From contig JANRJG010000009.1 of assembly GCA_033875315.1 (NCBI GenBank), positions 62,001 to 126,000 of the forward strand: 64,000 bases of DNA, written 5' to 3'. The notes below the pieces were generated by a model that saw only the letters and a program-made list of their open reading frames with translations, searched no databases and was not told where the DNA came from. The position numbers were made by a program, and so were the translations under genes. The DNA comes from Candidatus Methylacidiphilales bacterium. Lineage in GTDB: Bacteria > Verrucomicrobiota > Verrucomicrobiia > Methylacidiphilales > CAZTYG01. The stretch's first letter is position 1; the number at the start of each line of letters is the position of its first letter. Shown in pieces: positions 1 to 64,000 of this stretch.

Positions 1-319
1 CAAAACCCCATGAGACCTTGTTGTATGGTTATTCCATACAATGTTCTTCACCATTTGGATTGTTGAATTTTTTGCGGAATCTCCATGGAGATCTTGATGT
101 CGGGGGCTCCATACTGCCTGATCCAGAACCTGTCCAGTGGCGCGGGTTGACCCCAGGGCTCCACTCCCTGGCTCCATCTTTGTCGCCTTAAGCCAGCCAA
201 ACCCCATCCATCCAAAGCCACTTTCAGCTCTCAGGTTTCAGGTCTCAAGTTTCAAGTTTCAAGTTTTCAGGTCTCAAAACAGGCCCCCCTCCCCGTTTGG
301 TGTGGTATGATCTGGAACG
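1..319. other. Non-coding stretch upstream of the DUF4174 gene
   Basis: No credible gene is seen here. The stretch holds the inverted repeat at 21-41, one copy of the palindromic GGGTTGACCCC motif at 144-154, and a low-complexity run of CAAGTTT/CAGGTCT units at about 228-287. The run sits just upstream of the DUF4174 start. Confidence 0.6.
21..41. repeat. Perfect 8-bp inverted repeat
   Basis: TTGTATGG and CCATACAA flank a 5-nt loop near the left edge of the window. It could be an operator or a small transcript hairpin. No gene start lies close to it within the window, so no function is assigned. Confidence 0.4.
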
Positions 320-808
320 ATGAAACCCACGTCCAACGGTCAGTCGAAACTGCCCATCCTCGGCCTGTCTCTGGTGATCCTGGGGGCACTGTCGTTCTCG
401 GTAGAGGCTGCACCGAGCGGCCAGGCCCCCGGGACGGTCCCATCCGTGGGTTCCTTGGGGGAATTCCGCTGGAAGAACCGCGTGCTGGTCGTCCGGGCAA
501 CAGACGATGAAGCTGCCCTGATAAGGAAATTGGAGCAGGCGGCGGCCGCCTTCCGTGAGCGCGATCTGGTGTGGTTCCTCATTCGCGCGAAAGGGGTCGA
601 ATCGAACACCGGACGACCCTGCACCGCCCAATTCCGGAGCCAACTGGAGAAAATCACTTGGGGCGAAACCCCATGGAAAACCGTCCTGATCGGAAAAGAC
701 GGGGGCGTCAAAGCAAAGAGCAAAACCCTCGAAGTTGACGCCATCCTCGCCCAAATCGAAGCCATGCCCATGCGGCAACAGGAGATGCGGGAGATAAAAG
801 AGAACTAA
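320..808 (+). CDS. DUF4174 domain secreted protein
   Basis: This 162-aa protein has an N-terminal signal-like segment (about residues 10-30, ending SVEAAPS) and a small DUF4174 domain. The family's features are visible: a FRWKNRVLVV opening strand, a central RDLVWFLI strand, an LIGKDGGVK turn, and a C-terminal IDAMPMRQQEM-like helix (here IEAMPMRQQEMRE). DUF4174 proteins have a thioredoxin-like outline but lack a CxxC motif, and their biochemical role is unknown. An export signal suggests a periplasmic location. The gene stands alone, with the AT-rich island beginning about 100 bp downstream. Confidence 0.8.
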   Translation: MKPTSNGQSKLPILGLSLVILGALSFSVEAAPSGQAPGTVPSVGSLGEFRWKNRVLVVRATDDEAALIRKLEQAAAAFRERDLVWFLIRAKGVESNTGRPCTAQFRSQLEKITWGETPWKTVLIGKDGGVKAKSKTLEVDAILAQIEAMPMRQQEMREIKEN

Positions 809-983
809 GAGGGATTAACCTGACCCTGAATTGAGAAAGAAAATCAGGAAGTCAAGAATCAGGCATTGACCTCTTGGCTCCTAACTTAGAATCCCAACTT
901 GTGGGGATTGACCTCGTAGGTGTTGTAGACTATCTGTGATAGTAACTGTTAATTGATTATACAGTGCTCTTGAGCTAATTAAC
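809..983. other. Intergenic entry into the AT-rich island
   Basis: Base composition drops sharply after about 900. Fragments resembling the genome's TGACC repeats occur (AACCTGACCCTGAATTGAG at 817-835, GGGGATTGACCTC at 902-914). No promoter is convincing, although TTGTAG/GATAGT-like hexamers lie in 920-950. Confidence 0.4.
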
Positions 984-2150
984 ATGAAAACTAAATACGC
1001 AAGATACGACGCTCTTCATAACGACCACAATGTCTACATTTGCGGAGCCGGTTTTTCCGTTCCTGGAGGAATACCTACAGTTAAGGACTTTTTTAACAAG
1101 ATGCGAGATGCTTATGACTGGCTTGTTGAAAAGGAGAGATTTCCTGAAGCTGATGCAATCAAAGACGTTATATCTTTTAGAATACATTCCTCCGCAGCGG
1201 GCTATTGGACTAAATTAGATTTAGAAAATATTGAAGAGCTTTTCAGTTTAGCAGCTGCATCCTCGAAACCCGACCTATTGAAAAAAATCCCAATTGCAAT
1301 TAGCGCGACAATAAGTTACTCCAGAATCATCAATACCTCCAATAGCAGAAGTATAGGCAGTAGAACCACAGCATCAAATTTAGCTGCTTTTCCATATTTC
1401 GAAAAAGTGCCCCTAATTGGGATGCCTGATGTAGAGCTATCTATTAGTTCTTACGGTCATCATGTTGGAAAGTTATTAGGAGTTTTTCAAGATGGGACTA
1501 TAAAAGGAGAAAACACATTTATCACTTTTAATTATGATACTCTGATAGAAGAAGGATTAACGGATATAAAAGTGCCATTCACTTACTCATTTGCCAATAA
1601 AACTACAAATAATGAAATAAAAGTCCACGATTACAGAGCCGATAGTAAAGTTAAAGTCCTGAAGCTTCATGGTTCTATGAACTGGGCCAAAAAGATAGGA
1701 GGCAAAGGACGTAGATTCACACTCTACGATGATTACGATATCGTGCGTGAGAAAGGCTTCATTCCGTCAATTGTACCTCCAACATGGCAAAAAGATCTGT
1801 CGGGACCTCTTACATCAATTTGGGGAAAAGCAGTAGAAGCAATCGGCTGTGCAACTAGATTAATTATAATTGGATTTTCGATTCCCAAAACAGACACGCA
1901 CTTTAAGTACTTAATTTCTGCTGGCTTAAGAAGTAACGCCTCTCTTCGAAGTATTCATATAGTAGATCCAGATTCATCAGAAGACTATCAAAATAGACTT
2001 TACGAAATCATACCCAATGATTTTGAGAAAAGAGGTATTTTAAAATTTCACAAACAACATTTTCAACGATTCACAACTTATGATTCAGGCCCAAACGTAT
2101 TCGATGTAGGAAGACCCTGGAATAGAGACGTATTTCAACGATGGTCGTAG
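984..2150 (+). CDS. SIR2-like domain protein, candidate defence NADase
   Basis: This 388-aa protein has the nucleotide-binding signature of SIR2-like proteins: GAGFS at residues 21-25, FNYDTL at 182-187 with the usual Asn (N183) and Asp, KLHGSMNW at 227-234 carrying the expected catalytic His (H229), and GFSIP at 297-301. Relatives in bacterial islands often deplete NAD+ on phage infection, acting alone or with partner ATPases. Whether this one does is inference. Codon and base use are strongly AT-rich relative to its neighbours, which suggests horizontal acquisition. It is convergent with the P-loop ATPase gene at 3074-4639, so the two are not one operon. Confidence 0.85.
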   Translation: MKTKYARYDALHNDHNVYICGAGFSVPGGIPTVKDFFNKMRDAYDWLVEKERFPEADAIKDVISFRIHSSAAGYWTKLDLENIEELFSLAAASSKPDLLKKIPIAISATISYSRIINTSNSRSIGSRTTASNLAAFPYFEKVPLIGMPDVELSISSYGHHVGKLLGVFQDGTIKGENTFITFNYDTLIEEGLTDIKVPFTYSFANKTTNNEIKVHDYRADSKVKVLKLHGSMNWAKKIGGKGRRFTLYDDYDIVREKGFIPSIVPPTWQKDLSGPLTSIWGKAVEAIGCATRLIIIGFSIPKTDTHFKYLISAGLRSNASLRSIHIVDPDSSEDYQNRLYEIIPNDFEKRGILKFHKQHFQRFTTYDSGPNVFDVGRPWNRDVFQRWS

Positions 2151-2312
2151 GACTATTCAGAAGAGTAGCGCTGGAAAAGAATTTTAAAATGATCAGCAAG
2201 CATATCTTGAATCTTCCATTTTTTTACTTGTGACCGATTGACTATATTTAAGAACTAGCCCTTGGTGCCTTAAAAAAATGAAGAGGTATCCGGCCTGTCA
2301 TTAATCCAAAAG

Positions 2313-2501
2313 TTGATCGCGTGTGTCCCAGAAATCACTTCCGATGCAGAAACCAGCCTGAAAATATCCCGTTTTTCTGTGAGATACAAGAAACTGGGAG
2401 TGGAAGTGCCGACGGTGATCAAAGTATGCCGCACCTGCCGCAATGCCTACGATGCCCGCTTGGCCCAATGCCCTTCAGATGGGCAATCGCAAACGATTTA
2501 A
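2313..2501 (+). pseudogene. Possible zinc-ribbon protein fragment
   Basis: A 62-codon frame with a TTG start ends in KVCRTCRNAYDARLAQCPSD followed by G, that is CxxC, nine residues, then CPSDG. This is the layout of zinc ribbons seen beside kinases and envelope proteins (CPxCGxxY...CPxDG). There is no ribosome-binding site, and the second knuckle lacks a full CxxC. It lies in repeat debris and ends on the direct repeat at 2488-2540, so it is more likely a gene remnant than a working gene. It could also be chance. Confidence 0.25.
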
Positions 2502-2540
2502 TGCAAGGTTAGTTTAGCTCAATTCTGTCAAGAGTCATGG
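2488..2540. repeat. Direct repeat copy 1 (420-bp spacing)
   Basis: The segment shares GCAAACGATTTAATGC, then TTAGCTC, ATTCTGT and a GAGTC-like tail in the same order and spacing with 2908-2960. The offset is exactly 420 bp. It could be a small tandem duplication that has diverged internally, or the ends of a decayed element. Confidence 0.6.
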
Positions 2541-2907
2541 GCCTGTTGCCCAAATCATCTATGTGAAAATTGAAGGAAACCAAGAGCCTTAAAATCGTTT
2601 ATACGGCGCTTTGATTTTCCCCCAAGGTGTTTTGCTCTCAAGAAAACAATGCATTTCTGGGTTTTAAGCATTCGGGCAACAGGCCGTCATGGGTTGACCC
2701 CATGCATCCTTTAAGGGCGGTTGGTCGAATTGGTGTCTATTAGAATGGCGTTAAGGCCGTTGTAGCCCTCAACTCGGAGCATGACACCTTTCCAAGCCTA
2801 CTGCCAATTCATTGGTACTGGGATCGTTTTTAATTTTCCCGGGGCACTTGGATCTGGAACTCGAACATTGAGCCAACCATCCTGACCTGACCCCGCTGAT
2901 GGCCAAG

Positions 2908-2960
2908 TGCAAACGATTTAATGCTGCTTAAGCTTAGCTCTATTCTGTGATGAGTCGTGG
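2908..2960. repeat. Direct repeat copy 2 (420-bp spacing)
   Basis: This is the partner of 2488-2540, with the same block order. It runs directly into a palindromic GGGTTGACCCC motif and then a REP-like hairpin, as transposon-associated repeat units often do. Confidence 0.6.
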
Positions 2961-3073
2961 GTTGACCCCATGCGCGCGGCTCCCCCGTAGTGTTTCAGGG
3001 TCGAGCCGGTTTCAGGTCAGCATCCCAGACGCGGGTCCCGTCCTCAACGTCGGATCCGATGTCGGAAAACACA

Positions 3074-4639
3074 TCACTCAAACACATCATCAAAATCCGC
3101 CTCAGATCCTGATTTTGTATATTTTTTTAAGCCTAAATATTCTTGCAACCCAAGATGAACGCGAAATTGAATTGAAGCTTCATTAAAAAGTGCCTGCGAA
3201 TCCTTGAATTTCCAAACATACGACGCTCCTCCCATGTTACCTCCAGGAGCATAATATCCAATCACAGAAAATTCAAAAAGCTGCTTAAGCGCCGTGATAA
3301 ATGAAACTCCAGCCGGAGTTATCAACCTTCTATCCTCCCAGGCTTGTTCAAAGTCATTTGCTGTAAATTGAAGCGAGCTCAATCCTTTTAATACCTCAAA
3401 ATACACCTCGAACTGTGGCATATGCTTGAAAATCTCATCTCTTAATTCTTGATAAAAATAATTCGAATAAGCTCCACGAGCACCACCTATGTCTTTATTT
3501 GAAAACTTAGCCCCTCGTTCTTTATTTCTTTTATAAGTAATTAATATTTCGTTACAGAATTTAATCATATCTCTTGGACGCATATACGTCCTATCAACAA
3601 TATGATTATACTTTTTCTGTTTGCCACGCATTTTTTCTTCTTCATCAAAAACTGCACCCCAATCAACTGGCTTCCCATCACCAAGAATAGTAGAAAAGCG
3701 CTTCTCCATTAACTGCCTCAACGAGACAGAGCCATCCTTATCCCATGCTATTCGACTGCAAAATGTCTGAGTAATCTTATTTTTATCTTCGAACCGAAGA
3801 ATATCATAAATATCGTCACGCAAAAACACGACCACCGAAGCTTTCTTGCTCGCCCTTTCAGCTCGAATATTAAAATCTCTGGCCGCCAAGATTAAACCAA
3901 TCAAACGTTGCGAATAGCCACTCTCTTCTTTATTGAACCCCAAATCTAGTTGGTCGAAGCAAAGATAGTAGTGCAGTTTACCATTCAATGAACCAATAAT
4001 TGCTTCAAGTAGATTCTTGTTAATCTCTTGAATAATTTTTGGCAAATAATCCATATCCACACTTTCAGCGCCGAAATTAAGATTCGCAGCATTAAAAAGA
4101 AGACTTACTCCGCCTGTGAATTTTAATCTGCGTGCAGGCGAGAAAATTTGTGTTACATCAGGATTTCTAGTACCATAACTATCGATTATAAATCTCTCAA
4201 TTTTTGAGAGATTTTCCTCCGCGAATTCAGAACAAGGCTGAGAGTGATCTTGGTTCAATAAAACTTTTGCCATGGAGATAAGGATCAAATATTTCCACGC
4301 ATGCAAATACGCATCTTCCTCAGGAACTCCAATAGCCTTTTGCTTTTCGTGATGCTGCCACGGATAATCTGAAAAATCGAAGCCAAGCGAAAAGGTATCA
4401 TAAGCCTTCAGTGATATCAGCTTTCTATATATCGCTGTTTTTCCGCTGCCTTTACGTCCAATAATTAAGAATTTTGAGTGATCCTTTGCCTTCTCATATG
4501 CCGGATGATCTTCAAAGCACTCCTCTAAGAGTTTATCTGTGTCTGCATCAATACCACCAAAAGTTTCTGCCTGATATAAATTCATCCATTTACCATCTCG
4601 ATTTTTCACTTCTACAGACGTTAGTTCAAAAAACGCCAC
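3074..4639 (-). CDS. P-loop ATPase, Sll1717-like family
   Basis: This 521-aa protein has a Walker A motif GRKGSGKTA at residues 61-69 and a Walker-B-like YLCFDQLDLGF in the middle. An arginine-containing segment follows (VVFLRDDIYDILRFEDKNK), and then a helical C-terminal region. The pattern resembles the P-loop ATPases annotated as the Sll1717 family, which occur sporadically in genomic islands and may belong to defence modules. That role is inferred from context. The gene is AT-rich, like the SIR2 gene. The apparent GTG start lies immediately after the nrdA terminator and has no Shine-Dalgarno sequence. An internal ATG at residue 19 is an alternative start. Confidence 0.7.
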   Translation of the reverse strand: MAFFELTSVEVKNRDGKWMNLYQAETFGGIDADTDKLLEECFEDHPAYEKAKDHSKFLIIGRKGSGKTAIYRKLISLKAYDTFSLGFDFSDYPWQHHEKQKAIGVPEEDAYLHAWKYLILISMAKVLLNQDHSQPCSEFAEENLSKIERFIIDSYGTRNPDVTQIFSPARRLKFTGGVSLLFNAANLNFGAESVDMDYLPKIIQEINKNLLEAIIGSLNGKLHYYLCFDQLDLGFNKEESGYSQRLIGLILAARDFNIRAERASKKASVVVFLRDDIYDILRFEDKNKITQTFCSRIAWDKDGSVSLRQLMEKRFSTILGDGKPVDWGAVFDEEEKMRGKQKKYNHIVDRTYMRPRDMIKFCNEILITYKRNKERGAKFSNKDIGGARGAYSNYFYQELRDEIFKHMPQFEVYFEVLKGLSSLQFTANDFEQAWEDRRLITPAGVSFITALKQLFEFSVIGYYAPGGNMGGASYVWKFKDSQALFNEASIQFRVHLGLQEYLGLKKYTKSGSEADFDDVFE

Positions 4640-4640
4640 A

Positions 4641-4669
4641 AAAAAACGGTGTTACTCCCACCGTTTTTT
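4641..4669 (-). terminator. Rho-independent terminator after nrdA (bidirectional form)
   Basis: AAAAAACGGTG (4641-4651) and CACCGTTTTTT (4659-4669) form a perfect 11-bp inverted repeat with a 7-nt loop and A/T tracts on both sides. It ends the nrdBA transcript, which reads leftward. The ATPase start codon is directly beyond it. Confidence 0.85.
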
Positions 4670-4700
4670 CTGGTTTATCTACATTTTTCAGCCTTAGAAA

Positions 4701-7550
4701 TCACTGGCAGGCCTCGCAGGTTCCACCGTTGCGCATGGCTTCGAGGGAGCAGGCTTGGACTTCGTCGGGGGTGTAGTCCCGCTTGCCATTGTCCTCGGCG
4801 TTCTTCTTGCGCTCGCGGTTGGCGCTATCGATGGCGCTCTTGTTGAAAGTGCGCAGATAATACGTCGTCTTGAGTCCCCTCTCCCAGGCTTCGCGGTACA
4901 TGAAGCTGGCGGTGCGGGCGTCGTTTTCTCCCAGGAAGAGGTTGGTGCTCTGGGCCTGGTCGATCCACTTCTGGCGGACGGCGGCGCATTGCAAGATCCA
5001 GGTGGGCTCGATCTCGAAGGCGGTCTTGAAAACGCGCTTCACCTCGGCCGGGATGCGGTCGATCGGCTGGATCGATCCGTCAAAGTACTTCAAGTCGGCC
5101 AGCATCTCGTCGTCCCAGAGGTTGAGGTCCTGGAGTTTTTTCACCAGGAAGTCGTTGGTGCGGACGAAGTCGCCGGAGAGGTTGGACTTGGTGTGGATGT
5201 GTTTGTAGGTGGGTTCGATGCAGGGGGTCGAGCCCATGATGTTCGAAATCGTGGCGGTGGGGGCGATGGCGAGGCAGTTGGAGTTCCGCATGCCCTGGCG
5301 CTGGATTTTCTCCCGCAGCGCGCCCCAATCGAGGCGGCTCTTGCGGTCGACCATGAGCGGGCACCCGCGTTCCTGTTCGAGGAGGTCGAGGGTGTCGAGC
5401 GGCATGAGGCCGCGCTGCCACTTCGAGCCGTGGAAGGAGGAATAGCTGCCGCGCTCAGCCGCCAGGTCGCTGGAGGCGCTGTAGGCGTAGTAGGCGATGG
5501 CCTCGAGGAGTTCGTCGTTGATGTCGACGGCTTCGGGGGAGTCGAAGGAAACTCCTTTTTTGTAGAGCACGTCCTGCAGGCCCATGACGCCGAGCCCGAC
5601 CGGGCGGTGGCGGTAGTTGGAGTTGGCGGCGGCCTCGACGGGGTAGTAGTTGATGTCGATGACGTTGTCCAACATCCGCATGAGGACGGTGACGGTGGTG
5701 CGGAGCTTGTCGTGGTCGATGCTGCCGTCTTCGCGCAGGTGTTCCGGGAGGTTGACCGAGGCGAGGTTGCAGACGGCGACCTCATCCGAGGAGGTGTTGA
5801 GTTCGATCTCGGTGCAGAGGTTGGAGTTGTGGATGACCCCGGCGTGGTCCTGGGGGCTGCGGACGTTGGCGGGATCCTTCCAGGTGAACCAGGGGTGGCC
5901 GGTCTCGAAGATCATTTCGATCATCTTCTTCCAGAGGGCGAGGATGCGGATCTTGCGGCCGTAGACCTTGCCTTCGTCGGCGAGACGCTCGTATTCGTGG
6001 TAGCGGTCCTCGAAGGCCTTGCCGTAGAGCTCGACTAGGTCGGGGGTTTCGTTGGAGCGGAAGAGCGTCCAGGTGGCGTCCTTGGGCAGCTTGCCGTCGG
6101 AGATGTCCTTGAGGCGCTTCATGAACAGGTCCGGGATCCAGTGGGCCGTGTTCATGTTGTGGGTGCGGCGGCGGTCGTCGCCGGTTTCCTTGCGCAGGTC
6201 GAGGAAGTCTTCGACATCGGTGTGCCAGAGCTCGAGGTAGGAGCAGAGGGCGCCCGGGCGCTTGCCGCCCTGGTTGACGGCGATGGCGATGTCGTTCGAG
6301 ACCTTGAGGAAGGGGATGATGCCGGAGGATTCCCCGTTGGTGCCCATGATGTGGGCGCCGGTGCCGCGGACGGCGGTCCAGGAGCAGCCGAGGCCGCCGG
6401 CCCACTTGGAGAGCATGGAGAAGCGGCGCCAGGTCTCGGTGATTTCCTCGATGGAGTCGCCGCAGTAGAGGAGGTAGCAACTGGAGAGCTGCGAGTGGAG
6501 CGTGCCGGCGTTGAAGAGCGTGGGGGTGGAGGAGCAGCCGCGCTTGGTCTTGTAGACGTTGTAGAACTCGATGGCGCGCTGGTTTTTCTGGGGCTCGTTG
6601 AGGGAAAGGCCCATGGCGACGCGCATCCAGAACATCTGGGGGGATTCGAGGCGTTTCTTGCCGCCATTGACCTTGTCGACCGTGTGGTGGATGAGGTAGC
6701 GGTCGTAGAGGGTCTGGACGCCGAGGAAGTCGAACTGGAGGTCGGCGAAGGGGTCGAGGGCCTCGGCCAGCTCGCGGAGGTTGAAGTCGGCCAGGGCGGG
6801 ATTGAGACGTTGGAACTCGATGCCCTTGGGGATGTAGTCGAGGAAGGCCTTGATGTGGGCGGCCTTGAGGGCGTCGATGCCGTCGGTGATCTTCCAGGGC
6901 AGGGTTTCCTCGTAGATGTAGGTCAGGAGGAGCCGACCGGCGAGGAAGCGGGAATCGGCGTCGACGTCGAGGAGGTTCTTGGCGTTGAGGATGATGGTGT
7001 CGCGTTGTTCCTCCTTGGAGAGGGACATTGAGGCGCTGCGGAGGAGTCGGGAGATGAGATCGCCTTCCGAGAGCGTGAGGTGGAGGCCGATCTTGGCGAA
7101 GGAGATGCGGGCGCGGATTTCGGCCAGTTGTTCGCGGGTGGCGAGCTCAAGCTGGTCGGGGCTGTCGGCGTGGCCCTGTTCGGCCTGGAGTTCGCGCAGG
7201 GCGGCGCGGCGGGCGCGGTACTTGCCGTAGGCGATGGCGACGCGGGGCTGGCCGATCTCGAGGAGGGTTTCCTCGACGAGGTCCTGGAGCTGTTCGATGT
7301 GGATGAAGAGCGGGCGCTCCTTGCGCATGCGGAATTCGATCTCGGCCCGCACCTGGGCCCCGACGGGGGCGTCGATGCCCAGTTCCACGCAGGCGGCCTG
7401 GACGGCGTGCTCGATCTTGTGTCCGAGCCAGGGGACGACCCGCGGCTTGGTGTTGGCGGCGGAGGGGGTGAGATCGCGGCGGATGACCTGGGGGTAGTCC
7501 GAGGATGAAGTTCCAGACGCGAGGTGGGTGTCGGAAAGGGTGGTGGACAT
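4701..7550 (-). CDS. nrdA: Ribonucleoside-diphosphate reductase, alpha subunit (class I)
   Basis: This 949-aa protein catalyses reduction of ribonucleotides to deoxyribonucleotides with NrdB. An N-terminal ATP-cone-like region (about residues 15-110) precedes the catalytic barrel. Visible active-site features are SSCYLLYCGD (redox Cys), NLCTEIELN (Asn, thiyl-radical Cys and Glu), VCNLASVNL (second redox Cys), and a C-terminal GGTCEACQ swinging-arm CxxC. The ATG at 7550 is preceded by TTGGAGATAACT, giving a good Shine-Dalgarno. The gene lies 74 bp after nrdB on the same strand, so the order is nrdB-nrdA. A strong terminator follows. Confidence 0.97.
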   Translation of the reverse strand: MSTTLSDTHLASGTSSSDYPQVIRRDLTPSAANTKPRVVPWLGHKIEHAVQAACVELGIDAPVGAQVRAEIEFRMRKERPLFIHIEQLQDLVEETLLEIGQPRVAIAYGKYRARRAALRELQAEQGHADSPDQLELATREQLAEIRARISFAKIGLHLTLSEGDLISRLLRSASMSLSKEEQRDTIILNAKNLLDVDADSRFLAGRLLLTYIYEETLPWKITDGIDALKAAHIKAFLDYIPKGIEFQRLNPALADFNLRELAEALDPFADLQFDFLGVQTLYDRYLIHHTVDKVNGGKKRLESPQMFWMRVAMGLSLNEPQKNQRAIEFYNVYKTKRGCSSTPTLFNAGTLHSQLSSCYLLYCGDSIEEITETWRRFSMLSKWAGGLGCSWTAVRGTGAHIMGTNGESSGIIPFLKVSNDIAIAVNQGGKRPGALCSYLELWHTDVEDFLDLRKETGDDRRRTHNMNTAHWIPDLFMKRLKDISDGKLPKDATWTLFRSNETPDLVELYGKAFEDRYHEYERLADEGKVYGRKIRILALWKKMIEMIFETGHPWFTWKDPANVRSPQDHAGVIHNSNLCTEIELNTSSDEVAVCNLASVNLPEHLREDGSIDHDKLRTTVTVLMRMLDNVIDINYYPVEAAANSNYRHRPVGLGVMGLQDVLYKKGVSFDSPEAVDINDELLEAIAYYAYSASSDLAAERGSYSSFHGSKWQRGLMPLDTLDLLEQERGCPLMVDRKSRLDWGALREKIQRQGMRNSNCLAIAPTATISNIMGSTPCIEPTYKHIHTKSNLSGDFVRTNDFLVKKLQDLNLWDDEMLADLKYFDGSIQPIDRIPAEVKRVFKTAFEIEPTWILQCAAVRQKWIDQAQSTNLFLGENDARTASFMYREAWERGLKTTYYLRTFNKSAIDSANRERKKNAEDNGKRDYTPDEVQACSLEAMRNGGTCEACQ

Positions 7551-7624
7551 AGTTATCTCCAATGGAGTGATTAGGTGATTGGGAGATTAGTGATTGAGTT
7601 GATGAGTTATGGATTGGGACCGGA

Positions 7625-8791
<1,167 letters not shown>

Positions 8792-9182
8792 AATGGTTGG
8801 TGTTCCTGATTCCGGCGGGCCCTACCGGATTTTACCTGTTTTAGTTTAAAATCATTATCGGGTCCGGGTATCCTCTACGATTAACCATCAATGAGAAGGG
8901 TGATTCGGCAAGGGCGCCCAGGTCCGGAATGCACAAGCGATAGTGCATCCTGCAAAAGAACTACGCTGTGAATAGTATCTCGAAGTCATGGCGTCAATGG
9001 TTTTTTTGTGACAAAACTGCCTTTTTACACAGTATATGGTAGAAAAGAGACTCGATAACCACCAAATGTAGGGTGTTTGGGCTACACTTGACACTCGATT
9101 GTCATGAAAATGAATGATTCTCTCATCTTCATTAGTATTCTATATTAGTAAAACTGTTATTGAATACCTTCGAGCCGACTAG
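8792..9182. other. nrdB upstream region
   Basis: No gene is seen. The region holds an inverted repeat GATTTTA...TAAAATC (8828-8853) in the presumed nrdB leader and two imperfect NrdR-box-like segments further upstream. It divides the leftward nrdBA transcript from the rightward riboswitch operon. Confidence 0.5.
9027..9076 (-). promoter_or_regulatory. Possible tandem NrdR boxes upstream of nrdB
   Basis: On the minus strand, 9042-9027 reads CTACCATATACTGTGT and 9076-9061 reads ACACCCTACATTTGGT. They match about 12/16 and 10/16 of the known NrdR consensus (acaCwAtATaTwGtgt). Centre spacing is about 34 bp, slightly more than the usual 31-32. They lie about 240-285 bp upstream of nrdB. This is tentative. 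Confidence 0.3.
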
Positions 9183-9235
9183 GAAAACCGTTGCGTGCCT
9201 GGCAGGCGGAAGCTAAAGATGGGGCAGTTCTTTTG

Positions 9236-9475
9236 AAGACATGTGGCCTGGGCACGAGCCCGGGCGACGAGCAGCAACTTGGGGAAGGCCGTGTGAACCG
9301 GCCACAGTTGCGCTGCGGTATCAGACCACAAGTTGTCCTCCCCCCACCCAATCAGCGGGGGCAGACGCCAATCTCCGGCAACGGAGGTGAAGGCGGACAT
9401 CTTGGTGGAATCTCCCACCCTACGCAGGGGAAGAGGTTCCGGAATCTGGAGTCCGAACATCCAACTGCTGCTCCT
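9236..9475 (+). ncRNA. Cobalamin riboswitch aptamer
   Basis: The core GGGGAAGGCCGTGTGAACCGG (9281-9301), then ACAGTTGCGCTGCGGTAT (9304-9321), aligns position by position with the E. coli btuB leader (GGGAA-stem-GTG-AA-stem-GCTGACGCGCAGCGGTAA). Near the 3' end, GGAGTCCGAACATCC (9448-9462) matches the AGCCCGAAGACC element. A long-range helix, GAGCAGCA (9269-9276) with TGCTGCTC (9466-9473), closes the domain. The orientation matches the downstream genes, and no coding frame is credible here. Such elements normally repress downstream genes when adenosyl- or other cobalamin is bound. The 5' boundary is uncertain. Confidence 0.75.
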
Positions 9476-9573
9476 CATGCGTTCCGACCCGGGTGGGCCG
9501 GGACGATAAACTTCATCGCCAAAATGAAGCGTGAGAGCAGTACCCATTCTGCTCTTACCAACTAGGAGCAGAA
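9466..9573 (+). promoter_or_regulatory. Riboswitch expression platform controlling the DUF4465 gene
   Basis: Competing helices can be drawn. CTGCTCCT (9468-9475), inside the aptamer-closing strand, is an exact complement of the Shine-Dalgarno AGGAGCAG (9564-9571). A local hairpin AGAGCAG (9534-9540) with CTGCTCT (9549-9555) can also form. The CTGCTC arm of that hairpin can instead pair with GAGCAG of the Shine-Dalgarno. This suggests translational control of the first gene. The direction of switching cannot be decided by eye. Confidence 0.5.
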
Positions 9574-10410
9574 ATGAAAAAGTCAGTCTTCGCCGGGATC
9601 ATCCTCCTGGCCCTAGCCGTTCCCGTGACCCGGGCGGCCGTCGTCGGGTTCGAGGGCCTTTCCCTCGGATCCCCCCTCACCGATGGTTCCATCCAATACG
9701 GATCCACCGGCACCCACTACTGGAATGGTTCCAACGCCACCGGCAATTTCACCACCCAGGGTGCGACCTTCCTCAATATCTACAACACCAGCTTCGACAG
9801 TTGGGAAGGATTCGCCTACTCCAACACCACGGACACCACCACCCCGGGATTCGGCAACCAATACAGCGCCTTCCCGGGTTCGGGTGCCGGGGGATCCTCG
9901 CATTACGCCATCGGCTACCAACCGTTCAGCGACCCCTGGAATCTGACCTTTGTCGCCGACGAGGATTTCACGGGACGCGGGTTGGAGGTCACCAACACCA
10001 CCTACGTCGCCCGCGACATGCTGACCGGCTCCGGCTTCAGCAAAAAGTTCGGCGGGACTTCCGGGAATGATGCCGACTGGTTCCTGCTCAGCATCGAGGG
10101 CCGGAACAACAACGTCTCCCAAGGCACGGTCAACTTCTACCTGGCCGACTACCGGTTCGCCAACAACAGCCTCGACTACATCCTCGATGAGTGGACCTTC
10201 GTCGACCTCTCCGCCTTGGGCGTGGTCGATGAACTCCGGTTCACACTCACATCGAGCGACAACGGCATGTTTGGCATGAACACCCCGGCCTACTTCGCTC
10301 TGGACAATGTCGGGGCGATCCCCGAGCCCTCGGTGGTGACCCTGCTTGTGTGGGCGGGCGGTGGAGCCCTCCTGCTGGCCCGGAGACGCCGCGCTGCTGC
10401 CAGAACGTGA
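9574..10410 (+). CDS. DUF4465 domain PEP-CTERM surface protein
   Basis: This 278-aa protein has a Sec signal peptide (MKKSVFAGIILLALAVPVTR then AA). Next comes a beta-rich body with the DUF4465 pattern: a WEGFAYSN motif, AVGYQ-like SHYAIGYQPFS, FTGRGLEVTNTTYVARDM, and DYRFANNSLDYILDEWTFVDLSALG. It ends with a PEP-CTERM sorting tail (IPEPS, a hydrophobic helix, then RRRR). PEP-CTERM proteins are processed by an exosortase and displayed at the cell surface. DUF4465 relatives have been noted in corrinoid-uptake loci of Bacteroidetes, as I recall. With the upstream cobalamin riboswitch, cobalamin binding or capture is a reasonable inference. AGGAGCAG precedes the ATG. Confidence 0.85.
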   Translation: MKKSVFAGIILLALAVPVTRAAVVGFEGLSLGSPLTDGSIQYGSTGTHYWNGSNATGNFTTQGATFLNIYNTSFDSWEGFAYSNTTDTTTPGFGNQYSAFPGSGAGGSSHYAIGYQPFSDPWNLTFVADEDFTGRGLEVTNTTYVARDMLTGSGFSKKFGGTSGNDADWFLLSIEGRNNNVSQGTVNFYLADYRFANNSLDYILDEWTFVDLSALGVVDELRFTLTSSDNGMFGMNTPAYFALDNVGAIPEPSVVTLLVWAGGGALLLARRRRAAART

Positions 10411-11717
10411 AAGCTCAACCGCGAATCATCGCCCTCCTGGGTGGCCTGGCCGCCACGCTGCTGGCCTGCAGCTCATGGGCCGGACCGTATTCGGCTGGTT
10501 CGGGAGACCCCACCAATCCCTACGATGCCCCGGTGCCGGGTTATACCGGCCCCGGAGGCGACGGGGCGGTGGTGGCAGAAAACACCGTCAACCCGATCTT
10601 CTTCGGCTGGGCCACCCGTTGGTTCGACTACTTCCCCACCGCGGGAGTGGCGCTGGCATGGAGCAACCCGGACCTGGCCCTCAACTTCGTGACAGGCGAC
10701 AATTTTGACATCGTCTCGCTGGGCGATTTGAACAGCACGCAGTTGAGCGGGAACCTCACCCCGGGCCGCATCACGCTCGGTTTTGCCAAACCGATCCAGA
10801 ATCTGAGCGGGGCCGACTTCGTCATTTATGAAAACGCGTTGGGTCTTGCGGGCAGTGTCTTTGCCGAACTGGCCTACGTCGAAGTATCCAGTGACGGTAC
10901 ACACTTCGCCCGCTTCCCTTCGCGCTCGCTGACAACGGCCGCCGTCGGACCCTACGGCAACGTCGACCCCTCGAACGTTTTCAACCTGGCCGGCAAGCAT
11001 ATCAATGGCATGGGTCAGTCCTGGGGCACGCCCTTCGACCTCGCCCAATTGGCCGGCGATCCTCTGGTGCTTTCGGGTCAGGTGGATCTGAACAACATCC
11101 AGCAAGTTCGTTTGGTTGACATCCCGGGCAATGGTTCGTTCTTGGACAGCACCGGGGCGGGTATTTACGACGCCTGGGTGACCATCGGCAGTGGCGGGCT
11201 CGACCTCGAAGCCATCGGGGTTATTTCGCAGGCCATGACCTATGCCGAATGGGCGGCGCAGCGCGGGCTGGCGGGGACCCTATCCGGGCCGGGCGCGGAT
11301 GCCGATGGCGATGGATTGACCAACCTGCGGGAATACGCCCACGGGCGCGTGCCTGATTGGGCCGACAACAATCAGGCACCACTGCAATGCGCCATGGTTG
11401 CCGACTCGGGGGGCAACAGCACCGCCTCTCGCCTGCAGGTGACCTTTGTCCGCGATGAACGGGCGCAGGACCTGGTCTATGAAATCCAGGCCTCGAACAA
11501 CGGCCTGCAAAATTGGACGACCATCGCCCGCAGCACCGGGGGCGGACCGATGACCGGAGTCAATGGCTTCAGCCCCTCCATCACAGAAACCGCGGCGACC
11601 GGCACGGCCAGCGTGGGTGTCTTGCGATTGGTGAGTCTGGCCGATACCGAAAACGCCGGCGCCCGCACCTCCCGCTTCCTGCGTCTGGTAGTGACGCAAG
11701 CCCCCGCCGGCCCATGA
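10407..11717 (+). CDS. Large secreted surface protein of the cobalamin-riboswitch operon
   Basis: This 436-aa protein starts at a GTG overlapping the upstream stop, giving a clean signal peptide (KAQPRIIALLGGLAATLL...SSWAG). An alternative upstream ATG would place charged residues before the signal. The body contains ADFVIYENA, FAELAYVEVSSDG, LAGKHINGMGQSWGTPFDLA and SGGLDLEAIGVI, a set shared with cell-surface proteins that accompany cobalamin-regulated genes in Bacteroidetes and Planctomycetes (from memory). A calcium-type loop DADGDGLTNLREYA and a beta-rich C-terminal domain follow, with no obvious membrane anchor. The precise ligand is unknown. Confidence 0.75.
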   Translation: MKAQPRIIALLGGLAATLLACSSWAGPYSAGSGDPTNPYDAPVPGYTGPGGDGAVVAENTVNPIFFGWATRWFDYFPTAGVALAWSNPDLALNFVTGDNFDIVSLGDLNSTQLSGNLTPGRITLGFAKPIQNLSGADFVIYENALGLAGSVFAELAYVEVSSDGTHFARFPSRSLTTAAVGPYGNVDPSNVFNLAGKHINGMGQSWGTPFDLAQLAGDPLVLSGQVDLNNIQQVRLVDIPGNGSFLDSTGAGIYDAWVTIGSGGLDLEAIGVISQAMTYAEWAAQRGLAGTLSGPGADADGDGLTNLREYAHGRVPDWADNNQAPLQCAMVADSGGNSTASRLQVTFVRDERAQDLVYEIQASNNGLQNWTTIARSTGGGPMTGVNGFSPSITETAATGTASVGVLRLVSLADTENAGARTSRFLRLVVTQAPAGP

Positions 11718-12520
11718 AGATGACCGCTCCCCTCACCTTCACGGGTCGCCGGGCCTTCAGCCTGGTTGAGCTCCTGGTGGTATTGGCCATCACCGCCCTG
11801 CTGGCTGGGATGCTCTACCCGGCGGTCGAACGCAGCCGCATGTCCGCCCTCACCATCACCAGCACCAGCAACCTGCGCCAACTCGCACTGGCCAACCTGG
11901 CCTACCTCTCGGAAAACGGCCGTTACGCGCCTGCGGATGACCAATCGAACAAGAAACGCTGGCACGGCGGTCGCACCTCGGTAGGAAAACCCTTCGACCC
12001 GACCCAGGGATACCTGTCCCCCTACCTCGGTGGAAGCAGGGCCGTGAGCCTGTGTCCGGTGCTGAAGCAACAACTGACCGGGGGTGGAACCTTCGAAGAA
12101 GGAACCGGCGGCTACGGCTACAACGCCTCATACGTCGGCGGCACCCCGTCATGGGCTTACAACAGCGATGGCTCGCGGGTCTCGGCCCGTGCGGCCGACA
12201 TCGTCCTACCCTCCACCACGGTCATGTTCACCTCGTCCGCCTACGCCAACGGCGACCATGTCCAGGAATACCCCTACAGCGAACCGCCCTTCTGGGATTT
12301 CGGCGACGGGCCCTCGGGCTTCCGGCCATCGCCCACGACCCACTTCCGTTTCAACGGAAAAGCCCTGGTGGCGTGGTGCGACGGGCATGTCGCGCTGGTG
12401 GCCAAGGAAACCCGCGAGGTGGGTGACAATCCACACAATGGCGATGCGGTGGCCCAACAACTGGGTTGGTTCGGACCGGACGAAGAAAACGGCTTTTGGA
12501 ATCCCAAACGTGAGCCTTGA
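11714..12520 (+). CDS. Type II secretion/type IV pilin-like pseudopilin
   Basis: This 268-aa protein has a class III prepilin signal RRAFSLVELLVVLAITALLA, with Glu at +5 of the presumed mature protein. The residue before the cleavage point is Ala rather than the usual Gly. The long globular part (GYGYNASYVGG, W-CDGHVALV near the end) resembles the DUF1559-like H-x9-DG pseudopilins common in Planctomycetes and Verrucomicrobia. Its ATG overlaps the preceding stop (ATGA). It therefore appears translationally coupled to the surface protein and may help assemble or export it, which is inference. Confidence 0.8.
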   Translation: MKMTAPLTFTGRRAFSLVELLVVLAITALLAGMLYPAVERSRMSALTITSTSNLRQLALANLAYLSENGRYAPADDQSNKKRWHGGRTSVGKPFDPTQGYLSPYLGGSRAVSLCPVLKQQLTGGGTFEEGTGGYGYNASYVGGTPSWAYNSDGSRVSARAADIVLPSTTVMFTSSAYANGDHVQEYPYSEPPFWDFGDGPSGFRPSPTTHFRFNGKALVAWCDGHVALVAKETREVGDNPHNGDAVAQQLGWFGPDEENGFWNPKREP

Positions 12521-12692
12521 AAACGAGCGTTGGTTCGATCCGACCATCCCGCTGGATCCTCAACTCCAGCCGGAGGCGGATTTTTACCTTGAGAACGGAC
12601 TGGTGGTTTTCACCGCCGCCTATCTCCTCAAGCGCGGGCACTGTTGTGAAAGCGGGTGCCGCCATTGTCCGTACCAGAAAAAATCATCCTGA
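12510..12692 (+). CDS. DUF5522-like cysteine-rich small protein
   Basis: This 60-aa protein starts at GTG, overlapping the end of the pseudopilin gene by 11 bp. It carries the family hallmark: FYLENGLVVFTAAYLLKRG followed by HCCESGCRHCPY, a cluster of four cysteines likely to bind metal. DUF5522 proteins are widespread and uncharacterised. It is the last gene of the riboswitch operon, and REP repeats follow immediately. Confidence 0.8.
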   Translation: MSLENERWFDPTIPLDPQLQPEADFYLENGLVVFTAAYLLKRGHCCESGCRHCPYQKKSS

Positions 12693-12704
12693 CGCGCACG
12701 AATG

Positions 12705-12797
12705 CCCCCGGGAGGGCGAATCTCCCGATGAGCCGGTCTTTTCCCCTCTACCACTCCACAAGGCATGGCTCGGAAGGAGCCTCGCCCTCCCGTTCAG
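12705..12797. repeat. REP pair (BIME) left of the RAYT gene
   Basis: The copy at 12705-12740 (CCCCCGGGAGGGCGAATCTC onward) and the copy at 12761-12797 (AGGCATGGCTCGGAAGGAGC onward) are inverted versions of one approximately 34-nt REP. Each can fold into a hairpin. The same pair lies on the other side of the transposase. Confidence 0.8.
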
Positions 12798-12817
12798 AGC
12801 CGACTGATAAACTTTCT

Positions 12818-13267
12818 CTACGGGTCGGTCAAGGTTCCTTGATATGACCAATCCGACGACTTGGCGACCAATCCATATCTTACTGGATTTTCCAAAATGT
12901 AGGCCCACTTTTCTGTCAGGCTCTCGCTGCCGCGCAAACGCCGGTCCCAATGGTCCGTCTGCCAGCGATGATCTGGATTTTTGTGCTTTTGGGTGAACGA
13001 CGACTTCCAGTAACGGACCCACCTTTCTAAAGGGCCATCGGAAGAAGGATAACAAAGCAAATGGAGGTGATCCGGCATCAACACGTATCGCATAACCTTC
13101 CAATCATCAGCCGCAAGCCAGGTCTCACGCAGCAGGGCATGAACAGAAGGATCAGCCAACCAGGGCAAACGGTCTTTCGTGCAGACTGTCAGAAAAACAA
13201 TCAAGCCAGCGTCACAAGGCAGATCCCATACACCGTGCGCCGGATGTTTTCTGTTCTTCGGCGTCAT
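12818..13267 (-). CDS. REP-associated tyrosine transposase (RAYT, Y1 family)
   Basis: This 149-aa single-domain Y1 transposase has the HUH motif in YVLMPDHLHLL (H67 and H69) and a candidate catalytic tyrosine Y86 in RYWKSSFTQKH, followed by conserved WQTDHWDRRLRGSE and YILENPVRYGLV. RAYTs nick and mobilise REP hairpins without moving their own gene frequently. The gene is bracketed by matching REP pairs at 12705-12797 and 13348-13437, and related REPs occur elsewhere in the window. The ATG at 13267 is preferred to a GTG three codons upstream. All key residues seem present, so it may be active. Confidence 0.9.
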   Translation of the reverse strand: MTPKNRKHPAHGVWDLPCDAGLIVFLTVCTKDRLPWLADPSVHALLRETWLAADDWKVMRYVLMPDHLHLLCYPSSDGPLERWVRYWKSSFTQKHKNPDHRWQTDHWDRRLRGSESLTEKWAYILENPVRYGLVAKSSDWSYQGTLTDP

Positions 13268-13279
13268 TAATGACACTTA

Positions 13280-13299
13280 ACAAGTCATAAATAACTTGT
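13280..13299. promoter_or_regulatory. Inverted repeat upstream of RAYT
   Basis: ACAAGT (13280-13285) and ACTTGT (13294-13299) flank an AT-rich 8-nt spacer, 12 bp upstream of the transposase ATG. It may be an operator or part of the promoter. It is distinct from the REP sequences. Confidence 0.35.
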
Positions 13300-13347
13300 C
13301 GAATGAATCCGAATTCACAAACCACTCTGCTGGCAGAACAAGAAACA

Positions 13348-13437
13348 AGGCACGGCTCGGCGGGAGCCTCGCCCTCCCGTTCAAGACAGGCAGGTCACTC
13401 TCCCCCGGGAGGGCGAATCTCCCGATGAGCCGGTCTT
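13348..13437. repeat. REP pair (BIME) right of the RAYT gene
   Basis: The copy at 13348-13382 (GGCTCGGCGGGAGCCTCGCC core) and the inverted copy at 13402-13437 (CCCGGGAGGGCGAATCTCCC core) mirror the arrangement on the left, so the transposase gene is symmetrically framed. Confidence 0.8.
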
Positions 13438-13450
13438 CCAACGATTTTAA

Positions 13451-14809
13451 TCAAACACCGATCTCGGCCCGGAGCGGGGCGAGGATCTCCTCACACCATC
13501 CGTCCAGCGGCGCGGATTCGGCGTATTCGAGCAGCAGGCGGGCCTTGTTTTCCGTCCCGGAGTAGCGCAGCAGGACACGACCCTTGGAACCCATGGCGGA
13601 TTCCACTTTTCGCACCGCCGCCTCCACCGCGGGCATGGATGGCAGAGGACGCTTTTCCCTCACCTTCAATCCCACCAGCTTCTGGGGGTATTTGGGCATG
13701 ACCCGGCGGAGCTCGGTCAGCGGCCGCCCGGACTCCACCACGACGCGCAAGATCTGCAGGGCCGCCAGGAGGCCGTCTCCCGAGGGCAAATGCTCAAGGA
13801 AAAGGATATGCCCGGACTGCTCGCCACCCAGGGTGTGTCCGCCCGTGCGCAGGGCTTCAAGGACATAGCGGTCTCCGACCGCGGTCCGTTCCACCCTTCC
13901 GCCGCGTTGTTCCAACACTTCATTCAGCCCAAGGTTGCTCATGACCGTGGCGACCAATGTCCGGTTTTTCAACGTGTCCTGCTCCAGCGCACGGGCGGCC
14001 ACGATGGCCATCAATTCGTCGCCATCCAGGGGTTCGCCCGATTCATCGATCATGATGAGGCGGTCGGCATCGCCATCGTGGCAGATGCCGATGGTGCCGG
14101 GGTGTTCACGGATGAAACCAGCCAGCAATCCGGGATGGAGACTGCCACAGCCCGCATTGATGTTGGTGCCATCGGGTGAGGCGCCTACGACATGGACCCC
14201 GGCACCGAATTCACGCAGCAATTGGGGGGTGGTTTCCCAAGCCGCTCCGTGGGCGGCATCGACCGCCAACCTGCGTCCATCGAGCCGGAAGCCGCCGGGC
14301 AATGTCGCCTTGAGGGTGTCGAGGTAAAGGTCGAAGGCCTCCGGTTGGGCCCCGAAGCTGGAAGACTCGGGTTGGAAGCTTCCGTGCGGCTGGGGGGCGG
14401 CATCGATGAGTTTCTCCAGCGCCGCTTCGGTGGCGTCATCCAGTTTGAATCCATCGGGTCCGAAAAACTTGATCCCGTTGTCGCAGGCGTCGTTGTGCGA
14501 GGCACTGATCATGATGCCGGCCGCGGCATTCCGTCGCAGGGTCACGAGGGAAACCGCGGCGGTGGGCAACACCCCGACACGCTGAACCATGGCTCCCCCG
14601 GCGCGCAGACCGGAGGCCAGGGCTTCTTCGAGGACGAATCCGGACTGCCGGGTGTCGCGACCGATCACGATGAGGGGTGAGGCGTGGCGGGCGGCAAACT
14701 GTTGGGCGGCGGCACGTCCGCTTCGCCAGGCGAAATCCGGAACCATGGGGAAGGTACCAAACGGACCACGGATGCCGTCGGTGCCGAAGTATTTGCGCGG
14801 GGTGCTCAT
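13451..14809 (-). CDS. glmM: Phosphoglucosamine mutase
   Basis: This 452-aa enzyme interconverts glucosamine-6-P and glucosamine-1-P, feeding UDP-GlcNAc for peptidoglycan and lipid A. The phosphoserine loop GIMISASHN, a metal-binding CHDGDADRLI, the sugar-binding GGEQSGHI and the C-terminal LLRYSGTENKARLL phosphate site are all visible. Length matches the family. It is the last gene of tilS-ftsH-folP-glmM, an order like ftsH-folP-glmM in E. coli. Confidence 0.96.
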   Translation of the reverse strand: MSTPRKYFGTDGIRGPFGTFPMVPDFAWRSGRAAAQQFAARHASPLIVIGRDTRQSGFVLEEALASGLRAGGAMVQRVGVLPTAAVSLVTLRRNAAAGIMISASHNDACDNGIKFFGPDGFKLDDATEAALEKLIDAAPQPHGSFQPESSSFGAQPEAFDLYLDTLKATLPGGFRLDGRRLAVDAAHGAAWETTPQLLREFGAGVHVVGASPDGTNINAGCGSLHPGLLAGFIREHPGTIGICHDGDADRLIMIDESGEPLDGDELMAIVAARALEQDTLKNRTLVATVMSNLGLNEVLEQRGGRVERTAVGDRYVLEALRTGGHTLGGEQSGHILFLEHLPSGDGLLAALQILRVVVESGRPLTELRRVMPKYPQKLVGLKVREKRPLPSMPAVEAAVRKVESAMGSKGRVLLRYSGTENKARLLLEYAESAPLDGWCEEILAPLRAEIGV

Positions 14810-14944
14810 GAATGGAAGGATTTAACCGCGAGAACGTGAGCAGTGCAACGTTTCAGGGTGGGCGCGAAGCCGGAGGTCCATCGTGGTGGAAACGCAAAGG
14901 GGTTGCTTAGGGATCAAAAACAACGAACACCCACCCACAAGCGG

Positions 14945-15805
14945 TCATCCCGTTCTTCGGGCTGCATCGTTGTGCAGCAATTCCCACATGTGCACGAATT
15001 GGCGGGTTTCGGCCACTTCATGCACCCGCCAGATCTGCGGACCACCGGCTGAGATCAGGCGCGCGTGGGCGGCCAGGCCTCCGGGCAGACGGGAATCTTC
15101 CGGGGTCAGGCCAAGGGATTTGAAGATGAAGGATTTGCGTGAAAGCCCCCAGACCACCGGGCGACCCAGTGCCTTGAAAGCCGCGGCCTGGGTGATCAAT
15201 TCCAAGTTGTGGGAAACGGTTTTGCCAAATCCCACCCCGGGGTCGAAGGCCACCCGCTCGGCGGGAATGCCCGCCTCGTCGAGGGCGCGTCGGCGGGAAG
15301 AAAGGAATTCCATCACATCGGCGGTGACATTGGCGTAATGGGGATCGGCCTGCATGGTCCTGGGGGTGCCCCGGCTGTGCATGGCGATGTAGCCCGCGCC
15401 GCCACCGGCCACCACCCCCAGCATTTCCGGGTCCCACAATCCGGCACCGACATCATTGACCACGGATGCCCCGGCCTGGAGGGCTTCTTTGGCGACAGCA
15501 GCCTTATAGGTATCGACCGAAAGCACCGCGGCGGGCCGGAGGCGGGCGAGTTCCCGGATGACAGGCAGTACCCGCTGGATTTCTTCCGCGGCGGGCACGG
15601 GCTCGGCACCCGGACGGGTCGATTCGCCACCGATGTCGATCAGATCCGCACCATCATCCAAGAGGCGCAGGCCATGATCCACCGCGGCGGAAGTTTCCAG
15701 GAAGCAGCCCCCGTCGGAAAAAGAATCGGGGGTGACGTTGAGCACCCCCATGAGCAGGGGGCGGCTGCCGATATCGAAGCGGCCCGAGGCGTGTTTCCAG
15801 ATCAT
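14945..15805 (-). CDS. folP: Dihydropteroate synthase
   Basis: This 286-aa TIM-barrel enzyme joins p-aminobenzoate to dihydropterin pyrophosphate in folate synthesis. LMGVLNVTPDSFSDGG (first pterin loop), DIGGESTRPGA, NDVGAGLWD, and a C-terminal RVHEVAETRQFVHMW (the RVHDV-type motif) are clear. The ATG at 15805 is chosen over a TTG three codons upstream. The gene sits 60 bp downstream of ftsH on the same strand. Confidence 0.95.
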   Translation of the reverse strand: MIWKHASGRFDIGSRPLLMGVLNVTPDSFSDGGCFLETSAAVDHGLRLLDDGADLIDIGGESTRPGAEPVPAAEEIQRVLPVIRELARLRPAAVLSVDTYKAAVAKEALQAGASVVNDVGAGLWDPEMLGVVAGGGAGYIAMHSRGTPRTMQADPHYANVTADVMEFLSSRRRALDEAGIPAERVAFDPGVGFGKTVSHNLELITQAAAFKALGRPVVWGLSRKSFIFKSLGLTPEDSRLPGGLAAHARLISAGGPQIWRVHEVAETRQFVHMWELLHNDAARRTG

Positions 15806-15865
15806 GGGGATCAAGAGAAACAGCCGCGTGCTCCGCCCACTGCCCTCCGTTGTCCTCTTGCGGCC

Positions 15866-18037
15866 TCAGGCCCCGGCAGGAGCGCCTTCCAAGCCGGGCA
15901 GCAATCCGTCGTCCTTGCCTTTTTTGGTGGCCGGTTTGGCCTTGTCGAGGGGTTCCTGGGGCAGAGGGGTCACGGGCGGAGCGGCATTCTTCGGCGGCGG
16001 ATTCTTCATCTCGCCGTGTTTCATGATGTCCTCGACGTGGGTGCCGTCGAGGGTCTCGTATTCCAGCAGGGCGAGGGCGATGGCCTCGGTTTTGTCCCGG
16101 TTGGCCTTGATCAAGTCACTGGCGCGTTCGTAGGCGGTGTTGACCACGGCGAGAACTTCCTTGTCGATCTCGCGGGCGGTTTCCTCGCTGTAACCACGGG
16201 CGCGGGACATTTCCCGTCCGAGGAAGACGTATTCATCGTGGTCGCCGTATTGCACCATGCCGAGTTTTTCGCTCATGCCCCACTCACAAACCATCTTCTT
16301 GGCGAACCAGGTGGCCTGCTGGATGTCGCCGGAGGCGCCGCTGGAGATTTCCCCGAGGAAAATTTCCTCGGCCACGCGTCCGCCCATGGTGACGCAGAGG
16401 CGGTCGAGGATCTGTCGCTTGGCATAACCATAGCGGTCTTCCTTCGGGAGCATCATGGTCACGCCGAGGGCGGGCCCGCGGGGGATGATGGTGACTTTGT
16501 GCAGGGGATCGGTGTTGGCCAGGAGGACATTGAGCACGGCGTGGCCGGCCTCATGATAGGCGGTGATTTTCTTTTGTTCCTCGCTCATGGCCATGCTGCG
16601 GCGCTCGCGGCCCCAACGGACTTTGTCGCGGGCTTCCTCCAGATCGGGAAGTTCGATGGCGGCGGCGGCACGGCGAGCGGCGATGAGGGCGCCTTCATTG
16701 ATGAGATTGGCCAGTTCGGCCCCCGAGAACCCCGGGGTGCCTCGGGCGATGATGCTCCAGTCGACGCCGTCGGCGACCTTCACCTTGCGGGCATGGACGG
16801 CGAGGATCTGTTCGCGGCCCTTGACGTCGGGGAGGTTGACCGTGACTTCGCGGTCGAACCGGCCGGGCCGGAGAAGCGCGGGGTCGAGCACGTCCTTGCG
16901 GTTGGTGGCGGCGATGATGATGACGCCTTCCTGGGAGTCAATGCCGTCCATTTCCACCAGCATGGCGTTAAGCGTTTGTTCGCGTTCATCGTGCCCGCCG
17001 CCCAGGCCATGGCCGCGGCTGCGGCCGACCGCGTCGATTTCATCGATGAAGATGAGACAGGGGGCGGTCTTGCGGCCCTGCTCGAACATGTCGCGCACGC
17101 GAGAGGCACCGACGCCGACGAACATTTCCACGAAGTCGGAACCGCTGATGCCGTAGAAGGGCACATCGGCCTCACCGGCGATGGCCTTGGCCAGGAGGGT
17201 TTTACCGGTACCGGGAGGGCCGACCATGAGCACACCCTTCGGGATGCGCCCACCGAGTCGTTGGAAGCGCTTGGGATCCTTGAGGAACTCGACGATTTCC
17301 TGGACCTCGTCCTTGGCTTCGTCGACCCCGGCCACGTCCTTGAAGGTGATCTTGTTTTTGTCCTTGGAGAGGAGGCGGGCCTTGCTCTTGCCGAAGGTGA
17401 AGGCGTTCTTGCCCGCCATTTTGATCTGCTGGCGGAAGAAAAAGTACATCAGGAGGATGAATAGAATGAAGGGCAGGATACCAATGAGGGTGGCCCAGGT
17501 GGTGTTGTCGATGGTCTTCTGTTCGACCTGGGGGAACCCGGCCTGGGCGAAGATTTCCGGAAGGTCGCGCACCAGCGGCGATTCGAGAATAATGGGGGCG
17601 CGGTATTTCTGGGGCGCGGGAGGCTTGGTCGGCGCGGCGCCAAAGATGCCGGGGACGGCGGGGGCGGATTCCTTGGCTTCGGCCCCGGGGACGGGTGAAG
17701 TTGGGGCTACCGGCAAACCGGGCTTGATCGAGCCCTCAAGGAAACTGGTTCCGCGGGCGGGTTCATTGAGCACGACCACTTTTTCAAACTCGCCGCCTTT
17801 CAAGCGGGTGATGAATTCCGGGTAGCTGATTTCCTTGGTCACCCCCTCGACTTGAAGACGATGGGCATAGAAAGCGAGCATGAGGACGCCGGCTCCGATG
17901 ACCAAGAGAACAAAAAAGCGGGAATTGGAAGGAGGTGTGGAACCGCCGTCATCGGGTTTGCGGCGGATGGGAGCCTTCGGCAGTTTGGGAGGCCTCGGGC
18001 CGGATTTATCTTTAGACATGTTCGAGTAACCTATCAT
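15866..18037 (-). CDS. ftsH: ATP-dependent zinc metalloprotease FtsH
   Basis: This 723-aa membrane AAA protease degrades misassembled membrane proteins and regulators. Two transmembrane helices (about residues 41-58 and 182-201) flank a periplasmic domain. A Pro/Ala-rich insertion of about 40 residues (107-145) is unusual. Walker A GPPGTGKT is at 273-280, Walker B LIFIDEID at 328-335, the SRH segment [19 protein letters not shown] follows, and the zinc motif HEAGH is at 495-499. A second ATG at 18019 (MSKDKS) is an alternative start. It lies downstream of tilS. Confidence 0.96.
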
Positions 18038-18159
18038 GCCCGCACCCCCTTGGCAACCAAGCTCCGGGGATGGATCCCGGGCAAATCACCTCCCCATGCC
18101 CCAAACGCCCCTTGGAGGCAGGCAACTGGCGGCGAGAAAGCACCGGAATTCTTGTATCT

Positions 18160-19107
18160 TTATCGTTGTAACCAGATCCATCCGGCGGTTCTGCGGGCAA
18201 AAAGACCGGTCTTCAGGTTCACTTTGGCCGGCTTGTCCGTAGTTAAAAGCCCGCGCACCGACTCAATTTCCTCGAAGCCGACATCGCTGACTTCGAGCTT
18301 CAAAAGCCAGGCACGAATGCGGCGGCGCTGCCACGCCGTGGGTTGGCCCCGCAATTCGGCGACGGACAAACGATCCCCGGTCGCGCCGGACAGGAGTTCG
18401 TCCCAGTATTGGTTTTCCGACTCGATGATTTCGGCGGTGCGTGCGAGCAGCGGCGCGACGCGTCGGCCGGTCAAGCGGTCCAGATAAGGAAGCAACCGGA
18501 GTCGGACAGCGTTGCGGCGGTGGCGGGTGTCCACGTTGCTCGAATCCTCCCTCCAGGACAATTTCCAGTGGCGGGCCAGGGCAGCGAGATCGTCCCGGGT
18601 GAAGGCGGTCAGCGGGCGACATACCTCCAGGCCGAACAGGCTGCGCACCGGGCCCGGTCCCGCCAGGCCGGCCGGACCCGCGCCCCGCAACAACTGCAGC
18701 AAAAGGGTCTCGGCCCGGTCGTCCGCATGGTGGGCCAGCCAGATCTCGCCAACGGAGTGGCGCGCCGCCTGTTTGCGGAAAAAGTCCCAGCGCAGGCGAC
18801 GGGCATCCGCCTCGGTGCGGCGCGATCCGGCGCGGGCCTTGCCGGGGACCAAGGGAACCGATCGCTCACGGCACCAGGCCCGCACCCAGCCGGCATCGGC
18901 CTCACTTTCCGCTCCACGCCAGTTGTGGTTGAAATGCCAGGCTTGGAAACCCACCCCGGACCGGCGGAGGGCCTCGGCCAAGAGGACAGAATCCATGCCA
19001 CCGGATAGACCCAGGGCCCGGCTGACGCGGCGAGCCCCCAGCGATGAAACCGCGGAAAGCACCTGTCTCTCCAAGCGAACGAGTGCGGTGGCGGGCAGCT
19101 TCTTCAT
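18160..19107 (-). CDS. tilS: tRNA(Ile)-lysidine synthase
   Basis: This 315-aa N-type PP-loop ATPase converts C34 of the CAU-anticodon tRNA(Ile) to lysidine. The PP-loop SGGMDS is at residues 35-40, with AWHFNHNWRG and WLAHHADDRAETLLLQLLRG following. It is short for the family, with only a small C-terminal part. The same frame remains open far upstream opposite sppA, but homology begins at MKKLPATALV. It is divergent from sppA, with only 45 bp between the starts used here, and heads the tilS-ftsH-folP-glmM run. Confidence 0.93.
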   Translation of the reverse strand: MKKLPATALVRLERQVLSAVSSLGARRVSRALGLSGGMDSVLLAEALRRSGVGFQAWHFNHNWRGAESEADAGWVRAWCRERSVPLVPGKARAGSRRTEADARRLRWDFFRKQAARHSVGEIWLAHHADDRAETLLLQLLRGAGPAGLAGPGPVRSLFGLEVCRPLTAFTRDDLAALARHWKLSWREDSSNVDTRHRRNAVRLRLLPYLDRLTGRRVAPLLARTAEIIESENQYWDELLSGATGDRLSVAELRGQPTAWQRRRIRAWLLKLEVSDVGFEEIESVRGLLTTDKPAKVNLKTGLFARRTAGWIWLQR

Positions 19108-19152
19108 CACGTGGGCTTGCGCAAGGCGGTGTGGGGTGCCAACTTTTCCCCC

Positions 19153-20145
19153 ATGAACAACAAAGTGCTCGGCTGCCTCGGGATCGTTTTGCTCGCCGCC
19201 CTCGGCCTGAGCGTGCTGCTCAATTTCGCCCTGCTGGTGGGCGACCTCGAAACCGGCACCTCCAAAAAAACCTTCCAGGAAAAAGTCATCGAGGAACATG
19301 GTCTCGGTTCTTCCGACACCATCGCGGTGTTGGATCTCTTCGGTGTCATCACATACGGCGTCCCCGGCATGGTCGAAGACACCATGGTGGACGACCTGGT
19401 GGCAAAGCTCAAGCAGGCTCGCGAGGACGAGAACATCAAAGCCGTGGTCCTGCGCATCGACAGCCCCGGGGGCGAAGTCACGGCCAGCGACGTCCTCTAC
19501 CACGCCGTCGCCCAGACCCGGGCCACCAAGCCGGTCATCGCCTACATCGACAGCGTGGGCGCGTCGGGGGCCTACTACACCGCCATGGGGGCCTCCAAAG
19601 TCATGGCCAACGAACTGAGCATCACCGGCAGCATCGGCGTGATCATGCAGTCGATCAACGTCGAGCAACTGGCCAACAAAATCGGCATCACCGCCTTCAC
19701 CTTCAAATCCGGAAAAATGAAGGACCTGCTCAACCCCACCCGCCAGCCCACCCCGGAGGAAATGGCCTTCGTGCAGGGCTTGATCAACGAAACCTACGAC
19801 AAATTTGTCGGCATTGTCTCGAAAGAGCGCAAACTGAACGAACAGGCTCTGCGCGCCGAACTGGCCGACGGGCGCATCGTCAGCGGCAAACTGGCCGCCG
19901 CCGCCGGGTTGATCGACAAGACCGGATATTTTGAAGAGGCCCTGGAGGAGGCCAGGAAGGCCGGCAATCTGGGCAAAGACGCCCGCATCGTCCGCCTCGT
20001 CGCCCCCTTCACCTTCAGCCACTTCCTGCGGGCCTGGAGCAAGGCGCCTGAAACGCCCAAGGTCCAGATCGAGATCGGTCCGGATCTTCCCCGCATGGAA
20101 GCGGGCAAGTTGTATTTTCTCTCCCCCCACCTCTACGGGCGCTGA
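19153..20145 (+). CDS. sppA: Signal peptide peptidase SppA (short form)
   Basis: This 330-aa membrane serine protease clears cleaved signal peptides. An N-terminal transmembrane anchor (about residues 5-27) precedes the S49 fold. Visible motifs are VVLRIDSPGGEVTASD, the catalytic-serine segment DSVGASGAYYTAMGA, ITGSIGVIMQ, and FKSGKMKD, which carries the likely catalytic lysine. It is half the length of E. coli SppA, as in B. subtilis. A GTG 14 codons upstream is possible, but MNNKVLG gives a cleaner anchor. It starts a run of co-oriented, often overlapping genes to 24958. Confidence 0.92.
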   Translation: MNNKVLGCLGIVLLAALGLSVLLNFALLVGDLETGTSKKTFQEKVIEEHGLGSSDTIAVLDLFGVITYGVPGMVEDTMVDDLVAKLKQAREDENIKAVVLRIDSPGGEVTASDVLYHAVAQTRATKPVIAYIDSVGASGAYYTAMGASKVMANELSITGSIGVIMQSINVEQLANKIGITAFTFKSGKMKDLLNPTRQPTPEEMAFVQGLINETYDKFVGIVSKERKLNEQALRAELADGRIVSGKLAAAAGLIDKTGYFEEALEEARKAGNLGKDARIVRLVAPFTFSHFLRAWSKAPETPKVQIEIGPDLPRMEAGKLYFLSPHLYGR

Positions 20146-20153
20146 CCGTACCC

Positions 20154-20939
20154 ATGCCCCCGTCGAACCCCACGGTCGATCTGGCCGCCGCCTGCCTGAT
20201 CGTCCTCTCGATCCCGGTCAGCATCGTGGCCGGCTGGTCGGCCTACAAACTCCTGCGCACCGGCCTCCCCCCCTCCCGCGTGCCGGACCTCGGGATCCCC
20301 CTGAACGAAGTCTCCGTATTCTTGCTCAGCATGGCGCTCCTGGTCCTGGCCGCCGGCCCCCTCGTTTATCCCGCCTCGGTCATCCTCACCATCGCCTTTT
20401 TGCTCCTTTGCAAAACCGATCTACGCCAACTCTGGAATTTCGAACGGAACGATCTGCGCACCTCACCCGGCCTTGCCGTGACCGTTTACCTGGCCGCCCT
20501 GCCGCTGGTGGGGCTTTTGTTGCTGCTTTCGCTTGCTGTGGGTTCCCATTTCGGCTGGCCCATGGAAAGCCAGAAGCCGGTGCAGATGTTCCTCCAGGCC
20601 CGCTCACCCATGGTCATCGCCGGGATCATCCTGCTGGCCTGCGTATTGGCACCAGTGGCCGAGGAACTGCTCTTCCGTGGATTCCTCTACCCGTGGCTCA
20701 AGGGACGGATCGGACGTACGCCCGCCCTGGCCCTAACTTCGCTGGCCTTTGGACTGGCCCACCTCCACTGGTCCTCCTTCCTCTCCCTGGCCTTCTTCGG
20801 ACTGGTCCTCAACCTGGTCTATGACCAAACCGGCAAGCTGGCCCACTCCATGGCCCTGCACGCCACCTTCAACCTCGTGACCTGCGGCATGCTTTTGCTC
20901 TACAAATTCTCCACGCCGGGGGGCATCATCGGGCCATGA
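20154..20939 (+). CDS. CPBP family intramembrane glutamic protease
   Basis: This 261-aa polytopic membrane protein has the ABI/CAAX-type motifs EELLFRG (the EExxxR motif), FGLAHLHW (FxxxH) and HATFNLV (HxxxN), within about seven hydrophobic helices. Relatives process prenylated or other membrane substrates, and the bacterial substrate here is unknown. The stop overlaps the thiL start (ATGA). Confidence 0.9.
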   Translation: MPPSNPTVDLAAACLIVLSIPVSIVAGWSAYKLLRTGLPPSRVPDLGIPLNEVSVFLLSMALLVLAAGPLVYPASVILTIAFLLLCKTDLRQLWNFERNDLRTSPGLAVTVYLAALPLVGLLLLLSLAVGSHFGWPMESQKPVQMFLQARSPMVIAGIILLACVLAPVAEELLFRGFLYPWLKGRIGRTPALALTSLAFGLAHLHWSSFLSLAFFGLVLNLVYDQTGKLAHSMALHATFNLVTCGMLLLYKFSTPGGIIGP

Positions 20940-21817
20940 ACGAAGACGCCCGCGTCGCCCGCTGGATCCGGGGCTGGGAGAAATCGCCCGGCATCCTCCT
21001 TGGACCCGGCGACGATTGCGCATTGGTCGCCCCCCCTCCCCGGGGCCATGTTGCCGTGCTCAAGACGGATGCCGTCCATGAAGGCGTTCATTTCACGCGG
21101 CGCGACCCCGCCCGGTTGGTCGGGCGCAAGGCGCTGGCCCGGGCGGTCAGTGATTTCGCCGCCTGCGGCGCCACCCCCGTGGCCTGTCTGCTGGCCCTCG
21201 GCACGCCCGGAACGCCAGGCACCGATGCCTACACCGACGGCGTGATGCAGGGCCTGGCCGCTGCCGCCCGGGCCTGGAAGATCGGTCTGGCTGGCGGCGA
21301 AACGACCCGTACAGCACGCCTGGGACTGACGGTTTCCCTGTATGGATGGGTCCGGCGCGGCAGTGACGTCCGACGCAGCGACGCCTCGCCCGGGGATTCT
21401 TTATTTGTCACCGGCCTGTTGGGGGGGACACGGCGGGGACACCACCTGCGCTTCACTCCGCGTCTGGACGAAGGCCGATGGCTGGCCGCAGAAGGCCTGC
21501 CCTCGGCCATGATGGATTTGAGCGACGGACTGGGGAAGGACCTCCCCCGTCTGGCCCGGGCTTCCGGGGTTTCCTACCTCATCCGACCCGAATGCCTGCC
21601 CCGACGCCGCGGCTGCACCCCCCACCAGGCGGTCAACGACGGCGAGGACCACGAGTTGCTTTTCACCGTGCCCTTCAAACATTGTCGCCTCCTCTTGGAA
21701 AGCTGGCCATTCCCGACGCGCTTGACCTGGATCGGCGGAATCCTTCCCGAAAAATACCCCCCGATGACCTATGGGTTGAAGATGAGGGGTTACGACCCGT
21801 TTGCCAGCCAGCCATGA
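20936..21817 (+). CDS. thiL: Thiamine-monophosphate kinase
   Basis: This 293-aa enzyme phosphorylates thiamine monophosphate to the diphosphate cofactor. Family motifs seen are GPGDDCALV near the N-terminus, [32 protein letters not shown], and [15 protein letters not shown]. Translation is coupled to the upstream protease gene by an ATGA overlap, and it also overlaps tsaE by 4 bp. Confidence 0.93.
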
Positions 21818-22236
21818 GCCCATTCTTTCCCGCCCTCAGCCACTCGGAAGCAGAAACCCGGGGGCTGGCCCGTGCGTGGGCCGCCACCCTGGGGCCGGGG
21901 TCGGTGGTTCGTCTGGTCGGCGACCTGGGAGCGGGCAAGACCACGTTTGTGCAGGGCATGGCCGAGGGACTTGGATGCCAAGCCCAACCGACCAGCCCGA
22001 CCTTCTCCCTGATGCACGAATACCCGGGATCGCGGATGGTCCTCTTCCACTGGGACCTCTACCGCCTTTCCCTTACTACGGATTGGAGTCAATTGGACCT
22101 GCCCGACCAGCTTCCCGGGCCCGGGATCACGGTGGTCGAATGGCCCGACCGTTATCCCGGACACTGGCCCCCCGGCACCCGGACCCTCCACCTCCGCACC
22201 CGGGAGGATGGGTTGAGGGATCTCGTTCTGGAATGA
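21814..22236 (+). CDS. tsaE: tRNA t6A biosynthesis ATPase TsaE
   Basis: This 140-aa protein carries Walker [14 protein letters not shown] and the family motifs [20 protein letters not shown] and VVEWPDRYP. TsaE works with TsaB and TsaD to add threonylcarbamoyl to A37 of ANN-reading tRNAs. The ATG at 21814 overlaps the thiL stop. tsaB follows about 60 bp later. Confidence 0.95.
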
Positions 22237-22294
22237 TCGGCCCGGAGGGGATTCCGCACTTGGCGATGCACCCCGGGCGGGGCAGGATGATCCG

Positions 22295-22882
22295 GTGGTC
22301 GTCACCCTGAGTTTGGAATCAAGCAGCCCGCAGTGCAGTTGGGCCCTCCTGGAGGGCGATGACGTGCGGGCGCACGGCGCCACCCTAGAACGTGCCTCCG
22401 GTGGCTTCTTCGCCAGCCTCACCGGTGCCTGGCCCGCGGGCACCCGTCCGAATCAGATCCTCGTCGGCGTCGGTCCGGGATCGTTCAGCGGCGTGCGGGT
22501 CGCCATCGCGGCCGCCCTCGGGATGGCCCGCGCCTGGAATTGTCCGGTCATTCCCGTCCGTTCCACCCATGCCCTGGGGAGACTTTACCCGGAAGAAGAA
22601 TGGTTAGGCGTCTTCAGCGACGCCAAACGCGGCCAGGTTTTTTACACGTCCTACCGGCGTGGCAGGATGGCCGAAGCCAGCCGCCTGGTTCCCCGCGCGG
22701 AACTGGGCCCGACAGCCGCCCGCTGTACCCTGGCCGTGGCGCTGGGCCCTCTGGAAGGGCTTTCGCAGGCCGTCTGCCCATCGGCAGCCGAACTCGCCCG
22801 TGCCTGGAAAGATGGCGGCGCCGAACCCGCACTGGCCCTGGAACCGGTCTACCTCCACGAGACAGTAGTGGCCTCCGCTTGA
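22295..22882 (+). CDS. tsaB: tRNA t6A biosynthesis protein TsaB
   Basis: This 195-aa inactive ASKHA-fold partner of TsaD is recognised by LSLESSSPQCSWALLEG at the N-terminus and ILVGVGPGSFSGVRVAIAAALGMA. The GTG start begins the first beta strand directly, and no better start is seen. Its place between tsaE and alr matches its role beside TsaE. Confidence 0.88.
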   Translation: MVVTLSLESSSPQCSWALLEGDDVRAHGATLERASGGFFASLTGAWPAGTRPNQILVGVGPGSFSGVRVAIAAALGMARAWNCPVIPVRSTHALGRLYPEEEWLGVFSDAKRGQVFYTSYRRGRMAEASRLVPRAELGPTAARCTLAVALGPLEGLSQAVCPSAAELARAWKDGGAEPALALEPVYLHETVVASA

Positions 22883-22922
22883 GTGACCCAGCTCCGGAGT
22901 TGCTTCGCGCAAGGAATGCTTC

Positions 22923-24029
22923 ATGTTGGAACGCTTGAAATCGGACCTGCCCCACCGCTCATGGTGTGAAATCGACCGTTCGGCACTGCGGCACAACCTG
23001 CGCGCCCTGGCCGCGATCACCTCGGCACCGGAAATGATGCCCATGGTGAAAGCCGATGCCTACGGACACGGCATGATTGAGTCGGCCAGGGTTTTCGCGG
23101 ACTCCGGGGCTTCATGGATCGGCTGCGCCAACGTGCACGAGGGCATGGCCCTTCGGGCGGCGGGCATCCCGCTGCCGGTGCTCCTCCTGAGCGGTTTTCT
23201 GCCCGCGGAAGTGCCGGCCATGATCGAGCACCGCCTGACCCTGACACTGTCCTCCGTGGAGGAAGCCCGCCAGGTCGCGGCCTTGGCCGCCAAACGCAAA
23301 ACCCCGCTCCAGGTCCAGGTCAAAATCGACACCGGCATGGGTCGCCTGGGGGTGCCGCTCGGGCAAGCCGCCACACTCGTCCGCAAGGTTTGGGAGGACC
23401 CGAACCTCGTTCTGACCGGAGTTTATTCCCACTACGCCTGTTCGGATTCCGACCCCGCCTTCACCCGCGACCAATGGAACAAGTTCCAGACCATCCCTTC
23501 GCCGGCGGGAATCCCCCGGCACATCTGCAACAGCGCCGGACTGCTGGCACTTCCGGCTTCGGCCGGCGACCTCGTCCGCCCCGGCGTGGCCGTCTACGGC
23601 ATCAGTCCCCTGGCCCGATTCCAGTCCCTGCTCCGACCAGCCATGTCTTGGAAATCGCGGATTGTCGGCGTGCGTACCGTGCCCCGTGGCACCCCCTTGA
23701 GCTACGGGGCCACATACCGCACACCGCGAGCCATGCGCATCGGTCTGGCCTCGGTGGGATACGGCGACGGCCTATTCCGCGCGCTTTCCAACAAGGGTGA
23801 GGTGCTGGTGCGGGGGAAACGCTGCCGGATCGTCGGCCGAGTCACGATGGACCAGATCCTGCTTGATCTGGGGCGTGTGCCCCGGGCTGCCAAAGGTGAC
23901 GAAGTGGTCCTCCTGGGTCGGCAGGGAGCGGAGGAAATCTCGGCGACAGAGATGGCGCGCAAGGCCGGTACCATCTGTTACGAAGTCTGGTGCCACATCA
24001 CGGACCGTGTTACAAAGATCTACCGGTAG
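22923..24029 (+). CDS. alr: Alanine racemase
   Basis: This 368-aa PLP enzyme makes D-alanine for peptidoglycan. MVKADAYGHG contains the PLP lysine, and LSYGATYRTP supplies the catalytic tyrosine opposite it. VKIDTGMGRLGV, YSHYACSD and RPGVAVYGISP are also family segments. Length is typical. It follows tsaB by 40 bp in the same direction. Confidence 0.95.
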   Translation: MLERLKSDLPHRSWCEIDRSALRHNLRALAAITSAPEMMPMVKADAYGHGMIESARVFADSGASWIGCANVHEGMALRAAGIPLPVLLLSGFLPAEVPAMIEHRLTLTLSSVEEARQVAALAAKRKTPLQVQVKIDTGMGRLGVPLGQAATLVRKVWEDPNLVLTGVYSHYACSDSDPAFTRDQWNKFQTIPSPAGIPRHICNSAGLLALPASAGDLVRPGVAVYGISPLARFQSLLRPAMSWKSRIVGVRTVPRGTPLSYGATYRTPRAMRIGLASVGYGDGLFRALSNKGEVLVRGKRCRIVGRVTMDQILLDLGRVPRAAKGDEVVLLGRQGAEEISATEMARKAGTICYEVWCHITDRVTKIYR

Positions 24030-24038
24030 GTTTGCTTG

Positions 24039-24461
24039 ATGAAAAACCCCTTCTTTCGTTGGTTGGTGCTGATGTTGGCCGTCTGGGTGGCGGATTTCTT
24101 CTTCGCCGGCATCCGCCATGATTCCTGGCAGAGCCTGGCCGTGGCCGCGCTGGTCCTGGCCCTGCTCAACACCCTGCTCAAACCGGTCCTGGCCCTGCTT
24201 TCCCTTCCCTTCATCATTGTCACCCTCGGTTTTTTCCTGTTGGTCATCAATGCCGCCCTGCTCAAACTCACGGCCTGGATCATGCCGGGGGATTCATTTG
24301 TGGTCGCCTCCTGGTGGGATGCACTCGGCGGGGGCTTGGTCATCAGCCTGGTCAATCTGCTCTTTTCACGATCTTCGGCACGGGTCGAAGTGAAAGGCCA
24401 GCGCCGGGGCGATTCCGGGCGTCGTCCACCTCCGGGCCAGGGACCGGTCATTGACATATGA
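24039..24461 (+). CDS. Phage-holin-family (PF04020-like) small membrane protein
   Basis: This 140-aa protein is mostly four hydrophobic helices (about residues 7-22, 27-50, 56-80 and 92-112) with a charged, Arg/Pro-rich tail. Despite the family name, such chromosomal proteins are not phage lysis genes, and their function is unknown. The ATG at 24039 is preferred to an adjacent TTG. The stop overlaps the next ATG. Confidence 0.75.
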   Translation: MKNPFFRWLVLMLAVWVADFFFAGIRHDSWQSLAVAALVLALLNTLLKPVLALLSLPFIIVTLGFFLLVINAALLKLTAWIMPGDSFVVASWWDALGGGLVISLVNLLFSRSSARVEVKGQRRGDSGRRPPPGQGPVIDI

Positions 24462-24958
24462 CAAACGTGCCCGCCATCCCCGAAAGCAACCTCGAATGGC
24501 TCCTGCTGGCTGTTTTCATCGCCAGTGCCTGGGTCGGATTCATGGCCCTGCTTTCCTGGTACTCGGGCATCCGCGCCCTCGGACGGACGTTCACCCGGTT
24601 CCCGCGCATCAAGGGACGCAAGCACTGGATGGTCACCGTCTGGTGCGGCACCGGCGCCATCGCCATTCCCTATCCGTTTTGTTACACCCTGACGCTCGGC
24701 GACGATGGCATGTACCTGGAACCGGCGTTCTTCCTCCGCCCCTTCCACCACAACATGCGTATCGGATGGCGCTCGGTCATCGACTGCGATTCCTCGTTTT
24801 TTTTCACCAAGATCCGCTTCGTCGAACTGCCCTTTTCCCTGACCGTGCTCGGACGGGCGGGCAGCGAGATCCACAAGGAAGTGCGCCGCTACTCGGATAC
24901 TTGCCGGGCGGACGGGAACCGGGCTCCCACCCGCGTTCAGCGCAATTCAAACTCGTAG
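24458..24958 (+). CDS. Unknown membrane-anchored protein
   Basis: This 166-aa protein has two hydrophobic helices (about residues 14-36 and 58-82). They are followed by a beta-rich domain (YTLTLGDDGMYLEPAFFLRP, IGWRSVIDCDSSFFF, LPFSLTVLGR) that recalls a small PH-like cytoplasmic domain. I do not recognise a named family. It is coupled by ATGA to the upstream gene. Its 3' end overlaps the convergent GNAT gene by 22 bp. Confidence 0.65.
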   Translation: MTNVPAIPESNLEWLLLAVFIASAWVGFMALLSWYSGIRALGRTFTRFPRIKGRKHWMVTVWCGTGAIAIPYPFCYTLTLGDDGMYLEPAFFLRPFHHNMRIGWRSVIDCDSSFFFTKIRFVELPFSLTVLGRAGSEIHKEVRRYSDTCRADGNRAPTRVQRNSNS

Positions 24959-25431
24959 CGGGCGATGTTGAAGCCCGCCACTTGGCGGTCGCTGTGGTGG
25001 CGGAATCCGCATTGTTCGTAAACCGTGCGCAGCTTGGGACGGTCGGCGAGGAAATCCAGACGGAGGAAGCGTTTGCCCCGGTTCTTGGTTTCGCGGAGCG
25101 CCCAGGCGATCAGGGCCTGGGCCAGCCCCTTGCCAGCCTCGCGGCGAACCAAGGCCATCTTGTGCAGGAAGAGGGATTCCTGGCCGGGAACGTCCGGCCA
25201 CATCTCGGGTTCGTCCTCGTGCAACTTGAAAGCCCCAACGGGCGCCCCCTGGGGGTCGCGGGCGATCACATAGCGGCCGGAAAGGATGTCGGGGCGCAGC
25301 TTGTCCGGGGCCACTTCCTGTTCGGTCCAGAGCGGCTGGCCCTTGGCTTCCAGCCACTTGGCCGCCTGCTGCAACACCTCGGACACATCGTGCAGATCGT
25401 TCTCGTTGGCGGTGCGGATGTCGATTTGCAT
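24937..25431 (-). CDS. GNAT family N-acetyltransferase
   Basis: This 164-aa protein has the GNAT fold order: an N-terminal strand IDIRTANENDLHDV, a central ESLFLHKMALVRREAGKGLA with the acetyl-CoA loop (R-x-x-G-K-G-L-A in place of the classic R/Q-x-x-G-x-G/A), and RFLRLDFLADRPKLRTVYEQ then CGF. The substrate is not identifiable. It lies 5 bp downstream of dnaE and is likely co-transcribed. Confidence 0.85.
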   Translation of the reverse strand: MQIDIRTANENDLHDVSEVLQQAAKWLEAKGQPLWTEQEVAPDKLRPDILSGRYVIARDPQGAPVGAFKLHEDEPEMWPDVPGQESLFLHKMALVRREAGKGLAQALIAWALRETKNRGKRFLRLDFLADRPKLRTVYEQCGFRHHSDRQVAGFNIARYEFELR

Positions 25432-25436
25432 GGGGA

Positions 25437-28400
25437 TTATCTTTCGACCGTGGCGGTGAGTGGCTTGCTAGTGCGGGCCGGATAGCGCCGTCGCGGGGGC
25501 GGAGCGAATTCCTTGGTGCGCAGCCGTACCCTACCCTTTCCGGCGATGCCGCGCAAGGCGCGTAGAAGGCCCAGGGAGGGTTTGATCCAGAGGGACGAAG
25601 CGGATTCGAGCACGGCCTGCCCGCCCTGCGGACCGGGAAGGATGAGGCAAAAGGGCACATCCCCGGGATGGGCGGCCAGGAGTTCCAGCACCCGGGAGAA
25701 CACCTCGGGACGGCACTGCTCCCGGTCTAGGACCAGATAAACGTCGCGCACATGACTCGAGGCCACTTCTTCCAGGGTGTAGATCGCCGCCGGGATGACC
25801 TTGGCTTTGTCCTCTTCCCGCCGGTCCATCTGCCCCACCACCACAACCGGGGTTTCTTCCTCCAATTGGGGGCCGAATTTTTGGTAGGTTTCCGACCAGA
25901 GCATCATCTCGACCTTTCCCGTGCGGTCCTCGAGTTGCACAATCGCCCAGGGCCGTCCGTCTTTCTTGCTCAGGCGCACTTCGCGGCCCACCACCAGGCC
26001 GGCCAGGCGCACGACGCCGTCATGGGGTTCCTCGCCCAATTCGGCCACCGGATGCCCCCGGAACGAACGCAGGTCTTCCTCGTACTCGTCAACCGGATGG
26101 CCGGTGACGTAGAAACCGAGCAATTCCTTCTCGTATTGCAGCCGTTCTTTCATCGGCCAGTCAGTCAGGGCCTCCGTCCGGGCCCGGCCTTTGGCCGCCG
26201 GGGCGGGGAGGGACTCGCCGCCAAGCATGTCAAGGAGGCTGCCCTGGCCGCTTTCCTTGTCGCGAGCGAGCGATGAGGCGGCGGCCAGGGCGGCATCAAT
26301 CTGCGACATCAAGGTGGCGCGGTTGGGTCCCAGCCCGTCGAAGGCCCCGGCCTTGACCAGGCTTTCGACCGTCTTCTTGTTGATGGCACGGAATTCGACC
26401 CGGCGGCAGAAATCGTCCATCGATAGGTAGGGTCCGGTGGCGCGGCCCGCAATGACCGCATGGGCCGCCCCCTCGCCCACGTTCTTGATCGCCGCCAAGC
26501 CGTACCGGATGCGGCCCGGGGCCACGGTGAATTTCAGCCCGCTCTCGTTGACCGAGGGCGGCAGGATCTCCAGGCCCATGGTCACCGCTTCGTCGACAAA
26601 CAGCGCGATTTTGTCGGTGTTGTCCAGCTCGTTGCAAAGCAGGGCGGCCATGAACTCGACCGGGTGATTGGCCTTGAGGTAGGCGGTGTGGTAGGAAATC
26701 AGACCGTACGCCGCACTGTGCGACTTGTTGAATCCGTAGCCGGCGAATTTTTCCAGCAAGGCGAAGATTTCCTCGGCCAGCTTGCGCGGGATCTGGTTCA
26801 TTTCCGCACAGCCCTGGATGAATCGGGCCTTCTGCTTTTCCATCTCCTCGGGCTTTTTCTTGCCCATGGCCCGGCGGAGCAGGTCGGCGTCGCCCAGACT
26901 GTAGCCTGCCAGCACCTGGGCCGCGGCCATCACCTGTTCCTGGTAGATCATGATGCCATAGGTGTCGCCGGAAACCTTCTCCAGGAGCGGGTGCAGGTAG
27001 TCGAAGCGGCATTCGCCCTTCTTCCGTTTGATGTAATCCGGGATGAGGTCCATCGGACCGGGACGGTAGAGCGCGATCAGGGCGATGATGTCGTCCACGT
27101 TCTGGATATTGAACCCCAGACAGGTGCGCCGCATCCCGGGGGATTCCACCTGGAAGACGCCGATGTTCTGGGCCTTGTTGAGGAGATCGAAGGTTTTCGG
27201 ATCATCCAGGGGGATGTCTTCGGTGCGCATCCGTTTGCCGGTCGACTGTTCGATGAAGTCGAAACAATCCTGGATGACGGTCAGGGTCTTGAGTCCGAGG
27301 AAATCCATCTTCAACATCCCCAGCTCGCTCAACGGCTCCATCTCGAACTGGGTCAACACGCTGCCGCTGTCGTCCATCGTCAGAGGCAATGAGTCGGTCA
27401 GGTCGCCATCGGCGATGACCACCCCGGCGGCGTGCATGCCGGTCTGGCGGACCATGCCCTCCAGTTTCAAGGCCGTGTCGATGACCTCGCGCGCCTGTTC
27501 TTCTTCGTCGAACATCCGCTTGAAGTCCTGGGAGGCATCGAGGGCCTTCTGGATCGTGATCTTGGGATCTTTGGGGATCTGGTCGGCGATGCGCGAGGCG
27601 TCGCCAAAGGACAGTCCCATCACCCGGGCCACATCGCGGATGGCCATCTTGGCCCCGAGGGTGCCGAAAGTGACGATCTGGGCCACCGAGCGGTCCCCGT
27701 ATTTCTTGCGCACGTATTGGATGACCTCCTCGCGCCGGGTCTGGCAGAAATCCACGTCCACATCGGGCGGGGAAATGCGCTCCGGGTTGAGGAACCGCTC
27801 GAAGAGCAGGTTGTAGCGCATGGGGCAGAGTTCGGTGATACCGAGCACGTAGGCCACGAGGCTCCCGGCGGCGCTGCCGCGACCCGGCCCGACCGGTATG
27901 CCGTTCTGTTTGGCGTAGTGGATGAAATCCCAGGTGATGAGGAAGTAGCTGACGAAGCCCATGCGCTCGATGACCCCGAGTTCGAAATCCAACCTCTGGA
28001 GCAATTCCGGATCGGCGGCCCGCTCTCCATATCGACGGGCCATGCCCGACTGGCAAAGTTCCCGCAGGTAGGTCTCGCGCGTGCGTCCCTCCGGGGGCGG
28101 ATAGGCCGGGTAGTTGTTCTTCCCGAACTCCAGCTTCAAATCGCATTGGTCCGCGATGGCCAGGGTGTTTTCGCAGGCCTCCGGACAATCGGCGAACAAC
28201 GCCCGCATGGCGTCGCCATCCTTGAGATAGAATTCGTCCGACGGGTAGCGCAGGCGCTTTTCATCGGTCAGCTTGGCCCCGGTCTGGATGCAGAGCAGGA
28301 TCTCGTGCGCTCGCGCGTCCTCGCGCTTGACGTAGTGGACGTCGTTGGCCGCCACCAGGGGCACCCCGCTGGTCTTGGAGAGGGATCGATAGGCCTCGCG

Positions 28401-28967
28401 CACCTGTTGTTCCAGGTCGAGGCCGTGGTTGTGGACCTCGAGGTAAAAACTACCGGGCTCGAAGATTTGGCGGTAGTCATCGACGAGGCCCTGGGCGTCC
28501 TTCATCCGCCCCTGGAGGACGGCCTGGGCGATGTCGCTTTTCAGACAGGCGCTGGTGCCGATCAGCCCCTCGCGGTGGCGCTGCAGGAGGGCCTTGTCGA
28601 TGCGGGGTTTGAAGTAATGGCTCTCCAAGTGCGCGGCAGAGACCAATTTGAGCAGGTTGCGGTAGCCGGTCAGGTTGCGGGCCAGCAGGAGGAAGTGGAA
28701 GTTCGGGTCGCGTCCGTTGGCGGCCGGCGTCTTGTCCATCCGATCGCCGGGGGCCATGTAGACCTCGCAGCCGATGATCGGCTTGATCCCCGCCTTGGAG
28801 CAGCTTTGGTAGAATTCGATCGCCCCGAAAAGGTTCCCGTGGTCGGTCAAGGCCAGTGCGGGCATGCCAAACTCTTTTGCCCGCGCCACCAGATCCTTCA
28901 CCCGGCAGGCCCCGTCGAGCAGGGAATACTCGGTATGGACGTGGAGGTGGACAAATGGTGACGGCAT
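25437..28967 (-). CDS. dnaE: DNA polymerase III subunit alpha
   Basis: This 1176-aa replicative polymerase opens with the PHP domain ([32 protein letters not shown]). It continues with the polIII core, including the three-aspartate region [27 protein letters not shown] and [25 protein letters not shown]. A helix-hairpin-helix part and an OB domain ([20 protein letters not shown]) follow. The open frame extends upstream, but homology starts at the ATG at 28967. No proofreading domain is present, as usual for DnaE1. Confidence 0.97.
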   Translation of the reverse strand: [1176 protein letters not shown]

Positions 28968-29167
28968 CCCCGCCAATATGGAACACCCCCGGGCAAGGTC
29001 GAGAGGGAATCGAGCCGGCTGGACCGCCCCCCTCCGCCGGGATGGCCTACCGGCTGAAACTAACCAGCCACCAAGCACCATCATTCGGGCCGGGACGGGT
29101 GATTTTCCCGGCCCCTGAGCCCATCCGACTGCGCAACACCCTGCCCTGGAAGGATTAACGCACGTGA

Positions 29168-29196
29168 TTGACAGTGCGCGCGCCTTTTTATATTCT
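29168..29196 (+). promoter_or_regulatory. Sigma-70-type promoter of rpsU
   Basis: A perfect -35 TTGACA (29168-29173) is spaced 17 bp from TATTCT (29191-29196), within an AT-rich stretch. The rpsU ATG is 45 nt further on. Confidence 0.75.
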
Positions 29197-29240
29197 GAAC
29201 CTCCCTTGGATGCCAAGGGCGAGAGCGAGGTGATTCATCC

Positions 29241-29429
29241 ATGTCCGAAGTCAAACTGAAAAAAGGCGAGTCCGTCGACAAGGCACTCCGCCGACTGAAG
29301 AAGAAGCTGGACCGTGAAGGCACGATCCGGGAAGCCCGTGCCCGCCGGAATTTCGAAAAGCCGAGCGAGCGCCGTCGCCGCAAGAAAAAGGAGCCCAAGC
29401 TCAATTTCTGGGGCAACTTCAGCCTCTGA
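29241..29429 (+). CDS. rpsU: 30S ribosomal protein S21
   Basis: This 62-aa basic protein has the S21 pattern: [20 protein letters not shown], then [20 protein letters not shown] and an RRKKKEP tail. S21 sits on the small subunit near the anti-Shine-Dalgarno and aids initiation. It has its own promoter and terminator. Confidence 0.95.
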
Positions 29430-29449
29430 TCGTCCCGGACGATTTTCCC

Positions 29450-29488
29450 AAACCCGGTCCCGCGCAAGCAGGACCGGGTTTTTGTTTT
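29450..29488 (+). terminator. Rho-independent terminator of rpsU
   Basis: AAACCCGGTCC (29450-29460) and GGACCGGGTTT (29471-29481) form an 11-bp stem with a 10-nt loop, followed by TTTGTTTT. Confidence 0.92.
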
Positions 29489-29539
29489 GCGGGGGGGGTC
29501 CGTCGTTGACCCATTCCATGATTTTGCTACCGTCAAAGT

Positions 29540-29761
29540 ATGAAAGTGACTGTCGATATTTCAGAAAAAGATTTGCGGGATATCATGCGATTTTCCAAAG
29601 AAAAAAAGAAAGGTCCGGCGATCACCAAGTATCTCTGCGACAAACTGCAGTTGGAACGCCGCCGCGAACTGCTGCAGGAATTCGCCGAAGGACGCGCGCA
29701 CGTGGATTTCCCGAATTGGGAGGCCTATGAAAAAGCCCAGTGGACCGAGGCGCGGACATGA
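29540..29761 (+). CDS. Antitoxin of a PIN-type toxin-antitoxin pair
   Basis: This 73-aa protein begins MKVTVDISEKDLRDIMRFSK, a short strand followed by helices, as in ribbon-helix-helix-like VapB antitoxins. It is followed by an acidic and aromatic toxin-binding tail (AEGRAHVDFPNWEAYEKAQ). Its stop overlaps the start of the PIN gene, which is the usual arrangement for co-translated antitoxin and toxin. The exact family is uncertain. Confidence 0.7.
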   Translation: MKVTVDISEKDLRDIMRFSKEKKKGPAITKYLCDKLQLERRRELLQEFAEGRAHVDFPNWEAYEKAQWTEART

Positions 29762-30162
29762 CCCCCTGCATCCTCGATTCCTGTGTCTGGGTGGACCTCC
29801 AACGTCCGAAGACCCCGCCATCCCGAAGGCAGGAAGCCCTGAAATGGGCCTCCCAAGCGGAAGCCCTGACCTGTGAACCGGTGCTGTTTGAGCTGCGCTA
29901 TCTGGCCAGCCAGACACAGTCAGGTATCCTGGAAAAACTGCTCTCCACCGTGGTTTGCCTGCCCACGCCTCCCACACTGTGGAAAGAGGCCACGGATCTG
30001 GCCCAATCCTGTCGCAAAAAAGGCCTGATCGTCCCCCCGATTGATCTTTTGGTCGTGGCCTTGGCACGCCACCATGGTGTGGGTATCGTGACCTCGGATG
30101 CGCATTTCTCGGTCCTGAAATCCATCACGCCGTTCCCGCTCCACCTGTTGAAACACGCTTGA
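29758..30162 (+). CDS. PIN domain ribonuclease toxin (VapC-like)
   Basis: This 134-aa PIN domain protein has the first acidic residue in CILDSCVWVD, a Glu in TCEPVLFELRYL, and the C-terminal acidic pair in PPIDLLVVALARHHGVGIVTSDAHF. Such toxins cleave tRNA or rRNA when freed from the antitoxin. The ATG overlaps the antitoxin stop by ATGA. Confidence 0.85.
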   Translation: MTPCILDSCVWVDLQRPKTPPSRRQEALKWASQAEALTCEPVLFELRYLASQTQSGILEKLLSTVVCLPTPPTLWKEATDLAQSCRKKGLIVPPIDLLVVALARHHGVGIVTSDAHFSVLKSITPFPLHLLKHA

Positions 30163-30165
30163 ATC

Positions 30166-31083
30166 ATGCCCTCCCCGCTCGCCATCTCCACCTGCTGGAA
30201 TTCCGGAAGGCACCAGGACGGAAGGGCCATGCTGGAAGAATTGGCCGGCCTGGGCTTTGACACCGTGGAACTGGGCCATGGCGTCCGCTTCAGCCTCTGG
30301 CCCGGGGTGCGCGAAGCCGTCGATGCCGGGGTCGTGAAAATCTCTTCCCTGCACAACTTCTGCCCCCTCCCCATCGGCTTCACCCGCGCCAATCCAAACT
30401 GCTACGAATTCACCGACCCCCGCCCCAGCCGGCGACGACTCGCACTCCGGCACACTTTGGAAACGATCAACGCCGCCGCCTCGGTGGGGGCTTCCCGGGT
30501 CGTCCTCCACCTCGGCTCGACCGGCCAGCGGGAAGTCACCCCCCAACTCGAATCCGCCCTGGCCCGTGGCCGATGGGGCTCCCGTAAATTCGTCGCCGAC
30601 AAAATCGCCGCCCTGACCGCGCACGAACGCGCGGCCGCGGATCGCTGGCCCTGGGTCCGCGACGCCCTGCAAGAAATCGCCGTGCGGGCCCGCGAAAAAA
30701 ATATCCGCCTCGGCCTGGAATGCCGGGAGTCGGTCGAGGAATTTCCCATGGACCACGCCTGGGAAGGAATCTTCGCCGAATTGGGCACGGACTTTGGTTA
30801 TTGGCATGACTTCGGCCACGCCGCCCGCAAAGATGCGCTGGGGTGGATCGACCACCTGGGACATTTCCGCCGCATGGCACCCCGCCTGATCGGCTGCCAC
30901 ATCCACGATTTTATCCCGCCCGTCCAGGACCACCAGGCCTTGGGCTCGGGCACCATTCCTTTCGCTTCGTTCTGGCCCATCTTGGAGACCGACCCGGTCT
31001 TTGTGCTTGAACTCTCCCCCCGGGTTAAGGTTGAAGAGGTGCGCTTATGTCAGCAATGGTGGATAAAAAACGGACCGGAGTGA
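30166..31083 (+). CDS. Sugar phosphate isomerase/epimerase-like TIM barrel
   Basis: This 305-aa protein resembles the AP-endonuclease-2 superfamily of xylose-isomerase-like barrels. It starts with a strand LAISTCWNSG, and metal-ligand-type residues occur in GFDTVELGHGV, KISSLHNFCPL, VVLHLGST, RLGLECRES, YWHDFGHAAR, GCHIHDF and VLELSP. The substrate cannot be inferred. Its 3' end overlaps the next gene by 37 bp. Confidence 0.8.
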   Translation: MPSPLAISTCWNSGRHQDGRAMLEELAGLGFDTVELGHGVRFSLWPGVREAVDAGVVKISSLHNFCPLPIGFTRANPNCYEFTDPRPSRRRLALRHTLETINAAASVGASRVVLHLGSTGQREVTPQLESALARGRWGSRKFVADKIAALTAHERAAADRWPWVRDALQEIAVRAREKNIRLGLECRESVEEFPMDHAWEGIFAELGTDFGYWHDFGHAARKDALGWIDHLGHFRRMAPRLIGCHIHDFIPPVQDHQALGSGTIPFASFWPILETDPVFVLELSPRVKVEEVRLCQQWWIKNGPE

Positions 31084-32063
31084 ACTGGGCCCTCTGGGGC
31101 AAGATCCTGCTGACCGCCGGCATCCTGGGCTTTGTCGTGTGGAAAAACCGTACCAATGGCCCGGCCTTCCTGCGCGAACTGCAGGATGCCGACAAACTGT
31201 GGGTCGGCGCCGCCTTTGTTTGCGTCGGCTTGGGCATCTTCGGCACCTCGGTGCGCTGGAACCTCCTCCTGCGCATCCAGAAGATCCGCATGTCGTTCTT
31301 TGAAAGCTGGCGCCTCGGCATGGTCGGCACTTTCTTCAACAACTTCCTGCCCGGCTCCACCGGTGGCGATGTCATCCGCATTTTCTACGCGCTCAAGCAC
31401 GCCCCCGACCGCAAGCCCCAGGCCGTGCTCTCGGTGGTCATGGACCGCATCCTCGGCCTCATCGCCATCCTCTGCGTCACCATGCTCCTCCTGCCCCTGG
31501 GTTACAAACAGATCGCCTCCAACCACGATGTCCAGGTAACGGTCTGGCTTTTGGCGGTTATTCTGGCGTTGGCCGTTTCCGGTTTGCTCACCCTCATCCT
31601 GGTGCCGCTTTCGGTCATCCCCCCTTTCATCTCCCGCCTCTGGCCCCGGGTGCCCAAGCGCGAAGTGGTGGCCCGCCTCTACGAAGCCGTGGTCTCCCAC
31701 GGCCGCTCCGGCAAAGCCACCGCCGCCGCCCTGGCCGTCGTCCCCATCCTCCTCATCGGCTATTGCCTGGCCCGCAGCCTCCACCTCGACATCGCCATCG
31801 GTCCCATGACCATCCTCTTTGCCATCGTGCTTTGCGCCATGAGCGTGCCGGTCAGCCTGAGCGGGCACGGCATCCGCGAGGGTGCGTTCGCCCTGCTTTT
31901 CAAGGTCTTCGAAGTGACCCGCCAGGGAACCCCGGTGGGTGACGAGACCGCCCTCGCCTGTTCCACCCTCTTCCTCGGAGTCGGTCTGGTTTGGAGCCTG
32001 GCCGGGGGCGCCATATACCTTGGCTGGAGCCACCAAGCCAAGAAGGACCCCGATCTCACATGA
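31047..32063 (+). CDS. Flippase-like membrane protein (UPF0104/AglD family)
   Basis: This 338-aa polytopic protein belongs to the lysylphosphatidylglycerol synthase transmembrane-domain family. It shows about eight helices and the signatures NNFLPGSTGGDVIRIF and VMDRILGLIAI near the middle, with SLSGHGIREGAFALLF near the end. Members flip or transfer lipid-linked groups, but the aminoacyl-transferase domain is absent here. The stop overlaps the next start (ATGA). Confidence 0.85.
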   Translation: MSAMVDKKRTGVNWALWGKILLTAGILGFVVWKNRTNGPAFLRELQDADKLWVGAAFVCVGLGIFGTSVRWNLLLRIQKIRMSFFESWRLGMVGTFFNNFLPGSTGGDVIRIFYALKHAPDRKPQAVLSVVMDRILGLIAILCVTMLLLPLGYKQIASNHDVQVTVWLLAVILALAVSGLLTLILVPLSVIPPFISRLWPRVPKREVVARLYEAVVSHGRSGKATAAALAVVPILLIGYCLARSLHLDIAIGPMTILFAIVLCAMSVPVSLSGHGIREGAFALLFKVFEVTRQGTPVGDETALACSTLFLGVGLVWSLAGGAIYLGWSHQAKKDPDLT

Positions 32064-33415
32064 ATGCGGTCGACCCCCATCAGCCCAACCCTCCGCTCCG
32101 GTCCACCGCCGTCCAGATCGTACAAAAACTACAACAGGCCGGTCACACGGCCTACTTCGCCGGAGGTTGTGTGCGCGACGAACTCCTTGGCCGCACCCCC
32201 AAGGATTACGACATCGCCACCTCCGCCACCCCGGAACAGGTGCAACAACTCTTCGACCGCGTCACCGATCTCCAGGGCAAATCCTTCGGCGTCCTCCGGG
32301 TCATGAAGGGAGACCACGCCTTCGAAGTCGCCACCTTCCGCCACGACGGCACCTACCGCGACGGCCGCCGCCCGGAGTCTGTGACCTTCGCCACACCGGA
32401 AGAGGACGCACGGCGGCGCGACTTCACCGTCAACGGACTCTTCCTCGACCCCGTCACCGGCCAGGTCATCGACTTCGTGGGCGGGCAGGACGACCTGCGG
32501 GCGGGCCTTCTCCGCGCCATTGGCCGTGCCGAAGACCGCTTCCAGGAAGACCACCTCCGCCTCTTCCGCGCGGTGCGCTTCGCCGCCAACCTCGATTTCC
32601 AGATCGACCCCGCCACTTGGCAAGCCGTCCTGCACCTTTCCAACCTCGGCCGGGATCTGGCCCCCGAACGCGTCCGCGACGAACTGATCCGCTGCTTCAC
32701 CGGCCCGCACCCGCAACGCGCGCTCGATCTCCTGATGGAAAGCCGTCTCCTCGACTTCTGGATTCCGGAAATCCGGGAAATGATGGGCGTGGAACAACCG
32801 CCGCAATTCCACCCCGAGGGCGATGTCTACACCCATGTCCGCTTGATGGTCGGCATGCTCAAAGACGCCGACGTCGTCCTCGCCTTCAGCGTCCTCCTGC
32901 ACGACATCTCCAAGCCCGAAACCTACTTCGTCGACCACACCGGCCGCATCCGCTTCAACGAACACGAAAGCCGCGGGGCCCGCAAGGCCGAGGACATCCT
33001 CCGTCGCCTGCGTTTTTCCAACGAACAGATCGAGGCCATCTGCGCCTGCATCGCTAACCACATGGCCTTCAAGGATGTGCCCCACATGCGCGTCAGCACG
33101 CTCAAACGATTCCTGGCCCGACCGACCATGCCGGTGGAAATCGAACTCCACCGCATTGATTGTTCCGGCAGCCACAACGATCTGGAGATCTACGACCTGG
33201 TGAAACAGAAGCTGGAGGAATTCGCCCACGAGCCCCTCAAACCCGACCCCCTGGTCAACGGCAAGGATCTGCAAGCGCTCGGCATGGAACCGGGACGGGA
33301 GATGGGCAAAATCCTCCACCAATTGATGGACGAACAATTGGAAGGCCGTTTCCGCGACCGCGAGGCCGCCCTCAAACGGGCCAAAGCCCTCCTCCAATCG
33401 CTGGGCATCGGTTGA
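32060..33415 (+). CDS. CCA tRNA nucleotidyltransferase / poly(A) polymerase family
   Basis: This 451-aa class II nucleotidyltransferase has AYFAGGCVRDELLGRTPKDY then DIATSA (metal-binding DxD within the NTase fold), RRRDFTVNGLF, EDRFQEDHLRLFRAVRFAA, and a C-terminal HD-like region (FSVLLHDISKP, CACIANHMAF). It adds or repairs the 3' CCA of tRNAs, or acts as a poly(A) polymerase; sequence reading alone does not separate these. The ATG at 32060 overlaps the upstream stop. Confidence 0.9.
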   Translation: MNAVDPHQPNPPLRSTAVQIVQKLQQAGHTAYFAGGCVRDELLGRTPKDYDIATSATPEQVQQLFDRVTDLQGKSFGVLRVMKGDHAFEVATFRHDGTYRDGRRPESVTFATPEEDARRRDFTVNGLFLDPVTGQVIDFVGGQDDLRAGLLRAIGRAEDRFQEDHLRLFRAVRFAANLDFQIDPATWQAVLHLSNLGRDLAPERVRDELIRCFTGPHPQRALDLLMESRLLDFWIPEIREMMGVEQPPQFHPEGDVYTHVRLMVGMLKDADVVLAFSVLLHDISKPETYFVDHTGRIRFNEHESRGARKAEDILRRLRFSNEQIEAICACIANHMAFKDVPHMRVSTLKRFLARPTMPVEIELHRIDCSGSHNDLEIYDLVKQKLEEFAHEPLKPDPLVNGKDLQALGMEPGREMGKILHQLMDEQLEGRFRDREAALKRAKALLQSLGIG

Positions 33416-33450
33416 GAGACAATCGAAGTACCTAGCATGGAAAATGGAGA

Positions 33451-33460
33451 GTTGACCCCA
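33451..33460. repeat. TTGACCCC repeat, left arm
   Basis: GTTGACCCCA with downstream TTCATG is the inverse of ATTCATGGGGTCAGC at 33814-33825. The two arms bracket the AT-rich small ORF. Similar GGGTTGACCCC motifs occur at 144-154, 2691-2701 and 2959-2969. Confidence 0.55.
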
Positions 33461-33536
33461 TTCATGCTTCAAGAAGACATAGACCGTGAATTCTCAAGAT
33501 GGACAGAGTTCGTGAAGTTAAAAAGGGAGCTTTGCT

Positions 33537-33812
33537 GTGAAATTAAATGAGTATAGTATGCTGTTATGTTTAGCATTAGCTTTAATGCTTTTGGTTATTT
33601 TAACTAAATTACTATTTAAGAAATCGAATAAAGTTTTAGCTATTTGCGCTGGGCTGACCTCTTTTGCTGTAGGAAGTATTAGTATGTGTAATGTATGGTT
33701 TGGCTCGCAAAAATTTTCCGTAAATAATTTTGTTAATGACCTTGGTTTAATAGTAAGCGGAATCGCAATGATTGTCGGTTCTTGCATTGTGCTATCCTTA
33801 AGAAGAAAGTGA
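33537..33812 (+). CDS. Small AT-rich membrane protein, unknown
   Basis: This 91-aa protein is almost wholly hydrophobic, with three likely transmembrane helices (about residues 7-27, 32-52 and 65-86) and a RRK end. Base composition is far more AT-rich than its neighbours, which suggests foreign origin. It is bracketed by inverted TGACCCC repeats. AAAGGGAGC lies upstream of the start, with a spacing long enough to make the site uncertain. No family is recognised. Confidence 0.5.
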   Translation: MKLNEYSMLLCLALALMLLVILTKLLFKKSNKVLAICAGLTSFAVGSISMCNVWFGSQKFSVNNFVNDLGLIVSGIAMIVGSCIVLSLRRK

Positions 33813-33815
33813 TTC

Positions 33816-33828
33816 ATGGGGTCAGCCC
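33816..33828. repeat. GGGGTCA repeat, right arm
   Basis: ATGGGGTCAGCCC is the inverse of the arm at 33451-33460. It lies about 55 bp upstream of the decayed Y1 transposase, a position where such repeats commonly occur beside this transposase family (recollection, not tested). Confidence 0.55.
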
Positions 33829-33881
33829 TTGAAAATTGAATCACCTTGACGCCAACTTCCCCTCGCGGTTAGGTTCTCCGC

Positions 33882-34047
33882 ATGGCACGCAAGCCAAGAC
33901 TTGAATGGGAGGGAGCCTCCTACGATGTCTTCCTAAGACGGTGCGGAATGATCCTCCGGACTCTGAAAAGGAGCCGCTTCGCGGCAAAGCGCGATCATGG
34001 CCCGAGGCAACGAACGGACCCGGATCTTCGAAAGCAAGGCAAACTAA
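33882..34047 (+). pseudogene. Decayed Y1 (IS200/RAYT-like) transposase remnant
   Basis: The first segment encodes MARKPRLEWEGASYDV, matching the N-terminus of a large Y1 transposase group (MARKPRxExxGAxYHV). After about 65 bp of unrelated sequence, MARGNERTRIFE appears in another frame (33997-34047). That is the next motif of the same family (xMARGNERRxIF). The HUH motif and catalytic tyrosine are missing. It is a frameshifted, truncated remnant of a different subfamily from the intact RAYT at 12818-13267. Confidence 0.7.
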
Positions 34048-34203
34048 TACCAAATGGAATTGAGTAGGCGTAAAAGTGCCTTATGGGAGGGCGAAGCTCC
34101 TGGCTCCCCCGTAAGCATTCGGGGCTGAGCCGCCCTTGAAATAGAGACATCAAACCGGCTCGGCAGGAGCCTCGCCCTCCCGCATATTCTGTCGCTCAGT
34201 CAT
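34048..34203. repeat. BIME-type REP element, copy A
   Basis: Core arms GGGAGGGCGAAGCTCC (34085-34100) and GGCTCGGCAGGAGCCTCGCC (34157-34176) are inverted. Outer flanks (ACCAAATGGAATTGAGTAGG and TTCTGTCGCTCAGTC) match copy B at 44311-44449 in reverse orientation. About 22 bp (CTCCCCCGTAAGCATTCGGG core) is inserted in the left arm relative to the other copies, and similar sequence occurs at about 2980-3012. Confidence 0.8.
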
Positions 34204-34365
34204 TTTAATTTGGTTTTAAACCAAACACCACTGATTGAAGCGATTTCCACTCAATGGACGCGTTCTGCTCTTGTTTCTCTCATACCATTTTGTAGGGCGG
34301 CAGTCCCTTGTCGCCAGTTTCAACGAGCGGCGGCAGGGGACTGTCGCCCAGTCCATATGATTTGG

Positions 34366-34437
34366 CATGACTCGCTCTCGTGCTCGTTCTCTCCCATTCA
34401 TAGAGCATGAGAATGAGAAAGAGTATGAGAACGAGCA
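34366..34437. repeat. Imperfect inverted GAGAAC-type hexamer repeat
   Basis: CTCGTGCTCGTTCTCTCCCA (34376-34395) and the later ATGAGAATGAGAAAGAGTAT (34406-34425), then GAGAACGAG, form two inverted arms of degenerate hexamers. A related element lies at about 44260-44495, where it is split by a BIME copy. Confidence 0.6.
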
Positions 34438-34568
34438 GCTGAAGTTTCGTTCTGAAAAGGGGCAACGGGGAAAGGGTTCCCCATCTACAGGAAGCGTGGA
34501 GCGACTGCCTAGGGAAGCCAACCCTCCGCCCGGCCCGGCGGCTCGCCCGGGCGGGTTTCTGCGCTCGG

Positions 34569-35804
34569 TCAAACGCGGGCTGACTCAGGGATGAGGTTCA
34601 GCACTTCAATGCCGCGGAAGTTGTAGAGCTTGGCGATCGATTCCTCGATGACGTTGTTCGGGCAGGAGGCCCCGGCGGTGATGCCGACACAGATTTTGCC
34701 CGAGGGCAGCCAGTCGCGGGTTTCCACTTCCCGGTGTTGGTGCTGGTCGAAATGCCGGATGAGGGCCGGCGATTCCATCTGGCTGGCGTTCTTGATGAAG
34801 TAGGTCGGCAGCTTGGCCTCGCCCATTTCCGCCAAGTGGGAGGTGTTGGAACTGTTGTAGCCGCCGACGACAATCAGCAGGTCCATGGGTTCGTCGAGCA
34901 TGAGCTTGAGCGCGTCCTGGCGTTCCTGGGTGGCACCGCAGATGGTGTCGAAGAAGCGGAAATGTTCCTGCAGGGCCCCCTCGCCGTACCGGTCGACGAT
35001 GGCCTGCTTGATCCGGCGCTGCACTTCTTCGGTTTCGTTCCGCATCATGGTGGTCTGGTTGGCCACACCGACGAAGCGCAGGTGCTGGTCGGGGTCGAAG
35101 CCCGGGGAGTACGCACCCTCGAATTTCTTGAGGAATTCTTCTTTGTTGCCCCCCTTGCGGATGTATTCGCAGACGTAATCGGTCTCCCCAAGGTTGTAGA
35201 CGACGAGGTATTGGCCGCTGCTGTCATCGCCGAGGGCGCGGGAACTGGTGGCCATGGTTTCCTCGTGCCAGGCCTTGCCATGGATGATCGAAGTGACGCG
35301 CTCCTTGTGGTATTGCCGCACCCGGCGCCAGACGCTCATGACGTCGCCGCAGGTGGTGTCGACGAGGAAGCAATTGATCTCCTTGAGTTTTTCCATGGTG
35401 TCGACCGGGGCGCCGAAGGCGGGGACGATGACGACATCGTCCTCGGAAAGTTGGGAAAGGTCGTAGCCTTGGGGGCCTTTGAGGAGGGACTTGATGCCCA
35501 TGTCGGCCAACTGGTCGTTGACGTCCGGGTTGTGGATGATTTCGCCCAACAGGTAGATGCTGCGGTCGGTGAAGTGCTTGGAGGCGGCGTAGGCCAGATC
35601 GATGGCGCGTTCGACGCCATAACAAAAGCCGAAGGCCTTGGCCAATTTGACCGTCATGTCGGCGGCGGTCAGGCAGTGCCCGGAGTGGCGGATGTAATCG
35701 ACCACCCGGCTGCGGTAATGGCTTTCCACTTGGGCTTGGACGAGGCTCATGACCTCCGGGGTTCGGAGGTTGACACGACGGGCTTTGGTCTGAATTTCCG
35801 GCAT
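34569..35804 (-). CDS. ispH: 4-hydroxy-3-methylbut-2-enyl diphosphate reductase (long form)
   Basis: This 411-aa LytB/IspH protein catalyses the last step of the MEP isoprenoid pathway and holds a [4Fe-4S] cluster. Cluster cysteines fall in GFCYGVERA (C61), DTTCGDVMSVW and GASCPNNVIEE. LLGEIIHNPDVN, FDTICGATQERQDA and VGGYNSSNTSHL are family segments. Length and the N-terminal extension match the cyanobacterial/plant type rather than the approximately 315-aa E. coli type. It follows argF by 76 bp on the same strand. Confidence 0.95.
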   Translation of the reverse strand: MPEIQTKARRVNLRTPEVMSLVQAQVESHYRSRVVDYIRHSGHCLTAADMTVKLAKAFGFCYGVERAIDLAYAASKHFTDRSIYLLGEIIHNPDVNDQLADMGIKSLLKGPQGYDLSQLSEDDVVIVPAFGAPVDTMEKLKEINCFLVDTTCGDVMSVWRRVRQYHKERVTSIIHGKAWHEETMATSSRALGDDSSGQYLVVYNLGETDYVCEYIRKGGNKEEFLKKFEGAYSPGFDPDQHLRFVGVANQTTMMRNETEEVQRRIKQAIVDRYGEGALQEHFRFFDTICGATQERQDALKLMLDEPMDLLIVVGGYNSSNTSHLAEMGEAKLPTYFIKNASQMESPALIRHFDQHQHREVETRDWLPSGKICVGITAGASCPNNVIEESIAKLYNFRGIEVLNLIPESARV

Positions 35805-35880
35805 GGGACCAGTCTACCGCCTCCCCCCGGGGCGTAAAGGATTATGGAACGGGCCGGCCGGCAGGAGCCGGGGCATCGTT

Positions 35881-36765
35881 TCAGCGGTTGGCTTGGAGGA
35901 AATCGACGATGCCCTTCTGGACATGGAGGCGGTTTTCCGCCTGGTCAAAGATATCACCGGCGCGGGATTCAAAGAGTTCATCCGTGATTTCCTTGCCGCG
36001 GTAAGCCGGAAGGCAGTGGAGGACCAGGGCCTGCGGGTGGGCCGCCTGCATCAAACCCTGATTGATCTGGTAACCTTGGAAGGCCCGGAGACGGGTCGCA
36101 GCCTCTTCTTCCTTGCCCATGGAGACCCAGACATCGGTGTAGACCAGATCGGCCCCCTGGACGGCTTGGACCGGATCCTGCGCCAATGCCACGTGGTCGT
36201 TCTTGAATCGGGTTTGGTAGCCTTCCGGGGCCGCGCAGTGGAGTTCGAAGCCAAAGATGGGGGCTGCTTCCACCCAGGAACGGCAGACGTTGCAATCGGC
36301 ATCACCGATGAAGGCCACTTTTTTCCCCCGGATCGGGCCGCGTTTCTCCTCAAAGGTGAAGATGTCGGTCAGGATCTGGCAGGGGTGTTCCTCGTCGGTC
36401 AGGGCATTGATGGTGGGCACGGCGGAGAAGGCGGCAAAATCGTCGACGTCCTGCTGGGCGAAGGTGCGGATGACCGCGCCGTGGACCATGCGACCGAGCA
36501 CACGTGCGGTGTCCTTGATCGGCTCGCCGCGACCGAGTTGGATATCGCCAGCGTTGAGAAAGAGGGCCCGGGCCCCAAGTTCGTGCAGGCCGACCTCGAA
36601 TGAAACCCGGGTGCGGGTGGAACTTTTGCTGAAGATCATGGCCCAGGTCTGTCCCGCAAGCGGGCGCGGGGCGGTGGCCCGGGAGGATTTGAAAAGGGTG
36701 GTGCGGCGGAAGACCTCGCGGGCCTCGGCTTCGGTGAAATCCGGGATGCGCAGGAGGTGTTTCAC
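35881..36765 (-). CDS. argF: Ornithine carbamoyltransferase
   Basis: This 294-aa enzyme makes citrulline from ornithine and carbamoyl phosphate. The carbamoyl-phosphate loop FSKSSTRTRVSFEVG and the ornithine-side motif VLHCLPAYRGKEI are clear. Its start overlaps the argD stop by 4 bp, so translation is coupled. It is the last arginine gene in the argCJBDF run. Confidence 0.96.
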   Translation of the reverse strand: MKHLLRIPDFTEAEAREVFRRTTLFKSSRATAPRPLAGQTWAMIFSKSSTRTRVSFEVGLHELGARALFLNAGDIQLGRGEPIKDTARVLGRMVHGAVIRTFAQQDVDDFAAFSAVPTINALTDEEHPCQILTDIFTFEEKRGPIRGKKVAFIGDADCNVCRSWVEAAPIFGFELHCAAPEGYQTRFKNDHVALAQDPVQAVQGADLVYTDVWVSMGKEEEAATRLRAFQGYQINQGLMQAAHPQALVLHCLPAYRGKEITDELFESRAGDIFDQAENRLHVQKGIVDFLQANR

Positions 36766-38000
36766 AGGGCTTTTTCCACCATGGCCAGGGCCTGGTCGAT
36801 TTCATCCGGGGTCACATTGAAGGGCGGGAGAAAACGGAGGACATTGCCGGTGGCGGGCACGGTCAGGAGACCCGCGCTGCGCAGCCGCGCACACGCCGCC
36901 GGGGCGTCCTCGCTGAGGGCCATGCCAATCAAGCCCCCGACCCCGCGGATTTCCACGATGGGCTTGGTCGCCTTCCATTTCTCCAAGCCCGTGGTGAGGC
37001 GTTTCCCCATCGCAACCACATGGGAGGCCAGTCCTTTTTCCTCGATTTCGTCCAGCACGGCCAGGGCGACGGCGCAGGCCAGCGGGGTTCCCCCGAAGGT
37101 GCTGCCGTGCGAGCCCGGTTGGAAGAGATCAGCGTAGGGGGCGCGGATCCAGGCGGCACCGATGGGGAATCCCCCGCCGAGTGATTTGGCCATGGCGATG
37201 CCATCGGGCAGGAAATCGGCACCCCCGGGCAAGCCTTGCAGAATGGTCTGGTAGCTGTGGAAGTGGCCGGTGCGGAAGCAACCGCACTGGACGCCATCCC
37301 ATAGCAGGAGCAACCCGTGTTTGCGGGTGAGCTCACGGAGGCCGAGGAGGTAATCCGCCCGGGCCGGCTGGACTCCGCCCTCGCCCTGGATGCCCTCGAT
37401 GAGCACGGCCACCGTGCGCGGGGTCAGGGCGGATTCAATGGCCGCCAGATCATTGTAAGGCACATGGGTGAATCCCGGAAGGAGGGGCTCGAAGGTCTCC
37501 TTGACCTTGGCCTGGCCGGTGGCGGAGATGCCGGCCATGGTCCGGCCATGGAAGGAATTGAGCGCGGTGATGATTTCGAACCTGCCCTCCGGGTGGCCGA
37601 AACGCCGGGAAAGCTTGATCAGGGCCTCGTTGGCCTCGGCCCCGCTGTTGCAGAAGAAGACCTTGCCCTCGCCGGTCAGGGCGACAAGCCTGGCCGCCAG
37701 TTGGCCCTGCGGACGGTGGTGGTAGAGGTTGGAGGCATGGATGAGCGTCGAGGCCTGTTGTTGGAGGGTTTCGACGATCCGGGGATGGGCATGGCCCAGG
37801 CAATTGACGGCAACGCCGCCGCCGAGATCGAGGTACTTTTTCCCGTCCTCATCCCAGATCCAGGATCCGGCGCCCCGGGTGACGGAAAGGCTGCGGGCGT
37901 AGGAGGGCACGACGTAGCGCTCGTAGAGCGGGCGGGCCGCCTCGGCCACCACCGCGCCCATCGCTCCGAAATCAGGGACATTCATGCGAATGATCGACAT
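36762..38000 (-). CDS. argD: Acetylornithine aminotransferase
   Basis: This 412-aa class III PLP aminotransferase contains DGVQCGCFRTGHFHSYQ and the PLP lysine in IAMAKSLGGGFPIGA, plus GGVAVNCLGHAHPR and GSTFGGTPLACAVAL. It converts N-acetylglutamate semialdehyde to N-acetylornithine. The start at 38000 follows GGGAGTCCGCAG, a good Shine-Dalgarno. An upstream TTG/ATG extension is not needed. Confidence 0.94.
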   Translation of the reverse strand: MSIIRMNVPDFGAMGAVVAEAARPLYERYVVPSYARSLSVTRGAGSWIWDEDGKKYLDLGGGVAVNCLGHAHPRIVETLQQQASTLIHASNLYHHRPQGQLAARLVALTGEGKVFFCNSGAEANEALIKLSRRFGHPEGRFEIITALNSFHGRTMAGISATGQAKVKETFEPLLPGFTHVPYNDLAAIESALTPRTVAVLIEGIQGEGGVQPARADYLLGLRELTRKHGLLLLWDGVQCGCFRTGHFHSYQTILQGLPGGADFLPDGIAMAKSLGGGFPIGAAWIRAPYADLFQPGSHGSTFGGTPLACAVALAVLDEIEEKGLASHVVAMGKRLTTGLEKWKATKPIVEIRGVGGLIGMALSEDAPAACARLRSAGLLTVPATGNVLRFLPPFNVTPDEIDQALAMVEKAL

Positions 38001-38116
38001 CTGCGGACTCCCGTTGTTGGGGGGAAGGTTCCAACCTAGGGGTTGCGGTCCCGCTGACAAGCCAGACCGTGTGACAATTGAGCGGGCGGACCCAGAAGCC
38101 CGGCGGGGCGGATTTT

Positions 38117-38995
38117 CTACCCGCGGACGATTTCCGTGCCGATGCCCTTGTCGGTGAAGAGTTCTAGCAGGAGGGCGTGGGGGATGCGGCCATCGATGAG
38201 GTGGACCTTGTCGATGCCGTGTTCGAGGGCCTTGAGGCAGGAATCGACCTTGGGCAGCATGCCGCCGCTGACCGTTCCGTCGGCCTTGAGCGCGGCCACA
38301 CCCTCCGGTGTCAGGGTGGGCAGGCGCGACTCCGGGTCCCGCGGGTCGCGGAGGATGCCGTTCACATCGGAAAGGTAGATGATCTTGCTGGCCTCAAGGG
38401 CGATGGCCATCTCGGCCGCGGCCACATCGGCGTTGATATTGTAGGGCTGGTGGTTCTCGTCCTCCCCGAGGGGCGAAATGACGGGCACCACTTCATCATG
38501 CACCGCCTGGATGATCCGGAGCACCTGGCAGCCGAGCACATCGCCGACGAAACCGAGGTCCAGTTCCGCACCCCCATGAAGCACGGGCGCGGCCTTGCGG
38601 GCCCGGAAAACGGACCGTCCATTGAAGGAACAGGCCCGCCCACCGGAACGCTGGAGGCCTTCGACAATGTCCGGGTTGATGACCGAGCTGAGGACTTCAT
38701 CGACGACCTGGACGGTCTCGGCATCGGTGACGCGCAGGCCGGCGACGAAGCGGGCCTGGACGCCATTTTCTTCCAAGCGGCGGTTGATGGCCTTGCCCCC
38801 GCCATGGACGATGACGGGATTGATCCCGACGGCTTCGAGAAAAACGATGTCGCGCAGGACGCGAGGGACCAGTTCCGGGTCCTCCATGGCGGCGCCGCCG
38901 TATTTGATGACGAAGGTCTGGCCGCGGAAGCGCTGGATGTAAGGCAGGGCCTCGATGAGCACGGCCGCCTGGGCGGCCAATTGGGCGGAATCCAT
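38117..38995 (-). CDS. argB: Acetylglutamate kinase
   Basis: This 292-aa amino-acid kinase family enzyme has FVIKYGGAAMED, NPVIVHGGGKAINRRL, YNINADVAAAEMAIALEASK, and a C-terminal GGMLPKVDSCLKALEHG. It phosphorylates N-acetylglutamate. The ATG at 38995 lies 2 bp after the argJ stop. The open frame extends upstream only as a shadow of argJ. Confidence 0.96.
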   Translation of the reverse strand: MDSAQLAAQAAVLIEALPYIQRFRGQTFVIKYGGAAMEDPELVPRVLRDIVFLEAVGINPVIVHGGGKAINRRLEENGVQARFVAGLRVTDAETVQVVDEVLSSVINPDIVEGLQRSGGRACSFNGRSVFRARKAAPVLHGGAELDLGFVGDVLGCQVLRIIQAVHDEVVPVISPLGEDENHQPYNINADVAAAEMAIALEASKIIYLSDVNGILRDPRDPESRLPTLTPEGVAALKADGTVSGGMLPKVDSCLKALEHGIDKVHLIDGRIPHALLLELFTDKGIGTEIVRG

Positions 38996-38997
38996 GG

Positions 38998-40203
38998 CTA
39001 TTCGCCCTTGTTCAGGGTGACGTACATTTCGGTCAGGTCGTTGACCAACAGGTCGTAGGTGCCGCGGCCGAGGTGGAGGTCGATGGTGATGCGGTAATGG
39101 CGGTTGCGGGCGATTTTGCGCAGGCGGGCCATGGGGGTTCTGCTGGCCGTGCCCCCTTTGACCGCGATCAGGCCATCGTAGTAGATGTCGATCATTTCCT
39201 CGCGCATGCGGGCCCCGGAGTAGCCGATGACATCCATCAAGCGGCCCCAATTGGGGTCGCCGCCGGCCCAGGAACTTTTGACCAGCGGGGAACGGGCGAT
39301 GGCCTCCGCGATCATGCGCGCGTGGTGCGAGGAAGAGGCCCCCTGGACGACGAGTTCGACCACGCGGGTGATGCCCTCACCGTCCTCGATGATGAGACGG
39401 GCCAGCTTGCGGGTGACGGCATTGAGGGCCTTCTGGAAGATTTCGAGCTGGGGGTGGCCTTTCTGGAGGACGCGGTTGCGGGCCTCGCCCGAAGCCAGAA
39501 CCAAAACGGTGTCGTTGGTGCTGGTGTCACCGTCGACGGAAATGCGGTTGAAGGACTGGGCCACCGCATCCACGAGGCAATCCTGGAGGGTGCGACGGTC
39601 GATGGCGGCGTCGGTGGTGATGACCGAGAGCATGGTGGCCATGTTGGGGTGGATCATGCCCGCGCCCTTGGCCATACCGCCGATGAGGACCCGCTTGCCG
39701 TCGATTTCGACCTCGATGGCGCAGGACTTGGGATAGGTATCCGAGGTCATGATGGCCTTGGCGGCGGTGCGTCCATGAGCGGGGGAGAGCTTGTCGACGA
39801 GCTTGGTGATGGCGCGGACGATCTTGGGCAACGGGAGGGGAACGCCGATGCGTCCGGTGGAACAGACGAGCACGCGGTTTTTCGGGCAGCCGAGGCGGCG
39901 GCCGGTTTCCAAGGCCATGCGGGCGGCGTCCTGGATGCCGCGGACGCCGGTGCAGGCATTGGCGTTGCCGCTGTTGAGGATGACGGCGCGGGCCTTGCCT
40001 CCGCGCAGATGCTGCATGCTGAGCTTGACCGGGGCGGCCTTGACTTTGTTGGTGGTGAAGACCCCGGCGGTGACGCAATCGCGGTCCGAGGCGACGAGGG
40101 CCATGTCTTTTTTCCCGCCGGGTTTGATACCGGCGACGACGCCCGAGGCGGTGAAGCCCTTGGCGGAGGTGACTCCGCCGCCTTTGATCCAATCGACTTC
40201 CAT
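38998..40203 (-). CDS. argJ: Bifunctional glutamate N-acetyltransferase / amino-acid acetyltransferase
   Basis: This 401-aa self-processing enzyme recycles acetyl from acetylornithine to glutamate, giving the cyclic arginine pathway. The autocleavage site lies in GMIHPNMATMLSVITTDA, where the Thr of MATML becomes the nucleophile. NSGNANACTG and GDTSTNDTVLVLASGEA are also visible. The ATG at 40203 is 2 bp after the argC stop. Confidence 0.95.
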   Translation of the reverse strand: MEVDWIKGGGVTSAKGFTASGVVAGIKPGGKKDMALVASDRDCVTAGVFTTNKVKAAPVKLSMQHLRGGKARAVILNSGNANACTGVRGIQDAARMALETGRRLGCPKNRVLVCSTGRIGVPLPLPKIVRAITKLVDKLSPAHGRTAAKAIMTSDTYPKSCAIEVEIDGKRVLIGGMAKGAGMIHPNMATMLSVITTDAAIDRRTLQDCLVDAVAQSFNRISVDGDTSTNDTVLVLASGEARNRVLQKGHPQLEIFQKALNAVTRKLARLIIEDGEGITRVVELVVQGASSSHHARMIAEAIARSPLVKSSWAGGDPNWGRLMDVIGYSGARMREEMIDIYYDGLIAVKGGTASRTPMARLRKIARNRHYRITIDLHLGRGTYDLLVNDLTEMYVTLNKGE

Positions 40204-40205
40204 GT

Positions 40206-41237
40206 TCAGAGCAATCCCGTGGTTTCCGGCCAGCCCATGCGCAGGTTGAAAGCCTGCACAGCCTGACCCGCTGCGCCTTTGCCCAGATTGTCGGTGGCGC
40301 TGACAACAATCAAGCGTTCCGCGTGGGCATCGACCCGGACGGAAAGAAGGCAAAGGTTGGTGCCGGTGACCTGTTTGGTCTCGGGAAGTTTGCCCGGGGC
40401 CATAACCTTGACGAAGGCGGAACCGGCGTAGTGGGCCTCGAAGGCGGCCTGGGCCTGTTCCTGGGTCACGGGTCGGAGCAAGGGAGCGGACAAGGTGCCC
40501 AGCATGCCCCGGATCACCGGGACCAGGTGGGGCACAAAAGAAACGCGGCAGGGTTGGCCGGCGACATGGGCCAATTCCTGCTCGATCTCCGGCAGGTGCC
40601 GGTGCACCGGGACCGAATAGGCGGCCAGGTTTTCGCTCCGTTCGGCAAAACTGTAGAACGTATCAGCCTTTTTGCCCGCACCGGAAATACCGGAAAGAGA
40701 ATTGATGACGATCCGCTGCGGATCGATCCAGCCCAAGGCGAGGGCCGGGGCCAGGCCGAGGACGGCGTTGGTCGGGTAACAGCCCGGGCAGGCCACGAGG
40801 GTCGCGCCGGCCAGTTCCCTGGCATGGGTTTCCGGCAGGCCGTAAACGGCCTGACCTAACAAGTCCGGGGCCGGATGATCGGTGTGGTAAAATTCACGGT
40901 ACGACGCGGGGTTTTTGAGCCGGAAATCCGCGCTCAGGTCGAAGACAGTCCTGCCGGCCTGCAACAAGGGAACGGCGAATTCCGCCGCCACCCCGTGGGG
41001 GAGGGCGAGAAAAAACACCTCCGCCCGTGCGGCCATTTCTGACGGTTTGAGGTCCTCGAAGACCAAGGGAGAGGAAAGCGCGGCGGGGCCGGCGACCTCG
41101 CTGAGGGGCTTGCCCTCGGCCTGTCGGGAGGTGACGGCAGTCAGGCGAACACGGGGGTGGCGGAGGAGAATACGGAGAAGTTCTTCCCCGGTATAACCCG
41201 AAGCCCCGATCACGGCCACATCACACCGGTCAATCAT
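40206..41237 (-). CDS. argC: N-acetyl-gamma-glutamyl-phosphate reductase
   Basis: This 343-aa enzyme has an N-terminal Rossmann motif VAVIGASGYTGEELLRIL, catalytic-Cys segment VACPGCYPTNAVLGLAPAL, NSLSGISGAGKK, and a C-terminal DNLGKGAAGQAVQAFNLRMG. It is the first arginine gene and lies 104 bp after rpsI on the same strand. Confidence 0.96.
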   Translation of the reverse strand: MIDRCDVAVIGASGYTGEELLRILLRHPRVRLTAVTSRQAEGKPLSEVAGPAALSSPLVFEDLKPSEMAARAEVFFLALPHGVAAEFAVPLLQAGRTVFDLSADFRLKNPASYREFYHTDHPAPDLLGQAVYGLPETHARELAGATLVACPGCYPTNAVLGLAPALALGWIDPQRIVINSLSGISGAGKKADTFYSFAERSENLAAYSVPVHRHLPEIEQELAHVAGQPCRVSFVPHLVPVIRGMLGTLSAPLLRPVTQEQAQAAFEAHYAGSAFVKVMAPGKLPETKQVTGTNLCLLSVRVDAHAERLIVVSATDNLGKGAAGQAVQAFNLRMGWPETTGLL

Positions 41238-41341
41238 GAGTGGCGGGTGAGCATGGGGGCTGTCAGGCGGAAATCAAGTTCCGCATCCATTGATCGATGA
41301 AATCAGATCCGCAGATCCGGGATTCCTGAGCCGAAGGAGGA

Positions 41342-41737
41342 TCAACGCTTGGAGAACTGGAAGCGCTTGCGGGCGCCGGGCTGGCCGGACTTCTTGCGTT
41401 CTTTCATGCGGGAATCGCGGGTCAACAATCCCTTGGTCTTGAGACCGGGGCGGTTTCCCACGTCGACCTGGCAAAGCGCGCGGGCCAGGGCCATGCTGAC
41501 GGCACCGGCTTGTCCACACAAACCGCCACCCTGGGCGCGGATATGGACATCAAATTTTTTCAGGTTTTCCGTGGCCTGGAGGGGAAGCAGGGCCATGGTG
41601 CGCTGGGCGGCGGTGACAAAGTAATCCTGGAGATCCTTGCCGTTGACCGAAACCTTGCCGGAACCGGGGCGGATGTTGACGCGGGCGACGGAGGTTTTGC
41701 GGCGGCCGAGGGCGCTGAAGACGTTGGCGGTGACCAT
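41342..41737 (-). CDS. rpsI: 30S ribosomal protein S9
   Basis: This 131-aa protein shows FSALGRRKTSVARVNIRPGSG at the start, HIRAQGGGLCGQAGAVSMAL in the middle, and a basic tail ending QFSKR, which reaches the decoding site. The ATG at 41737 is 8 bp after the rplM stop. Confidence 0.97.
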   Translation of the reverse strand: MVTANVFSALGRRKTSVARVNIRPGSGKVSVNGKDLQDYFVTAAQRTMALLPLQATENLKKFDVHIRAQGGGLCGQAGAVSMALARALCQVDVGNRPGLKTKGLLTRDSRMKERKKSGQPGARKRFQFSKR

Positions 41738-41745
41738 AAGGGGGA

Positions 41746-42177
41746 TTATTTGACTTTGATGGCCTGGGGATTCTGGGCCACATGGGGGTGTTCGGGACCG
41801 GCGTAGACGTGGAGTTTGCCGAGGATGGAGCGGCCCAGGCGGTTGTGGGGAACCATGCCCTTGATGGCGCGTTCCACCAAAAGTTCCGGACGGCGAGCCC
41901 GGACCAGTTTGGCGCTCTCGATTTTTTCCCCGCCAATGAAGCCGGAGTAGCGCATGTAAGTCTTCTGGACTTCTTTTTTGCCGGTGAAGACGGCCTTGCC
42001 GGCATTGATCACGATAACATTGTCGCCCGTATCGACGTGGGGGGTGAAGACGGCCTTGTCCTTGCCACGGAGGAGAACAGCGGCTTTTTCGGCCACACGC
42101 CCGACGATTTGGTTCTCGGCGTCGATGACATACCATTTGCGCTCGATATCCTGGGCGCGGGCAGAGAAAGTTTTCAT
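41746..42177 (-). CDS. rplM: 50S ribosomal protein L13
   Basis: This 143-aa protein has KWYVIDAENQIVGRVAEKAA, GDNVIVINAGKAVFTGKK and the conserved IKGMVPHNRLGRSILGKLHV, with VYAGPEHPH after it. The start at 42177 is preferred because it lies just inside the promoter below; an upstream in-frame TTG would overlap the -35 box. It precedes rpsI. Confidence 0.97.
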   Translation of the reverse strand: MKTFSARAQDIERKWYVIDAENQIVGRVAEKAAVLLRGKDKAVFTPHVDTGDNVIVINAGKAVFTGKKEVQKTYMRYSGFIGGEKIESAKLVRARRPELLVERAIKGMVPHNRLGRSILGKLHVYAGPEHPHVAQNPQAIKVK

Positions 42178-42190
42178 AAAAGGGACGAGA

Positions 42191-42219
42191 AAAATATGGA
42201 TAGCCCCCCTTTGTGTCAA
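42191..42219 (-). promoter_or_regulatory. Sigma-70-type promoter of rplM-rpsI
   Basis: On the minus strand TTGACA (42219-42214) and TATTTT (42196-42191) are separated by exactly 17 bp, with the rplM ATG only 13 nt after the -10. The leader must therefore be very short, leaving little room for a folded autoregulatory leader. Confidence 0.75.
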
Positions 42220-42308
42220 CGAATTTATTCTTCTTTATTGTCTCTACCAAAAAATCCCCTACGATTTCGTCTTCACGGATCTCCCGATCCAGCCCAAGCA
42301 CCTCCCCC

Positions 42309-44144
42309 ATGAAAAAGTCCAAAACCCCCAAAAAAGCCACTGAAGCGACTTCCAAAGCCTCCGCCAAAGCCCCACGCACGCAGGTCAAAGTCGGCGCCAC
42401 CACTTCCGGCGCCGATATCATGGTTGCCGCGCTGGAACGTGAAGGGGTCGACACCATTTTTGCCTACCCCGGTGGGGCCAGCATGCAATTTCACCAAGCC
42501 CTGACCCGCTCGAAAAAAATCCGCACCATCCTCCCCCGTCACGAACAGGGCGGGGTGTTCATGGCCGAAGGCTACGCCCGCGCCACCGGAAAAGTCGGCG
42601 TCTGCATGGCCACCTCCGGCCCCGGAGCCACCAACCTCGTCACCGGCATCGCCGATGCCTGGATGGACTCGGTCCCGCTCCTCGCCATCACCGGCCAGGT
42701 CGCCCGTGCCGCCATCGGCAAGAGCGCCTTCCAGGAAACCGATGTCTTCGGCCTCACCCTCCCCATCGTCAAGCACAACTACCTCGTCATGGATGTGAAC
42801 GACATCCCGCGCATCGTGAAGGAGTCCTTCCAGATCGCCAACAGTGGCCGGCCCGGCCCCGTCCTCATCGACGTCCCGAAAGATGTCCAGGGCGACCGCA
42901 CCCAGCCGGTTTTCCCGTCCTCCGTCAACCTCCGGGGCATGACCGCCCCGCCCAAGGCCGACGACCTGGCCCTGCACGAAATCCTCGGCCTGATCGAAAA
43001 AGCCGAACGCCCGGTCCTCTACGTCGGCGGCGGCATCATCTCCTCCGGCGCGGCCCGTGAATTGCGGAAGTTCGCCGAAGCCACCAACATCCCGGTCACC
43101 ACCACCCTCATGGGCATCGGGGCCTTCCCGGAAACCCACCCCCTCTCGATGAAGTGGCTGGGCATGCACGGCACGGTCTACGCCAACTACGCCGTCGACC
43201 GCTGCGACCTCCTCCTCGCCCTTGGCGTCCGCTTCGACGACCGCGTCACCGGCAAGGTGAGCGAGTTCGCCAAGCACGCGACCATCGTCCATGTCGAGGT
43301 CGACAACTCCGAGATCAACAAAAACAAAGCCGTCCACCTGCCGATCCAGAGCGACGTGCTCTACGCCCTCACCCGCCTGAACAAGATGATCGCCGCCGAA
43401 GGCCGCAAGCGGAAAAGCTTCCCGGCCTGGCAGAAGCAAATCAACCAGTGGAAGCGCGAGTTCCCCCTGCACTACCATCTGGAAGAAGGACGCATCATGC
43501 CCCAACAGGTCATTGAGGAACTGTTCCAACTGACCAAGGGCGAGGCCATCCTCACCACCGGCGTCGGCCAGCACCAGATGTGGGCCGGACAATTCTACGA
43601 CTTCAACCATCCGCGCAGCTTCCTCACGTCGGCCGGCCTGGGTTCGATGGGATACGGCTACCCGGCCGCCCTCGGTGCCAAGGTGGCCTGTCCGGACCGC
43701 GAAGTCATCGACATCGACGGCGACGGCAGCTTCGTCATGAACATCCAGGAATTGGCCACCGCGGTGGCGGAAAACATCCCGGCCAAGGCCATCGTCATCA
43801 ACAACCAATACCTCGGCATGGTGGCGCAATGGGAAGACCGCTTCTTCGACAGCAATCGCGGCCACACCTTCCTCGGGCTGGAACACGACAAAGAACGGAT
43901 CTACCCCGACTTCGTCAAGATCAGCGAGGGCTTTGGCGTTCCCGCCGAACGTGTGATCGATCCCAAGGACCTCCGCGGGGCACTGAAGCGCATGCTCGAC
44001 AGCAAGGAACCGTATGTCCTCGACGTCATGGTGCCCTACACCGACCACGTGCTGCCGATGATTCCGGCGGGCAAGACCGTCCAGGACATCATCACCGAGC
44101 CCATGGTCCCCGGCACTCGCATCCACGGCGACATCCCCGGTTAG
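42309..44144 (+). CDS. ilvB: Acetolactate synthase large subunit
   Basis: This 611-aa ThDP enzyme condenses pyruvate (or 2-oxobutyrate) in branched-chain amino-acid synthesis. The catalytic Glu lies in [20 protein letters not shown], and the ThDP/Mg motif starts at [14 protein letters not shown] and ends in INNQ. FAD-binding segments such as [12 protein letters not shown] are present. The first 25 residues are Lys/Thr/Ala-rich and poorly conserved, so the exact start is less certain. No small regulatory subunit gene lies adjacent. It is divergent from rplM. Confidence 0.95.
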
Positions 44145-44189
44145 GGTGATGGAAGCTTCCACCGCAGGTGGAGGAAAAATACAGGCCTG

Positions 44190-44215
44190 TTGTAGCCGGG
44201 GAATCCCTTCCCCGG
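44190..44215. repeat. TTGTAGCC palindromic repeat, copy 1
   Basis: TTGTAGCCGGGGAATCCCTT then CCCCGG is nearly palindromic (CCGGGGAA/TTCCCCGG). It matches 59151-59175 (TTGTAGCCCGGGAATCCTTT). Confidence 0.6.
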
Positions 44216-44310
44216 TGCCCTCAAGTCATGGTCTTTCTATTCGGGATCGCTCCCACTCGATTCTCATACCCGCTTTCGCGCTCGTTCTCTCCTATTCATA
44301 GCAAATGAAA

Positions 44311-44449
44311 ATGACTGAGCGACAGAATAAGCGGGAGGGCGAGGCTCCTGCCGAGCCGGTTTGATGTCTTTATTCCAAGGCCGGCTCAGCAGGAGCTTCG
44401 CCCTCCCATAAGGCACTTTTTCGCCCACTCAATTCAATTTGGTATCAAA
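44311..44449. repeat. BIME-type REP element, copy B
   Basis: GCGGGAGGGCGAGGCTCCTG (44331-44350) and the inverted CGGCTCAGCAGGAGCTTCGC (44382-44401) flank TTTGATGTCTTTATTCCAAG. Flanks GACTGAGCGACAGAATAA and ACTCAATTCAATTTGGTATC equal those of copy A in the opposite orientation. Confidence 0.85.
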
Positions 44450-44562
44450 GAGCAGAGAGCACGAGAATGGGAAAGAGTGTGAGTACGAGCAGCTGATCAA
44501 ACGCAAAATGCTCAAACAGCCACTTATCCGCGAACAAAACGGGGATGCGTGAGGCAGCTCCC

Positions 44563-45468
44563 TCAGCGTCCGGCCAGCTTGTAACCGCTGAAGCCACCGA
44601 GTCCCAGGCCGATCAGAAGGAGGAGAACACCGGCAATGAGCGGAGTCTTGCTCTTTTCGACCTTCATCTGGGATTTGCTCAATACCGGAGCCGGAGCCAC
44701 CGGGGTCGTGGGCTTGGGCGCCGGTTTGTAGGCTTGGGCAGAAGACTGGGAAGAAGAGGTGGACGCCACCGGAGTGGGTGCCCGGACAACGGGCTTGGGA
44801 TAAAATGCGGTGAACTGGCCCGCCCGCGTCGGCACCTCGCCACCCCAGGTGATTTCCATGGCGCTGAGGTGGGCGTTGGGTCCCTCGGCGATCGAGACAT
44901 CAATCTTGGCCGTTCCGTCGGAGTTGGGCACCACCCCGGTGACCGAGCCCAGGTTGGCACGGTTGTTCTGAGCCGCCAGGGTGACTGTTTTGCCGTTGAC
45001 GTTGAAAAGCGTGACAAAGGTGATGGGCGCGTCACGAACGGCAAAAAAATGGAAGTCGTAGGTCTGGGAAGGATTCAAACCGGTGACCAGGAGGGAGGCC
45101 TGGTCTTTCTTGCCCTTTTCCAGCGACCACCGGTCCTTGCCCACGTTGATGGGATAAAGATCCTGGTTGTTATCGCCGCTGTCGTAGGCCCCCAGGAAGG
45201 GATCGACCACCTTCAGCACGGCTCCGGAGGCCGCACCCTTGTCGTCTTTCAACTCCAGCGGGGCAAAGGAACCCACCGCCGCGGGTGTCGATGGAGGGAG
45301 GCTGGCGGCATTCCAAAAACGACCGGCCGCGTCGGGGCCCTTGACCTCGAGCGTGTTCACTCCGAAATCAACCAAGATGCGCCCGGCATGCAGAGCCGGC
45401 AATCCGGGGAGCAGCCAAGAGGAGGCGCACAACGCGAAAATCCAACCGGCACGGGGGAATGGATGCAT
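44563..45468 (-). CDS. Secreted, C-terminally membrane-anchored protein, unknown
   Basis: This 301-aa protein has a signal peptide (ending LPALHAG). A beta-rich domain begins ILVDFGVNTLEVKGP and contains RFWNAASLP, LLVTGLNPSQTYDFHFFAVR and ISAMEI-like LSAMEITWGG. A Pro/Thr/Ser/Ala-rich linker (about residues 218-262) and a C-terminal transmembrane helix LIAGVLLLLIGLGLGGFSGY follow. The N-terminal domain resembles ones seen beside SGNH hydrolases and surface proteins in Planctomycetes and Verrucomicrobia. It probably displays that domain on an envelope membrane. No function is known. Confidence 0.65.
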   Translation of the reverse strand: MHPFPRAGWIFALCASSWLLPGLPALHAGRILVDFGVNTLEVKGPDAAGRFWNAASLPPSTPAAVGSFAPLELKDDKGAASGAVLKVVDPFLGAYDSGDNNQDLYPINVGKDRWSLEKGKKDQASLLVTGLNPSQTYDFHFFAVRDAPITFVTLFNVNGKTVTLAAQNNRANLGSVTGVVPNSDGTAKIDVSIAEGPNAHLSAMEITWGGEVPTRAGQFTAFYPKPVVRAPTPVASTSSSQSSAQAYKPAPKPTTPVAPAPVLSKSQMKVEKSKTPLIAGVLLLLIGLGLGGFSGYKLAGR

Positions 45469-45513
45469 GGCTCTTGTCTACCCCTTTGCGTCGCAAGATC
45501 AATCCCGCGCTGA

Positions 45514-46047
45514 TCAAATCAAACCGAGCTTCATCTTACCGACTTCGGTGATCATGTTCTGGTTCCAAGGCGGGTCCCAGACCAATTCCACCTCGGCTTC
45601 TTTGATCCCATCCACGGTCAGGACCTTGCTCTTGGCGTCGGCCTGGATCGTCGGCCCCATGCCGCATCCCGGGGCGGTCAGGGTCATCTTCACATCCACC
45701 CTCTTGCCACCTTCGATCTCGGATGTCTTCATTTCATAAACCAGGCCGAGGTCCACGATGTTGACCGGAATCTCCGGATCGTAAACGGTCTTCAACCGGT
45801 CCCAGATGATCGTCTCCAAATCGCTTCCATCGGCGGCGGGTGCTTCCGGAGCGGCCGGTTTTTCCCGGCCCAGGGCGTCGGCATCAGCGGCTTCAATACG
45901 GAACATGCCCAGGTCGCAAACGATGGTGTAAGTGCCTCCCAGAGCCTGGGTGATGCCGACCTCGGTTCCGGCAGGCAGATTCACTTTCTCGCCGCTGGGG
46001 ATGCGCACCGCGTCGCAGGCGCGCGTCAATGGAAAGGGGTCGTTCAT
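45514..46047 (-). CDS. sufT: Putative Fe-S assembly protein SufT
   Basis: This 177-aa protein has the SufT N-terminal domain ([42 protein letters not shown]) followed by a MIP18/DUF59 domain (LKTVYDPEIPVNIVDLGLVY, MTLTAPGCGMGP, VELVWDPPWN). SufT-type proteins support Fe-S cluster maturation or delivery. Its start overlaps the scaffold gene stop by 4 bp. Confidence 0.92.
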   Translation of the reverse strand: MNDPFPLTRACDAVRIPSGEKVNLPAGTEVGITQALGGTYTIVCDLGMFRIEAADADALGREKPAAPEAPAADGSDLETIIWDRLKTVYDPEIPVNIVDLGLVYEMKTSEIEGGKRVDVKMTLTAPGCGMGPTIQADAKSKVLTVDGIKEAEVELVWDPPWNQNMITEVGKMKLGLI

Positions 46048-46556
46048 GAAGGGTTGGATCCTGAGGGAGCGGAAGGGGGAAGGAAAACGATTTTTTTGGC
46101 CTGCCCGGCCTGCTGCAGGCTGGCGGACAAGCCGGTGGCGGGAGCCGGGGCATGGGTGGCCAGGGAAACCGTGCCGCCTGCCCCCCCCTCCAGTGCCTGG
46201 CGGAGGGCTTCCTCGACCAGGGTGGCGCAGTGGATCTTCATCGGGGGCAGAGCACCCAAGGGGGCAGCCAGGTCCTGGCCGGAAAGATGACGGGCCTCCG
46301 CGGCGGTCTTGCCCACCAGCATTTCGGTGGCGACACTGGCCACGGCCATGGCCGTCTCGCAGCCGAAGGACTGGAAGCTGGCCTGGTCGATGACTTTGCC
46401 CCCCTGCCCATCCTCGCGGTATTTCAACCAGATGCGCAACATGTCACCGCAACCGGGGCTGCCGGCCGTTCCCACGGCATCGGCGTCTTTCAATTCGCCC
46501 AGGTTCTGCGGTTGTTCCACCGCCCGGGCAACGCGCTGCTCTAAGGATTCGGACAT
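46044..46556 (-). CDS. IscU/SufU-type Fe-S scaffold protein
   Basis: This 170-aa protein has three conserved scaffold cysteines, C36 (GSPGCGDML, with Asp38), C66 (SFGCETAMA) and C110 (MKIHCATLVEEAL), the ligand set for nascent [2Fe-2S] clusters. The C-terminal 40 residues are low-complexity. It is coupled to sufT and close to the suf genes. No cysteine desulfurase gene is in the window, so the sulfur donor must be encoded elsewhere. Confidence 0.9.
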   Translation of the reverse strand: MSESLEQRVARAVEQPQNLGELKDADAVGTAGSPGCGDMLRIWLKYREDGQGGKVIDQASFQSFGCETAMAVASVATEMLVGKTAAEARHLSGQDLAAPLGALPPMKIHCATLVEEALRQALEGGAGGTVSLATHAPAPATGLSASLQQAGQAKKIVFLPPSAPSGSNPS

Positions 46557-46760
46557 TTGGACAATTTAGCCTCAAAAAAGCACAAATGCCGCAAAAAAAT
46601 GGGTCCGGGTTGCAACCATCAGAGCAGCCATTCCATTTGGATCCGCATGAAACAAACACCCCCCTTTGGAAGCGTTGCGCCCGTTTGTGTTAATTCATTG
46701 ACGACCACCGAAACGCTCACCAGCCTGCACATGAATTCCCAAACACAATAGACCCCCCTT

Positions 46761-47954
46761 ATGGATATCACCGCCGATACTTCCCTGGCCCGTGAAAGCA
46801 AATCCGGGGCTTTGTTCACTTGGTCCTGGATAGTCGATGCAAAAACCGATCTGGTTTGGATCACGGGAGGCGGGTGGACGGGTCTTTTTCTGCTTTTGCT
46901 CATTCTTCTGGGGGCAGACCCGATGGGCGTCTGGTTCGCTTGGGTGACTCTGGTCGACACCCCCCACTTCATCGGAACCTACACCCGGACCTACTTCGAC
47001 CCCGAAGTCTGGAAACGCCAGCCGTTCTTCCTCTTGGCCAGTCTCGGCTGGCTCCTGGCCGGACCGGCAGTGTTAGGACTCTGCTATCTGCTTTACCGAC
47101 TGGGCGTCCATCAATACACCCTCCCCTGGGGACTTTTCGTGGGGGGCTTCCTCGTCTGGGCCTACATGCACATTGTGCGGCAACATTGGGGTGTATTTGC
47201 CCTGTACCGCCGCAAGGAATCCGGTCCCCTCTCCCGTTGGGCTGACTTCGGGGAAAAATGGCTGCTCCATGCCGTGCTGGGGTTTCCCGCACTTGCGTTC
47301 ATTCTGGTCCACCCACAGATGTCGCGCGAACTGGGCCTGAGGAAAGCGGGTGAACCGGCGCTTTATTCGACCGACGTGCTGCTCGTCATCTGCTGGGGCC
47401 TGGCCCTGGTCTTCTGGGTCCACCAAGCCTGGCGCACGTGGCAGGCCCAGCGTGCCGGGCGGTCCGTCAATGCGGTCAAATTGCTCTTTGCCGTCCTGGT
47501 CACCGCCTACACGGCATTCATCACGTCTTCACCCTGGGTCACGGCCGCACCCATCGTGGTCTTCATGATGCTGACCACGGTGCACCATGACGTCCAATAC
47601 GACGCCGTGGTCTGGCATTACCACCGACGGCGTCAGGCACGGGGAAACCTGTTGCACGGCTTGGCAGGATGGATGACCCGCAATTTGGGAACGTTCCTTT
47701 TCAGCGGAATCCTCATCGCAGCGGCATTCCGGTTCCTTGGTTGCAAAGTTGAAATCCACGAGGGCTGCATCCCGATGTTCACCACAAGCAAAAGCCCGCT
47801 CTTCGGCTCAATGACCCTGCGGGATCTGCTCGTGGCGGTCTTCCTCGGATTTCCCCTCAACCATTATTGGATCGACCAGTTCATCTGGCGACCCAGCCAG
47901 GATGCCAGGCTGGCATCCGACCTCGGGGTAGGAGACAAATCGTCCCAGGCCTGA
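46761..47954 (+). CDS. Polytopic membrane protein with conserved His/Asp motifs, unknown
   Basis: This 397-aa protein has about nine hydrophobic helices. Charged motifs lie at helix edges: VDTPHFIGTYTRTYFD (H69, D80), HIVRQHWGVFALYRRK (H137, H142), TTVHHDVQYDAVVWHYHRRR (H275, H276, H286, H288) and NHYWIDQFIWR (H368, D372). Such spacing suggests a metal-dependent membrane enzyme. It loosely recalls membrane di-iron or Brp/Blh-type oxygenases, but I cannot assign a family. It is divergent from the Fe-S scaffold gene and convergent with the rhodanese-like gene, within the Suf neighbourhood. Confidence 0.7.
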   Translation: MDITADTSLARESKSGALFTWSWIVDAKTDLVWITGGGWTGLFLLLLILLGADPMGVWFAWVTLVDTPHFIGTYTRTYFDPEVWKRQPFFLLASLGWLLAGPAVLGLCYLLYRLGVHQYTLPWGLFVGGFLVWAYMHIVRQHWGVFALYRRKESGPLSRWADFGEKWLLHAVLGFPALAFILVHPQMSRELGLRKAGEPALYSTDVLLVICWGLALVFWVHQAWRTWQAQRAGRSVNAVKLLFAVLVTAYTAFITSSPWVTAAPIVVFMMLTTVHHDVQYDAVVWHYHRRRQARGNLLHGLAGWMTRNLGTFLFSGILIAAAFRFLGCKVEIHEGCIPMFTTSKSPLFGSMTLRDLLVAVFLGFPLNHYWIDQFIWRPSQDARLASDLGVGDKSSQA

Positions 47955-47990
47955 ACCGACCGGCATGGGCGGGCACGTGCCCGGTGCGTT

Positions 47991-48533
47991 TCAACCGATC
48001 TGGTAGCGCGGCAGGGACGGATCGACCTCGACCGCCCAGGCATCAATCCCGCCCTTGAGCGCATAGGCTTCCTTGAGCCCGTGGCCGATGAAGTAAGAGA
48101 CCGCGTCCATGATGTGCTTTCCCTGGTGGTCGTAGAACACCACGGCGCCCGGCCCGGCATGGTCCAGCAGTTGCCGGGTCAATTCCTGGCTCAACAATTC
48201 CGAACCGGGGATGTGGACCGCCTCATGCTCCTCCCGCGAGCGGATGTCGACCAAACGGATGGCTTCCCCTTTTTTCAGCCGGGCGTTGATATCCAGCGGG
48301 GAACACTGCAAGCGGTCTTCCTCAACCTGGGCCGCGAGGATGGTTTCGACGGCCCGGGCGGGGTCGAGGTTTTCATTGCGAAGACAGACCTGTTCCAGCG
48401 TTTCCTCCGGCTGGAATCCACAACTGCTGCACCCGCCGATATGGAAAGCGCGGAAGAGAGCCCGGCGTGCAGCGGGAAAGGCGGATTCGATGGCCGCCAT
48501 GGTCATGTCCGGTTGGCAGGATGGGGTGGGCAT
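47991..48533 (-). CDS. Rhodanese-like protein with N-terminal redox-disulfide domain
   Basis: This 180-aa protein combines an N-terminal CxxC domain (IGGCSSCGFQPEETLEQVC, C35/C38/C50), resembling the hybrid-cluster-associated disulfide domain, with a rhodanese fold (IRLVDIRSREEHEAVHIPGS, ALKGGIDAW). In active rhodaneses the loop is Y-C-x-x-G-x-R. Here it is Y-D-H-Q-G-K-H (134-140), so the persulfide Cys is replaced by Asp135. Sulfur may instead be carried by the N-terminal cysteines, which is inference. It lies about 105 bp beyond sufD on the same strand. Confidence 0.85.
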   Translation of the reverse strand: MPTPSCQPDMTMAAIESAFPAARRALFRAFHIGGCSSCGFQPEETLEQVCLRNENLDPARAVETILAAQVEEDRLQCSPLDINARLKKGEAIRLVDIRSREEHEAVHIPGSELLSQELTRQLLDHAGPGAVVFYDHQGKHIMDAVSYFIGHGLKEAYALKGGIDAWAVEVDPSLPRYQIG

Positions 48534-48639
48534 GGGTTTTAGTTATTGGTCCCGCTTGCGCTCGCGACGAATGTCGGATTGCGTCCTTGGTCCTTGGTGA
48601 GGGTTAAAGGGCCTTTCACCAAGGACTAGGGACCAGGGA

Positions 48640-50052
48640 CTACTCCGTCCCTTGAAGGACGCGAACCTGGGTCGGATCGATGTCGCCTTCGACCACGGTT
48701 TCGGTACGGATGCTCTCGGAGCGGTCGAATTTGGACACGATGCGCTCGCGCAGGTATGCGGAGATGCCAGCGTGGCCGAATCGCTCCAGCACTTCCTCGA
48801 AGAACCCGATGGCGAGAAGGTGGCGGGCCTGGTGGGCATTGATGCCCCGGCTGAGGAGGTAGAACAATTCCTCGGGATCGATCTGTCCCGTGGTGGCGCC
48901 GTGCGAACACTTGACGTCGTCATTGAGGATTTCCAGGCCGGGCATGGAATCGGCCTCGGCCTCGGGGTCGAGGAGAAGATTGCGATTGGTTTGGTAGGCG
49001 TCGGTCCAGCGGGCGCCGGGGTCGACACGGATGAGGCCCTGGAAGACCGCCTTGGCGCGGTGGTTGAGGGTGTTTTTGTAGAGAAGGTCGCTGGTGGTGT
49101 GGGGGGCGCAGTGGCTTTGCAGGGTGCGGAGGTCGATCTCCTGGTGGTCGTGACCGACAGCGACCGCCAGCATGTCGCTGCGTCCGCCCTCGCCGGTCAG
49201 GCGGCTGTGGCTTTCGGTGCGGATGAACCCGCCTCCGAGGTGGACATTGAGGTACTTGCCCGAGGCCTGGCGGTCCACCGTGGTGGAATTGAGGTGGAAG
49301 GCCAGGGTTTTTTCGTTCCATTCCTGCACCGAGAGGTAATCAACCTTGGCGCCGGGGGCGAGGATGAGGTCTTTGATGCCGCAGACAAAACCCTGGGCCT
49401 GGTCAAGGGAGTTGAAGAAATCGATGAAGGTGGCCGAGCTGTTTTCACCGGCAATGACCAGGGTGTGGGGGAAGATGGCCGAACCCTCGCCGGAAAGCTG
49501 GTGGTAGGCGGCGATGGGGAGGGTGATGTGGACGTTTTTGGGAATGATGAGGACGCTGCCCGCGCGACACCAAGCGCGGTGGAGGGCGGCGAACTTGGCC
49601 GAGCCAAGCGGGAAGTCCGAGGTCATGAAATGCCTGCGGACCAGATCACCGTGCTTGCAGACGGCGGTCTCCAGGCTTTCCCAAATGACGCCCTGGCGCT
49701 GAAGTTCTTCCGGGAGCGGGTGGAATTCGACAACCTGGTCATTGGCAAAGACCACGCGGGCCGCGAGGGGGAAGGCCGGGAGGGTGGTCGATGGGCGCAG
49801 CAAAGCCGGATCAGCGGGTGGGGCGGGGCGGAAACCCTCCAGCTTGAGCGCGCGGACGTTGGCAAAACGCCAGTCCTCGTCCTTGCGCTTGGGCATGGGC
49901 AGGTTCTGGAAACTCTCCCAAGCCGCCGCGCGTCCCTCCGTCCACCAATCGGCCCAATCCGGCAAGGTGGCCGGGGAAAGGATGGTGCCGTCCGCACCGG
50001 TCTGGGCAGATGATCCGGGCTTGGAAGGAGCAGTGGGCAAGAGCGTATCCAT
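48640..50052 (-). CDS. sufD: Fe-S cluster assembly protein SufD
   Basis: This 470-aa beta-helix partner of SufB is recognised by PMPKRKDEDWRFANVRALKL near the N-terminus, LHLGGGFIRTESHS-like segments in the middle, and the C-terminal CSHGATTGQIDPEELFYLLS then RGI. It forms the SufBC2D scaffold with SufB and SufC. The ATG at 50052 lies 62 bp after the ferredoxin stop. Confidence 0.93.
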   Translation of the reverse strand: MDTLLPTAPSKPGSSAQTGADGTILSPATLPDWADWWTEGRAAAWESFQNLPMPKRKDEDWRFANVRALKLEGFRPAPPADPALLRPSTTLPAFPLAARVVFANDQVVEFHPLPEELQRQGVIWESLETAVCKHGDLVRRHFMTSDFPLGSAKFAALHRAWCRAGSVLIIPKNVHITLPIAAYHQLSGEGSAIFPHTLVIAGENSSATFIDFFNSLDQAQGFVCGIKDLILAPGAKVDYLSVQEWNEKTLAFHLNSTTVDRQASGKYLNVHLGGGFIRTESHSRLTGEGGRSDMLAVAVGHDHQEIDLRTLQSHCAPHTTSDLLYKNTLNHRAKAVFQGLIRVDPGARWTDAYQTNRNLLLDPEAEADSMPGLEILNDDVKCSHGATTGQIDPEELFYLLSRGINAHQARHLLAIGFFEEVLERFGHAGISAYLRERIVSKFDRSESIRTETVVEGDIDPTQVRVLQGTE

Positions 50053-50114
50053 GTTCGGGTCTTCCTGAATGATTGACCGCCCTGCGGGGGAAGACCCGCC
50101 CGGGCGGGGCGGGT

Positions 50115-50348
50115 TCAAACGCCGTCGTTGCCGATGGCTTCGACCGGGCAGCCTTCCATGGCTTCCTTGCAGAGGGCTTCCTCTTCTGGGCTACCGGGCT
50201 GTTTGTAGACGTAGGAGTGTCCTCCGTCGTCGTTGCGGGTGAAGTTGGCCGGGGCGGTTTCGCGGCACAGGTCGCAGTCGATGCACTGGTTGTCGACGTA
50301 GAATTTGCCGGACACGTTGTCGGTGTATTTGTTTTCGAGGTCTGCCAT
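50115..50348 (-). CDS. 4Fe-4S ferredoxin embedded in the suf operon
   Basis: This 77-aa protein has one cluster motif, CIDCDLC (C22, C25, C28), with a distal CPVEA (C67), as in single [4Fe-4S] ferredoxins. An extra Cys60 is present. The start MADLENKY follows the sufB stop by about 40 bp. It may supply electrons for cluster assembly, which is inferred from position between sufB and sufD. Confidence 0.92.
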   Translation of the reverse strand: MADLENKYTDNVSGKFYVDNQCIDCDLCRETAPANFTRNDDGGHSYVYKQPGSPEEEALCKEAMEGCPVEAIGNDGV

Positions 50349-50388
50349 AAGTATGAAGTTTGGGTATTGAGGGTTGAGCCGAGGAGTG

Positions 50389-51795
50389 TTACCCAACCGA
50401 CCCCTCCATTTCAAGATCGATCAAGCGCTTGAGTTCCACGCTGTATTCCATGGGGAACTGGGAGACGAGGTCGTTGACGAAGCCATTGACGCTCATGCTC
50501 ATGGCCTGGGCTTCGGTGAGGCCGCGCTGTTGCATGTAGAAGATCTGTTCGGCGCTGACTTTGCTCACGCTGGCCTCGTGTTGGACCGAATTCCCCTGCC
50601 CCCGGACCGTGATGGCCGGGTAGGTATCGGTGCGGGAATGGGAGTTGATCAGGAGGGCGTCACACTCGGTGTTGTTTTTGCAGCCCTTGAGGTGTTTTGG
50701 GATGTGGACCAAGCCCCGGTAGGAAGCGCGACCGCTGCCGATGCTGATGCTCTTGGAGGTGATGGTCGAGGTGGTCTCGTCGGCGGCGTGGATCATCTTG
50801 GCGCCGGTGTCCTGGTGCTGGCCGTTGTTGGCCAGCGCGATGGAAAGAACCTCGCCGCGGGCCTTGCGGCCCTTGAGGATGACGCCGGGATATTTCATGG
50901 TGAGGCGGGAACCGATGTTGCAATCGATCCACTTGATTTCGGCTTCTTCCATGGCCAGACCGCGCTTGGTGACGAGGTTGTAGACGTTGGCGCTCCAGTT
51001 CTGGACGGTGATGTACTGGATCTTGGCCCCCTTGAGGGCGACCAGTTCGACCACGGCGCTGTGGAGGGTGGCGGTCTCGAATTTGGGGGCCGTGCAACCT
51101 TCCATGTAGGTCAATTCGGCGCCCTCGTCGGCAATGATCAGGGTTCGTTCGAACTGGCCGAAGTTCTCCGCGTTGATACGGAAATAAGCCTGGAGCGGGT
51201 GCCTGACCTTCACTCCCTTGGGTACGTAGATGAAACTGCCGCCGCTGAAGACGGCACTGTTGAGGGCGGAGTACTTGTTGTCGGCGGTGGGGATGACCTT
51301 GCCGAACCACGGACGGAAGATTTCCGGGTGCTGGTGCAGGGCCTCGGTGCTGCCCATGAAAATAACCCCCTGGTCGGAGAGGGCGGCCTTGACGTTCGAG
51401 TAGGCGGCCTCGCTGTCGAACTGGGCCTCGACGCCGGCGAGGAACTTGCGTTCTTTCTCAGGGATGCCGAGGCGCTCAAAGGTGCGTTTGACGTCATCGG
51501 GCACCTCGTCCCAACTGCGCTTGGGGGTCTGGCCCTTGGACAGGTAGTAGCGGATGGCGTCGTAATGGATGTTTTCCAAGTCCTTGGTGGCCCAGTGGGT
51601 CGGGTTGGGCTTGGAGCGGAAGACCTGGAGGGCGTTGAGCCGGAACTCCCGGATCCATTCCGGATCTTTTTTGACATCGCAGATGTAACGGATGGTTTCC
51701 TCGTTGAGGCCGTAGCCGGCATCGAAGGCGTAATCCTCGGGGTAGGAAAAATTCCCGTTGTCGATTTCCAGATTCAGGTCGGGTTTTTCGCTCAT
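50389..51795 (-). CDS. sufB: Fe-S cluster assembly protein SufB
   Basis: This 468-aa protein has conserved segments [60 protein letters not shown] and [18 protein letters not shown]. The invariant core Cys is in EGCTAPK. It is the main scaffold subunit for nascent [4Fe-4S] clusters. It lies 37 bp after sufC. Confidence 0.96.
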
Positions 51796-51832
51796 GGTGT
51801 TTTCGTTTTCCTATGGGAGGGGCGGAACGTTA

Positions 51833-52597
51833 TCAGGCGGACGCGGGCTGCGCGGATTCCTTGATGATCCAATCGTAGCCTTTTTCTTCCAATGTCAGGG
51901 CCAGTTCGCGTCCCCCCGTCCGGACGACGCGTCCTTGGACCATGACATGGACCACGTCGGGCACGATGTAATTGAGGAGGCGTTGGTAGTGGGTGATGAC
52001 GAGGGCGCCGAGGGCGGGTCCGCGCAATTTATTCACCCCTTCGGAGACAATGCGAAGGGCATCAATGTCGAGACCGCTGTCGGTTTCGTCGAGGACCGCG
52101 TAAGTGGGTTCGAGCATGGCCATTTGGAGAATTTCGTTGCGCTTCTTTTCACCGCCGGAAAAACCGTCATTGACCGGGCGGCTGGTGAAGGACTTGTCCA
52201 TCTCGAGCATGGCCATCTTGGCATAAAGCTTTTTGTAGTATTCGACGGCGTCGATTTCCTGGCCTTCGGGCAGGCGGGCTTGGAGCGCGGCGCGGATGAA
52301 GTTGGCGATGCTGACTCCGGGGATTTCGCTGGGGTATTGGAAGGCGAGGAAGAGCCCCTTGCGGGCCCGTGCGTCGGGTTCCATTTCGAGGATGTTTTCC
52401 CCGTTGAGCAGGACCTCGCCCTCGGTGACCTGGTAGTCCGGGTGACCGGCCATGACCTTGGCCAAGGTGCTTTTGCCCGAGCCATTGGGGCCCATCAACG
52501 CATGAACCTCGCCCTGCGGAAGGGTCAAAGAGAGACCTTGAAGAATCTCCCGGTCTTCTATGCGGGCGTGGAGGTTGCGGATTTCAAGCGTATTCAT
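51833..52597 (-). CDS. sufC: Fe-S cluster assembly ATPase SufC
   Basis: This 254-aa ABC-type ATPase has Walker [10 protein letters not shown], signature [11 protein letters not shown], Walker [13 protein letters not shown], and a family-typical TRLPEGQ-like insertion. It starts the sufC-sufB-ferredoxin-sufD run. The usual SufS desulfurase is not adjacent. Confidence 0.97.
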
Positions 52598-52743
52598 GCC
52601 TCAACAGTATAGAGGCAGCTACCGGGGGCGCAAATAAAACCGAATCTCATGTGCATTTAGCAGGCTCATACTCCGAGAAGAAAGCCACCCCAGTAGCGGG
52701 CCTTATAAACAGCTTTAGTCAGCAGGGGGACATGAACTGGCCT

Positions 52744-53208
52744 TTATTTTTTCTGGAGTTTGGCAATGCGGGCTTGGAGACCGCTGACGATTTCCGGAGG
52801 GATGGGTCCCGGAATGAGCATCCTTCCCGAACGCAGGGGCATGTCGATGATCGGCGCATAAACCACCGTGCCGTTGATGAGTACGACCATGATCCTGCCG
52901 GAGTTGGAGGAGCTCATTTCCTCCAGAATACGCGTTCCGGTGCTGTCAGCCTGCAGCATCATGCCGCCGTCGGGGGTGGGCAAAACGCTTTGGAGGTGGT
53001 TTTCCGAAAATGCGGCCAAGCGGTTGACGGCGATGATTTGGTTGGGATTGGTAAGCGAAATCTGGAGGGTTTGGCTGGCCGCTTCTGTGCGCGACTGGAC
53101 CTGGACATGGATACGAAAAGTCATTTCAGGTTTCGAGGCCCCCGCGCACACGTTCTGTTGTGGGGTGAGGACAAAGACAGAGAGGAGAGCGGCCAAAATC
53201 CTTAGCAT
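52744..53208 (-). CDS. Stand-alone SecD P1-head-like secreted protein
   Basis: This 154-aa protein has a signal peptide (MLRILAALLSVFVLTPQQNV onward). Its domain resembles the SecD P1 head: LQADSTGTRILEEMSSSNSG, then IMVVLINGTVVYAPIIDMPL and RSGRMLIPG. It has no transmembrane SecD core. Function is unknown. It may be a periplasmic homologue of the SecD P1 domain. The ATG at 53208 is chosen for the signal peptide. Confidence 0.65.
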   Translation of the reverse strand: MLRILAALLSVFVLTPQQNVCAGASKPEMTFRIHVQVQSRTEAASQTLQISLTNPNQIIAVNRLAAFSENHLQSVLPTPDGGMMLQADSTGTRILEEMSSSNSGRIMVVLINGTVVYAPIIDMPLRSGRMLIPGPIPPEIVSGLQARIAKLQKK

Positions 53209-53293
53209 CAATGCATGCTGCCCTATTCCGGGCCGATGCCAAGTATTCCGGAAATCAAAGAAGATTGAATCGGGCCGTCTCCTCCCCCATCTT

Positions 53294-53878
53294 ATGGGCA
53301 TGCGCATCTTCACGGCCCTGATACTGGCGGCCTGCCTTGTTCCCGCCGCCCAGGCAGTAGACGTCAATCCCCAACGCCGTACCATTCCGGATAATTTCAT
53401 CAATCCCCCGGGCAAGCGCTACAGTATCTTCGCCGGTGACCCGGCGCGGGTGCAGCGGGCCAATGAAATCAATCTGAAAGATTTCAGCACGCAAGTTCAG
53501 ATCGAACCGGCATCGCTGTCCCTCTCCAACCCGGTCAATGCCCAGGGCCAGGCCGTGACGGGATTCAAGGTCACCTTCAAGGTGCAGAACAACGGCAAGA
53601 AAAAATCCTATCCCCTCTCGTTCCCCGATGCCCAGCGCTACGATCTGGCGGTCAGCGGCCCGGACGATAGTTTGGTCTGGCTTTGGTCGGAGGACAAAAT
53701 ATTCACCCAAGAAGCCGACTCCCTCTTTATCAACGCCGGGGAATCCATCACCTACACCGAAACCATCCCGGTGGAGTCGCTGAAATCCAAGGCCAAGCCC
53801 GGGACCTACAAGGTCGTGGTCATCCTCTCGAACTATCCGGAACTCAAGGACAGCAAGGAAATCACCCTAACTCCCTGA
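53294..53878 (+). CDS. BsuPI-domain secreted protein
   Basis: This 194-aa protein has a signal peptide (MRIFTALILAACLVPAAQA) and a beta-sandwich domain matching BsuPI-type putative proteinase inhibitors: FKVTFKVQNNGKKKSYPLSF, YDLAVSGPDDSLVWLWSEDK, and FINAGESITYTETIPV, followed by PGTYKVVVILS. The N-terminal part (about residues 22-70) is unique. A second ATG two codons on (53300) is equally plausible, and there is no clear Shine-Dalgarno. It is divergent from the SecD-like gene. Confidence 0.7.
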   Translation: MGMRIFTALILAACLVPAAQAVDVNPQRRTIPDNFINPPGKRYSIFAGDPARVQRANEINLKDFSTQVQIEPASLSLSNPVNAQGQAVTGFKVTFKVQNNGKKKSYPLSFPDAQRYDLAVSGPDDSLVWLWSEDKIFTQEADSLFINAGESITYTETIPVESLKSKAKPGTYKVVVILSNYPELKDSKEITLTP

Positions 53879-53889
53879 TTCGGAAACCC

Positions 53890-54462
53890 TCACTCGCGTT
53901 TGTTGAGGATCTCGCGCACCTCGCTCATGCTCAGGACCCCGCCCTTGAGGTCTTTCTTGTTTTGGAGCGTCTGGTTGATGATTTCTATTTCCGTGGTCTT
54001 GCGCGTCAATTCCGGACCCTCGTAACGTTCCCGGGCGGGCTTGTAGGTCTTGTCCCCCATCGGATTGGCGCCGGTGTCGAATCCGGCCGCATTCCGTGTG
54101 CTGTAGTTTCCCGAGAATCCGGTGGCCGGACCGGTCCGATAGGACTGCGAAGCATCGAGGTAGGAACGTCCGTTGAAGACACGGCTTTCCGAGACGCGGA
54201 AGGACTTGTTGAAGCCCTTGTTTTCCGCGGGGAGGCCGAAAGTCGGCATGTCGTTGCGGGGAGTGGTCCTGAATTCTTTCAACCCGTCGTAATTCTTGAC
54301 CCGCTGGAGCGACTGGGTGTCGTAGATCTTGCCGGACATGTCGTAGGACTTTTCCATTTTGTCCTCGAATTGGAGGATGTCTTTGAGCGCGGCCGGGGCC
54401 GACAGCGGCCAGATGACGGAGAGAGCGGCCACGATCCAGGCGGGAAGGAACTTTGGCTTCAC
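53890..54462 (-). CDS. Secreted protein of unknown function
   Basis: This protein is about 190 aa. The GTG start gives VKPKFLPAWIVAALSVIWPL, a signal peptide ending SAPA, then a polar, Asn/Gly/Tyr-rich mature region and a helical C-terminus (SMSEVREILNKRE). An upstream in-frame ATG at 54519 would add an unlikely leader. No family is recognised. It is convergent with the BsuPI gene. Confidence 0.5.
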   Translation of the reverse strand: MKPKFLPAWIVAALSVIWPLSAPAALKDILQFEDKMEKSYDMSGKIYDTQSLQRVKNYDGLKEFRTTPRNDMPTFGLPAENKGFNKSFRVSESRVFNGRSYLDASQSYRTGPATGFSGNYSTRNAAGFDTGANPMGDKTYKPARERYEGPELTRKTTEIEIINQTLQNKKDLKGGVLSMSEVREILNKRE

Positions 54463-54505
54463 CCTTGCAGCATAGCATCGGGAAGCGGACCGGGCCAGTG
54501 GCCAT

Positions 54506-54982
54506 TCACATCGGTGCATAGGGCAGCATCAATTCAATCAATTGGGCCAGAAGGTGGATCTCGAGCAAGACCATCCGGCGTCCATCATCGTGGAACGCAT
54601 CCAGGTCGCTGTCCATGTCCTCTTCGCCAATCGCATAACGGCCCGCCAGGTACATGCGGTGGTCGTTGGCCAGGAGAATGAAGCGCTCCACACCTTCGGG
54701 ATCTAGACGCCAGGTGACCCACTCACCGGAGGAGTTGCGGAGAAGGGCCGACCACTCCCGGGCCTGGCGAGCATGTTCCGAGGCGTGCAGGCGGCGTTCC
54801 TCCCACCAGGCCTCTTCGTCCTCGGGGGAATAGCCACTGCCGTCCAAACCCCGGTGCGCCGGGGTGGAACGGTCGGACGATTGATACTCGTCCGCGATGC
54901 GGTCGAGGATGGCGGCGAGAAAGTGGGCTTCGGCGGGAAAGAATTCCAGCAGCACTCCGTGATCTTCCGGCCGGATTTGCAT
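54506..54982 (-). CDS. DUF2017-like protein beside clpS
   Basis: This 158-aa, mostly helical acidic protein has an N-terminal strand pair MQIRPEDHGVLLEFFPAEAH, then FLAAILDRIADEYQS. Its place directly after clpS matches the clpS-DUF2017 pairing known from Actinobacteria. Function is unknown, and a link to ClpS-dependent proteolysis is inferred from conserved neighbourhood. The ATG at 54982 is 11 bp after the clpS stop. Confidence 0.65.
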   Translation of the reverse strand: MQIRPEDHGVLLEFFPAEAHFLAAILDRIADEYQSSDRSTPAHRGLDGSGYSPEDEEAWWEERRLHASEHARQAREWSALLRNSSGEWVTWRLDPEGVERFILLANDHRMYLAGRYAIGEEDMDSDLDAFHDDGRRMVLLEIHLLAQLIELMLPYAPM

Positions 54983-54993
54983 AACCCGTTTGA

Positions 54994-55290
54994 TCAACCG
55001 GCAGGCCGCAACGTGCAACGGAGACCGTGATGGAGGATTTGCTGGTGGTAGAGTTCGGCCTTCTCCCGCGCCTCTAGGGCGACGCAGCTTTGCCCCTTTT
55101 CGTGGACCTCCAGCATGTGGCGGGTGGCCCGGGCGCGGTCGAACCGCAGGACCTTCATGAACACATAGACCACATAGGACATGGTGTTGACCGGATCATT
55201 CCAAACCATCACTTCCCAGCCCGGATCGGTGTGGTCCCGGCTGCGCGGTGAGACCACGGGGGACTCCACCGGTGCGCCCGCGTTTCTCAT
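54994..55290 (-). CDS. clpS: ATP-dependent Clp protease adaptor ClpS
   Basis: This 98-aa N-degron adaptor shows WEVMVWNDPVNTMSYVVYVF, the substrate-pocket segment, and MLEVHEKGQSCVALEAREKAELY, the ClpA/C-docking face. It delivers proteins with destabilising N-termini to Clp proteases. No clpA or clpC gene is in the window. Confidence 0.93.
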   Translation of the reverse strand: MRNAGAPVESPVVSPRSRDHTDPGWEVMVWNDPVNTMSYVVYVFMKVLRFDRARATRHMLEVHEKGQSCVALEAREKAELYHQQILHHGLRCTLRPAG

Positions 55291-55303
55291 GGTGCCAGGC
55301 GGC

Positions 55304-55774
55304 TCAGCGGATGATGCCCCCACCCGGCTGGGCCAGGTCGGTATCCAGTTCCAGTGGGCCGGCCTGGGCTTCGTTCTCACTGGCGTTGGAGAGGGCGGCA
55401 TCCAGGGCCGGGGTGGTTTGCTGGGCATAAAACCGGACCAAACCGATGTTGGTTTTATCACCAAAAACCGTGATCAGGAGGCAATCAAACTGCAAGGCGG
55501 TCATGAGGATGCTGATGTGACTGCCTTCGTGGTACAAGGCGGTGAATTCCTGTTCGCCCAGCCGGCGGGCCAGCTCGCGGGTCGCGGCAAACGAACCCGC
55601 GGCCAGGGCGCTCAGGATGCTGATGTCGAGCGTGCCGATGTCCCCCATCTCGGCGAAGAGGTTGCCGCCCTTGTCGACCACCGCGGTCCATTGGGATTCG
55701 GACTTGGCCAGAAATTCCTTGAGGGTGCATTCTATCGCCACCTGGTCTTCCACTGAGAGCATGCCAATCGCCAT
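55304..55774 (-). CDS. Roadblock/LC7 domain protein (MglB-like)
   Basis: This 156-aa protein has the roadblock fold: VDKGGNLFAEMGDIGTLDIS, LSALAAGSFAATRELARRLG and LITVFGDKTNIGLVRFYAQQ. Roadblock proteins such as MglB act as GTPase-activating partners of MglA-like GTPases. One lies 20 bp upstream on the same strand. The ATG at 55774 is used; an upstream TTG is less likely. Confidence 0.85.
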   Translation of the reverse strand: MAIGMLSVEDQVAIECTLKEFLAKSESQWTAVVDKGGNLFAEMGDIGTLDISILSALAAGSFAATRELARRLGEQEFTALYHEGSHISILMTALQFDCLLITVFGDKTNIGLVRFYAQQTTPALDAALSNASENEAQAGPLELDTDLAQPGGGIIR

Positions 55775-55794
55775 AAACGTATCCTGATGGGGGT

Positions 55795-56427
55795 TCAACC
55801 AGCCTGGGGATCACCGGCCACGGGACGTGCCGGGGCGGCGGATTTGGAGTATTTGGCCAGAAGTAGACGGGCGACACCGTTGAGCGTGTCCAGGACGCCA
55901 TTGCCCTGGTGGGCGCTGGCTTCGAAGGAAAGCACCCGGTTGGCGCGGTTGTTGAAGGTGTATTCCAGGTAGTGCATCGGGGCGACGTTTTCCACATCCC
56001 GCTTGTTGTACTGCAACACGTAAGGAATTTGTGCCAGACTGAGGTGGTTTTCGATCAGGTTCTCCTGCAGGTTGGCAAAGGATTCGACATTCTCCTCCAT
56101 GCGCTCCCATTGGGAATCCACGACGAAAACGATGCCATCCACGCCCTTGAGGACCAATTGGCGGGTCGTGTTGTAAACCGGCTGGCCCGGGACGGTGTAC
56201 AATTGGAACCGGGTATCGAACCCGGGCAGGGTCTGGGTGTTGAGACTGAGGAAGTCGAAGAACAGGGTCCGGTCGGCATCGGTGGCGAGGGACACGAGGT
56301 CGCCCTTCTGGGTGCTGGTGATGCCTCCGTGGAGATTGATGAGGTTCGTCGTCTTGCCCGAAAGGGCGCAGCCGTAATAGACGATCTTGAGCTGGATCTC
56401 CCTTTTGGAGTAATTGATGAAGGCCAT
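55795..56427 (-). CDS. MglA-like small Ras-type GTPase
   Basis: This 210-aa GTPase has P-loop G19-CALSGKTT (to residue 27), switch-region LYTVPGQPVYN with TVPGQ at 78-82 in place of DxxGQ, base-recognition NKRD (141-144), and a SAK-type SFEASAH. It matches MglA of Myxococcus, a polarity switch for gliding and type IV pili. Polarity or motility control here is inference. It sits with two roadblock proteins and an FHA protein. Confidence 0.93.
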   Translation of the reverse strand: MAFINYSKREIQLKIVYYGCALSGKTTNLINLHGGITSTQKGDLVSLATDADRTLFFDFLSLNTQTLPGFDTRFQLYTVPGQPVYNTTRQLVLKGVDGIVFVVDSQWERMEENVESFANLQENLIENHLSLAQIPYVLQYNKRDVENVAPMHYLEYTFNNRANRVLSFEASAHQGNGVLDTLNGVARLLLAKYSKSAAPARPVAGDPQAG

Positions 56428-56439
56428 AGGGGTTGAAGG

Positions 56440-58236
56440 TTAACCGGGACCCGACTGGGCCAGCAAGGCCAGGGCTGCGTGAATTGTTTTACGGTGCACG
56501 ATGGGCAACTGTTCATCTTCGTGCACCAAAACCAGGATGAATCCGTGGTCGCGGAAAAGGGTCAGGCTGTTTTCCTTGCCGGGTAGGTTCATCTCGGACA
56601 ATTCCGCACGACCCAGGTCGGTGAGCAAGCCAGAAGTGGTCTTGAACAAACGGGGCGCCACCGCCGCCAGGGCCTCATCGGTCTTGTTTTCTCCACCGGC
56701 GGCGGAAATCGGCAGGCCGTCAGGCCCGCATAGGATGCAGCCAAGCATCCCCGGCCAGAGGCTGATCTGGCGGGTGAATTCCTTGAAACCCGCCGGCACA
56801 TCGGCGGGCAGGCGGATGAGCTGGTGCAACTCGGAGGACGCAGCCTTCGTGGGAACGTTCGTTTTTGTCGGCGTAGCCTTCAAGGCCTTGCTGAATGAAT
56901 CAGCCAGTTGGGGCGACGATGCCACAGCCGCGCTGAGCGGAGAAGCCGGAAGCGGTTCCACATCAGACTCATCCGCAGTTGGTTCAACCGGCTTGACCTT
57001 GGCCCTCTGGGCGAAGGAAAAAACCGGCGCTGTCTTGATGGGATTCGGCGAAGGTGGCGGGGTGCTCACTTCCACGGCCGAGGGTTCATCCACTGGAAGC
57101 TCGGGAACCTGCAGCTTGCTCAGCAGAGCCTGGTATTCCGAACTCTGGGTGAAGGAAAAGCTGTCCGCTGGATCGGCCGACTCCTCCACCACAGGAGCAT
57201 CGACTGGATTTTCCACGATCGGCAAGGCTTCATCGGCCTGCTGCACCTCGGATTCGGCGAGGGCGGCCAAAGCGGCCAGTGCCGGATCCAAGCCACCCGT
57301 ATCGGGCTCGGATGCGTCGACTGCCTCCGTCTGAAGTGCGGTGTCGGACATTACCGGCTCCGGGTCGGGCTCCTGATCTGCCATGGATAATCCCGGGTCC
57401 GCTATCTCGCCAGGATTTTCGCTCGGAGAAAGTTCCGCCCCGGCGAACGGTGTCTCACTGGCTGCCGCGGCTTCGAGTTCCGCCTGTTGCGCCGCTTGAG
57501 CGGCCTGGGCGGCTTCCACCTTGGCCCGGATGGCCTCCGGGGAAAACGGATCATTCATTGAGGCCACCGCCTGGTCGATCTGCTTCTGGTCCCTGCGCAA
57601 CTTCATATAGTCGGCAGGGATGCGCATCACCACCTGGGGCAGGGGCAACAAGATGGTCATCGCACCGTATTCACCTAACGAATCAACCGGATGAATCAAT
57701 CCTTCCGGCGCACATTGCGCGAGGTCGGCGATGGTGAACTCGATCTTGCCCGAGGGCAACATGGGCAACACCGCACCCATGGGCAGGCGGAAATCCCCTT
57801 GCCCCTGGGGCGACTGGAGCAAACTGGCCGGATCGGCCAGCAGGACCGCCTCCGGCAGCAAGGGCACGACCACCGATGCCGGCATCTCGAGCGCCACGTC
57901 GGGCATGGGCGTCATCTGCATGGTAGGTGGCGGGGCGGCCACGGCTACGGCAGCGGGAATCTTGAGCTTGGCCGAACCCGGCCCGGAGGAGTTCAAACCG
58001 GCAAGGGAGAGGCGTTGGGTGACCCGTTTGCGTGCCCGCTCGAACAAAGGCTGCGAACCAGGAGGGCGGGGCATCGACCCGCCCCCGATCGGCCCGGTGG
58101 CTCCCGACTCCGGCGGAGGCATCGGTGCTCCGGGCGGTGGGGAAGAACCCGGCCCGCGGACCATGGGCATGGCAGGACTGGGGGCAGCGTCCTCTTGCTT
58201 TTTTTTACCTAAAAATCCTAAAAAACTAGACGCCAT
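56440..58236 (-). CDS. Large low-complexity protein with C-terminal roadblock domain
   Basis: This protein is about 598 aa. A short FLGFLGKKK start leads into Pro/Ala/Ser-rich, likely disordered segments. In the middle, LPMGAVLPMLPSGKIEFTIA then LAQCAPEGLIHPVD and LLPLPQVVMRIPADYMKLRR form a conserved GTPase-cluster-associated domain. Acidic repeats follow, and a C-terminal roadblock domain (WPGMLGCILCGPDGLPISAA, LVLVHEDEQLPI) ends the protein. It probably scaffolds or regulates the adjacent MglA-like GTPase. The start is less certain because no Shine-Dalgarno is visible. Confidence 0.75.
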   Translation of the reverse strand: MASSFLGFLGKKKQEDAAPSPAMPMVRGPGSSPPPGAPMPPPESGATGPIGGGSMPRPPGSQPLFERARKRVTQRLSLAGLNSSGPGSAKLKIPAAVAVAAPPPTMQMTPMPDVALEMPASVVVPLLPEAVLLADPASLLQSPQGQGDFRLPMGAVLPMLPSGKIEFTIADLAQCAPEGLIHPVDSLGEYGAMTILLPLPQVVMRIPADYMKLRRDQKQIDQAVASMNDPFSPEAIRAKVEAAQAAQAAQQAELEAAAASETPFAGAELSPSENPGEIADPGLSMADQEPDPEPVMSDTALQTEAVDASEPDTGGLDPALAALAALAESEVQQADEALPIVENPVDAPVVEESADPADSFSFTQSSEYQALLSKLQVPELPVDEPSAVEVSTPPPSPNPIKTAPVFSFAQRAKVKPVEPTADESDVEPLPASPLSAAVASSPQLADSFSKALKATPTKTNVPTKAASSELHQLIRLPADVPAGFKEFTRQISLWPGMLGCILCGPDGLPISAAGGENKTDEALAAVAPRLFKTTSGLLTDLGRAELSEMNLPGKENSLTLFRDHGFILVLVHEDEQLPIVHRKTIHAALALLAQSGPG

Positions 58237-58343
58237 GATTTTGGGTGGTTTAGTCGGCCCAGAATGCCTGATCCTCAAGTGCTTGCAACAAAAACATCGG
58301 TCAGCCATCTCCGCTCTTTTCAGTTGGAAATTAAGTCCCATGC

Positions 58344-59087
58344 TTGCGGGAGATGACGACGCTGGAAATTCTTCAGCTCTGCCTGATTGGACAACGGAGC
58401 GGACGGATCGAATGCTTCCACCCCGGCAAGCAAGGTGTGCTCCACGTCGAAAGAGGCAAAATCATCCATGCCGTATGCGGGGATGCGAAGCCGGAGGATG
58501 CCTTCTACAACCTGGTGGTCGAACCGGGCGCCGCCGCCGAGTTCATTCCTTGCGACGACCACCCCGCACGCACCATCACCACCTCAACGGATTACCTGCT
58601 GATGGAGGCGGCGCGGCGTGCGGACGAATTCAAACGCAATACTCCGGTCTCCCCCGAGCCAACGCATCCTCCTGTGACCCACCTCAGCGTCGTCTCCGAT
58701 CCCCTTCCGAAAATTTTCGAGTTGCTCGATGACCGCATCACCATCGGCCGCAATCCGGACAACCGGCTCCAACTCAGCGTGGAATCTGTATCCGGGCACC
58801 ACTGCGTCCTGGAAAAAAGAAACCACCACTATTGGATCAACGATCTCCAATCGAGGAACGGTACCTTCTTGAACAATAAACCCATCGTATCGCCCACAAT
58901 CATCCAGCCCGGCGACCTCATCCAAATGGGCGCGGCACTGCTGCGGTGCGAGATAAAAGGCCCGCTGGAAGTGGGACATAAGAAAAAAACCGCCCGCATC
59001 GTCAGCTCTGACACCCAGGATCTGCGATTGCCTCCCCGGGCCCATGCCACCGAGGGGGCCATCCGCTTCCAGTCCCCCGAGCCCTGA
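58344..59087 (+). CDS. DUF4388-FHA signalling protein
   Basis: This protein is about 247 aa. The N-terminal DUF4388-like domain (TTLEILQLCLIGQRSGRIEC, GVLHVERGKIIHAVCGD) is followed by an FHA domain (ITIGRNPDNRLQLSVESVSG then HHCVL, and DLQSRNGTFLNNKPI), which binds phosphothreonine. It is divergent from the roadblock protein, with starts about 107 bp apart. The first codon may be TTG at 58344 or ATG at 58353. The ATG has a Shine-Dalgarno-like GGGAG that is unusually close. Confidence 0.85.
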   Translation: MREMTTLEILQLCLIGQRSGRIECFHPGKQGVLHVERGKIIHAVCGDAKPEDAFYNLVVEPGAAAEFIPCDDHPARTITTSTDYLLMEAARRADEFKRNTPVSPEPTHPPVTHLSVVSDPLPKIFELLDDRITIGRNPDNRLQLSVESVSGHHCVLEKRNHHYWINDLQSRNGTFLNNKPIVSPTIIQPGDLIQMGAALLRCEIKGPLEVGHKKKTARIVSSDTQDLRLPPRAHATEGAIRFQSPEP

Positions 59088-59150
59088 GGTTGCTCTCAAC
59101 CCCTTCCAACGGCCCCGAAGCACTCCAAGGAAAAAGCTTCAACCGGCCCC

Positions 59151-59175
59151 TTGTAGCCCGGGAATCCTTTCCCAG
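59151..59175. repeat. TTGTAGCC palindromic repeat, copy 2
   Basis: TTGTAGCCCGGGAATCCTTT then CCCAG is the partner of 44190-44215. It lies between the FHA gene and nrnA. Confidence 0.55.
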
Positions 59176-59251
59176 GGGTCCATTAACCCGCCACCGCAAG
59201 GGCGAATTCCCTCGTTGATTCCCGGGACATAACTGGCAGTCTAGAAAACCC

Positions 59252-60226
59252 TTGAACAACTCAAACTCACCCATCGCTCACGCCATCCCCCCGCTGCTGG
59301 AAGCACCAGAAATCTGGATTTTCAGCCACCAACGCCCCGATGGTGACGCCTTGGGAAGCGCCCTCGGGCTCGGATGGACCTTGTCCGGACTGGGGAAGAG
59401 CGTGCGCATCTTCAATCAAGATCCCGTGCCCGACCTTTACACCTTCCTGCCCGGGCGGGAACGTGTGGAATCGCCTGCCGGATGCTCCCCCGGCCCCACC
59501 ACCCTCTTGGTGGCCTTGGACACCTCGACGCGTGAGCGGCTGGGAAAGGGCTTTTTGGCTTGGAACCGCCAAGCCGACCTGAACCTCGATCACCACGAGA
59601 GCAACACCCTCTTCGGCCGACTCAATGTCATCGACCCCACCGAGCCCTCGACCGCCTCGCTCGTTTTGCGTCTGATCGAGGAAGCCGGCTGGCCCCTGCC
59701 ACCCGAAGCCGCGACGAATTTGTTCGTGGGTTTGAGCACCGACACCGGATCCTTCTGCTACCGCGGAACAACCGCCGCGACCTTCCACGCCGCCGCCCGG
59801 CTGGTGGAACGGGGCGCCGATCCCGCCGAACTGGCCCGCGAATGCTACCAATCCACCAGTCCGGAACGTTTTGCCCTCCGCCGCTTGGCCCTGCAGCGCA
59901 TCCGACTCGAACACCAAGGTCGGTTGGCCGTTCTCGATCTGGAGCCCTCAATGTTCGCGGAATCTGGAGCCAAGGCATCCGATACCGAGGGTTTGGTGGA
60001 AGAAGCACTGACCGTTCGCGGGGTGCAATTGGCCGTTCTTTTTGAGGAGCGCCCCGGGGACGCACTCAAAGTCAGTCTGCGGTCGAAGGGCCAGCACAAC
60101 GTCAGCACCCTGGCCCAGGCATTCGGCGGCGGCGGCCATCCGGGTGCGGCGGGGATCAACTTTGAAGATCATGCCAAGGCCCATCGCCAATCGGTCTTGG
60201 AACGTATCGCTCAGATTTTCTCCTAA
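59252..60226 (+). CDS. nrnA: Bifunctional oligoribonuclease/pAp phosphatase NrnA (DHH family)
   Basis: This 324-aa DHH-DHHA1 phosphoesterase has FSHQRPDGDALGSALGLGWT, LDTSTRERLG, NLDHHESN and a C-terminal FGGGGHPGAAGINF. It degrades nano-RNAs and 3'-phosphoadenosine 5'-phosphate. A TTG start is used, and no nearer ATG leaves the first motif intact. It starts nrnA-truB-ribF, a familiar order near rbfA/infB, which are absent here. Confidence 0.92.
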   Translation: MNNSNSPIAHAIPPLLEAPEIWIFSHQRPDGDALGSALGLGWTLSGLGKSVRIFNQDPVPDLYTFLPGRERVESPAGCSPGPTTLLVALDTSTRERLGKGFLAWNRQADLNLDHHESNTLFGRLNVIDPTEPSTASLVLRLIEEAGWPLPPEAATNLFVGLSTDTGSFCYRGTTAATFHAAARLVERGADPAELARECYQSTSPERFALRRLALQRIRLEHQGRLAVLDLEPSMFAESGAKASDTEGLVEEALTVRGVQLAVLFEERPGDALKVSLRSKGQHNVSTLAQAFGGGGHPGAAGINFEDHAKAHRQSVLERIAQIFS

Positions 60227-60230
60227 TCTC

Positions 60231-60959
60231 ATGAATCCCCCCCTCCCCAGCATCGACGGACTGCTCATGGTCAACAAACCCGGCGGTATGACCTCGCACG
60301 ACGTGGTGGATTTCGTGCGCCGACGCTTCGGCCTGAAGAAAGTCGGCCACTGCGGGACACTCGACCCCATGGCCACCGGCCTCCTTATGCTGGTCATTGG
60401 CAAGGCCACCAAAGTCCAGGACCTCCTCATGTCGGAAGACAAGGAGTACCGGGGGACTCTGAAATTGGGAACAATCACCGACTCCCAGGACGCCGAGGGC
60501 CAGGCCTTGGAAACCCGTCCAGTGGAGGACTACGATGAAGCCACCCTGCGGGCGGCCTTTGCCGCATTCCAGGGTGATTTCTACCAGACGCCGCCCATGG
60601 TGTCGGCGGTGAAAAAAGACGGGGTGCCCTTGTACAAACTGGCGCGCCAGGGAAAAGTGGTGGAACGGGAACCACGCCTGGTCACGGTCTACCGTCATAG
60701 CCTTGACCGAATTGCCCTGCCGGAAATTGATTTCACCCTTCGTTGCAGCAAGGGCTTCTACGTGCGCAGCTACTGCCATGAAATCGGCCTGAAGCTGGGC
60801 TGCGGAGGCCACCTGTCGGCCCTCTCCCGCACCCGCTCCGGAAATTTTTCCCTGGAACAGGCCCTGGGTTGGCCGGCCATGCAGGACATGCGTGATCTCG
60901 CGCAGTTGGTCCCTTATGTGATCAGCCTGCCGGAAATCTCCCGCATTCGACGCCAATAA
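60231..60959 (+). CDS. truB: tRNA pseudouridine(55) synthase
   Basis: This 242-aa enzyme makes pseudouridine 55 in the T loop of tRNAs. The catalytic Asp lies in GHCGTLDPMATGLL. GLLMVNKPGGMTSHDVVDFV and TPPMVSAVKKDGVPLYKLAR are signatures, and SYCHEIGLKLGCGGHLSALS, then RTRSG, is near the end. The ATG at 60231 lies 4 bp after the nrnA stop. Confidence 0.95.
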   Translation: MNPPLPSIDGLLMVNKPGGMTSHDVVDFVRRRFGLKKVGHCGTLDPMATGLLMLVIGKATKVQDLLMSEDKEYRGTLKLGTITDSQDAEGQALETRPVEDYDEATLRAAFAAFQGDFYQTPPMVSAVKKDGVPLYKLARQGKVVEREPRLVTVYRHSLDRIALPEIDFTLRCSKGFYVRSYCHEIGLKLGCGGHLSALSRTRSGNFSLEQALGWPAMQDMRDLAQLVPYVISLPEISRIRRQ

Positions 60960-60979
60960 TCCGACTCACCCCTCCACTC

Positions 60980-61948
60980 ATGAAGGTGTTCCGAAGCTGG
61001 GAAGACGCGGCCCGCAGCGGTGAAGTCCGGCGGCTGGCCCTGGGTTTCTTTGACGGGGTCCATCGGGGCCACCGGCTTGTCTTCGATGCCGTGCGTGAAC
61101 CGTGCACAACACCTTCAACCTCATCTTCATCCAATTTTTCTCCCACCTCTACCGCCTTTTCCGTGCTGACCTTCTGGCCCCACCCACAGGCCATCCTGTC
61201 CCCGGGCCAGGAACCGCCCCTGATCACCGGGATCGAACACAAATTGCGGCTCTTTGCCGCCGCAGGAGCCGCATCCACGCTCCTTATCCCGTTCGACCTT
61301 GTTCTGGCCTCACTGACCGCTGATGCGTTTCTGGATCTCCTTCATCATCATCTGCCGAACCTGGAAGCCGTCGCCTGCGGGCAAAATTTCCATTTTGGCC
61401 ACGGTCGCACGGGAGATGCCTCCCACCTGCGCGCCTGGGCCAACGGGCTCGGCATCTCGGGCCTGATACCGCAGATGCAACGGGACCGCCATGGCCAGGC
61501 CATCAGCAGCAGCAGCATCCGAAATCTCCTGCGTGAAGGACGTCTGGAAGAGGCCTCCCACGCACTGGGACGTCCCTATAGTCTTTGGGGCCAGGTTGTT
61601 CAAGGACGGCAATTGGGACGCCAACTGGGCTTCCCCACGGCCAACCTGCAAACGGGCGACCAACTATTTCTACCCGCAGGCGTCTACGCAGGCCGGGTGG
61701 TGCTGGAGAACGGCGACACGTATACGGCGGCCCTCAACATCGGGCGCAGACCCACCGTGGAGGGTTCGGGCGGTCTTCTGCAAGTGGAAGCACACCTGCT
61801 GGGCTACAACGGAGGGGAACTCTATGGACAGCACATCGATGTTCAGCCCATCGAATTCATCCGCGCCGAGCGATCCTTCACCGACCACACGGAATTGCGT
61901 AAACAAATCGCCGATGACGTGTTGGAAGCTGGCAGGCGAGTCGGGTGA
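60980..61948 (+). CDS. ribF: Bifunctional riboflavin kinase/FAD synthetase
   Basis: This 322-aa protein has an N-terminal FAD-synthetase nucleotidyltransferase domain (LALGFFDGVHRGHRLVFDAV, ISSSSIRNLL) and a C-terminal riboflavin kinase domain (GRQLGFPTANLQT, GVYAGRVVLENGDTYTAALN then IGRRPT, FIRAERSF). It makes FMN and FAD. It follows truB by 20 bp, and a BIME element lies downstream. Confidence 0.95.
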   Translation: MKVFRSWEDAARSGEVRRLALGFFDGVHRGHRLVFDAVREPCTTPSTSSSSNFSPTSTAFSVLTFWPHPQAILSPGQEPPLITGIEHKLRLFAAAGAASTLLIPFDLVLASLTADAFLDLLHHHLPNLEAVACGQNFHFGHGRTGDASHLRAWANGLGISGLIPQMQRDRHGQAISSSSIRNLLREGRLEEASHALGRPYSLWGQVVQGRQLGRQLGFPTANLQTGDQLFLPAGVYAGRVVLENGDTYTAALNIGRRPTVEGSGGLLQVEAHLLGYNGGELYGQHIDVQPIEFIRAERSFTDHTELRKQIADDVLEAGRRVG

Positions 61949-61989
61949 TGCCTTTGTTTGACAAATCGAAGTAACCGACAGGATGGATT

Positions 61990-62096
61990 GACGGGAAGGC
62001 GAGGCTCCTGTCGAGCCGGTTTGATGTCTCTATTCCAAGGGCGGCTCAGCGGGAGCTTTGCCCCCCCGTATTGCAATTTGTCGCCTACTCAATAAG
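61990..62096. repeat. BIME-type REP element, copy C
   Basis: ACGGGAAGGCGAGGCTCCTG (61991-62010) and the inverted GCGGCTCAGCGGGAGCTTTG (62041-62060) flank GTTTGATGTCTCTATTCCAA. The CGCCTACTCAAT tail matches copies A and B. It separates ribF from the convergent secretin gene. Confidence 0.8.
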
Positions 62097-62104
62097 ACAT
62101 GGCG

Positions 62105-64000
62105 CTACTGACCTGGGGTCAAATTGTAAGGCTCACCATCCGGACGCAGGATGCGAACTGTAACAAAAATCAGCAAATTGCGTTTGATGGCCTGTTCAGC
62201 CTTGCTGCGGAAGGCCCTACCTATCAATGGGATGTCTCCCAGAATTGGCACTTTTTCCTCCACCGTGGAGATGTCCTCACGAATTAATCCGCCCAATACC
62301 ATGGTTTGGCCATCTCCGATTTCCATCTGGGCGTTTTCCACTGTGCGAACCGAAAAGACAGGCTGGTTGATAACGTTATTACTAATCACCTGACCGTTGG
62401 GAACACCAAAAAACGCATCTGATTCTGTTGAAAAAATACGCGAACCATAATTGATAAACCCATCAAACTCAGTGATGTCCGGCTTGAGGGTCAGGAAGAC
62501 GCGCTGGCGGTCGACGGTGATGCGAGGCTGGGCCGTAAGTACCACCCCGACGTTGCGAGTTTCAAAGGTAGACGGCCAGGCCGGCACCACTGTGGTGCGG
62601 GATGAAATCGTCGCCGCCGTGACTTGGGCCTCATCGAACTCAGTGGGATAATAAAATTCGCGGGCAATCGTGATAGTTCCTTGAGCCCCATCATTGATGA
62701 TGATTGAAGGAGCCGTCATGAGGTCGAAGCTTTGCTTCTGACTCAGGGCCTCCAAGAGTGCGCGGAAGGCGTTTCCATCGAGAAAGCCACCGATACCGAT
62801 TTTGTTGGGTTCCGTGGCATTAGACGCAGGATCTATCGCACTGGCTCCAGCGCCCAGAAGGGTTGAAATGACATCGGAGGGTTTGATTGCTGAGGCCCCC
62901 TGCAAACCGGTGCTGGCCCCCACGGAGCCGCCTCCGATGCTACTGCCGCCGGACGCCACGATGGAGGTGGGATTGGCCGCCAGCGTGGCATTGATAGCCA
63001 GAGAATTGAGGTCGGTTTGATTAATTTCTACGACACGCGCATCCACTTTGACAACCAAGGCTTCCACCGTGTCCCCAATGACTAGTTCTTCCACTAGGTC
63101 GATCTGGTCTTGGGTGTTTTTGACCGTGAGGATACCGGTGGAGAGGTTGTAAAATGCGGCTGCCCCATCCGTGCTAAAGTCCACGCCACGGGCTTCCAGC
63201 GTAGAACGAATGCTCTCGCTGCCGCCTGACCGGGCGGCATCCCCCGAGTCAACTGGAGTGCGACGGCTGTTCACGGCAGGCTGATTGCCAGCCGATGCGG
63301 AGGGCGCTACGTCAAAGAAACTGGGGCGGGTGGGAAATTCCCGGGTTACTAGAACATCCGTGCGCTCGGTCAAGGGCACAATGAAGACGGCAAACTCATC
63401 CACCCGATATTTAACTCCGGCCAAGTTAGTGATGTAACGCAGCACCTCACCGGCGGGAACATTGTTCAGGCGCAGGCTGAAGGGTTTGCTGGAGGAATTG
63501 ACCCCCTCGTTCTTGACAATGACACTCACTCCGGTGCCTTCCGGATCAAGTTCGCGGGTGCGGTTGGTGATGAAGGTTGCGGCATCGGCAATGGTGGCAT
63601 CACTGAAGTCCACTTGCGGGATGATGATGGAAGTGAGCTTCTGGCTGATAGCAAAATTATTGGAACGGCGGATGGGCTGGACCAATTTGGTGGGATCTGT
63701 GACGCTTTTTTCCGTGCGGGTGTTTTCCGTCCAGCCTTCGCGGGTCTTGGTCAGACGTTCTTGGCGGCTGGATTCACGGCCGATGCGCGCCACCGTGCGA
63801 CGCTTGATAAAAAGCTTGTTCAATTCGATCGCAGCGGGTTTGTTGTAGGGGTCGATGACAAGGACGTCCGAGAAGGATTTTTCGGCGGCGTCAAGCTGGC
63901 CGGTGCCAATCTGATCGCGACCCAGCTTCATCAGGGCTTGCACTTTATTGAGGTTTTTGACGAATTTGCGATCCACTGCCGGGTTGATGGTGGATTCGTC
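62105..64000 (-). CDS. Type IV pilus/type II secretion secretin (Amuc_1098-like), 5' end outside window
   Basis: The visible 631 residues are open to the window edge, so the N-terminus is missing. A repeat-like helical region (QALMKLGRDQIGTGQLDAAE then KSFSDVLVIDPYNKPA) precedes STN/N-domain segments (PFSLRLNNVPAGEVLRYITN). The secretin barrel follows (VDARVVEINQTDLNSLAINA, VISNNVINQPVFSVRTVENA and the signature VPILGDIPLIGRAFRSKAE). This matches the Amuc_1098 type IV pilus outer-membrane protein family of Verrucomicrobiota, an assembly channel for pili. It is convergent with ribF. Confidence 0.85.
   Translation of the reverse strand, partial: DESTINPAVDRKFVKNLNKVQALMKLGRDQIGTGQLDAAEKSFSDVLVIDPYNKPAAIELNKLFIKRRTVARIGRESSRQERLTKTREGWTENTRTEKSVTDPTKLVQPIRRSNNFAISQKLTSIIIPQVDFSDATIADAATFITNRTRELDPEGTGVSVIVKNEGVNSSSKPFSLRLNNVPAGEVLRYITNLAGVKYRVDEFAVFIVPLTERTDVLVTREFPTRPSFFDVAPSASAGNQPAVNSRRTPVDSGDAARSGGSESIRSTLEARGVDFSTDGAAAFYNLSTGILTVKNTQDQIDLVEELVIGDTVEALVVKVDARVVEINQTDLNSLAINATLAANPTSIVASGGSSIGGGSVGASTGLQGASAIKPSDVISTLLGAGASAIDPASNATEPNKIGIGGFLDGNAFRALLEALSQKQSFDLMTAPSIIINDGAQGTITIAREFYYPTEFDEAQVTAATISSRTTVVPAWPSTFETRNVGVVLTAQPRITVDRQRVFLTLKPDITEFDGFINYGSRIFSTESDAFFGVPNGQVISNNVINQPVFSVRTVENAQMEIGDGQTMVLGGLIREDISTVEEKVPILGDIPLIGRAFRSKAEQAIKRNLLIFVTVRILRPDGEPYNLTPGQ

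What the first reader, a model, noticed from the sequence alone, without database searches (positions are those of the whole stretch)
900..4640. AT-rich island with a SIR2-like and an Sll1717-like ATPase gene
Both genes have composition very unlike their neighbours and belong to families often found in defence islands. They are convergent across about 900 bp of repeat debris, so each may be a separate single-gene system or part of a disrupted one. No known SIR2 partner (HerA, Thoeris ThsA/ThsB fusion or others) was recognised.
Basis: partly seen in the sequence, partly recalled or inferred. Interest (0 to 1): 0.6.

Follow-up and report, generated by a model that had tools for sequence, protein, structure and literature searches.

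The report
Two solo defence-like genes behind ribonucleotide reductase
A short AT-rich insertion behind the ribonucleotide reductase genes of this bacterium carries two intact foreign genes, a stand-alone NAD-consuming SIR2 enzyme and a widely spread ATPase, that are probably two separate one-gene anti-virus defences, and the ATPase sits in the kind of genomic slot that other bacteria also fill with defence genes.

Summary
Window 984-2150 (+) encodes an intact 388-aa SIR2_2 protein, and 3074-4639 (-) an intact 521-aa P-loop ATPase of NCBIfam family ATPase_Sll1717. Both are foreign by composition (GC3 0.30 and 0.33, against 0.87-0.91 in nrdB/nrdA). The island ends directly behind the nrdA terminator; order relatives have nrdB-nrdA without either gene. 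The two genes are not a conserved pair: no overlap in 388 phylum genomes, and among 50 genomes with the ATPase only two carry any SIR2 protein within 10 kb, both long and unrelated. The SIR2 resembles the SIR2 subunit of SIR2-HerA (Nezha) but has no HerA beside it, and several of its relatives are also solo, some in phage contigs. The ATPase is a solo, horizontally spread AAA+ protein (ORC/Cdc6-STAND-like), absent from PADLOC and weakly related to anti-phage protein DS41_1. In two Sphingomonas genomes, divergent copies (38% identical) sit 5 bp behind nrdB, at a site where 19 of 33 genomes carry low-GC cargo, including AbiP/AbiC-like, PD-T7-4-like, PDC-S34, Schlafen/AlbA and OLD/AriA-like genes. 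That makes defence the best reading for the ATPase. Defence itself is untested; mechanisms are inferred. Mostly new members of known kinds; the nrd-end hotspot is the more interesting by-product.

The parts
984..2150 (+). Solo SIR2_2 protein, 388 aa, intact
   Evidence: PF13289 1.7e-8; PADLOC SIR2 5.4e-14; profile hit to SIR2 of SIR2-HerA 4.7e-30 and 2.7e-23
1044..1058 (+). GAGFS NAD-binding motif (residues 21-25) of the SIR2
   Evidence: conserved as G[AS]G.[ST] in relatives
1530..1538 (+). N183-Y184-D185, catalytic Asn motif of the SIR2
   Evidence: Asn and Asp invariant in alignment
1668..1670 (+). H229 of KLHGS, catalytic His of the SIR2
   Evidence: invariant in all 19 aligned SIR2 proteins
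2151..3073 (.). Non-coding spacer with a degenerate 71-bp direct repeat (2471-2541 / 2891-2961)
   Evidence: no credible gene
3074..4639 (-). P-loop ATPase, Sll1717 family, 521 aa (probable start ATG 4585, 503 aa)
   Evidence: NF047389 1.3e-95; start from alignment with relatives and low pLDDT of residues 1-14
4436..4459 (-). Walker A GRKGSGKT (residues 61-68)
   Evidence: G61, K63, G64, G66, K67, T68 invariant in 50 relatives
3944..3964 (-). Walker B-like LCFDQLD (residues 226-232; D229, D232 invariant)
   Evidence: strand E223-229 in the model
3569..3580 (-). Invariant RPRD (residues 354-357), sensor-2-like position
   Evidence: role inferred
4641..4669 (-). Intrinsic terminator of nrdBA; right boundary of the island
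   Evidence: 11-bp stem plus T run
4701..7562 (-). nrdA, ribonucleotide reductase large chain (native flank)
   Evidence: PF02867 1.6e-183; conserved in order relatives
7625..8791 (-). nrdB, ribonucleotide reductase small chain (native flank)
   Evidence: PF00268 2.4e-66
320..808 (+). DUF4174 gene, left flank (GC3 0.73)
   Evidence: PF13778 1.8e-17

Best explanation
The AT-rich stretch is a horizontally acquired insertion between the nrdA terminator and a DUF4174 gene. It carries two independent, intact, single-gene phage-defence candidates. (1) A stand-alone SIR2_2 NADase, with GAGFS, NYD and KLHGS intact, predicted to hydrolyse NAD+ on infection and abort it; the trigger is unknown. (2) A solo Sll1717-family AAA+ ATPase with an ORC/Cdc6-STAND-like core and a probable C-terminal winged helix, predicted to act as an ATP-gated sensor that blocks phage replication or kills the infected cell; it has no recognised effector domain. 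Shown: gene families, intact motifs, foreign composition, absence from relatives, no conserved pairing, and the defence content of a comparable nrd-end site in Sphingomonas. Inferred: anti-phage function, NAD+ hydrolysis, ATPase mechanism.
For: Family hits; GC/GC3; no ATPase or SIR2 at the nrdB-nrdA loci of order relatives and sparse in the phylum, SIR2 in 12 and ATPase in 3 of 388 genomes with only this genome in both lists. ATPase spread across many phyla at 45-51% identity, on conjugative plasmids and viral contigs, without a recurrent partner. Two Sphingomonas genomes carry 38%-identical copies 5 bp behind nrdB, at a site where 19/33 loci have low-GC cargo against 0/33 on the upstream side, and shared DNA in 7/528 genome pairs against 383/528, with defence-family cargo. 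39/50 family members hit DS41_1 anti-phage below its cut-off. SIR2 model and profile nearest to SIR2 of SIR2-HerA; relatives solo in viral contigs L147, L210-L212.
Against: No phage data. The ATPase matches no PADLOC model, and its neighbours elsewhere are mostly ordinary genes with only a few defence hits. The SIR2 model is low confidence (pLDDT 54). The nrd-end parallel comes from an unrelated lineage; in the window's own order only 2 of the sampled nrdB-nrdA genomes show foreign cargo there (L064 integrase, L065 HigBA-like).
Confidence: 0.62

Rival explanations
1. The two genes form one two-gene system: the ATPase senses infection and activates the SIR2 NADase, as HerA does in SIR2-HerA.
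For: They lie together in one foreign island. The SIR2 is most like the SIR2 subunit of SIR2-HerA, which needs an ATPase partner. In L112 a long SIR2 protein lies 141 bp upstream of a Sll1717 ATPase on the same strand, and in L107 another lies near it; 2 of 50 is about 28 times the chance expectation of 0.07 (my estimate).
Against: Convergent and 923 bp apart. In the other 48 genomes no SIR2_2 hit falls in the ATPase locus. The two SIR2 neighbours are 1017-1197 aa and unrelated to each other and to this one. No overlap in 388 phylum genomes. Sll1717 is ORC/STAND-like, not HerA-like.
Confidence: 0.1
2. The SIR2 is a relic of a SIR2-HerA (Nezha) system that lost HerA, and is now inert or a decaying toxin.
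For: Best structural and profile matches are Nezha SIR2 subunits; two distant relatives keep a HerA-like gene downstream (L148, L050); degenerate repeat DNA lies downstream.
Against: ORF and all motifs are intact; the 923-bp spacer holds no HerA-like ORF. In a weakly resolved tree it falls with solo SIR2s rather than the HerA-linked ones.
Confidence: 0.13
3. The ATPase is a nucleotide-pool or RNR accessory gene co-acquired with the nrd operon, not a defence gene.
For: Directly behind nrd genes, same strand, in two unrelated lineages (window; Sphingomonas L093/L094).
Against: In Sphingomonas the same slot holds many unrelated genes, several of known defence families. Other ATPase loci sampled are not near nrd. 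In the window a terminator separates it from nrdA.
Confidence: 0.08

Closest known systems
SIR2 subunit of SIR2-HerA (Nezha) (PDB 8j4u, 8su9-8suw, 8w9l, 8yhx)
   Same: Same SIR2_2 fold and size (381-428 aa against 388), catalytic Asn/His, best profile and structure matches
   Different: No HerA gene next to it; about 18% identity in the structural alignment
DSR1/DSR2, ThsA (Thoeris), Avs5, SIR2-APAZ short pAgo
   Same: SIR2_2 NADase domain; PADLOC ThsA and Aga_SIR2 models hit weakly
   Different: No C-terminal sensor, SLOG, STAND or APAZ domain, no ThsB or Argonaute recognised beside it
NCBIfam NF047389 ATPase_Sll1717
   Same: Full-length member, 321 bits against a cut-off of 75
   Different: No difference found; the family itself has no assigned function (no paper in the library names it)
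DS41_1 anti-phage protein (NF053860; DefensePredictor, PMC13092281)
   Same: Significant partial similarity (2.4e-13, residues 265-433); 39 of 50 family members also hit
   Different: 49.9 bits, far below the equivalog cut-off of 370: a distant relative, not a member
ORC/Cdc6 and archaeal STAND-like AAA+ (2qby, 2fna), BrxC
   Same: Fold of the ATPase core and probable winged helix (E 1e-4 to 9e-4)
   Different: TM-scores only 0.33-0.37 of the query, 11-14% identity; fold-level kinship only

Membership tests
SIR2_2 (PF13289) NADase superfamily | Pfam match above cut-off | tested here: met
   35.1 against 24.5 bits
SIR2_2 (PF13289) NADase superfamily | GxGxS, Asn and His catalytic motifs | tested here: met
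   G21AGFS, N183YD, H229GS
SIR2_2 (PF13289) NADase superfamily | NAD+ hydrolysis | not testable with these tools
   needs an assay
SIR2-HerA (Nezha) | Adjacent HerA-family ATPase | tested here: not met
   No HerA-like ORF next to the SIR2; the neighbouring ATPase is Sll1717/ORC-like
Thoeris | SIR2-SLOG ThsA with ThsB TIR | tested here: not met
   388 aa, only SIR2_2 in Pfam; no TIR gene adjacent
DSR1/DSR2 | SIR2 followed by a long C-terminal domain | tested here: not met
   SIR2 domain runs to about residue 334 of 388
ATPase_Sll1717 (NF047389) | Match above curated cut-off, full length | tested here: met
   321 against 75 bits, profile 1-454/454
DS-41 anti-phage | NF053860 equivalog cut-off | tested here: not met
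   49.9 against 370 bits
Anti-phage defence gene | Reduces phage plaquing when expressed | not testable with these tools
   needs a phage challenge

The most novel reading that the evidence does not exclude
The Sll1717 family is an unrecognised, phylum-spanning single-protein anti-phage system built on an ORC/STAND-like AAA+ switch, and the 3' ends of ribonucleotide reductase operons are recurrent landing sites for single defence genes in unrelated bacteria.
Probability: 0.35. Interest if true: 0.62.

Novelty: new member of a known kind. Interest (0 to 1): 0.4.

Why it matters
The SIR2 adds a divergent stand-alone member to the anti-phage sirtuins, a group in which partner-free members are poorly characterised. 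The ATPase belongs to a family named by NCBI but without a known function; its single-gene, plasmid- and phage-borne distribution and its place in a Sphingomonas defence slot make a simple, testable case that it is a defence protein. The nrdB 3'-end slot itself, with different low-GC cargo in more than half of the sampled loci, could be mined for further one-gene defences.

Tried and rejected
Close relatives of the SIR2 in viral contigs by single-sequence query: none; phage records: none. Search for a conserved partner of the ATPase over 80 loci: none recurrent. The first SIR2 scan of the ATPase neighbourhoods with home-made profiles reported none, but those profiles were too weak: Pfam later found a long SIR2 protein in L112, so the count was redone with PF13289 over 50 genomes. 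Dispersed genome-wide repeat as the source of the spacer: rejected. SIR2 AlphaFold model: low confidence (pLDDT 54), used only for fold class. BFVD search with the ATPase model: nothing at E<0.001. SIR2 tree: mostly unresolved, long branches. Papers on Sll1717 or on RNR-end defence hotspots: none found in the library.

Full report
Observation. The stretch 900-4640 holds two intact convergent ORFs. The + strand gene (984-2150, 388 aa) matches SIR2_2 PF13289 at 1.7e-8 and several PADLOC SIR2 models, best 5.4e-14. The - strand gene (3074-4639, 521 aa) matches NCBIfam ATPase_Sll1717 over its whole length at 1.3e-95, but no PADLOC model. GC3 is 0.30 and 0.33, against 0.91 in nrdA and 0.87 in nrdB next door.

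Boundaries. On the right the composition change coincides with an intrinsic terminator (4641-4669) just behind the nrdA stop. The ATPase probably starts at ATG 4585, because relatives begin there and the first residues of the model are of low confidence. On the left the island starts somewhere between the end of a DUF4174 gene (808) and 983. No other genome of this family was among the relatives offered, so no exact empty site could be read. In six order relatives with nrdA (five of them with nrdB also in the stretch read) neither gene is present at the locus. What follows nrdA there differs: a phage-integrase-family gene in G002, a HigBA-like pair in G010 (by eye), other genes in G029, G015 and G048. 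The organism is probably a verrucomicrobial bacterium near Methylacidiphilales; this is inferred from its relatives' sizes and GC, not tested.

The spacer 2151-3073 has one degenerate 71-bp repeat pair and short GGGTTGACCCC motifs. The 15-mer core is unique to this place in the genome, so 'repeat debris' is fair but nothing more can be made of it.

SIR2. Motifs GAGFS (21-25), NYD (183-185) and KLHGS with H229 are intact and conserved. A profile of three relatives finds the SIR2 subunits of SIR2-HerA complexes at 4.7e-30 to 8.6e-14; the low-confidence model (pLDDT 54) also lands on them first and on ThsA next. Yet no HerA lies beside it. Of its relatives, L148 and L050 have a HerA-like gene downstream, while L147, L210, L211, L212 (viral contigs), L040, L041, L044, L046, L059 and L060 show no obvious partner (L040-L046 read over only 1.5 kb on each side). 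A tree puts it loosely with the solo ones, without firm support. By family knowledge (PMC12700824 and works cited there), SIR2_2 proteins of bacteria deplete NAD+ in infected cells, often after a change of oligomeric state; this is the inferred mechanism here.

ATPase. Eighty relatives were drawn from GTDB genomes and 25 from viral contigs. Close ones (45-51% identity) come from unrelated phyla: Phenylobacterium, Dietzia, Nocardioides, Carboxylicivirga, Planctomycetota. Klebsiella conjugative plasmids carry 46%- and 27%-identical versions near the same RepB/recombinase end, which are only 24% identical to each other. No gene family recurs beside it. The model (pLDDT 89) matches Cdc6/Orc1, archaeal AAA+ Sso1545 and BrxC at the fold level. 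Walker A, D229/D232, R274, RPRD 354-357 and E398/E402 are invariant in 50 members. 39 of the 50 also hit DS41_1, an anti-phage protein family, below its cut-off (DS-41 is one of the validated systems of DefensePredictor, PMC13092281).

Are they a pair? Phylum search: SIR2 relatives in 12 and ATPase relatives in 3 of 388 genomes, only this genome in both. My first scan for SIR2 near the ATPase used a weak profile and gave none adjacent; it was wrong for L112. With PF13289 over 50 source genomes, two hits fall inside the ATPase loci: a 1197-aa protein 141 bp upstream in L112 and a 1017-aa protein on the opposite strand in L107. Both are unrelated to each other and to the 388-aa SIR2. Chance would give about 0.07 (15 hits in roughly 235 Mb, 20 kb looked at in each genome), so there is defence-type clustering, but not a conserved pair.

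The nrd-end slot. In Sphingomonas L093 and L094 Sll1717 ATPases, 38% identical, lie 5 bp behind nrdB. Reading what follows nrdB in 33 loci (32 from Sphingomonas or what the database places with it and one from Porphyrobacter) showed low GC (<0.52) cargo in 19, against none on the upstream side, and shared DNA in 7 of 528 pairs, against 383 of 528 upstream. Cargo tested includes PDC-S34 (8.8e-99), putAbiC/AbiP, DUF4145/PD-T7-4, SLFN_AlbA_2, AAA_15/AriA-OLD-like, and a HipA-like kinase; three of ten gave no useful hit. So in that lineage the slot behind nrdB is a cargo hotspot rich in single defence genes. The window shows the same placement in an unrelated lineage. I did not test whether nrd ends are special in general, and the upstream side is an imperfect control because it lies inside the nrd operon.

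Verdict. Two separate, probably functional one-gene defence candidates in a foreign insertion. The SIR2 is a new member of a known kind; the ATPase belongs to a named but functionally unassigned family for which this work adds contextual evidence of defence. No experiment was available.

Noticed in passing
L174-L208 (Sphingomonas genomes), directly behind nrdB: Cargo hotspot: 19 of 33 loci carry low-GC genes within the first 600 bp behind nrdB, different in nearly every genome, several of known defence families.
   Followed up: partly
L055, L056, L057 (Klebsiella IncF plasmids), next to a tyrosine recombinase near repB: The same plasmid end carries Sll1717 ATPases that are only 24% identical to each other, an allelic-swap pattern.
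   Followed up: partly
L112:6045-9638 and L107:6262-9315: Long SIR2_2 proteins (1197 and 1017 aa, DSR-like in size) next to Sll1717 ATPases; the one in L112 is on the same strand, 141 bp apart.
   Followed up: partly
L006:7468-11709 (genome C9, about 5-10 kb left of the window): A run of genes without clear Pfam assignment next to an LCAT-like alpha/beta hydrolase; possibly another acquired block.
   Followed up: no
window 33000-34500: Second AT-rich dip (GC 0.47) with a 91-aa predicted membrane protein at 33537-33812 and little else.
   Followed up: no
L211 and L212 (viral contigs): A nearly identical solo SIR2 protein (370 aa, MKTVYILGAGFS...) in two phage-like contigs with different neighbours.
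   Followed up: no
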